A stretch of DNA of 33,237 nucleotides. Origin: a bacterium. GTDB taxonomy: Bacteria > Armatimonadota > Chthonomonadetes > Chthonomonadales > Chthonomonadaceae. Positions 1-33,237 of the stretch are shown here, one piece after another. The stretch covers positions 1 through 33,237 of the forward strand of contig JAJZFJ010000061.1 of the NCBI GenBank assembly GCA_021805395.1, in the 5' to 3' direction. Position 1 is the stretch's first letter, and every line of letters begins with the position of its first letter. A program made the position numbers and the translations under genes. The notes below the pieces were generated by a model that was not told the DNA's origin, did not search any database, and saw nothing but the letters and a program-made list of their open reading frames with translations.

Positions 1-1
1 G

Positions 2-700
2 GTCAGGGTTCTGACACTGTTCCCACATTGTTATAGTGACTTTACCTCTCACTACAATAGTCTGTTCAATAGATCATCTCTTGTCCAATCAATTGACGAG
101 ATGTTTTCTCTCATGGCTGAAATGTTTGACATGGAGTTGTTCTCAGTTTGCACTAAAAAACCATTGGCAAATTCTTCACACCTAGTTCGTTACAAACTTC
201 AGTACAGGGATAATTACAAAATTATTGAGGAGAAGTTCAGAGCTTTTTGCAAAGTAAAGCAGTTACCTATAGTCAAGTCTGAAAATCTCTACCTGGGTCT
301 CAACCGGTTTAGTGCAGACATCTGGGAAAGAATGGCAATGCCTGTTTGGGACCAATTTGGACAGATGTATGATACCGTGCCTTATAAGTCATCCAAACGA
401 ATTCACTGTACGCACACATTTGCAGGAAAATCAGCCTGTGAAAACAACCTTTCTTACGTGATGAATAACCAGATGTATTTTGACAGAAACAGAATCTCAA
501 GTTCAATAATAAGACCATGAATCCCATTCTACTGGAAACAACTTCCAATCGGCCATGAATTAAAATACGAAATATTCAGTTCACAGGAATTACATAAAAG
601 AGGAGTAGATCTATCTTCTGATGAGATTTCGGAGTTGAATACTCAGATCATTTTCCCAGACTGGTATACAGATCCATTTACACTTGAACCAATGAAATAA
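2..700 (+). pseudogene. unrecognised protein, 5'-truncated by window edge, interrupted by in-frame TGA
   Basis: One reading frame is open from base 2 to a TAA at 698-700, broken only by a TGA at 518-520. About 172 residues precede the TGA and 59 follow it. The downstream part (HELKYEIFSSQEL, then DLSSDEISELN, ending FTLEPMK) looks like ordinary coding sequence in the same frame. This suggests one gene with a nonsense mutation, or a sequencing error. TGA is a normal terminator for the next gene (1746-1748), so general recoding is unlikely. The N-terminus lies outside the window. I recognise no family: it is a soluble-looking, aromatic-rich protein with no signal peptide or membrane segment in view. 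It could instead be an intact gene ending at 520 with chance open frame after it. Confidence 0.5.
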
Positions 701-968
701 AACGATAAGTAGAAGTAGTCGCATCAGTAGTCAGCCCTTCACTCTGCATGAGCACAACCTTGTTCTCGTTCAGGTAGTTGACATGAGGTTTAATAGGCTT
801 CATTCTGTACACTTTCGAATTAAAAGGTGTAAAACCACAGCAATGGATGGTTGAACGGGCGACTATAAAGGACATACTTACCTCTTTTACTTTAATGCCC
901 TGATAGAGTCCTCAGACAGTTAAAGGGTATTCTTAAAGAAGATAATAAATCAGAAGGGTAGTAACTGA

Positions 969-1748
969 GTGACCAGCCTAAAAGATGTTGAAAGAATGAA
1001 GGAGATTGCTCGAGAAGTAGGAGTTCGCACAAAGCAAAAGCGTGAAAGCCTTCATTTAGAGTTCAAAACCGATGGGTCCTATGTAACCGAGTTAGATAGG
1101 GAAAATGAAGAGACCATTAAACAATTCCTTTTGCTGGACTATCCGGATGTACCATTTTTAGGAGAAGAGTTTGGTGGCACAGGTGAGCTGAATGGCCGAT
1201 TATGGGTGGTTGATCCAATCGATGGCACAACCAACTTCGTAACTGGACTGCCTGATTGGGGTATCTCCATTGGCTTGTGTGAGGATGGTGAGCCTGTTGC
1301 AGGTGTATTCTATATGCCCTGTACCGACGAGATGTACTGGGGATTGCGAGGTGGTGGTGCCTACTGTAATGAAAAGAAACTGATAGCTCCTGATCCTGGT
1401 GATCTGCATGAAGAGAGCACACTCGGTTTCACCAGTACCGCCTTAAAAACCCTCCCCATTAGCGGTTTATCGGGAAGACTGAGATGTTTTGGTTCAATTG
1501 CGGCAGAGTTTGCGTACACAGCAAAAGGTGTATTAGGTTGTATTATTGGCTGTAACGAACACTCCTGGGACATAGCCGCTACACTGTGTATTGCAAGAGA
1601 GGCTGGATGTAATCTTGAATACATACATGGTAAAAGTGTGGATTTTCGAGATGTGCTCACAGAGGGTTGCATGACTTCTGAATATATTCTTGCTGTCCCT
1701 GCAATGATTGAACGAATGATTCCACTATTGCGAGCTCCTTTAACATGA
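969..1748 (+). CDS. inositol monophosphatase family protein
   Basis: Mg2+-dependent phosphatase of the IMPase/FBPase superfamily, 259 aa, the usual length, probably cytosolic. The metal-binding motifs are all present: GEEFGG around residues 65-70 (E66/E67), DPIDGT at 82-87 (D82, D85) and SWDIAA with D201. The substrate could be an inositol phosphate, histidinol phosphate, 3'-phosphoadenosine 5'-phosphate or a sugar phosphate; the sequence alone does not decide. The start is GTG at 969, with an AAGGG-type ribosome site about 12 bases upstream. The stop overlaps the start of the next gene in an ATGA arrangement (1745-1748), so the two are probably co-translated, although an ABC peptide-transporter ATPase is an unusual partner. 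Family is certain, specificity unknown. Confidence 0.9.
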   Translation: MTSLKDVERMKEIAREVGVRTKQKRESLHLEFKTDGSYVTELDRENEETIKQFLLLDYPDVPFLGEEFGGTGELNGRLWVVDPIDGTTNFVTGLPDWGISIGLCEDGEPVAGVFYMPCTDEMYWGLRGGGAYCNEKKLIAPDPGDLHEESTLGFTSTALKTLPISGLSGRLRCFGSIAAEFAYTAKGVLGCIIGCNEHSWDIAATLCIAREAGCNLEYIHGKSVDFRDVLTEGCMTSEYILAVPAMIERMIPLLRAPLT

Positions 1749-2749
1749 TTACCAACACCGGTTCAAATAGCACGCCACTCGTTAAAGTAGAAGGTATATC
1801 AAAATATTTCCTGCAACATGGCACATTCAAATCAGATGGACATCAGATTAAAGCTGTAGATAATGTAAATCTCACCCTTGCGGAGGGAGAGACGCTCGGT
1901 CTGGTGGGAGAAAGCGGTTCCGGGAAATCTACTCTAGGGCGTCTGATCCTTCGTTTAATGGTGCCCTCTGAAGGAAAGATTATATTCGAGGGTAACGATA
2001 TCTCTCGCCTGAGCGGAAAAAGTCTGTTACCTTATCGACGCAAGATGCAGATAGTGTTTCAGGATCCATACGATACTCTTAACCCACGAATGACTATCGC
2101 CCGCATATTGCATGAGTCTCTGGATCTTCGCGGTGTGAAAAGCCCGCGAGAACGACAGGATGAGGTTGTGAGACTGCTAGAACTGGTTGGGATGCGGGCA
2201 GATGCTGCACAGAGATTCCCTCACCAGTTCTCAGGTGGACAGCGACAGCGTATAGGCATTGCGAGGGCACTCGCCGTTAATCCCAGGTTTTTGGTCGCAG
2301 ATGAGCCGGTTTCAGCACTGGATGTCTCTGTGCAGGCGCAGATCCTGAACCTTCTGCTGGAGCTTCAAAAGCAATTTGGTCTTACTATGTTGTTTGTAGC
2401 GCATGATCTGGCAGTGGTCCGCCACATGTCAGATCGAGTGGCGGTGATGTATATGGGGCGAATTGTTGAGTTAGGGGCTAACGACAGCGTCTACTTTAAG
2501 CCATTGCATCCATACACAAGGAGCCTGATACAGGCAATTCCTATCCCAGACCCCAATCGAATACCCCCTGATCTGCCGATGCTGACAGGCGAGCGGCCTG
2601 CCGCAAACGGCTGTGCCTATCGAGACAGATGCCCACTAGCCATTTCGAAATGCAGTACTGAAAGCCCTGAGATGCGAATGATTCAGGATGACCACTATGT
2701 CGCCTGTCACCGGGCTGAGGAGACTGCTGCTGGGGATGTAGTGTTTTAA
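1745..2749 (+). CDS. oligopeptide/dipeptide ABC transporter ATP-binding protein (OppF/DppF type)
   Basis: ATPase subunit of a peptide (or related solute) importer, acting at the inner face of the cytoplasmic membrane; 334 aa. Visible motifs are Walker A GESGSGKS at residues 55-62, the Q-loop region VFQDPYDTLNPR, signature FSGGQRQR, Walker B FLVADEPVSALD and switch histidine VAHD. The C-terminal extension has the Cys-rich oligo_HPY pattern (ANGCAYRDRCPLA, then KCS and ACH), which separates OppD/OppF-type subunits from other ABC ATPases. The ATG overlaps the upstream stop (ATGA). No permease, binding protein or second ATPase is in view; the minus-strand island follows. The other subunits must be upstream of the window or elsewhere. 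The gene looks complete. Confidence 0.93.
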   Translation: MITNTGSNSTPLVKVEGISKYFLQHGTFKSDGHQIKAVDNVNLTLAEGETLGLVGESGSGKSTLGRLILRLMVPSEGKIIFEGNDISRLSGKSLLPYRRKMQIVFQDPYDTLNPRMTIARILHESLDLRGVKSPRERQDEVVRLLELVGMRADAAQRFPHQFSGGQRQRIGIARALAVNPRFLVADEPVSALDVSVQAQILNLLLELQKQFGLTMLFVAHDLAVVRHMSDRVAVMYMGRIVELGANDSVYFKPLHPYTRSLIQAIPIPDPNRIPPDLPMLTGERPAANGCAYRDRCPLAISKCSTESPEMRMIQDDHYVACHRAEETAAGDVVF

Positions 2750-3076
2750 TCCTTAGGGTTAAAGAGTGCGATAAATGTAGCTGGGGAGGTGAATATTCAA
2801 ACTGACAAACAATAGTCGAAGTGTCTGTAAGGTTCGATTATTCTCTAAAACCATTATAATTATATTTTGCTATAGTTGAAAAAATATTGTGTCGACCAGT
2901 TTTATGCATTTGTCACAATCTGTGGGCTAAACAGATATAAATCTCCATATACAGCCAAGAGTTAGCATATTAAGAACATCATGTATATTTACAAAATGGA
3001 ATTTGATATTATACATGCTATTAGCAATAGATTACCTGCAGCGTAAGTGCATTCGGATATTGCCGGATACATCATT
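2750..3076 (+). other. intergenic, AT-rich; no gene seen
   Basis: No convincing coding sequence. A small hairpin overlaps the oppF-like stop: TTTAATCC (2745-2752), loop TTA, GGGTTAAA (2756-2763), with no T-run, so at best a weak terminator. Another inverted repeat, CATGTATA (2980-2987) with TATACATG (3010-3017), is separated by 22 bases. The AT-rich stretch marks the border between the plus-strand genes and the minus-strand accessory island. Confidence 0.5.
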
Positions 3077-3578
3077 TTATTTTGGAATTACTTTCCAATA
3101 TATACTTTGATTAGCTTGCATAGAAACAACTCTAGGATGGCTATCTATAGCTTTAATTTTCTGTGCCAGCTTGGTTTGGATATCTACGATTGACGGTTGT
3201 CCTTTATTAATGTACTTAGGGTTGTCTCTTAACTCAAGTTGAAGAGCAACCCGTATCCGATTACAGCGAAAAACTTTTTTCGCAAATTGCTGTTCCTCAG
3301 GGGAGGTGTCATAAAAAAGAAGCTGGCAACATTGCAGCCAGACTGTCAAACACCTTATCGGCAATTTCGTTATGTAGATCAGAGATAGGATGTGCTCTAT
3401 CACGCCGATAATCTTTTAATTCAATGAACCAGCATATATTATCTGGAGAAATTGCAATAAGAACTACAGCTTTGATTCCGTTACGCATCTTTGACCATTG
3501 ATTCCTGTAGAATGACCAATCATCATTTTTAACAACTTGCCAATTATCAGGAAAGAGGAATTGTAGATATTTCAACAA
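3077..3578 (-). pseudogene. PD-(D/E)XK nuclease-like protein, frameshifted
   Basis: Two overlapping frames join into one protein of about 166 aa. The first runs from TTG at 3578 to a TGA at 3309-3311; the second runs to 3077. Removing one T from the T6 run (A6 at 3313-3318 on the plus strand) gives a continuous reading through PASFYDTSPEEQQ. The N-terminal half resembles small restriction-endonuclease-like proteins: a strand KAVVLIAIS (residues 36-44), then WFIELKDYR with E53-x-K55, the E-x-K part of a PD-(D/E)XK site. Where such proteins usually carry the catalytic Asp (AVD-hydrophobic) this one has Val39, which would inactivate it. It lies 15 bases after the ATPase gene on the same strand, so they were probably one operon. 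The start is uncertain; an ATG at 3591-3589 is in another frame. Confidence 0.6.
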
Positions 3579-3593
3579 AGATTTCAGGCATCT

Positions 3594-4639
3594 TTAATAA
3601 GCTGTACTGAGAATTCGATCTGATTGTGCTAATTTTTCATCAAGCGAAACGATGGGAATTAAATCTGTTAATTCGGTTCCCAGGGAGATTTCATATTGAT
3701 TAGCAGTTCGACAAAAGCTGAAGTAGTTCGTGGTTATTTCATGGAGTTCAGAGCTGGTAGATTGTAACTCAATTTCTCTTATAAGAAATAGACTGTGTGT
3801 TGCAATGAAGACTTGAAGACCTGCTTTTGAGAGATTAACAATGCAATTGGCAATCACCCTGATAAGTTTAGGATTGAGATTTGCATCTGGTTCATCCCAA
3901 AAAAGGAAGCCATTGCTATGAAGAGCACCTGTCGCTATCAATCTTGCTAACATTCCTAATTTGCGATATCCCTCAGCTACTAATCCCATTTCCATTTTGC
4001 CATCATCAGAACGCAAATAGAATTTTCCATTTTCTAAAACCAGTTTACCACCAATTGCTGCTTCAATAGGTTCTAGAAGTGTTGAGATAGCAGACTCTCG
4101 GGGTTCTCTCTGAAGTGGAGAACCTAATTGGATACATGTATCACGCCATGTTTCATCAAATTCAAGATAGTGCCCATCATAAATTGATATAAAGTTGGGA
4201 TAGATCGACAGTAGTTCTTTGGTTGGAAGATAAATGGGAAAGGATTTTATCCATTCTAAGGGTAGACGATCTACATACACTTCAGATCTGCTTTGCGTTG
4301 CAAAATGGAATGAGATATTCCAAGCAGGATGTGAGAAAAACAATGATACCTCACATCTTTCTCTTCCTCTTTTTCTTGTGACAAGACGGCCTAATGATTC
4401 TGGTTTGAATACCCCACCAATTTTTCAGAAATTGAATTTTGCAGAAGTGATTTAGTCGGTGCAGGGCGCGCAATAGATTGCGTATTGTTTGAGTTGGCAG
4501 TAATCACAGAATGAAGTAGTTTAAGAAGATGTGTCTTGCCGGCACTATTTTCTCCAATTATTATATTAAGATTACTGGAAAATGATAATTCAGCATCAGA
4601 GAACACTGTAAAATTTTTGATTCTGATTTGCTTCAGCAT
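3594..4639 (-). pseudogene. ABC/OLD-like AAA ATPase (AAA_21 type), frameshifted
   Basis: Restored length is about 348 aa. The N-terminal frame (ATG at 4639) has the SMC/OLD-type opening IKNFTVF and Walker A GENSAGKT at residues 29-36, then goes out of frame and ends with a TAG at 4391-4393. The C-terminal frame carries FLFWDEPDANLNP (Walker B and D-loop) and VFIATHS (switch His). Adding one G to the G4 run (C4 at 4412-4415 on the plus strand) joins them smoothly through LVGVFKPESLGRLVTRKRG. No TOPRIM domain follows, unlike GajA or OLD; the partner nuclease is a separate gene just downstream. Such ATPase plus nuclease pairs are typical of phage-defence cassettes (inference). As written the gene is broken; a sequencing indel cannot be excluded. 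Confidence 0.75.
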
Positions 4640-4716
4640 TATATCTCACAATCGTCATCAAACCTTTTTAAATACCTTCGTTAAGTTTGATACGTAGATG
4701 ACAAAAGTCTACTATA

Positions 4717-4744
4717 ATTATAGCACGAATAGTACAAGACTGAA
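4717..4744 (-). promoter_or_regulatory. candidate promoter of the ATPase-nuclease pair
   Basis: On the minus strand a perfect TATAAT (plus 4717-4722) lies 16 bases after a weak -35 TTCAGT (plus 4739-4744), about 80 bases before the ATPase start. A good -10 with a poor -35 gives moderate support only. Confidence 0.4.
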
Positions 4745-4815
4745 CGGATCCCATTCCCCAAACAATATACTTCACAGTGTAGATCAATGCCGGAATTGAC
4801 TTCATAAGATCTTGA

Positions 4816-6318
4816 CTATGTCAGGAGATCCTGAACCCCTCTCTCCATCTCTTCAATTTCTGTATCTGTAAGTTCAGCATAATCCCCGCGCTTTCGTTTC
4901 GATAGTTTGCCGCTATTTTGAAGAAGAAGCCTGGCTAACAGATGAGCTCTTCTGTCAGGCATATCTACAACGTTTTTAATCGTTTCCAGCACTCTGTCAA
5001 ATATTGCAAGAAACTCAAGCTCTTGCTTCAAGTCGATGCGTATAGCATCTTCTAAACACTCATACAGGAATTCGGCATGCAGTGTCAGGTCAGGAAAACG
5101 GTACAGATCCACAGTATTGTTATGAATTACCATCTCGCCGCCTGCAGGCAGTTCCCAGTTAATAAACTCTAATATGGACTGGGAAAAGGAGTTTAATATA
5201 TTGTAATACTTATCAATTTTGCGGTAGATCACTGCACTAATCGGCACAATAATTCCCGGTGGAGTATATTCACAGCGATTCAGTATTGAATGAATCAGAA
5301 AACGATGCAGCCGTCCGTTCCCGTCTTCGAAAGGATGAATGTAGACGAATGCGAAGGAGCATACAGCAGCTATAATAACAGAATCCAAGTGAGAAGATAA
5401 CAGCTGTTTGGTTAAATTAATCCAGCCCGTCATCAGATAGGTAACGTCATCAGGTCGGGGACATATGTAATGCACATCTTCCTGATACTGAGGATTTGTT
5501 GAACCCACAAAATTTTGAATGGTTCTGTAATCATTAGCATGGTATCTTGGTTCAACAATAGCCTGCTGTAGTTGAATGAGGTCGTGTTTATGAGCAGGAT
5601 TGAAACTGGAGATTGATTGCAAAGCAGACACATATCGCTGTTGTCGAGAGGCAGAAGGCTTCTCACCCTCAATTGCAAAGGTGGTACGTGTCTCTTGAGT
5701 ATATAAATAACTTACAGCGCGCATCACTTCTACGCTGGAGTATTCTGCAGCAGCAGATTTAGCTACATCAGATAAGTTCTTAGAAATCATCTGCTCCAAT
5801 TTGATGGTTTTTCGTATTACTGGACACAGATGGATATTGCCAATGAGATTATTTCGTATCCGATACCGTTTTGAGTTGACCGATTTGGATACAAAATGGA
5901 ATTTTTCATCCAGTACGTCTACATAGTTGCCAGAAGATGCATCTTCAATATCAAGCTTTTCACCTACAAACGTCTCATACAGGAACCATGTCCTGCGACT
6001 ATAAGCTCCTGTCGGTTCAGCTAGTACCCATTTTTCAATGGCTGCTTTATCAATTTTTCTCAGGCTGGCAATAATGACATTCAAATCAAGAGGTTCATAT
6101 CTAAGTGCAAACCGAAGATTACCAAGTGGTGTTCCGTCCGTATTATATTGTAGTGGATAGTATTCAACTTTATGGAATTCAGTTATTTCCGTTTTTCTGC
6201 TTCCATGGATAACGTAACTGAGTGTATGAGGTTGTGGAACTTCAAGATGGAATATGGAATGCAGAAATACCTGTCCCACAGGGACTGGATTATTAGGGAA
6301 ATGATGACTCTTCAACAC
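4816..6318 (-). CDS. Fic family protein (probable AMP-transferase) with N-terminal inhibitory motif
   Basis: Fic-domain enzymes usually transfer AMP from ATP to a target hydroxyl. The full core HPFEDGNGRLHR lies at residues 328-339, with catalytic His328 and the phosphate-binding DGNGR. TFAIEG at 213-218 fits the inhibitory-helix pattern [S/T]xxxE[G/N]; its position before the Fic core makes this a class II Fic, which holds itself inactive through the Glu (E217). The length, 500 aa, leaves about 150 C-terminal residues, probably helical or winged-helix, for target or DNA contact. The GTG start at 6318 is favoured by AGGA four bases upstream. It is intact, unlike the two genes after it (gap 176 bases, same strand). 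Targets are unknown. It may be a toxin-like or regulatory protein in a defence island. Confidence 0.9.
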   Translation of the reverse strand: MLKSHHFPNNPVPVGQVFLHSIFHLEVPQPHTLSYVIHGSRKTEITEFHKVEYYPLQYNTDGTPLGNLRFALRYEPLDLNVIIASLRKIDKAAIEKWVLAEPTGAYSRRTWFLYETFVGEKLDIEDASSGNYVDVLDEKFHFVSKSVNSKRYRIRNNLIGNIHLCPVIRKTIKLEQMISKNLSDVAKSAAAEYSSVEVMRAVSYLYTQETRTTFAIEGEKPSASRQQRYVSALQSISSFNPAHKHDLIQLQQAIVEPRYHANDYRTIQNFVGSTNPQYQEDVHYICPRPDDVTYLMTGWINLTKQLLSSHLDSVIIAAVCSFAFVYIHPFEDGNGRLHRFLIHSILNRCEYTPPGIIVPISAVIYRKIDKYYNILNSFSQSILEFINWELPAGGEMVIHNNTVDLYRFPDLTLHAEFLYECLEDAIRIDLKQELEFLAIFDRVLETIKNVVDMPDRRAHLLARLLLQNSGKLSKRKRGDYAELTDTEIEEMERGVQDLLT

Positions 6319-6375
6319 TGCATCCTCGCTTCAATCAAGTTTCGATATTAAAAGGGTTATATTTCGAGGGAACCG

Positions 6376-6412
6376 TTCTAAATCGTTTAATCCCATTCTA
6401 AAACGATTAGAA
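6376..6412. repeat. inverted repeat, operator-like, upstream of fic
   Basis: TTCTAAATCGTTT (6376-6388) and AAACGATTAGAA (6401-6412) are reverse complements apart from one extra A, separated by 12 bases. The same core also reads as a direct repeat (TTCTAAATCG, TTCTAAAACG). It lies 58 bases upstream of the fic start and 175 before the pseudopilin, where a regulator would bind. Confidence 0.45.
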
Positions 6413-6513
6413 ATTGAAACTGTGGTTATAATTCGATTATTAGTATACCTTTTTGTACTGTTTTTTTAAGTAATTCAACTGTAGCCTGCTCTCACATATC
6501 CATTGAGTTGCTG

Positions 6514-6535
6514 TACAATCTACTGAAGGATTGTA
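6514..6535. repeat. short inverted repeat upstream of first pseudopilin
   Basis: TACAATC (6514-6520) and GATTGTA (6529-6535) form a perfect 7-bp stem with an 8-base loop, extendable by G-U pairs. It lies about 50 bases before the pseudopilin start. It has no T-run, so it is a leader hairpin or operator rather than a terminator. Confidence 0.35.
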
Positions 6536-6586
6536 TGATTCCGAACAGTCTTTGCATTATATCCGTCATACGCTATGGAGGGGCAG

Positions 6587-7288
6587 TTGATACAGAAGCC
6601 TGCATTCAGCTTAATTGAGTTGTTAGTGGTTGTTGCTATATTGTCTATAGTAGCTGCAGTTCTAATTCCAGTGCTGGAAAGCAGCCGAACCCGCGCTCAA
6701 AGTGACGTATGCATCAGCAATCTTCATCAGATCTCTTTAGCTACAAACCTTTATCTTCAGGATTTTGATGGATACTATCCGAGTTTCAAACTGGATAGAA
6801 GATGCAGGAAGCGTGCTGCAGATAGGCTCTATTGGCACTCCCATTTTTGCAGAGGAACCCATCTGCTACCCGATCAAATTACATGGGTTAGTCTAGTTAA
6901 GCCCTATTCGGATGATTCTTCTCCCATGTCTGGGAAAAAGAAGCAATCAATCTTCTTCTGTCCTCAAGATAGTGATCGTCATACCCGTCCTGTCACCTCC
7001 TATGAATTCCGGATGTTTCTGGCAGAAGGAACGCGCTCTCAACAAGTGGAACTGCCAGCAAATATGATTGCCTACTGGGAGCAGTGGGACTACCATGATC
7101 CAGTTCACTATTCTGAGCACGATGTGCGTGCCTCTTTGAATGTAGTATTTGCTGATGGACATGCTTTAAGACTCGCACTATCGAATACAACCCTTGCTCA
7201 CGAAGGCAAAGTGCCAGATTTGCATAGAGAGTTAAAGAATGCCTCTGGTAGCGCTATTAGCGATATATGGCAAGATAACGGTCTTTAA
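6587..7288 (+). CDS. type II secretion/type IV pilin-like pseudopilin
   Basis: Exported pilin-like protein with a short leader (IQKPA), a prepilin-peptidase site before FSLIELLVV and a hydrophobic helix of about 22 residues. The C-terminus has NVVFADGH, the end of the H-x(n)-DG motif common in these proteins; the spacing from His is 11 here rather than 9. The TTG at 6587 is preferred because GGAGGGG (6577-6583) lies at ideal distance; the ATG at 6575 falls inside that ribosome site and would give an abnormal leader. The 233 aa length is normal. It probably sits in the membrane or a pseudopilus at the cell surface. Alanine at -1 of the cleavage site instead of the usual glycine is a mild oddity. 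Function beyond the family is unknown. Confidence 0.85.
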   Translation: MIQKPAFSLIELLVVVAILSIVAAVLIPVLESSRTRAQSDVCISNLHQISLATNLYLQDFDGYYPSFKLDRRCRKRAADRLYWHSHFCRGTHLLPDQITWVSLVKPYSDDSSPMSGKKKQSIFFCPQDSDRHTRPVTSYEFRMFLAEGTRSQQVELPANMIAYWEQWDYHDPVHYSEHDVRASLNVVFADGHALRLALSNTTLAHEGKVPDLHRELKNASGSAISDIWQDNGL

Positions 7289-7354
7289 TTCACCATAGTA
7301 TTTACGGTAATTGCAGTGATTGTGCAATTGTTGTGAATTAATTTGCTAGATAAC

Positions 7355-7383
7355 TTGACATCCAGGCTAACATGCGCTATTAT
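7355..7383 (+). promoter_or_regulatory. sigma-70-type promoter of lacI-family gene
   Basis: A perfect -35 TTGACA (7355-7360), 17-base spacer and -10 TATTAT (7378-7383). The predicted transcription start, near 7390, falls at the edge of the operator palindrome, the classic arrangement for autorepression. Confidence 0.8.
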
Positions 7384-7390
7384 ATTTTTG

Positions 7391-7406
7391 GTGAATACGT
7401 ATTCGC
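7391..7406. promoter_or_regulatory. LacI-family operator (site A)
   Basis: GTGAATACGTATTCGC contains a perfect 12-bp palindrome, GAATACGTATTC (7393-7404), centred on CG as LacI/PurR/GalR operators are. It lies just after the lacI -10 box. It matches site B at 8485-8500 in 13 of 16 positions, so the neighbouring LacI protein probably binds both. Confidence 0.65.
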
Positions 7407-7438
7407 ATTCACTGAATGATGCAAGGAGACTGCAATAA

Positions 7439-8449
7439 GTGTTGACTCAGAGTGAAATAGCTGCTTTATCAGAAGTATCACAAGCCACGGTTTCTAGAAT
7501 ACTTAATAACGACCCTCATGTGAATGAGGAGGCACGACAAAAAGTGTTGGCAGTAGTCCAGCAGCACGATTATGCACCAAATTTCAGAGCACAGTCATTA
7601 CGCTCTCAACGGAGTCACTCCCTGGGATTAGTAGTACATCGAGCTCCTGATGCTCTGTCCGTAGATCCATTCTACAGTTCACTCGTTGTGTCCATACTTC
7701 AAACTGCTAATGAACGTGGCTATCATCTTTGTGTTGATACCGCCAGTACAATTCGGTCTCAGCGAACACTTCATGAGGAGCTGCTCAAAACCCGAAGAGT
7801 GGATGGTCTCATACTTGTGGAATCGCGTGATAATGATGAACGAATTTCTAAACTTATAGATGGTGACTTTCCATTTGTGCTCATAGGCAGATATTTTGAG
7901 GAAGGCTTCTTTTCTTCCGTTGATAATGATAACTTTGAAGCCGGCAGAATGGTTACCAAAAAGCTTGCGGCCGATGGACATAAGCGTATTGGTTTTCTTG
8001 GTGGCCCAAGAGGAGTAAATGTTTCGGAAGACAGAATTACCGGCTACAGGAAAGGCTTAACAGATTCTGGGCTTGAGTTTGATGAGAAGCTGATTTCCTA
8101 TGGTGACTTTTCTAGTGATGGTGGACAGGTTGCAATGCGAAAGCTGCTTGCCAATGTACCTGATCTGGATGCTGTGATTGCTGTAGATGATATGACTGCA
8201 GCGGGTGCTATGAAACTTATGCACCGCAAGAAAATCCAGATCCCCGAGCAGATCGCTATAGTCGGTTTCAATGATGCACCGTTTTGCGCACATCTGGATC
8301 CACCTCTTAGCTCGGTAAATATTAACATCCCAGAACTTGCCAGATTTGCAACCGACTGTTTAATCAACCGAATTGAACAGCGAAATGTAGAACATGTGAG
8401 ACATCTTGTGGAGTGTACTTTTATTGAAAGAGCATCTTCAAGAAAATAG
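7439..8449 (+). CDS. LacI/GalR-family transcriptional regulator
   Basis: DNA-binding repressor (or activator) of sugar genes, 336 aa. The N-terminus has the LacI helix-turn-helix and hinge: TQSEIAALSEVSQATVSRILN, then YAPNFRAQSLRS. A periplasmic-binding-protein-like effector domain follows (LGLVVHR, DGLILV, VDNDNFEAGR, RIGFLGGP, AIVGFNDAPF). The start is GTG at 7439, with AAGGAG about 11 bases upstream. A strong promoter overlapped by a palindrome suggests autorepression. A matching palindrome precedes the pseudopilin-lipoprotein-amylase genes downstream, so these are the likely regulon, with a maltose or maltodextrin-like effector (inference from neighbours). Confidence 0.93.
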   Translation: MLTQSEIAALSEVSQATVSRILNNDPHVNEEARQKVLAVVQQHDYAPNFRAQSLRSQRSHSLGLVVHRAPDALSVDPFYSSLVVSILQTANERGYHLCVDTASTIRSQRTLHEELLKTRRVDGLILVESRDNDERISKLIDGDFPFVLIGRYFEEGFFSSVDNDNFEAGRMVTKKLAADGHKRIGFLGGPRGVNVSEDRITGYRKGLTDSGLEFDEKLISYGDFSSDGGQVAMRKLLANVPDLDAVIAVDDMTAAGAMKLMHRKKIQIPEQIAIVGFNDAPFCAHLDPPLSSVNINIPELARFATDCLINRIEQRNVEHVRHLVECTFIERASSRK

Positions 8450-8480
8450 TAGTTAACAACTATTAATTTATATAACCACC

Positions 8481-8504
8481 GGTTGTGAATTCGTATACAC
8501 AACC
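8481..8504. promoter_or_regulatory. LacI-family operator (site B) before the pseudopilin-amylase genes
   Basis: A 24-bp imperfect palindrome with 10 of 12 pairs matched: outer arms GGTTGTG (8481-8487) and CACAACC (8498-8504), centre CG at 8492-8493. Its inner part, GTGAATTCGTATACAC, is nearly the same as site A. A possible -10 (TATAAC, 8471-8476) is just upstream, so binding would block transcription of the gene at 8576. Confidence 0.65.
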
Positions 8505-8575
8505 ATAACGCATCCAACGATGGAGCTCCTTCCCCGGGGTTAAAGGGAATACAAATCATATGGAGATTGTTCATC

Positions 8576-9352
8576 ATGAACAAAAAACAGGGTTTTACAC
8601 TTATCGAACTTCTTGTGGTAATTGCAATTATTGCTATCCTGGCCGCAATTCTGTTTCCTGTTTTCGCACAGGCAAGGGAGAAGGCTAGAGCCATCTCGTG
8701 CCTTTCGAATGAGAAACAGATCGGTTTGGCAATGCTCATGTATGCTCAGGATTATGATAACTATCTTCCTGTGTATGCCAGCTATCCTGAAACATATCAG
8801 GTTGCAGCAAAACTGATGCCCTACATTAAAACTCAGGCTCTCTTTAAGTGCCCAGATTCACCATTCGTAGAGGGTGCTCTGCAGCATAAGCAGAGAGATA
8901 ATGGCACTAACTATATGCTGCCACCCGATGATGGTTGTGTGGGACTTCCTCATTCTCAGGTTGGACTGACCAAATACTACGATGACGTATACCCACCAAT
9001 GGACTATGCAACAAACTGGTCACTATACAACTGGAACAGCGGTGGCTGCACCGGAGCTTATGGCGGATATGAGAAGGCAGATACGCTGGATGATCCAAAC
9101 ATCACAAGCCCAGCCAAGTGTGTAATGATGATTGACTTCCCACCAGCTAACTTTGTTTGGCCAGGTGCAGCATTCTGGGGAGGTCAGGTCGGTGGAAGAC
9201 ATAGCAATGGTTCCAATGTTGTTCACATGGATGGACATGCAAAATGGTATCCATTCTCAATTCTGTACCCAGAACAGGTTGAGTGGAGTGGCAAGAACAA
9301 TGAATGGAACGCTTGGGGCTTCAACTGGGCAGCCCAAAACGTTCAGCAGTAA
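8576..9352 (+). CDS. type II secretion/type IV pilin-like pseudopilin (H-X9-DG type)
   Basis: Exported pilin-like protein of 258 aa. Leader MNKKQG, cleavage before FTLIELLVV, then a hydrophobic helix and the [12 protein letters not shown] stretch seen in Armatimonadota pseudopilins. The C-terminal part has a full H-X9-DG motif ([16 protein letters not shown]) and many Gly, Tyr and Trp residues. The ATG at 8576 is chosen because GGAG (8562-8565) is 10 bases upstream; the in-frame TTG at 8567 is too close to it. The gene is preceded by LacI operator site B and followed by a terminator-like hairpin, so its mRNA may be more abundant than that of the lipoprotein and amylase genes beyond. It could form a surface filament or pseudopilus; a role in holding or secreting the amylase is only a guess. 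Confidence 0.92.
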
Positions 9353-9378
9353 ATAGGTTCTAACTCACAGTCAAAACG

Positions 9379-9416
9379 GGTTGGGCATGGCAAGGGTGTT
9401 ATGTCCAACCTCTTTT
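9379..9416 (+). terminator. intrinsic terminator/attenuator after pseudopilin
   Basis: GGTTGGGCAT (9379-9388) pairs with ATGTCCAACC (9401-9410), with one G-U pair and a 12-base loop, followed by TCTTTT. It lies between two genes of a likely operon, so partial read-through would make the pseudopilin in excess of the downstream products. Confidence 0.7.
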
Positions 9417-9434
9417 ACACAAAGGTGTTCTAAA

Positions 9435-9680
9435 ATGAAATCTTCGCTTCCATTGTCTAGTATATTCACACTTCTCTCTATTATGATGGTTTCAGGATGT
9501 GGACAAAAACAGCAGAATCTTACTCCGGCAACTCAAACAATAGATCAGAAAATTCATGCACTGGAATCCCATCCCGAACCAGGTCTTCCGGCATCTGCAG
9601 TTCAACACGAAATTCAGCAGCTTCAACAACAGAAAGCCGCTAAAGGTGGTAATGCAGCAGCCAGTATGACATCTCCGTAA
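9435..9680 (+). CDS. small lipoprotein of unknown function
   Basis: 81 aa. A type II signal peptide (MKSSLPLSS, then a hydrophobic run) ends in the lipobox VSGC with Cys22, so it is probably a membrane-anchored lipoprotein. The mature part is short, Gln-rich and helical (TIDQKIHALESHP, then QHEIQQLQQQKAAKGG), with no known domain. The ATG at 9435 is chosen because AAAGGTG lies just upstream and the lipobox falls at the right distance; an earlier in-frame ATG at 9381 lies inside the terminator hairpin. The amylase gene follows after 17 bases, so the two are surely co-transcribed. It could tether or assist the pseudopilus or the amylase; there is no direct evidence. Confidence 0.75.
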   Translation: MKSSLPLSSIFTLLSIMMVSGCGQKQQNLTPATQTIDQKIHALESHPEPGLPASAVQHEIQQLQQQKAAKGGNAAASMTSP

Positions 9681-9697
9681 TAGTGAGATGTGTATAA

Positions 9698-11851
9698 ATG
9701 ATAAGATTGTTTTTATGGTGTGCGCAATCCATTCTGGTGTTATGTCTTATCTCAGCCAATAGTCAAACAACTTCAGCGATACCCTCACGCCATCGGGACA
9801 CGCAGATAACATTTCGATATTCACCGAATATACCTGCATCCTCAGTAACAGTCGCAGGTTCATTCAATGATTGGAACAAATCATCCTATCCGCTGCATCT
9901 CTCTAAAAAAGGAAACGTGTGGGAGGGGACGTTTCCGATTTCCCCAGGAGTATATCTCTACAGGTTCGTAGTAAATGGCAGCCAGTGGTTGCCAGACCCC
10001 CATGCTCTGGGAATTGATGACGGTAACAGCAACATAAACTCTCAACTGATTGTTCAGCCCCCTGACTATGACTTGAAGCCGGCAGTTGTAGGCGATGGAA
10101 TCATTACCACATCCGCTATTTATCATAGCCCAACCCCAAAAGACATTGTCCGCATCGATTCCAACCATCTGTCACTAATCCTGCAAACACGAGCACATGA
10201 TGTGGAATCGTGTAGTATTCTATCATCTGATGGACAGGATGTTGGCATGCATCGAATCAGCTCCGATCCACTTACTGAGCTTTGGAGAGGCACTGTCGCT
10301 CTTACCTCTGATGTTCCTTTACACTACTGCTTTGTTATTCGGGATGCATCCACCAAAATCATCTACGGTAAGGTTGGTGTTGAAAAACTATCTCAACAAG
10401 TGCACTGGTTCTCGTGTAACTGGAAGGCAATTCCATTGCCAAACCCCCCAGCATGGGTTAGGAACGCTGTGTTTTACCAGATTTTTCCTGATCGGTTCGC
10501 AAATGGCGATGCTTCCAATGATGGACCAGGTGCTGAGCCATGGCTAACTCCGCCAACGCACACAAACAGAATGGGTGGAGACCTTCAGGGAGTACTTGAA
10601 CACTGGAGTTATTTAAAACGACTGGGTATAAACGCCATCTATTTCAATCCTCTCTTTGCTGCAGACAGCAATCATGGCTACGATACTTCAGATTACCTTC
10701 ACGTAGACCCGAGATTTGGAACGAATGCTCTGCTCAAGGAGGTAATCAGCCGGGCACATGAGAATGGTTGGCATGTTATTCTGGATGGAGTATTCAATCA
10801 TACCGGGGTGCACACCAGATGGTTCAAGAGCATTGTGAAACTGGGACCCAGATCACCTTTTACCAAGTGGTATTTCATCAATCACTACCCAGTACATGTA
10901 AAGGAGGGAGAAAAGAGTTATGTGAGCTGGTTTGGCGTACCAACACTGCCCAAGTTAAATCTGGATAATCCCCCTACACGGAAATTCATCCTTCATGTAG
11001 CTGACTACTGGATTCACTATGCGGCTGCAGATGGCTGGAGGCTGGATGCAGCCGATCAGATAGATCCGGCATTCTGGACAGTTTTCAGGAAAAGTGTTAA
11101 ACGTACCGATCCAGATGCATTCATCATGGGAGAAGTGTGGGGAGATGCTCATACATGGATGCAGGGTAATATGTGGGACTCGGTGATGAACTATCCGTGG
11201 CGTCAAGCGGTTTTAGACTTTTTCAGTACTCAAAAACTTACGCCCACGCAGTTCGACGAGAAACTTAAAACAGTTCGGGACAACTACCCAACAGCCAGCC
11301 TTAATGTGATGTTCAATCTGCTGGGGAGTCAGGATACTGTTAGGCTTGCTACTCTCTTCAAAGGCAAATCCGCGCAGCAGAATCAGGCGATAATATTTCA
11401 GTTCACTTATCCAGGGGTGCCAAGTATCTACTATGGAGATGAGGTAGGAATGCAGGGAGGAGCAGATCCAGACGATCGTCGATGTATGAACTGGGATCCT
11501 GCCATCTGGAACAGAAGTTTGCTGTCACTGTACAAGGCGCTGATTGCGTTACGGAAGATGCACCCTGTGCTCTGCGAAGGGACATACCAGACATTAATCA
11601 AAGACGACACCCATCATCTTTTTGGGTTCAAACGTAGCTTAAAAGGCCAGTATGTAATTGTGATGTTTAATCTATCTAACGTTGCACGGAGCGTAAAGCT
11701 GAGCAGATACAATACTACAAGAAAACCAGTTGCAGCATGGCTAAATACTGGTGCTTCCATCCAGTCAAGCCGACAGTATTTAACCATAACAATCCCTGCA
11801 CATGGTAGTGCTGTTTATGGTACCTTCACGGCCCGCCATGGAATGAACTAA
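9698..11851 (+). CDS. secreted GH13 alpha-amylase family enzyme (neopullulanase-like) with N-terminal glycogen-binding-like domain
   Basis: Predicted to hydrolyse alpha-1,4 (perhaps alpha-1,6) glucans outside the cytoplasm; 717 aa. A signal peptide (about residues 1-27) is followed by a CBM48/E-set module (VTVAGSFNDWN, YLYRFVVNG), a linker domain, then the GH13 barrel from FYQIFPDRFANGD. Catalytic regions: DGVFNHTG (D363), GWRLDAAD with nucleophile D450, GEVW with acid E479, and GSQDTVR with D546. In region IV the usual His before the Asp is Gln545, which may alter transition-state binding. A beta-sandwich C-domain ends the protein. The gene belongs with the LacI regulator and pseudopilin upstream and suggests use of starch, glycogen or cyclodextrin. 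Exact specificity cannot be read from the sequence. Confidence 0.92.
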   Translation: MIRLFLWCAQSILVLCLISANSQTTSAIPSRHRDTQITFRYSPNIPASSVTVAGSFNDWNKSSYPLHLSKKGNVWEGTFPISPGVYLYRFVVNGSQWLPDPHALGIDDGNSNINSQLIVQPPDYDLKPAVVGDGIITTSAIYHSPTPKDIVRIDSNHLSLILQTRAHDVESCSILSSDGQDVGMHRISSDPLTELWRGTVALTSDVPLHYCFVIRDASTKIIYGKVGVEKLSQQVHWFSCNWKAIPLPNPPAWVRNAVFYQIFPDRFANGDASNDGPGAEPWLTPPTHTNRMGGDLQGVLEHWSYLKRLGINAIYFNPLFAADSNHGYDTSDYLHVDPRFGTNALLKEVISRAHENGWHVILDGVFNHTGVHTRWFKSIVKLGPRSPFTKWYFINHYPVHVKEGEKSYVSWFGVPTLPKLNLDNPPTRKFILHVADYWIHYAAADGWRLDAADQIDPAFWTVFRKSVKRTDPDAFIMGEVWGDAHTWMQGNMWDSVMNYPWRQAVLDFFSTQKLTPTQFDEKLKTVRDNYPTASLNVMFNLLGSQDTVRLATLFKGKSAQQNQAIIFQFTYPGVPSIYYGDEVGMQGGADPDDRRCMNWDPAIWNRSLLSLYKALIALRKMHPVLCEGTYQTLIKDDTHHLFGFKRSLKGQYVIVMFNLSNVARSVKLSRYNTTRKPVAAWLNTGASIQSSRQYLTITIPAHGSAVYGTFTARHGMN

Positions 11852-11864
11852 CGCTTGGATAGCT

Positions 11865-11902
11865 TGAGGGTGCTGGGAAGTTAAAGCTGCACAGCACCCT
11901 CA
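11865..11902. terminator. bidirectional terminator-like hairpin between convergent genes
   Basis: TGAGGGTGCTG (11865-11875) and CAGCACCCTCA (11892-11902) form a perfect 11-bp GC-rich stem with a 16-base loop. It sits between the amylase stop and the convergent glutaminase-like stop, followed by CTTTGCTATTT on the plus strand. The T-run is poor but the position supports the call. Confidence 0.65.
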
Positions 11903-11907
11903 CTTTG

Positions 11908-14010
11908 CTATTTCAGGTTTGCTGTGCGATCTGCATATCCATTGCTCGCCAGCAGTGCAAAAATACCCCCGATAACAGGTCGTGCCACAAACCCCACTTG
12001 ATGCCCTGTGAGGCAGTCATACCAGTCAGTGAATGCTACTCTCTGTGGTGTGAAGTTCACAAACCTGTACTCATCATTCACAATTGTCTGCTTCAATGCC
12101 ATATCAGGAGTTGAAGCGGCAGTGAACATTTCCCAGTCAGACTTGGTGTAGGAGTGCCTGTTGTCTAGTGGAATACCGTAGGTATCATTGTGTGCAAGAT
12201 ACCACTTTGCCTCCATCATAAGAACACTTTTTGGAATGAGATTAAGCCCAAGCGCCTTATCTGGAAATGCGTTATATTTAAGACTCCAGGTGTCTGGCTG
12301 ATCATACGCCAGCATCAGATGATCACCGGTAGGAGATTTTGCCAGGTCCACCCACTGGGCTATCATAGTTTTAGCGGTTTTGCTAAAGTAATCAGCATCG
12401 GCAGTATTTCCGGCTGTCTTCGCAATCTGCCCCATTGCTCCCACCCCTACTATAGCTTTGAGAGCAAGGTTCGCACTGTTTTTAATAAACCCTGTGAAGT
12501 CATCTGTCTGGTTCTGGAAAGCAGGTTTCAATCCATTCTGCACCTCATACATTGCCCACTGCTTCATGATGTCGTAATGTTTTCTCGCATATTCTTTTGC
12601 ATCTGTATGTGAGAGATGCTGCATAGCAGAATCGAACATTATCAGCATGTTTGCGGATTCTTCCACCGGCATATCTTCTTCTCTTCCGTCGTTATGACCA
12701 GAGGCATTAGGATAGGAAGATCCAATGTCATGTTCGGCAAATTTCTTTGGCCATCCACCATGCTCAGCATAATCAAGTAGAGGAGACAGCATAAGGCGAA
12801 GCATTCGGGCATTCGTGTATGTGAATACTGGATAGGCTGGATAGCATACATCAACAGTAGATACATTTCCATCGCTGCTAATCTCTTTAAGGAAAAGCCA
12901 TGGTTTTTTGGCAGTTCCCACAAGTTCTGTTCCACCGTAAGCCTGTCTTAAAGCCAAATCGCAAAGTGCAGCATACTTTGGTCCACCTACGGCATCAGCA
13001 TCTTTTGTGATCTGTCTATCCAGTTTATTGGAGTTCTTGAGGGCGATTTTAGCATCATTATAGGTGAACGCCACCATACTCTTCCATGATGGGAAGTAGG
13101 ATTTCCATAGTGGTGGCAGCGGTTTGCCAAGATAGCTCACAGCAGGATCCCGTACATCACCCAGAACCAGCTCCACAGGCTTGGTGTGTGATTTCACAGT
13201 ACCCAGATTGAATTCATAGGCAAATACTGGCCAGTGATCGTTTACGGCACGTGGCATGTTTGGATCATTACTGTCGCCCAGTGGAGTGCCGTCGGCTTCT
13301 AGAGTGCGCACCTCTGTATCTGGTCCAGACTGATATGTGAGATTATTCTGTTTAGCAGTAGCAAAAACAGCTTTTCCCCATGCCGGATAATCACTATCTT
13401 CGGACAATAGATCAGGATTAGCGCGTTGTACTGTGAACGCATCAATCTGGTTTTTACTAGAATCAATCGTTTGGTTATTCCAAACAATTTTATGTGTTAG
13501 TGTAGTTGCTGCCCATTCTCCAGAAATATCAAAACTTAAATGCACATTATGGGCACTTCCATCTGCACTCTGTACGGAAGCAAAGACATATCCAAATGGA
13601 ATTGACTGCCGTTTCAAATCATCGGGGTTTACAGGAGATAGAAAATTGACATGTATCCTTACTCCTCCTCCTTCCAATGTGAATTCAGACTGCGTTGCAG
13701 TCACTTTCAGGCTGGTCTGTTGCATGTCGGTGAATGTGATACCATCCACATTCGCTGCTCCCATAACTCTATAGGGTTTACCATCTATATTTGCGATACA
13801 GCTAAAAGCTTTAATAGCACCTGTCCAGAAGGTTGGCCAAGTACCAGGCAAAGTGCTGGCTGGCTGCCACAAACTTACATAAGGTGAACGAACGATGAGT
13901 GGAATTGCAGGTGGTCGAAATGATGCTGAAGATTGTGCCTGGGCAGTAAGTGGAATGGAACTGAGCACCAGAGCAGACAGGAGTACTGATGAACGAAGGT
14001 GTAATGTCAT
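11908..14010 (-). CDS. secreted glutaminase-A-like protein (DUF5127/DUF4965/DUF1793 type)
   Basis: Large exported protein, 700 aa, with a signal peptide (residues 1-25, ending TAQAQ). The start FRPPAIPLIVRSPYVSLWQP, the middle SYFPSWKSMVAFTYNDA and the (alpha/alpha)-barrel part with YPNASGHNDGREEDMPVEES are typical of the family named after fungal glutaminase A. Most bacterial members have no proven substrate; glutaminase or glycoside-processing roles are both possible. The ATG at 14010 is supported by GGAGA seven bases upstream. It converges with the amylase gene and is not in an operon. Length and motifs suggest an intact gene. The family call rests on remembered motifs. Confidence 0.8.
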   Translation of the reverse strand: MTLHLRSSVLLSALVLSSIPLTAQAQSSASFRPPAIPLIVRSPYVSLWQPASTLPGTWPTFWTGAIKAFSCIANIDGKPYRVMGAANVDGITFTDMQQTSLKVTATQSEFTLEGGGVRIHVNFLSPVNPDDLKRQSIPFGYVFASVQSADGSAHNVHLSFDISGEWAATTLTHKIVWNNQTIDSSKNQIDAFTVQRANPDLLSEDSDYPAWGKAVFATAKQNNLTYQSGPDTEVRTLEADGTPLGDSNDPNMPRAVNDHWPVFAYEFNLGTVKSHTKPVELVLGDVRDPAVSYLGKPLPPLWKSYFPSWKSMVAFTYNDAKIALKNSNKLDRQITKDADAVGGPKYAALCDLALRQAYGGTELVGTAKKPWLFLKEISSDGNVSTVDVCYPAYPVFTYTNARMLRLMLSPLLDYAEHGGWPKKFAEHDIGSSYPNASGHNDGREEDMPVEESANMLIMFDSAMQHLSHTDAKEYARKHYDIMKQWAMYEVQNGLKPAFQNQTDDFTGFIKNSANLALKAIVGVGAMGQIAKTAGNTADADYFSKTAKTMIAQWVDLAKSPTGDHLMLAYDQPDTWSLKYNAFPDKALGLNLIPKSVLMMEAKWYLAHNDTYGIPLDNRHSYTKSDWEMFTAASTPDMALKQTIVNDEYRFVNFTPQRVAFTDWYDCLTGHQVGFVARPVIGGIFALLASNGYADRTANLK

Positions 14011-14463
14011 AAGGTTCTCTCCTTTGAATTGCCTTTCAGAATAGTACCTTTATTAGGGCTAGAATGAATGATACCAGCATCGTCTTATTGGGAAAGAGTG
14101 AAAGTTGAGTACCAAGGAGAAATTTACACATAACTGCTATAAAACTTTGCTAGAAGATAAATAGAGCATAAACCAACCATCCTGAACGACTATCTTCCAT
14201 TCTTATCTTCAAATGAGTACGCATGATCTTTGCATCATCATGAATAGCCATACATTCGCTCCAGTCCGCACGATCGAACACAAAATGTCTCACACAAATC
14301 ATCAACAAAAAGGTCACATTCCGTGTTTAAATGGTAGTAAAAGGTACTATTCTCTGTGTAAACTGGTAGGAATACGGGCTGATGCAATGGCATATACCTC
14401 TGTTATCGATAAAAGAGAGTAAAATAATGCTGATTGCTGTGCGTACAGTATGGATAGTAGCAA
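14011..14463. other. intergenic between divergent glutaminase-like gene and dxs; no gene supported
   Basis: Upstream region of two divergent genes. Small open frames at 14213-14422 (plus) and 14327-14629 (minus) lack ribosome sites and recognisable features, and I do not call them. A single copy of TATCAT sits in a plausible place for the minus-strand gene's -10, without a good -35. Confidence 0.5.
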
Positions 14464-14492
14464 TTGACACACGGATGAGTAGGGGGTACAAT
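14464..14492 (+). promoter_or_regulatory. sigma-70-type promoter of dxs
   Basis: TTGACA (14464-14469), 17-base spacer, TACAAT (14487-14492). The predicted start near 14499 leaves a leader of about 140 bases before dxs. The leader has small inverted repeats (CACACC 14541-14546 region with GGTGTG; AGCATTAACTGC with GTAGTGCT) but no riboswitch I recognise. Confidence 0.75.
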
Positions 14493-14639
14493 CCCCGAGT
14501 TAATATGAATTGAATGAGATAATAATAGATATCGTACCCACACACCAAATCGAGCGCAGGTGTGACGCACCGTCCAGCATTAACTGCTTTAAAAAGGTAG
14601 TGCTGAGGGGTTTTATTCGAAGGGGGCATTGATTAGACA

Positions 14640-16607
14640 ATGTATGAACTCCTCTCCCGCATTCAAAGTCCGCAAGACTTGAAGCATCTCAGCAGAGAGC
14701 AACTCAAACAGGTTGCCACAGAGTTGAGGCAAGCCATGGTAGATAATCTCTCCAAAACTGGAGGTCACTTTGCTTCAGATATGGGAGCAGTTGAACTGAT
14801 TTTAGCTCTTCATACTGTTTACAATGTACCCACCGACAAAATTATTTGGGACACCGGGCACCAATGTTATGCTCACAAAATGCTTACAGGCAGACTGGAC
14901 AGATTCAGCACATTAAGGCAGTATGGTGGATTAAGCGGTTTTTTAAGACGTGAAGAGAGTGATTACGACCTCTTTGGTGCTGGACATGCTGGAACTTCCA
15001 TCTCGGCTGCTTATGGTTTTGCAGTAGCAAGAGACCTGGCAGGCAAAGCTGAAAACGAACATGTGCTAGCAGTAATTGGCGATGCATCCATGACAGCCGG
15101 CCTGGCACTTGAAGGGCTGCATAATGCAGGCCACAGCGGCAGGAACTTTGTGGTGGTGCTGAATGACAACGATATGTCTATTGCTGAAAGTGTTGGTGCT
15201 CTGGCTACATATCTGGCTAAACTGCGTGCAACTCACCTGTATCAAGCTGCTGAAACTCAGGCAAAACGCTCCCTCAAGAGAGTCCCTGGTGCGCTCGGAC
15301 AGCTGGGTTCGAGGGCTGCAAGCTCAGTTCTCAAACACAATCTGACACATCTCGTATCCACCGAAAACTCAGGAGTACTGTTTGAGCAGTTAGGCTACCA
15401 GTATTTTGGACCGGTGGATGGACACGATCTTAATCTCTTAATCGATCTGTTCTCTTCCATTAAGCATATTGACGGACCAGTTTTTGTTCACCTCCGGACT
15501 GTTAAAGGCAAAGGCTACGAGCAAGCCGAAGGAGATGCACGAAAATGGCATGCAGTCACACCGCCCATGTTCGGAGGTAGTGCTGCAAGCAAGTCTTCCG
15601 GCCAAACCTGGACTTCAGTTTTCAGCAACACAATCATGGATTTGGCATCCAAAGATGATAAGGTTACAGCCATTACAGCTGCTATGCCTGATGGAACTGG
15701 TCTCACTGCATTCAGCAAACAGTATCCCAACCGATATTTTGACACAGCTATAGCCGAACAGCATGCTGTATGTTTTGCTGCAGGTTTAGCTGCCGATGGC
15801 TACAAACCTATAACTGCTATCTACTCTACCTTCCTGCAGAGAGCATACGATATCGTATTACACGATGTGGCAATACAGAACCTTCCGGTAATTTTCTGTC
15901 TGGATCGATCTGGGGTGGTTGGCGACGATGGACCTACACATCATGGAGTGTTTGATATCGCCTATCTGCGACACATTCCGAATATGGCGATAATGGCACC
16001 AAAAGATGGTGAAGAGATGGATTTAATGCTGCGATACGCGGTGAATAGTCATGTGGTTGGTGCTAACAAGAGCCCGATTGCAATTCGATATCCCCGAGGG
16101 AATACTCCAGCAACCAAATGGTCAAATGCAACTTCTCCCATAGAGTACGGAAAAGCTGAAACCTTGATCGAAGGCGATGAGATAACCCTTTTGGCTTATG
16201 GAAGCATGGTTGCCCCAGCGTTTGAAGCAGCACAGATGCTACAGCAGGAAGGCGTGAGTGTGAACATGGTTAACTTGAGGTGGGCTAAACCACTGGATAA
16301 GCAAACCATTTTGGATGCTGCTCAGCGTACACGAAATGTGATCGTGATGGAAGAGGGTGTAGTCCATGGAGGTGTGGGATCGGCTGTTCTGGAGCTGCTT
16401 GCAGAAGCTGGCATGTCGAATATCAACGTAAAGCTTTTTGGTATTCCAGACAGGTTTATGGAGCATGGAGCAATTCCAATCCTGCACAGACTCTGCATGT
16501 TGACAGCACCAGATTTTGCAGCCGCTGCAAGAGATATGCTCGGTAGACCTCAACCCGACATGGAACGGGTTGCTGAAATTGAAAAACACGAATCACTCAC
16601 TGCTTAA
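14640..16607 (+). CDS. dxs: 1-deoxy-D-xylulose-5-phosphate synthase
   Basis: First enzyme of the methylerythritol phosphate route to isoprenoids: condenses pyruvate and glyceraldehyde 3-phosphate with thiamine diphosphate, and supplies thiamine and pyridoxal synthesis. The 655 aa include GHQCYAHKMLTGR, GHAGTSISAAYG, the ThDP/Mg site GDASMTAG with NDNDMSIAESVGAL, and the transketolase-like second domain with the catalytic Glu in DTAIAEQHAVCFAAGLA, then DRSGVVGDDGPTHHGVFD. The length is slightly over the usual 620-640. ATG at 14640; a GGGGG stretch about 15 bases upstream is a poor ribosome site. It has its own strong promoter and the isomerase gene follows after 29 bases. Confidence 0.97.
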   Translation: MYELLSRIQSPQDLKHLSREQLKQVATELRQAMVDNLSKTGGHFASDMGAVELILALHTVYNVPTDKIIWDTGHQCYAHKMLTGRLDRFSTLRQYGGLSGFLRREESDYDLFGAGHAGTSISAAYGFAVARDLAGKAENEHVLAVIGDASMTAGLALEGLHNAGHSGRNFVVVLNDNDMSIAESVGALATYLAKLRATHLYQAAETQAKRSLKRVPGALGQLGSRAASSVLKHNLTHLVSTENSGVLFEQLGYQYFGPVDGHDLNLLIDLFSSIKHIDGPVFVHLRTVKGKGYEQAEGDARKWHAVTPPMFGGSAASKSSGQTWTSVFSNTIMDLASKDDKVTAITAAMPDGTGLTAFSKQYPNRYFDTAIAEQHAVCFAAGLAADGYKPITAIYSTFLQRAYDIVLHDVAIQNLPVIFCLDRSGVVGDDGPTHHGVFDIAYLRHIPNMAIMAPKDGEEMDLMLRYAVNSHVVGANKSPIAIRYPRGNTPATKWSNATSPIEYGKAETLIEGDEITLLAYGSMVAPAFEAAQMLQQEGVSVNMVNLRWAKPLDKQTILDAAQRTRNVIVMEEGVVHGGVGSAVLELLAEAGMSNINVKLFGIPDRFMEHGAIPILHRLCMLTAPDFAAAARDMLGRPQPDMERVAEIEKHESLTA

Positions 16608-16636
16608 TTCTAACTAGCAGAAAAGAAGGACAGATA

Positions 16637-17479
16637 ATGTACGTTGGCATACTCACTGCCCCATTTGGGGGAGTTTCACTCGAAGAAGTAGCAGAGTTTG
16701 CAGGAACTCATGGCTTTGGTGGACTCGAAATTCTGACTAGCCCGAACGGAAAGCATATCAATACGCTGGACTTTCCTGCTTCCAGGGCATCAGAAATACG
16801 AAACCTTATGGAGAAGCAAAGAATTCAGATATCAGCTCTTGCTTCCTATACAGACCTAACCCATGCTGATCCTGCTGCCCGGGCAAAAAATATCGAGACT
16901 GTTCGATCTGCTATTGGTATTGCCAAGCAGCTGGGAGTAGGGGTTGTCTGCACACTTGCTGGCCTCCCGCCAAAGGGCAAGAACAGGTTTCAGACAATTG
17001 AGGAGGACTGTGCAGAGGTCTTTCCACCCTTGCTGGAACACGCAGCACAGAATGGCGTGAAACTTGCTCTGGAGAACTGGTATGCCACAAACATCCAGAA
17101 CCTGGCACATTGGGACAGACTGTTTGAGGTTGTTAATCATCCAAACCTGGGGCTCAATTTCGATCCTTCCCACCTGATGTGGCAGGGAATAGATTACATT
17201 GCTGCTGTTTCTCAGTATTCTTCCAGGATATTTCACAGCCATGGTAAAGATACAGAGATTGATGATGTTCTACTGCGTAGGGTAGGAAATCAGGGTGACA
17301 ACTGGTGGAGATATGTTATCCCGGGGTTAGGTCGAGTGAAATGGGGTGAATATCTCTCAGCACTCAGAAAATCTGGATACAATGGTGCTGTATCGATTGA
17401 ACATGAAGATTCCGCTCTGGGCAGGGAAGAGGGTTTTCTAATAGGAAAACGTTACCTCGAGCAGTTTATGGCAGGCTAG
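16637..17479 (+). CDS. sugar phosphate isomerase/epimerase family protein (xylose-isomerase-like TIM barrel)
   Basis: Metal-dependent TIM-barrel protein of the AP-endonuclease-2/xylose isomerase superfamily, 280 aa, cytosolic. Predicted metal ligands are all present: E146 in LALENWY, D176 in NFDPSH, H200/H202 in FHSHGKD and E255 in SIEHED. The substrate is unknown; relatives act on ketoses, keto-sugars and inosose. AAGGA lies about 10 bases before the ATG, and the gene starts 29 bases after dxs, so it is probably in the dxs operon. That link does not by itself define a shared pathway. Confidence 0.88.
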   Translation: MYVGILTAPFGGVSLEEVAEFAGTHGFGGLEILTSPNGKHINTLDFPASRASEIRNLMEKQRIQISALASYTDLTHADPAARAKNIETVRSAIGIAKQLGVGVVCTLAGLPPKGKNRFQTIEEDCAEVFPPLLEHAAQNGVKLALENWYATNIQNLAHWDRLFEVVNHPNLGLNFDPSHLMWQGIDYIAAVSQYSSRIFHSHGKDTEIDDVLLRRVGNQGDNWWRYVIPGLGRVKWGEYLSALRKSGYNGAVSIEHEDSALGREEGFLIGKRYLEQFMAG

Positions 17480-17496
17480 CCCTTATGCCAATTCGA

Positions 17497-17536
17497 GCAG
17501 ACCAGTGAAGATTTCTACACTCATAAGCTGGTCTGC
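17497..17536 (+). repeat. stem-loop between isomerase and DHODH-like genes
   Basis: GCAGACCAG (17497-17505) and CTGGTCTGC (17528-17536) form a perfect 9-bp stem around 22 bases, ending 17 bases before the next ATG. A short ATTTTTG follows 10 bases later. It could be a partial terminator, or an mRNA structure controlling expression of the next gene. Confidence 0.5.
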
Positions 17537-17553
17537 CCAGAAAGAAATTTTTG

Positions 17554-18432
17554 ATGTCTGTAGACACTGGATTTGAACTGTGTCCCGGTCTAGTGCTGAA
17601 AAATCGGATTATGGCTGCTTCAGGCTGTACGGGTTGGGGTGATGCCTTACAGGATTTTACCGATCAGGCACTGTTTGGTGCCATTATTACCCCCACTGTA
17701 ACGATTCTTCCCCGTGAAGGTAACCCAATGCCGCGCACAGGAGAAACACCTGCTGGCCTGCTTTACTCTACAGGATTGCCTAATCCGGGTTTGAACATGT
17801 TCCTTTCAGAGTATTTACCACACCTTGCACACATTCAGTCTCCTGTAATAGTTTCGATTATCGCAGAAACGCCAGATGACTGGATGAAACTTGCGTCTGA
17901 CATTGGATCTGCACCAGGAGTGGATGGCATTGAGATGAATCTCACTCCTATTCAACTTCAGATTTGCGGCGAAGAGATTAGAAGACTACCTTCTGAAGCT
18001 GAGTGGTGTACAACGATGCATGAATCCATTGTGGCTGTGCGTGGAGTATATGCTGGACCATTGTTGGCTAAGATCCCTTCTGTTACCGTTGAACCAGGGT
18101 TGGCTGCTAGTGTAGTAGTAGAGGCAGGTGCAGACGTTGTGAGTGTGGGACAGGCATTGCCAGCAACAGCGGTGAGGGCAAATGGTACTCGCAGGTTTTC
18201 AGGCGTAGCTGGTTTAAGCGGCCCAGCCATAAAGCCCTACACGCTTTACTGCACATGGAGAGCCCGCATGCATGTACAGGAACCCATTGTGGCGTCTGGC
18301 GGCATATTGACCTCTCAAGACGCTGAGGAATATTTTGGCGCAGGAGCCACAGCAATAGCAGTGGGTGTTGCAAACCTCGTACATCCCGATATTCTGCCAT
18401 CACTACTTTCCGTGAGTCAGAAGTCTATTTAA
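17554..18432 (+). CDS. dihydroorotate dehydrogenase-like FMN protein lacking usual catalytic residues
   Basis: Class 1 DHODH fold, 292 aa. Family marks retained: PREGNPMPR, ETPAGLL, GLPNPG, the Lys in LAKIPSV, GLSGPAIKP, ASGGI and AVGVANLV, i.e. most of the FMN frame. The conserved Lys of the usual TKTVT strand is Pro47 (ITPTVT), and the usual NxSCPN site reads NLTPIQ (129-134), replacing the catalytic Cys with Pro132. The Asn after LxN in the orotate pocket also appears lost (VSVGQ). It is therefore probably not a normal PyrD; it may be a paralogue with another job or an oxidoreductase using other chemistry. ATG at 17554 follows a weak AAAGAAA site; TTG at 17551 is possible. No pyrimidine genes are nearby. 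Confidence 0.8.
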   Translation: MSVDTGFELCPGLVLKNRIMAASGCTGWGDALQDFTDQALFGAIITPTVTILPREGNPMPRTGETPAGLLYSTGLPNPGLNMFLSEYLPHLAHIQSPVIVSIIAETPDDWMKLASDIGSAPGVDGIEMNLTPIQLQICGEEIRRLPSEAEWCTTMHESIVAVRGVYAGPLLAKIPSVTVEPGLAASVVVEAGADVVSVGQALPATAVRANGTRRFSGVAGLSGPAIKPYTLYCTWRARMHVQEPIVASGGILTSQDAEEYFGAGATAIAVGVANLVHPDILPSLLSVSQKSI

Positions 18433-18443
18433 GACTTCTTTAA
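18419..18443 (+). terminator. small terminator-like hairpin at DHODH-like stop
   Basis: AGAAGTC (18419-18425) and GACTTCT (18433-18439) with a 7-base loop overlapping the TAA stop, then TTTAAGG. The stem is short and the T-run weak, but it lies between convergent genes. Confidence 0.45.
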
Positions 18444-18477
18444 GGCTTCACAGGTAAATTGCAGTTTGATGCAGCTG

Positions 18478-19395
18478 TTAACTGCATCCCAGGGTATCGG
18501 ATACATACTCGACTATTTTTTTGTTTTCACTCTGCTGAAGCTGCAGAAGGGTTGTTTGCGCGAGATCGGTCCTTTCTCCAGCAAGAGCGATGACTACAGC
18601 CTGAATCAGTTCATCCGGCAATGTCTCTAGCTGTTCTAGTACAAGTACAATAGCATCCTTTCTGTCGAGTCTAATCAATTGAATAGATGCAGCAGCTACA
18701 AGAGCAGAATCTCTATCATGCAGATATGGATACATAGCTTCAAATGCGTTGGGATCTCCCATCTCCACAAGGGCATGCATACACTCTTGTAGAACAGAAG
18801 GATTATCTCTGATTTTTAACTTGATCCATATTGGTGCTTTTGCATCGACCCTGCCAGTTCGGATGAGGGCATGAATGGCTGCAATGCGAGATCGAATATC
18901 GAACTGGACACTTGAATTGGGAGGTGAATCGTCAAACAGAGCGTTCACAATATCGAAAAATCCATCAGAGGAGGCAATGTCTGCTAGAGCCAGGCAGCAG
19001 TTTCCACGCAGCTGGCCAGCTGAATCAAGCATGCTCTCAACCTGAAAAGTTCTGCTGCCTTTCTTCAACAGCTCCACAGCCGAAGTGGACTTGAGTTTAC
19101 CAAAGGCAATCGCAAGATGAGAACGAATTGAACATCCTGGATCATGTTTCTTGCCATCCTCACTACATCTTTGGAATAGATCAATCATTTCAGTTTCGAG
19201 TTCTTCCAAAGGATCAGTTTTAAGGACAGCTGCAACTGTAGCAAGCACGTAACTTGATCTGTCTTTGAGAGCAATTTTCAGCAGTTTTATTCTTTCAGCA
19301 GAAGGAAGTTTTGAGGATCTTCGAATGCAATATTCTCGCTGGACAGGATCTTTGGACTTGTACATATCCATAAGATTTTCAAAGTCTTGGCACAT
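18478..19395 (-). CDS. HEAT-repeat protein of unknown function
   Basis: 305 aa made of repeated helix pairs typical of HEAT/Armadillo folds: for example KLKSTSAVELLKKG, IAAIHALIRTGRVDAKAP, MHALVEMGDPNAFEAMYPYL, and ASIQLIRLDRKDAIVLVLEQL. No signal peptide, membrane segment or enzyme motif is visible, so it is probably a cytosolic scaffold or partner-binding protein. The ATG at 19395 has GGAG about seven bases upstream. It is alone on the minus strand between two plus-strand units; the sequence gives no hint of its partner. Confidence 0.8.
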   Translation of the reverse strand: MCQDFENLMDMYKSKDPVQREYCIRRSSKLPSAERIKLLKIALKDRSSYVLATVAAVLKTDPLEELETEMIDLFQRCSEDGKKHDPGCSIRSHLAIAFGKLKSTSAVELLKKGSRTFQVESMLDSAGQLRGNCCLALADIASSDGFFDIVNALFDDSPPNSSVQFDIRSRIAAIHALIRTGRVDAKAPIWIKLKIRDNPSVLQECMHALVEMGDPNAFEAMYPYLHDRDSALVAAASIQLIRLDRKDAIVLVLEQLETLPDELIQAVVIALAGERTDLAQTTLLQLQQSENKKIVEYVSDTLGCS

Positions 19396-19495
19396 TTGTA
19401 ACTCCTGGAAACTATATTGTGTCTCATTTCATTAGATGTAATGTACTAACTTGTGCTACTATACTCCCAATAAAATTAGATACTGGAGGTTTACC

Positions 19496-20527
19496 TTGAA
19501 AGTAAGCTCGCTAATGCAGAACAGTGTGGTTCTTGCGGTTACGATTGTAACATCTGCAATTGTAACAGGCTGTACAAACCGAGGAGCACAGACAGCTCCA
19601 ACAGTTTCCACAACGTCTCATGCAACCCTGATGTTACCTGAGCCTGCAGAACCAAAGATAGCAATTCCAAGCAAGCCAGCGAAGAAGAATTACCGAATTG
19701 GAGTAAGTCTTCTCACACAGGATGATCCATTCTATATCTCACTCAAAAATGGACTGGTTAAAGAGGCTACTAAAGAACATGTAACTCTTACAGCTCTTTC
19801 CGCCGACAAAGACCTCAACAAGCAGATCAATCAGGTGCAAAGCTTTATCACTGAAAAGGATGATGCCATAGTTGTGTGCCCTGTAGACAGCACAGGTATT
19901 ATCGCAGCAGTTCAGGCAGCCAATCAGGCACATATTCCTGTCTTTACGGCAGACATTACTGCCGATGGCGGGAAAGTAGTGAGTGCTATTGCATCAGACA
20001 ATGTTGAAGGTGGCAAGTTGGTGGGAGATTACGTCGCCAAAAAACTGTTGAAGGGTACTGGAAATGTTGCAATTTTGGATCTGAAAACGATAACCAGTGT
20101 GCAGGATAGAGTAAAAGGTTTCAAGGAAGCGCTTGCAGCCTATCCTGGTATCAAGATTGTAGCAGATGAGAATGTTCCTGGTGCCACAAGAGAGAACGCA
20201 GTCAACAAAGCTACCGACCTTCTCACAGCTACACCAAACATAAATGTAATCTTTGGAATTAATGATCCCGTAGCATTGGGCACATTATCAGCACTTCAAC
20301 AGATGAACAAAACAGGTGTGGATGTCGTGGGGTTTGACGGAACACCAGAGGCGCAAAACTACATCTCTTCTGGAACCAGTCCTCTAAAGGCAGATGCCAT
20401 TCAGTTTCCTGATCTAATTGGTGTCACCACAGTGGATGCGATTGTGAGATATCTGAATGGTCAGTCATTACCTCCCAAAGTACCAATTCCAACTGGTCTC
20501 GTAACAAAGTCAACTTTCAAACATTAG
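19496..20527 (+). CDS. sugar ABC transporter substrate-binding lipoprotein (RbsB-like)
   Basis: Extracytoplasmic binding protein of a ribose/galactose-class ABC importer, 343 aa. A lipoprotein signal ends VTGC (Cys26), followed by a low-complexity tether rich in Thr, Ala and Pro. The binding domain starts YRIGVSLLTQDDPFYISL and holds typical type-1 periplasmic-binding motifs: DAIVVCPVDSTGI, VAILDLK, QDRVKGFKEAL, VIFGINDPVALG, VVGFDGTPEA. The TTG at 19496 is chosen because TGGAGG (19484-19489) lies seven bases upstream; the earlier in-frame TTG at 19451 would add an unnatural 15-residue head. A -10-like TATACT occurs at 19460-19465 with no clear -35. The permease gene follows after 28 bases. 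Substrate unknown; a pentose or hexose is likely. Confidence 0.9.
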   Translation: MKVSSLMQNSVVLAVTIVTSAIVTGCTNRGAQTAPTVSTTSHATLMLPEPAEPKIAIPSKPAKKNYRIGVSLLTQDDPFYISLKNGLVKEATKEHVTLTALSADKDLNKQINQVQSFITEKDDAIVVCPVDSTGIIAAVQAANQAHIPVFTADITADGGKVVSAIASDNVEGGKLVGDYVAKKLLKGTGNVAILDLKTITSVQDRVKGFKEALAAYPGIKIVADENVPGATRENAVNKATDLLTATPNINVIFGINDPVALGTLSALQQMNKTGVDVVGFDGTPEAQNYISSGTSPLKADAIQFPDLIGVTTVDAIVRYLNGQSLPPKVPIPTGLVTKSTFKH

Positions 20528-20555
20528 AGCTTCTTCAAAGACGCTGAGATAATTA

Positions 20556-21614
20556 ATGCATTCAACTTCACCAGAGTCTACAGTTCAACCAGAACTGAGA
20601 GATAAAACAACAAACCGATCAATAAAAATTGGTCCAAATGCAGGGATATTCGCTGTATTCATCGTGCTATTTGTTCTGCTGTGGGTAACAACCCCTACTT
20701 TTCGCCAAGTAGAGGCACTGCAAAATCTGGCAGAACAGGTTGCAATGAATACGATCATAGCTGTTGGGATGACTTTCGTAATCATCACAGCAGGTATAGA
20801 TCTTTCCGTTGGATCTATTCAGGGTCTTGTGGGGGTAGTTACAGCTCTCACCCTGATGGATCCCACGCTGGTTTCCAGATTTGGTTCGGGAGCCATGGTA
20901 TTAGCGGTACTGGCAGGGTTTTTCACAGGTGCTGCAGTGGGTCTGCTGAATGGAATTGCCATATCCAAACTGAGAATGCAGCCCTTCATAGTTACCCTGG
21001 CAACAATGTGGGCAATTAGAGGCTTAGCTGATGTAATTACGAATGGCTCTCCCATTGGTACACTGTCCCCAGGGAAGCCAATGGCTGCTGCAAGGAATGC
21101 CCTGCTGCAAAACAAATTTACCGCAATTGGAATGGGGTACATAGGTCCGATTCCACTCTCTGCACTTGTGGCTCTCCTTGTGGTGTTTGTGGCACACATC
21201 ATCCTGAGTCGAACGGTTTTTGGAAGGCAGGTGTATGCCATTGGAGGAAACAGAGAGGCTGCAAGACTTTCTGGTATAAATGTAAACAAAACTCTCCTGT
21301 TAGTCTACATTCTTTCTGGAACACTTGCTGGAGTTGCTGCAATCATTCTCATGTCCCGTCTTGTAAGTGGCCAGCCCACTGCAGGGCAGGGATATGAGCT
21401 GTATGCGATTGCTGCGGTTGTAGTGGGAGGCACAAGTCTGTTTGGCGGAGTTGGGAATGTTGTGGGGAGTGCCATAGGCGCCCTTATCATGGGTCTCATT
21501 GGCATGGGATTAGATCTCAATGGTATCTCATCCTTCTGGCAGGAGATAGTTACAGGTTCCATTATCCTTGTAGCAGTGTATGCAGATGAGGTACTTCGAC
21601 GCCGCAAAGGATAG
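20556..21614 (+). CDS. sugar ABC transporter permease (RbsC-like)
   Basis: Membrane subunit of a ribose-type ABC importer (BPD_transp_2 family), 352 aa, with about eight to ten hydrophobic segments. Diagnostic stretches: TFRQVEALQNLAEQVAMNTIIAVGMTFVIITAGIDLSVGS is split here as FRQVEALQNLAEQ and AGIDLSVGS; also MQPFIVTLATM, GRQVYAIGGNREAARLSGI (the coupling helix for the ATPase) and VVVGGTSLFGG. It is co-transcribed with the binding protein upstream. No RbsA-type ATPase gene is beside it, and a hairpin follows the stop. It must share an ATPase from elsewhere, or the operon has lost one. Confidence 0.93.
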   Translation: MHSTSPESTVQPELRDKTTNRSIKIGPNAGIFAVFIVLFVLLWVTTPTFRQVEALQNLAEQVAMNTIIAVGMTFVIITAGIDLSVGSIQGLVGVVTALTLMDPTLVSRFGSGAMVLAVLAGFFTGAAVGLLNGIAISKLRMQPFIVTLATMWAIRGLADVITNGSPIGTLSPGKPMAAARNALLQNKFTAIGMGYIGPIPLSALVALLVVFVAHIILSRTVFGRQVYAIGGNREAARLSGINVNKTLLLVYILSGTLAGVAAIILMSRLVSGQPTAGQGYELYAIAAVVVGGTSLFGGVGNVVGSAIGALIMGLIGMGLDLNGISSFWQEIVTGSIILVAVYADEVLRRRKG

Positions 21615-21636
21615 TTAACTCCAGATATCAGGAGGC

Positions 21637-21686
21637 ATGTCAACATCTTGTCAGGTATGCAGAATATACAGATAAGGTGTTGACAT
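21637..21686 (+). repeat. long stem-loop after permease gene
   Basis: ATGTCAACATCTTGTC (21637-21652) and GATAAGGTGTTGACAT (21671-21686) can pair over all 16 positions in RNA, 14 Watson-Crick and two G-U, with an 18-base loop. It begins 22 bases after the stop. No T-run follows, so it is either a factor-dependent terminator or a 3'-end protecting structure. Confidence 0.6.
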
Positions 21687-21708
21687 CTGCCTTGGTTCAC
21701 TCTATGCT
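21680..21708 (+). promoter_or_regulatory. candidate sigma-70 promoter upstream of sucC
   Basis: TTGACA (21680-21685), 17-base spacer, TATGCT (21703-21708). The -35 lies inside the right arm of the hairpin above. The predicted transcript would have a leader of about 300 bases before sucC. Confidence 0.5.
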
Positions 21709-22015
21709 TGTCTTATGGATATTGATTGGATCACTCTACTTTGCTCTGCTTTGCTCTGCTTAACCTCGTACAAGTAAGCGTTAGTGCACACATTTCCAGG
21801 CTCATTTTCTCCCTGCTATTACTCTTCCGTACATCCCAATTGTTTCATGAAAGAGGATAGATTGTGTATACTCTTTGTAAAGAGTTATAAAGATATGTCT
21901 CACATCTAACTGTATGCAAACGTCAGGCTTCGAGAAAACAGAGAACAGATCTAAATCTTGAAACATGTTGACTGGTTTATATAAGAGTGAAGATTGAGAC
22001 TGAAAGGACTATTAC
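21709..22015 (+). other. leader/intergenic region before sucC; no gene seen
   Basis: It holds a tandem pair of a 10-mer, TTTGCTCTGC (21740-21749, 21750-21759), a possible second promoter -10 TATACT (21867-21872) with only a weak -35, and a small palindrome ACTCTTTGTAAAGAGT just after it. GAAAGGACTATTACATG supplies the sucC ribosome site. Confidence 0.5.
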
Positions 22016-23176
22016 ATGAAGATTCATGAGTATCAGGCGAAAGAGGTACTTGCTCACTATGGAGTTCCGGTACCTAAAAATGCAGGTGTTGCAACCACTG
22101 TGGAGGGTGTTCAATCTGCAATAGAGTCTTTAGGTGGGATAGGAGTTGTTAAGGCACAAGTTCATACAGGAGGGCGTGGTAAGGCTGGCGGTATAAAGGT
22201 GGCTTCAAATCCCCAGGAGGGTGCCGAGATTGCAAATGTGATGCTTGGCATGATACTGAAGACTCATCAGGCGCCTGAAGGTATTAAGGTTAACAAAGTG
22301 CTGATTGAGGAGCCAATCAAGATTGAGAAGGAGATTTATGCTGCAGTAGTGCCCGATCGAAATACTCGCAGCAATGTGATTATTCTTAGTGCCAAAGGCG
22401 GCATGGATATCGAAGCGGTTGCTGAAGAAGATCCAGATGCCATCGCAAACCTTGTGGTGGATCCTATGGAAGGGGTATGTGATTACCAGCTTCGCTCACT
22501 GTGTACTAAAGCTAAAATCGAACCAGCCCTCATCAATAAAGTGGCTGGATTTTTGCGCAAGTTATATAATGCCTTTGTTGGTTCAGATGCCTCCCTCGCC
22601 GAAATTAATCCTCTTGCTGTAACCGATGATGGAAGAGTATTGGCAGCAGATGCCAAGTTTGATATTGATGAGAGTGCAATGTTTAGACATCCCGAACTCG
22701 CTGGCTATGCCGAGGAAAGTGAAGACGATCCAATTGAGGCAGAGGCTCATCGACAAGACATAGCTTATGTAAGATTAGGAGGAGATGTAGGCATAATCTG
22801 CAATGGAGCAGGTCTGACAATGGCTACCATGGATGCAGTGCAGCGAGCCGGTGGAAAGCCCGCAGACTTTCTGGATGTTGGCGGTGGTGCACAGGCAGAC
22901 CGTGTTAAAACCTGCTTGGGAATTGTGCTGTCTGATACTAATGTGAAAGGAGTACTCATTAATATCTTTGGTGGTATCACGAGATGCGATGAAGTGGCAA
23001 AAGGAGTTCTTAAAGCCACAGAATCAATGGATATTCAGGTTCCAATAGTAGTCAGACTTGCTGGAACCAGGGCAGCCGAAGGCGCAGCCATTCTGGAAGG
23101 CTCCAGTTTAGTGCCAGCACACACCATGCAGGAAGCTGCAGCAAAAATAGTATCGTTGGTGCAAATTGGAGAGTGA
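22016..23176 (+). CDS. sucC: succinate--CoA ligase (ADP-forming) subunit beta
   Basis: Nucleotide-binding subunit of succinyl-CoA synthetase (TCA cycle): succinyl-CoA + ADP + phosphate to succinate + ATP + CoA. 386 aa, the usual length. Diagnostic: start MKIHEYQAKEVLAHYGVPVP, the ATP-grasp loop TGGRGKAGGIKVA, AEINPLAVTDDGRVLAADAK, DFLDVGGGA, and INIFGGITRCDEVAKGV. The start has GAAAGGA about 10 bases upstream. The alpha subunit gene sucD, which normally follows directly, is absent; instead an rRNA methyltransferase gene overlaps the last 11 bases. The enzyme needs SucD, so it must be encoded elsewhere. Confidence 0.97.
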   Translation: MKIHEYQAKEVLAHYGVPVPKNAGVATTVEGVQSAIESLGGIGVVKAQVHTGGRGKAGGIKVASNPQEGAEIANVMLGMILKTHQAPEGIKVNKVLIEEPIKIEKEIYAAVVPDRNTRSNVIILSAKGGMDIEAVAEEDPDAIANLVVDPMEGVCDYQLRSLCTKAKIEPALINKVAGFLRKLYNAFVGSDASLAEINPLAVTDDGRVLAADAKFDIDESAMFRHPELAGYAEESEDDPIEAEAHRQDIAYVRLGGDVGIICNGAGLTMATMDAVQRAGGKPADFLDVGGGAQADRVKTCLGIVLSDTNVKGVLINIFGGITRCDEVAKGVLKATESMDIQVPIVVRLAGTRAAEGAAILEGSSLVPAHTMQEAAAKIVSLVQIGE

Positions 23177-24530
23177 ACGACGCGAACGTGCAGTCTACTC
23201 TTCTCGTGCTATCCAGGTAGCTCAAGAGATGGTTGCCCGCTGGGAGACAGCAGGCAGCCCATCCTCCGACAGGTTGATCACTGCGGAGCTGAGGGCACGT
23301 AAATGGCTCGGTTCACATGAGCGAAGGCAGGCTTCAGAGTTGGCTTTCGGTTATGTTCGCTCATTGAGAAAGCTGCATTATCTCCTCGACAGCATGAATT
23401 TGGAGAAAAACCCTCAAAATGGTGTGGCACTTCTTGCCAAACTGGCAGGAGTAGATCAGGCTCTAGGAGTGAGTTCAGAGACTATGAATGCAGCAGTGTC
23501 TTCACTACCTGGAAAAGATAATCCACGTGACTACATCAGGATCTGCCTCTCCTATTCTGATACCCTCACTGATACTTTTCTTTCTCTATTTCCTCCCGAC
23601 GAGGCAATAGAGGCAGCCGCTGCATTCAATCAGCGAGCACACACCACTCTTCGTATCAATGTCAAAAAATCTTCTCAACCCCGATTGATGAAGGCACTAG
23701 AAAATAGTGAGCCAGGAGTTTGGTCGCCCTGGGCACTTCATTTGGGTGAAAGAGTGAATGTATTTGAACTGCCAGGTTACAGGGAAGCATGGTTTGATGT
23801 TCAGGAGGAGGCCAGTCAGCTGGCTGTTCTGCTTACAGGGTTATATCCTGGACAGGAGGTTATAGATGTGGGTGCAGGAGCTGGAGGAAAGACTCTTGCA
23901 TTGAGTGCACTAATGAAGAACACTGGCAAAATCTATGCTATTGACTGCAATGAACGCAAGCTTCAGGAGCTGAAAAAGAGAGCATCCAATGCTGATGTGC
24001 GCTGCGTAGAGATTGTGGAAGTTGATGCAGCTCCAACCGGCGAATGGCGTCCTACCAAGGCTGTGCAGCATACTCTAAGTAAGCTTCAGGCATCCGCCGA
24101 TTGTGTACTGCTGGATGCACCCTGCACAGGTTCAGGCACGCTAAGAAGACGGCCAGATGGACGATATCGGGAAGAGAACTGTCATGAAGAGGCGGCATTG
24201 CAACAGACTCTTCTTGCTCAGGCAGCTCCTATGGTCAAGCCTGGCGGGGTGCTGGTATATGTTACATGTGCGATAGAGCGTGAGCAGAATGAAGACGTGA
24301 TGGATGCATTTCTCGCCACCGACTTTGGCAAGTGCTTTAAGGTTCAGCATGCTGCTGAGCATCTGGAAGAGACCGCCATACGTGCGGCGAAAATGGCAGA
24401 TGCTCCAGTTCCAATCTGTGACTGGAATGCGCTCTCAGCGGGGAATTACATTCGCACCTGGCCACATCGTCATGGCATGGATGGATTCTTTATGGCGCGA
24501 TTATTAAGAGATACTGAGCCATTGGTTTAG
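23166..24530 (+). CDS. RsmB/NSUN-family RNA (cytosine-C5)-methyltransferase
   Basis: S-adenosylmethionine-dependent m5C methyltransferase, most like 16S rRNA C967 methyltransferase RsmB; 454 aa. The N-terminal NusB-like helical region (RKWLGSHERRQASELAFGYV) is followed by the Rossmann domain: AdoMet loop VIDVGAGAGGKTLAL, acidic AIDCNERKLQEL, motif IV DAPCTGSGTLRRRPD with C320, and motif VI VTCAIEREQNE with the nucleophile Cys, C368. Both catalytic Cys residues are present. TTG at 23166 overlaps the sucC stop by 11 bases, implying translational coupling; an in-frame ATG further in (about residue 25) would cut the NusB-like part. No fmt/rsmB partner genes are nearby. Confidence 0.9.
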   Translation: MESERRERAVYSSRAIQVAQEMVARWETAGSPSSDRLITAELRARKWLGSHERRQASELAFGYVRSLRKLHYLLDSMNLEKNPQNGVALLAKLAGVDQALGVSSETMNAAVSSLPGKDNPRDYIRICLSYSDTLTDTFLSLFPPDEAIEAAAAFNQRAHTTLRINVKKSSQPRLMKALENSEPGVWSPWALHLGERVNVFELPGYREAWFDVQEEASQLAVLLTGLYPGQEVIDVGAGAGGKTLALSALMKNTGKIYAIDCNERKLQELKKRASNADVRCVEIVEVDAAPTGEWRPTKAVQHTLSKLQASADCVLLDAPCTGSGTLRRRPDGRYREENCHEEAALQQTLLAQAAPMVKPGGVLVYVTCAIEREQNEDVMDAFLATDFGKCFKVQHAAEHLEETAIRAAKMADAPVPICDWNALSAGNYIRTWPHRHGMDGFFMARLLRDTEPLV

Positions 24531-24659
24531 TATAATGAATGGTGCACCTCTGGAAATAATACTAAACTTTGACGGAGTGCATTGTATGTATGGACATCTA
24601 TTGAGCGAGTTAGCAGGTTAGAGAGTGCTGTTGGCGTGAGGTGATTGATTGAAAAATTG

Positions 24660-24702
24660 TGCTTTAGCATTCAGGCATATTGAATGTCTGAATGCTAAAG
24701 CA
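24660..24702 (+). repeat. strong intergenic stem-loop
   Basis: TGCTTTAGCATTCAG (24660-24674) and CTGAATGCTAAAGCA (24688-24702) are perfect reverse complements. GCAT/ATGT inside extends the stem to 19 bp with one G-U and a 5-base loop ATTGA. On the minus strand it is followed by CACAATTTTTC, an intrinsic-terminator-like tail, though no minus-strand gene ends here. It lies between the methyltransferase and Rpn-like genes. Confidence 0.65.
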
Positions 24703-24748
24703 ACCAGTTGTATAGTATTCAGAAACAAGTACTACTATTTACGATAAT

Positions 24749-24762
24749 AAGAGGATCCTCTT
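24749..24762 (+). promoter_or_regulatory. palindrome covering ribosome-binding site of the Rpn-like gene
   Basis: AAGAGGATCCTCTT is a perfect 14-bp palindrome whose left half holds the only good Shine-Dalgarno sequence (GAGG, nine bases before the TTG). Folding could hide the site and lower translation; binding by a dimeric protein is another option. Confidence 0.45.
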
Positions 24763-24763
24763 C

Positions 24764-25912
24764 TTGAATAATAACTCTTCAGAAGACATTACCAAAGTTA
24801 GAGAGATGTTAGACAGAGGATTGATCTATCTTTTGCAATATCCATTGCTTTTGAAACAGCTGTTACTTATGGCAGATATCGATCTGGCAGATCGGTTGGA
24901 TTTCACAACGGCAAAGCTAATGGAAGGCACCCTCGTTCCCCCCGATTTGCAAAAGCTTGAGAGCGATTTGATCTATGAGGTTAACTATGCTTCAGAGAAT
25001 GGTACAACTGTTACTGTCTATCTCATGCAAGAAAACCAGACGAATCCAGATGATGAGATGAGTTTTCGAATTCTCTGTTATATGGTGGAGTTTTGGAGGA
25101 GAAAACAGGCAGAAGTAACGAAGAAAAGGAAGCGAAGCAAGAAGCATGCTATCATTCCAATCGTGTTTTATGTTGGTGACCGGAAATGGGAGATGAAGCC
25201 ACTTGTTGATTGCATGGATGTTCCAGCAGAGCTTCACATGTATGTTCCTCAGTTCCAGATTCTATATATTAATTTGCAGTCAATAAGTGATGATAAGTTA
25301 GCATCCACACCCTTAGGTGCTGCCCTCAGGATAACGAAAGATGCGAATTCGGACACGTCCAGATTTGAAGAAGTAGTTGCTTCAGCACTAACAAGCTTCG
25401 AGCGCCTTCCCATTGAGGAAAAGAGTAAGTATGAAGTTCCAATAATTCAATACGTAATTAATGTGGTACAAAATAAACGCTCTCTCGAAGAGGAAGACAA
25501 GTTGTATAATATAATGGAGAATGCTTTATATCAGCAGAAAAAGGGGGTAATTAAAAAAATGGCAATGACACCTGCTGAATTTTATACCCAGAAGGGGATG
25601 GATGAAGGCAAGAAGCAAGGTCTGTATGAAGGTATAAAACAAGGGTTACATGAAGGTAAGAAACAAGGTCTAGACGAAGGTAAGAAACAAGGTCTAGACG
25701 AAGGTAAGAAGCAAGGCTTAGATGAAGGTATAAAGCAAGGACGAACAGCTGAAGCTCTGCGTCTTCTGATTAAATTGTGTACAAAACGATTTGGTAACCC
25801 CACACCTGCAACCCTCGCTAAAATTAATAGTATTCAGGATCCCGAAGAGTTAGAGGACCTATGTGAACGGATAGATGATGTGAAAGGATGGTATGATCTG
25901 GTCGGTATTTAG
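24764..25912 (+). CDS. Rpn/YhgA-like PD-(D/E)XK nuclease family protein with C-terminal EGKKQGLD repeats
   Basis: 382 aa. The N-terminal domain matches the Rpn (recombination-promoting nuclease)/transposase-31 type: LIYLLQYPLLLKQLLLM, SDLIYEV with D68, VYLMQENQTNP with E90-x-Q92, then MSFRILCYMVEFWRR and IIPIVFYVGDR. D68 and E90-x-Q92 make a plausible PD-(D/E)XK site. Residues 280-327 are six copies of an 8-mer [DYH]EG[KI]KQG[LR], probably a helical linker. A C-terminal domain (ALRLLIKLCTKRFGNPTPATLAKI, ending in an aromatic WYDLVG) is typical of DUF4351-like tails. The start is TTG with a palindromic ribosome site. Members act in RecA-independent recombination or phage defence; function here is inferred. 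Complete and intact. Confidence 0.82.
   Translation: MNNNSSEDITKVREMLDRGLIYLLQYPLLLKQLLLMADIDLADRLDFTTAKLMEGTLVPPDLQKLESDLIYEVNYASENGTTVTVYLMQENQTNPDDEMSFRILCYMVEFWRRKQAEVTKKRKRSKKHAIIPIVFYVGDRKWEMKPLVDCMDVPAELHMYVPQFQILYINLQSISDDKLASTPLGAALRITKDANSDTSRFEEVVASALTSFERLPIEEKSKYEVPIIQYVINVVQNKRSLEEEDKLYNIMENALYQQKKGVIKKMAMTPAEFYTQKGMDEGKKQGLYEGIKQGLHEGKKQGLDEGKKQGLDEGKKQGLDEGIKQGRTAEALRLLIKLCTKRFGNPTPATLAKINSIQDPEELEDLCERIDDVKGWYDLVGI
25601..25744 (+). repeat. tandem 24-bp coding repeat, six units
   Basis: Six in-frame 24-base units such as GAAGGTAAGAAACAAGGTCT code for the EGKKQGL-type octapeptide. Inner copies are almost identical at DNA level, so copy number could vary by slippage without shifting frame. 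Confidence 0.85.
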
Positions 25913-26188
25913 GACAGTTCGTGCTTAGCGGTCTCTGATTTCTTGACATTGCCTGAAAATGATTTCAAGTACGAATAAAAACTAGCCAGAAGACTCAGGT
26001 GCGATAAAGATCGATTGCGTTGGACTCATCATTTTTAAACTAACTTAAAATTATTAGATCGAAATGGAACAGCTGCTGTAACGCGGCTACTTATCATATC
26101 AAAGCCAATGTAATACATGCTGGAATCTAACGTTGGAGTTGGGTAATTGCATACTTTGGTGCTAACTTTTCTGACAGGATAAGAAGAA

Positions 26189-26470
26189 TTGGTAATTAAT
26201 CAGGTAATGACACCCGCAGAATTTTATTTTCAGAAAGGCTTCGCCGAAGGTAGAAAACAAGGCTTCGCTGAAGGTAGGAGACAAGGTAGGATACAGGGGA
26301 GATTAACACTTGTTAAACGAATTCTAATTAAATTTGGCACGAAGCGCTTTGGCATACCCACTGATGTAGAGCTGGAGAAGATTAATCAAATAATGGATCC
26401 AGCACTCTTAGAACAACTATTCGATCGAATGGACGATGTGAGCAGGTGGTCTGATTTAATATCTGCTTGA
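26189..26470 (+). CDS. detached C-terminal domain of Rpn-like nuclease, probable remnant
   Basis: 93 aa matching the end of the gene at 24764: VMTPAEFYFQKGFAEGRKQG against AMTPAEFYTQKGMDEGKKQG, then ILIKFGTKRFGIPTDVELEKIN and a final DDVSRWSDLIS. It has only two or three repeat units and no nuclease part; an in-frame TAA lies just upstream of the TTG start. The 276 bases between the two genes show no recognisable nuclease sequence. It is therefore either the leftover of a decayed second copy, or an independent small protein that could bind the full-length partner through the shared tail. GGATAAGAAGAA could serve as a poor ribosome site. Confidence 0.65.
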   Translation: MVINQVMTPAEFYFQKGFAEGRKQGFAEGRRQGRIQGRLTLVKRILIKFGTKRFGIPTDVELEKINQIMDPALLEQLFDRMDDVSRWSDLISA

Positions 26471-26728
26471 ACATGTGTCTATATCAGCTCATGATACTGA
26501 GAGAATATAGAATATTCATTATATCTTAGTGATAACCTCCTATGCTTTCTACTCACCATCGCATTAAGTAGTGCATAGAAGAACTATAGTGGTTCTCTGC
26601 TTCTTCATGTCAAAAATTGTTAGTTAAATACAGCGATACTTCGCCTGTGCACTCCATTCACATCACCAGATAATATCTGCACGAGAATGGTATATTTAAG
26701 TACCATATAAGATATCAAGGACCGAAAA

Positions 26729-27295
26729 TTGCAAGCAAATGAGTTTAACGAAGTATTGTTAAATCGGCGTAGTTTAAGGGCATTAGCTACAACTCCAATC
26801 CCTCGCGAGATGTCTCTAAGAGTGCTGGAAGCAGCACGCTGGGCGCCTTCATGCAGCAATAGCCAGCCATGGAGATTTGTAGTTATAGAAGATGAACCCG
26901 AGTTGAATGCCGTGAAATCTGCACTTAAGCCCGGTAATCAGAAGTGGGCATCCTCTGCTCCTATGATTATAGTGGTCTGCGCAAATCCCGAGGATGACTA
27001 CCTTGCTTCTGGACAACCACTATATCTCTTCGATTGTGGCCTAGCTACTGAGAATTTGCTTTTGCAAGGAGTGGCTGAAGGGTTGGTGATGCATCCCATG
27101 GCTGGATGGGAAGAGCAGCCAATGAAGGATGCTATTGGACTACCAGATCCATATCGTGTGGTTTGTGTCATTGCAGCAGGTTTTCCGGGTCCTGTTGAAA
27201 ATCTTGACGTTGACTTACAAGAGCGAGAAAAATCTCCCAGAGTACGTAAACCACTAGACGAGATAGTTGTATTTGGGACATGGCCAAAAGTTTAA
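26729..27295 (+). CDS. nitroreductase family protein
   Basis: FMN-dependent NAD(P)H oxidoreductase of the nitroreductase fold, 188 aa, cytosolic. Visible: the start NRRSLRALATTPIPREM (RRSxR signature that binds FMN phosphate), AARWAPSCSNSQPWRFVVIED (the conserved SxxNxQPW), DCGLATENLLLQGVAEGL, and the C-terminal VCVIAAGFPG. The natural substrate is unknown, as for most of the family. TTG at 26729 is chosen because AAGGA lies seven bases upstream. A hairpin with ATGGTA/TACCAT arms precedes it. Apparently a single-gene unit, ending in a long stem-loop that overlaps its stop codon. Confidence 0.9.
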   Translation: MQANEFNEVLLNRRSLRALATTPIPREMSLRVLEAARWAPSCSNSQPWRFVVIEDEPELNAVKSALKPGNQKWASSAPMIIVVCANPEDDYLASGQPLYLFDCGLATENLLLQGVAEGLVMHPMAGWEEQPMKDAIGLPDPYRVVCVIAAGFPGPVENLDVDLQEREKSPRVRKPLDEIVVFGTWPKV

Positions 27296-27322
27296 CTTGC
27301 TTCAGCGAGTCAGTTTTGGCCA
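27281..27322 (+). terminator. long stem-loop overlapping nitroreductase stop
   Basis: TGGCCAAAA (27281-27289) pairs with TTTTGGCCA (27314-27322); nested inside, ACTTGC (27295-27300) pairs with GCGAGT (27305-27310) around loop TTCA, separated by small internal loops. The stop TAA is within it. There is no U-tract directly after the outer stem, so termination may use the inner hairpin plus the TTTT at 27314. Confidence 0.5.
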
Positions 27323-27429
27323 GTGAAACTTGGCAAGCACGTTATTTAAACATATGTAACGCTGTGATAAACTCTGTAACTGTTAGTTCATTCCAATGAG
27401 AAAATAACGGAAGGAGATCTGCTCTTAAT

Positions 27430-27711
27430 TTGGAGAAGATACGATGCCCACATTGTGGAGCACTAAATCAGGATGCAATGCCTAAAGATAAATGCTGGCA
27501 GTGCAGCAAGATACTTGATTCACCTTCTAGTGGCACACTACCGCCTGCCACTGAGAATACTCCTCGCCCGCTGGAGGAGCGTGTAGCTTTACGAAAAGCT
27601 GAGAGATTGGCGAGGCAGCGTGCCAGGCTGTATCCCATTGCGATTTTCATTTTGATCGCCATACTCATTATTGTTATCGCTCTAGTGCTGCACAATCTCC
27701 ATAAAATCTGA
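27430..27711 (+). CDS. small zinc-ribbon protein with C-terminal membrane helix
   Basis: 93 aa. The N-terminus is a zinc ribbon: CPHCG, 13 residues later CWQC, i.e. two CxxC pairs. A Pro/Ser/Thr-rich linker, a basic helix (RKAERLARQRARLYP) and a single C-terminal hydrophobic helix of about 23 residues (IAIFILIAILIIVIALVL) follow, giving a tail-anchored arrangement with the ribbon probably in the cytosol. Function unknown. The TTG start has AGGAG 13 bases upstream, rather far, so the start is uncertain. Not clearly linked to its neighbours. Confidence 0.7.
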   Translation: MEKIRCPHCGALNQDAMPKDKCWQCSKILDSPSSGTLPPATENTPRPLEERVALRKAERLARQRARLYPIAIFILIAILIIVIALVLHNLHKI

Positions 27712-27720
27712 TAATGCTAC

Positions 27721-27749
27721 TTGCGTTTCCTTGTCTGCTGTGCTATCAT
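27721..27749 (+). promoter_or_regulatory. candidate promoter for the small-protein pair
   Basis: TTGCGT (27721-27726), 17-base spacer, TATCAT (27744-27749), about 90 bases before the ATG at 27842. The spacing is ideal but both boxes are imperfect. Confidence 0.45.
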
Positions 27750-27841
27750 TTAGCCACATTACCAGGAACTGCAGATATGGAACCACTACGTTCATCTGGC
27801 TAATTGGAAAATACCACAACATTTTATTGAGGAGTACATAA

Positions 27842-28048
27842 ATGCCATTCTCAGTTGTTAGCAACAAATCGAAAGCAACTTATTTTCTACATGCCAAGAT
27901 CCGCAAAAGTAAGGACGGCAGAGAGGTTCCCTTCTACTACTTTAGCAAGACTGAAGAGGGCGCTCTTCCCATTGACAAATGTCCTGAGGGTCATGAGGTT
28001 GCCGAGATGCCAACAGGCATGCCTTTACTCAAACGGACGGCGAAATGA
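27842..28048 (+). CDS. small conserved protein of unknown function
   Basis: 68 aa. FSVVSNKSKATYFLHAK, then GREVPFYYFSK, ALPIDKCPEGHEVAEMPTGMPLLKR: from memory this matches a small uncharacterised family found in Chloroflexota and relatives with the pattern YFLH...G(R/K)..(I/F)YYF...LPEGYEV...TG(L/M)P.LKR. It has no signal peptide, membrane helix or Cys cluster. GAGGAG eight bases before the ATG is a strong ribosome site. Its TGA overlaps the next ATG (ATGA, 28045-28048), so the two small proteins are probably made in equal amounts and may work together. Confidence 0.82.
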   Translation: MPFSVVSNKSKATYFLHAKIRKSKDGREVPFYYFSKTEEGALPIDKCPEGHEVAEMPTGMPLLKRTAK

Positions 28049-28302
28049 GTTCGACGCAGGATCCTGCCCATCCGAGTTCGCAAATTATCGTGATGGGATA
28101 CTGCGTGTATTGTCGAAGCCGCCGTGCAATGAAGAATGCTATCCAGGTGTGTAACAAACGAGGAAGACACGATCTCAAGGGACATTGCTCAATGTGTGGT
28201 AAATCAATGTACCGACTTGGAGGATGGGGTACTGTTCTATCTGCTGAGAGCGCTTCATTAATGATTACCAACCCGTCAGGCGAAATCGAGAACAGGAAGT
28301 AA
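28045..28302 (+). CDS. small DUF5679-like zinc-ribbon protein
   Basis: 85 aa with two CxxC pairs: YCVYCRSRR near residue 19 and CSMCGKSMYRLG, joined by KNAIQVCNKRGRHDLKGH. This is the DUF5679 pattern YC(V/M)xCR.K..., xxG..KGxCxxCGTxM(F/Y)RxG, a presumed zinc ribbon of unknown role that might bind RNA or protein. Start ATG overlaps the upstream stop, so it is translationally coupled. The extra C-terminal 25 residues look disordered. A GC-rich hairpin 105 bases after the stop ends the unit before valS. Confidence 0.82.
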   Translation: MSSTQDPAHPSSQIIVMGYCVYCRSRRAMKNAIQVCNKRGRHDLKGHCSMCGKSMYRLGGWGTVLSAESASLMITNPSGEIENRK

Positions 28303-28407
28303 TTTCTCATCCCTCTGGTTTCCAGACGTATAACTTAGAGTTTGATGAAATAAAACCGATTTGTCGGGTAAATCTCGATATTAAATCATCAACTAACAAA
28401 GTAATTA

Positions 28408-28452
28408 TCCCGCGCCTCTTCTCTGGTAATAGAGATTAGCGCGGGATTTCTT
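28408..28452 (+). terminator. GC-rich terminator/possible attenuator before valS
   Basis: TCCCGCGC (28408-28415) and GCGCGGGA (28439-28446) form an 8-bp perfect stem followed by TTTCTT; the loop contains a further hairpin, TCTCT/AGAGA around GGTAAT. It ends about 35 bases before the valS start. It could end the small-gene operon or regulate valS by attenuation. Confidence 0.75.
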
Positions 28453-28485
28453 GCCCAATATATATATGTGTATCAGGAATTAGTT

Positions 28486-31269
28486 ATGTCTACAATATCA
28501 AACAGCTCTGAAATGTCGGCTGGGTATCTACCTCATGATATTGAGAGTAGATGGTACTCAGTGTGGAAAAGTATGGGAATCTTCCATGCAGAACCACAAC
28601 CTGGTAAGCTCCACTACAGCATCACAATTCCACCTCCTAACATCACGGGTAGTTTACACATGGGGCATGCACTCAACAACTCCATTCTCGATACTCTCAC
28701 CCGCTGGCACAGGATGCGTGGTTTTGTTACTCTTTGTCTTCCCGGAACGGATCATGCAGGAATAGCTACTCAAAATGTTGTAGAACGAGATCTTGCCGCC
28801 GAGGGATTGTCTAGAGCAGGTATTGGGAGAGGAGCATTCATCGAGAGATGCAAAAAGTGGCGAGAGACCTATGGAACACGTATCTATCACCAGTTTGAAC
28901 GTTTAGGCTGCTCATACGATTGGGAAAGGGTGCGATACACCATGGACCAATCTTATGTGGATGCTATTATGGAGGCGTTTGGGAGCTGGTATCAACGTGG
29001 GTTCATCTACAGAGGAACCCGCGTAGTGAACTGGGATGTGAAATTCCAGTCTGCTATCTCGGATATAGAAGTACTTACAGAAGAGCGACAAGGGAAACTT
29101 TACCACTTCCGATATCCCTTCGAAGACAACAGTGGTTTTATTACAATTGCTACTACCAGACCAGAGACCATGCTGGGAGATAGTGCAGTTGCGGCAAATC
29201 CCGATGATGTCCGGTACCAGGCACTATTCGGAAAAATGCTAAAACTACCGCTCACCAGTCGCACGATTCCCCTAATTGCAGATTCGTATGCAAAACCTGA
29301 ATTTGGATCTGGTGCTGTGAAGGTAACTCCAGCTCACGATCTAAATGACTTCGAGTGCGGATTACGGCATGGATTGGCCCAAAGAGTAGTGATTGGCAAA
29401 GATGGCACAATGACCGAAGAGGCAGGTCCAGACTTTGCTGGTCTCGACAGGAATGAGGCTCGTAAAAAAGTTGTGGAATTAATGGATGAATTAGGTTTAC
29501 TGGAAAAAATTGAAGACTATACTATCCAGACACCTATTTCGGAAAGATCTGGCGAAGTTGTTGAGCCGCTTCTATCTGAACAGTGGTTCATGAATATGAA
29601 TGCTTTGGCAGAACCAGCTATAGAAGCAGTAAAGAGTGGATTAATCCATTTCATCCCGCCAAGATATGCGAATACCTATCTACAATGGATGGACAATATT
29701 CGTGACTGGTGTATTAGTCGTCAACTCTGGTGGGGGCACAGAATACCCATCTGGTGGACTGATGAGCAGTCAGATGCAAACCAAGTGAATACTGAAGGTT
29801 TTGAAGTACGTAGTTTTGGATCGCGAAGGTATGTATTTGCCAGGACACATGAAGATGCTTCCCGACTTCTAGGGACAATTAATTGCAAGCAGGATGAGGA
29901 TGTGCTGGATACATGGTTCTCTTCGGCATTATGGCCACAGGCTACGCTTGGCTGGCCTTCGGATACGCAAGATCTGGCAAATTTTTATCCAACAAATCTG
30001 CTTTCCACAGCTCAGGAAATTCTCTATCTCTGGGTATCGCGCATGGTGATGAGTGGAATGGATTTTGTGAAGCGCCCAGTGGAACTGAGCCCTGAATCAG
30101 ATGGTCTGGTTGTAAAGAATAGTAGCCGCAGAAAAATAATTCCCTTCCATGATGTGTATATTCATGCAACCGTTCTTGATGCTAAAGGCGAAAGAATGAG
30201 CAAGAGTAAAGGAAATGGAATAGATCCAATTGATATAATTGAGAAGTATGGCGCAGATGCTACCCGCTTCTCTCTGCTGCAGCAAGCTGGTAAAAATCAG
30301 GATATCAGGTACAGTGAAAAGCGTCCTGAGGTGGCGGCGAGTTTTTGTAACAAGCTTTGGAATGGATCACGCTTTGTACTCATGAATCTGGAAGGCATGG
30401 CTTCGGGTGAGTTACCCCCTAAAGCAAGAAGAACATCACCTGACAACTGGATACTCGATAGATTGCAGTTCACTATAGCGAGTGTGAATGCAACCCTGGC
30501 AAGTTATGACATGGATGATGCTGCACGAGCTATGTATGAATTCTTCTGGAACGACTATTGCGACTGGTATGTAGAGATAGCGAAAGTAAAACTGCGGTCT
30601 GGAGACGCCCAGGTTAAAGCGGACACACAGGCAATACTCTGTTATGTACTTGAAAACATCCTGAGACTACTGCATCCTATGATTCCATTCATAACAGAAG
30701 AGATTTGGCAGCATCTACCCTATCGCTCAGAGGGAGAATCCATCTCGCTGGCTTCGTATCCTGTAGAAGACAGCGAGTTACTGGATTCCGATGAGGTAAC
30801 TGCTATGGATCTGACAATAGAAGCTATTCGCTCTATGCGGAACCTGAAAGCTGAACTGGGTATTCCACCTGGCAAGCGAATCAATGGGGCGGCGGTAGCT
30901 AGCTCGGAGCAGTTAGAAGTAATTCTGACCAAAAATCAGAACATCATCGCAGAACTTGCTCGTCTCAGCGAATTTCTTGTGCTGCCTGCTGCACCAGTCG
31001 AAGGAAAATGGGTTTCGAGTGCTGTTAGAGGCGGTGAAATTCTGCTGAATGTGGGTGAATCACTTAATGTTGAGAAAGAGCTTGAGCGAATTGCTAAAGA
31101 GTTGGCTGATGTGGATAAACAGATTGCCCGCAGCCGAAGTATGCTGGATAATCCGAACTTTGTGGAAAGGGCAGCCCCTGCAGCAGTAGAAAAAGAACGG
31201 TTGAACCTGCAGCAGTGGCTTGAGAAACAGCAGATTCTTTTGGCTAAGCAGAACCAAATGCAAGCATAG
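28486..31269 (+). CDS. valS: valine--tRNA ligase
   Basis: Class I aminoacyl-tRNA synthetase charging tRNA-Val with valine; 927 aa, normal length. HIGH-type motif HMGH at residues 58-61 (PPPNITGSLHMGH), the ValRS-specific GTDHAGIATQ, the editing domain with TTRPETMLGDSAVAANP and GSGAVKVTPAHD, the zinc-free catalytic half DVLDTWFSSALWP, KMSKS-type RMSKS at 570-574, the anticodon domain, and the C-terminal coiled-coil arm (EKELERIAKELADVDKQIARS) specific to ValRS. ATG at 28486 with AGGA seven bases upstream is preferred over the in-frame GTG at 28468. A strong hairpin lies upstream; radA follows closely. Confidence 0.97.
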   Translation: MSTISNSSEMSAGYLPHDIESRWYSVWKSMGIFHAEPQPGKLHYSITIPPPNITGSLHMGHALNNSILDTLTRWHRMRGFVTLCLPGTDHAGIATQNVVERDLAAEGLSRAGIGRGAFIERCKKWRETYGTRIYHQFERLGCSYDWERVRYTMDQSYVDAIMEAFGSWYQRGFIYRGTRVVNWDVKFQSAISDIEVLTEERQGKLYHFRYPFEDNSGFITIATTRPETMLGDSAVAANPDDVRYQALFGKMLKLPLTSRTIPLIADSYAKPEFGSGAVKVTPAHDLNDFECGLRHGLAQRVVIGKDGTMTEEAGPDFAGLDRNEARKKVVELMDELGLLEKIEDYTIQTPISERSGEVVEPLLSEQWFMNMNALAEPAIEAVKSGLIHFIPPRYANTYLQWMDNIRDWCISRQLWWGHRIPIWWTDEQSDANQVNTEGFEVRSFGSRRYVFARTHEDASRLLGTINCKQDEDVLDTWFSSALWPQATLGWPSDTQDLANFYPTNLLSTAQEILYLWVSRMVMSGMDFVKRPVELSPESDGLVVKNSSRRKIIPFHDVYIHATVLDAKGERMSKSKGNGIDPIDIIEKYGADATRFSLLQQAGKNQDIRYSEKRPEVAASFCNKLWNGSRFVLMNLEGMASGELPPKARRTSPDNWILDRLQFTIASVNATLASYDMDDAARAMYEFFWNDYCDWYVEIAKVKLRSGDAQVKADTQAILCYVLENILRLLHPMIPFITEEIWQHLPYRSEGESISLASYPVEDSELLDSDEVTAMDLTIEAIRSMRNLKAELGIPPGKRINGAAVASSEQLEVILTKNQNIIAELARLSEFLVLPAAPVEGKWVSSAVRGGEILLNVGESLNVEKELERIAKELADVDKQIARSRSMLDNPNFVERAAPAAVEKERLNLQQWLEKQQILLAKQNQMQA

Positions 31270-31290
31270 CATATTGAATGTGTGCTTGCA
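31259..31290 (+). repeat. stem-loop at valS stop/radA leader
   Basis: TGCAAGCA (31259-31266) and TGCTTGCA (31283-31290) pair perfectly. Inside, GCAT-ATTGA-ATGT (31269-31281) forms a second stem identical in sequence to the tip of the hairpin at 24660-24702. It spans the valS stop codon (31267-31269) and has no T-run. Confidence 0.5.
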
Positions 31291-31310
31291 GAAACAGTGA
31301 GAGAAATTGC

Positions 31311-32702
31311 ATGGCTCGTCTTCAAATCAGATACATTTGTCAGAAGTGTGGCTACGAAACACTGCGATGGCTGGGTCGATGTCCTGAATGTGAAGCGTGG
31401 GATAGCTTTGCTGAGGATGTATACACAAAAGAGACGGGAAAACAGCCAAAGCAGTCAGTGTCGAGTTTGGGAGATTCCACCTCCACTCCCCAGTCAATTA
31501 CTGACATAAAGCCTGATAATCGACCTCGTATCTCCTCAGGAATTGCTGAGTTCGATCGTGTACTTGGAGGCGGTCTGGTGCCTGGAGGCGTTACTCTGGT
31601 TGGTGGTGATCCAGGTATTGGCAAGTCTACTCTTCTTACTCAGGCTGCTCATAGAATTGCCATCAGTCCTGATGCAGAACGCTCCGTTCTTTACATCTCC
31701 GGGGAGGAGAGTGCTCATCAAATAGCGTTAAGAAGCAACCGTCTGGGTGTGGGTGCAGAACGGTTTTTGGTGAGTACCCAGACAGATGTGAGAGTGATCA
31801 TCCACCAGATCGAAAGCTGTCGTCCGACGCTCGCAATTATTGACAGTATCCAGACGCTAGAGGACACACAGATCGACTCATCACCAGGGTCTGTAACTCA
31901 GGTTCGTGCATCAGCAGCATTGCTAACATCGCTTGCGAAGCGGGTGCATATCCCAATAGTACTAATAGGACACGTAACTAAAGAGGGGAATCTGGCTGGC
32001 CCGCGAGTTCTTGAGCACATGGTGGATACCGTACTTACGTTTGAGGGTGACCGACAGCATGCTTACAGATTGCTGAGAGCAGTGAAAAACCGGTTTGGAT
32101 CTACCGATGAGCTTGGTATTTTTGAAATGCACGAGCAGGGGTTGTCAGGAGTAGAAAACCCCTCCGCGCTGCTGCTTTCGGAGCGACCCCTGGATGGAAG
32201 CGGTTCCGCAGTTTTGGCAGCACTGGAGGGCAGCAGGGCGCTGCTTGTTGAAGTACAGGCTCTATCAACTCAGTCTTATCTTGCTACGCCCCGAAGGGTA
32301 GTGAATGGATCCGACATTAACAGGGTGAGCATGCTTCTTGCAGTGCTGGAAAAACGGTTAGGGTTGAAGTTAGCCAATCAGGATGTTTTCGTGAATCTCG
32401 TGGGTGGAGTGAGGGTTGCAGAGCCTGCAGCAGATCTAGCAGTTGCGCTCGCCATAGCATCCAGTTTCCGGGATCAGGCAGTTGAACCTCACACATTGCT
32501 CATAGGTGAGGTTGGGCTTGCTGGAGAACTGAGATCGGTTGGACAAATTCAGAAACGGTTAAATGAAGGAGCGCAGCAAGGATTTAGCCGTGCAGTAATC
32601 CCCCGCACTTCTTCTGTGGTGAAATCAGATAATATTCAGGTTATAATGGCAGAAACTGTTGCAGATGCAATGAGACTTTCACTGCAGCCCCCTCAGAGAT
32701 AG
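31311..32702 (+). CDS. radA: DNA repair protein RadA
   Basis: RecA-related helicase that drives branch migration in recombinational repair; 463 aa. N-terminal zinc finger C10/C13, C24/C27 (CQKCGYETLRWLGRCPEC), Walker A GGDPGIGKST at 98-107, the RadA-specific KNRFG at 259-263, and the C-terminal Lon-protease-like domain (VNLVGGVRVAEPAADLAVALAI, GEVGLAGELRSVGQIQKRLNEG) with no protease activity expected. The ATG at 31311 is chosen because it begins right before the zinc finger as in relatives; an earlier in-frame GTG at 31278 lies in the valS hairpin. Gap to valS 41 bases, probably same transcript. Confidence 0.97.
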   Translation: MARLQIRYICQKCGYETLRWLGRCPECEAWDSFAEDVYTKETGKQPKQSVSSLGDSTSTPQSITDIKPDNRPRISSGIAEFDRVLGGGLVPGGVTLVGGDPGIGKSTLLTQAAHRIAISPDAERSVLYISGEESAHQIALRSNRLGVGAERFLVSTQTDVRVIIHQIESCRPTLAIIDSIQTLEDTQIDSSPGSVTQVRASAALLTSLAKRVHIPIVLIGHVTKEGNLAGPRVLEHMVDTVLTFEGDRQHAYRLLRAVKNRFGSTDELGIFEMHEQGLSGVENPSALLLSERPLDGSGSAVLAALEGSRALLVEVQALSTQSYLATPRRVVNGSDINRVSMLLAVLEKRLGLKLANQDVFVNLVGGVRVAEPAADLAVALAIASSFRDQAVEPHTLLIGEVGLAGELRSVGQIQKRLNEGAQQGFSRAVIPRTSSVVKSDNIQVIMAETVADAMRLSLQPPQR

Positions 32703-32812
32703 AAAAAAGGGTATCCTGTAAGCTATTATTGAACAGTGAGAAAACAAAAATAATCCTTTTCATACTCCATAACTAAAAGAGATATGAAGAGAGAAGTTAA
32801 GAACAGGGATGG

Positions 32813-33237
32813 GTGAACGAACCGTTGCAGTCTATTATAGGTAAAACAACAGAAGAGATAACTAAAATTGTCTTAGGTTTAGATGAAGCCGCATTTCGAG
32901 GAAAGCAGATAGCAGACTGGATCTACAACAAATCTGCTGAATCGTTTGAAGAGATGAAAAATCTTCCTTCCAGTCTTCGAACAAAATTAAACGAACAATA
33001 TAGGGTAGGTTTACCAGAAGTAGCACACCGTGATGTTTCATCTGATGGAACGATGAAGTACCTCATGCGCTATTCCGATGGTGTAACGGTGGAGAGTGTA
33101 CTGCTGCCGTATAAGGACAGAGTGTCGGTGTGTTTATCGACTCAGGTTGGCTGTGCTGCTGGCTGTACCTTCTGTGCAACTGCTCAAGGTGGATTTACCC
33201 GCAATCTTTCGGCTGGCGAGATAGTAGGGCAGCTCTT
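32813..33237 (+). CDS. rlmN: dual-specificity rRNA/tRNA adenine-C2 methyltransferase RlmN, 3'-truncated by window end
   Basis: Radical-SAM enzyme methylating A2503 of 23S rRNA and A37 of some tRNAs. The first 141 residues are in the window: N-terminal helical domain with FRGKQIADWIYNKSAESFEEM and NLPSSLRTKL, then VESVLLPYKDRVSVCLSTQVGC and the radical-SAM cluster CAAGCTFCATA (C-x3-C-x2-C), followed by GGFTRNLSAGEIVGQ. The GTG at 32813 has AGGG four to five bases upstream; a TTG four codons later is the alternative. No sequence fault seen. It follows radA after about 110 bases. Confidence 0.95.
   Translation, partial: MNEPLQSIIGKTTEEITKIVLGLDEAAFRGKQIADWIYNKSAESFEEMKNLPSSLRTKLNEQYRVGLPEVAHRDVSSDGTMKYLMRYSDGVTVESVLLPYKDRVSVCLSTQVGCAAGCTFCATAQGGFTRNLSAGEIVGQL

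Follow-up and report, generated by a model that had tools for sequence, protein, structure and literature searches.

The question raised by this locus is whether a stand-alone copy of the tail of an Rpn nuclease, encoded directly behind the gene for the nuclease, is an antitoxin of that neighbour or serves another target. The DNA analyzed (the window, 33,237 nucleotides in full) comes from an Armatimonadota bacterium, and the features of its rpn locus are collected in Table 1.

Table 1. Features of the rpn locus in the window
Feature	Position	Strand	Basis or remark
Full-length Rpn-type nuclease gene (RpnL-like), 382 aa	24764..25912	+	PF04754 and DUF4351 matches
Predicted internal ribosome site AAGGGGGT and ATG 25559 of an intragenic tail protein (RpnS-like)	25541..25561	+	
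Six 24-bp units (twelve 4-aa repeats)	25598..25741	+	Repeat searches and direct reading
Tail core (DUF4351) of the long gene	25742..25909	+	Pfam profile match
Spacer	25913..26188	+	No nuclease-domain trace, terminator-like site or plus-strand promoter-like site
Stand-alone tail gene (rpnS-like), 93 aa from TTG or 87 aa from ATG 26207	26189..26470	+	

The long gene, which starts with TTG, was matched by PF04754 over residues 40-211 (E 5.4e-23; 82.1 bits against a gathering cut-off of 21), which bears out the Rpn-like nuclease proposed in an earlier note on this DNA. The C-terminal match to DUF4351 (PF14261; residues 324-379) reached 25.0 bits, exactly the cut-off, while the score against TIGR01784 of NCBIfam (26.1 bits, E 6.8e-6) lay below the curated cut-off of 52.1, a shortfall which bears on subfamily naming only and not on Rpn membership. 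Both residues of the E-x-Q motif of the PD-(D/E)XK fold, E90 and Q92, were invariant among 6 relatives, and E90 was invariant in 25; we take the two to be catalytic. The product is a predicted PD-(D/E)XK-type nuclease whose activity we infer from these features. Its AlphaFold2 model had a mean pLDDT of 88.4. None of the PADLOC models matched the long protein, and searches of solved-structure profiles and folds with both the long and the small protein returned nothing significant, RpnA_S (PDB 7TH0) being absent from the results; rows with E above 0.08 or with middling Z were taken as chance.

Exactly six octapeptides, each made of two 4-aa repeats, were counted in frame between the nuclease and the tail, as the earlier note had read them. 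Tandem Repeats Finder reported a 24-bp array at 25601-25730 (score 162), and the same register was returned by a second repeat search. The 4-aa repeats were modelled inside one continuous helix (AlphaFold2, residues 270-343 of the long protein), and the number of tetrads differs among paralogs.

A start within the long gene, suggested by the earlier note to lie near its methionine codons at 25560-25566, was looked for, and a candidate was found: AAGGGGGT at 25541-25548 stands ten bases ahead of ATG 25559, with a second ATG at 25565. This is the best anti-Shine-Dalgarno match ahead of any in-frame start within the long gene, with a predicted duplex of -11.8 kcal/mol compared with -5.8 kcal/mol at the gene's own TTG. 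An equally strong site anywhere in the gene arose in only 2 of 100 synonymous codon permutations. Among 30 complete tail-bearing long ORFs from the same genome and its phylum, the strongest internal ribosome site with a start fell 0-45 residues ahead of the repeats in 26, against 5.4 expected by length. Codons were also permuted within each gene, since the amino-acid sequence is itself purine-rich there; these permutations gave a mean of 15.4, so that much of the signal stems from the amino-acid sequence, and reached a maximum of 20 in 100 trials, so that the protein sequence alone does not account for the strength of the internal start. The predicted start agrees with experiments that demonstrated an intragenic RpnS start for both E. 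coli and C. difficile (Zhong et al. 2023, PMC10327210).

Upstream, the palindrome AAGAGGATCCTCTT is real (24749-24762), and the earlier note had proposed it as a possible control over the ribosome site. This role found no support: four perfect palindromes of at least 14 nt occur in the window, which is at chance level (mean 1.75, range 0-4, in 20 mononucleotide shuffles), and none was found near the start of the paralog C66. A 19-bp inverted repeat (24660-24702; 95% complementary, 5-nt loop) also lies upstream of the rpn gene. Around the pair of genes, four promoter-like sites were identified, all on the minus strand and against 7.1 expected, and no terminators were found.

Other candidate defense genes were seen elsewhere in the window. 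On the minus strand, PADLOC reported the candidate defense pair HEC-02 at 3077-4639, which looks frame-broken: the HEC-02B ATPase is split over two ORFs (4391-4639, profile positions 1-70; 3594-4343, profile positions 97-341), and the match to HEC-02A is a short ORF (3309-3578), with which a further ORF (3077-3403), outside the PADLOC scan, overlaps. Adjoining it on the same strand, positions 4816-6318 encode a protein of 500 aa that scores 565 bits against the candidate defense model PDC-S24 and less against SoFic.

The small ORF begins 277 bases past the end of the long gene (26189-25912), on the same strand and across a gap of 276 nt, and is a second copy of what follows the nuclease domain in the long gene, beginning a few codons ahead of the internal ATG. 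Its start is 71% identical to the long gene's tail at the DNA level over 84 bp, and outside the repeats 38 of 61 aligned residues are identical, so the duplication described in the earlier note was confirmed. The ribosome site of the small gene itself is weak (-4.1 kcal/mol at TTG 26189); the next in-frame ATG is at 26207. Its AlphaFold2 model (mean pLDDT 87.9) consists of a helix (residues 9-54) and three shorter helices. DUF4351 was matched at E 0.012 and 16.0 bits, below the cut-off of 25, and PADLOC gave one match (E 0.0088) in which no stretch passed on its own. The possibility that the ORF is a decayed full-length gene was rejected, as no nuclease domain was found in the spacer (tblastn with two Rpn proteins, best E 0.14).

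The duplication was local, because the small tail and the tail of the long gene are sisters in a tree of 69 tails (support 97/88; only 60 columns). The best match of the small protein in the 101 genomes searched, its own and 100 relatives, was likewise its neighbour (54% over 76 aa), the identity to the tail of the paralog C66 being 34%. No close strain carrying the window locus was found in this set.

Identity between the two tails by codon position was 47, 46 and 27 of 61 codons, and the NG86 dN/dS over these codons, which lie outside the repeats, was 0.17 with a 97.5% bootstrap point of 0.40. When the long copy was allowed synonymous changes only and the small copy evolved neutrally except for stops, under a uniform mutation model, 2 of 3000 simulations retained as many as 38 residues; the protein sequences of both copies have thus been constrained since the split, and purifying selection has acted on the core of the small gene since duplication. 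The small frame is still open at a DNA divergence of 34% (66% identity over the alignable core), a result also seen in 13% of neutral simulations over 64 codons. The earlier note had presented a separate gene for the tail as a variation on tail products made from internal starts. The gene is real, constrained and not degraded; it is not a novelty, since tail genes downstream of rpnE (ypaA) and rpnC have already been described (Zhong et al. 2023, PMC10327210).

The window arrangement belongs to this published kind, a stand-alone tail downstream of an rpn gene. As in E. coli RpnL/RpnS, a PF04754 nuclease is joined to a tail whose first helix holds 4-aa repeats, and an internal start (in the window a predicted one) lies ahead of the repeats; as in rpnE-ypaA and rpnC a same-strand tail gene, a local duplicate, follows directly downstream. 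In E. coli, binding of the tail protein blocks the full-length one; DUF4351 tail genes occur elsewhere, and some species have a separate RpnS that carries the annotation DUF4351 (Zhong et al. 2023, PMC10327210). The window differs in several respects. Its tail core is DUF4351-like, whereas the tested E. coli tails have no match to the DUF4351 model at E up to 0.01, a limit at which PF14261 matches 31 of 49 tails of the aligned set. The two window tails are far more diverged than the E. coli pairs and stand seven tetrads apart. Unlike other stand-alone DUF4351 proteins, the small protein scores below the Pfam cut-off (16 bits against 25).

Matches to the small protein were found in 26 and to the long protein in 28 of the 101 genomes. 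Among 114 loci (many of them overlapping), nine pairs of a long gene with a separate tail were identified. Besides the window these were C189 and C213 of the same genome and G063:C54, G063:C105, G023:C28, G003:C203, G005:C154 and G036:C530. Both C189 and C213 resemble the window in having a long gene with octapeptide repeats and a downstream tail-only ORF, but belong to another Rpn subfamily with a recent duplication, and the tail-only ORF of C213 is broken at its 3' end; the C189 long gene resembles TIGR01784 (E 9e-11, below cut-off). No Rpn-type match was obtained for the long genes of G063:C54 and G003:C203, and none in NCBIfam, the sole library used for these two, for those of G036:C530 and G063:C105. 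Because several long genes have no Rpn family match, the wider set is best described as tail-bearing putative nucleases, not all of them PF04754.

The tails were within-locus sisters in seven of the nine pairs (the window, C213, G063:C54, G063:C105, G023:C28, G005:C154 and G036:C530); those of C189 share one clade with those of C213, and those of G003:C203 are not sisters. Pairing is not universal, because none of 59 loci in named genomes, searched with 2.5-kb flanks, had two tails (46 had one). Seemingly lone tail ORFs in related genomes mostly have nuclease-like sequence directly upstream, and most of them look like broken or truncated long genes. In G036:C104 two near-identical tail ORFs (2064-2321 and 3448-3888) lie 1.1 kb apart, and the first is preceded by no more than part of a nuclease-like stretch.

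The repeat numbers of the two tails do not agree. In the window, 13 xxxG tetrads were counted in the long gene and 6 in the small gene, a difference of seven. In the other pairs the counts (long gene/stand-alone tail) were 12/14 for C189, 19/4 for C213, 9/6 for G063:C54, 7/7 for G023:C28, 4/3 for G003:C203, 9/7 for G005:C154 and 6/3 for G036:C530, G063:C105 being left out as its stand-alone tail is broken. Thus seven of eight measurable Armatimonadota pairs are out of register; the equal counts of G023:C28 and the non-sister tails of G003:C203 go against one uniform story. The C213 locus (G000:C213, positions 3-784) has a frame-broken 3' end in the ORF with 4 tetrads.

The same was found in E. 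coli. Of 20 rpnE loci, chosen for diversity from spread lists, 17 had both genes, two had the tail gene fused away and one (UTME-10) was interrupted next to an IS2; among nine rpnC loci, seven had both genes. Repeat-region lengths differed at 17/17 rpnE loci, in eight distinct combinations (e.g. K-12 13/17, SA186 45/29), and at 7/7 rpnC loci, hence in all 24 strains and, with the eight Armatimonadota pairs, in 31 of 32. When the 22 distinct combinations (8 from Armatimonadota, 14 from E. coli) were compared, repeats were more numerous in the long gene in 17, fewer in 4 and equal in number in 1 (two-sided sign test 0.007, shared descent not corrected for). Random re-pairing would give 0.50 equal pairs among the eight rpnE and 0.17 among the six rpnC combinations, and none was observed; because zero E. 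coli matches is close to this expectation, the claim is that no matching is kept, not that matching is avoided. One of seven stand-alone rpnE repeat strings was identical to the long-gene string of other strains.

This mismatch matters in the light of experiments on RpnC, in which one 4-aa repeat added to the small protein left RpnC no longer counteracted and matched repeats restored the inhibition (Zhong et al. 2023, PMC10327210). Since a single extra repeat abolishes RpnC inhibition, the neighbour may not be what many of the stand-alone tails counteract. The rule was measured in E. coli RpnC only, with a tail that has no DUF4351 match, and here it may not hold. In that paper we saw no comparison of repeat numbers between stand-alone and neighbouring tails; what we add is that, in two distant phyla, the repeat register of stand-alone tails mostly differs from that of the neighbour.

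The explanation that we prefer, with a confidence that is evenly balanced, is an Rpn locus with an intragenic inhibitor and a duplicated tail that fits unexpanded Rpn forms better than its own neighbour. The locus would be a chromosomal rpn locus whose long gene encodes the nuclease and, judging from E. coli and from the strong internal site, also a short tail protein that restrains it. The tail coding region, from a few codons ahead of the internal start, was duplicated in place to give the 93-aa gene. From the methionine to the core the helix measures 45 residues in the small gene, 45 in the paralog C66 and 73 in the long gene; the simplest reading of these lengths is that the long gene was extended by seven 4-aa repeats (28 residues) once the duplication had taken place, and that the small tail kept the older length. 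The expanded helix would correspond to the one which mediates tail-tail contact in E. coli RpnA. The separate tail is a selected protein and most likely an Rpn inhibitor; it would be translated and bind its target, and its register would fit forms such as C66.

That the small gene simply supplies the neighbouring nuclease with more antitoxin, the mismatch being tolerated in this tail family, is possible though rather unlikely. The higher similarity to the neighbour's tail (54% against 34%) would point to the neighbour as target should repeat number matter little, and the sister position in the tree and a same-strand gap of 276 nt without a terminator-like site also speak for this reading; the 13 tetrads against 6 complicate this simple reading, as do the loss of cross-inhibition with one added repeat in RpnC (Zhong et al. 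2023, PMC10327210) and the unequal lengths in 31 of 32 measurable pairs. That the small gene is a decaying, functionless by-product of tandem duplication is improbable: broken long genes have left several tail-only ORFs in related genomes, the C213 copy is frame-broken and rpnE of UTME-10 is interrupted, but both window copies show the constraint described above (2/3000 simulations) and the small frame is open after 34% divergence, an argument tempered by the 13% of neutral simulations that also stayed open.

In the E. coli strains PSS-11 and GPEC874 the downstream tail gene is missing and rpnE carries a C-terminus of the type usual for that gene, which would reflect either a fusion by recombination between tails or an ancestral state. 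These strains, and the reported loss of the tail gene by fusion with the rpn gene (Zhong et al. 2023, PMC10327210), would suit a sequence reservoir in which tail recombination swaps the nuclease's tail and the antitoxin specificity together, an account that we consider very doubtful here, as 66% DNA identity over the alignable core is poor for homologous recombination and a reservoir would need no open frame of its own.

Returning to the preferred explanation, in which the duplicated tail fits unexpanded forms, a broader proposal would be that stand-alone Rpn tails as a rule are not antitoxins of the adjacent nuclease but archived specificities against other or earlier forms, or agents of tail-tail interference. 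We put this forward as a quite tentative generalization. The core would then be under selection and the repeat register free, and the targets would be paralogs, incoming copies or the ancestral form.

Among phage-defense toxin-antitoxin systems, the Rpn systems form a young class. Since the toxin and the antitoxin come from one gene, the two have to evolve together, a coupling from which a separate tail gene is free. The register mismatch in two distant phyla conflicts with the one-repeat rule, so that the rule is confined to RpnC or else the tail has another target. If the rule is local, the stand-alone tail would be an extra antitoxin. If it is general, the intragenic tail, which always matches, would be the true antitoxin, and most stand-alone tails, that of the window among them in spite of its selected core, would spare their neighbour and serve another or an earlier Rpn form.
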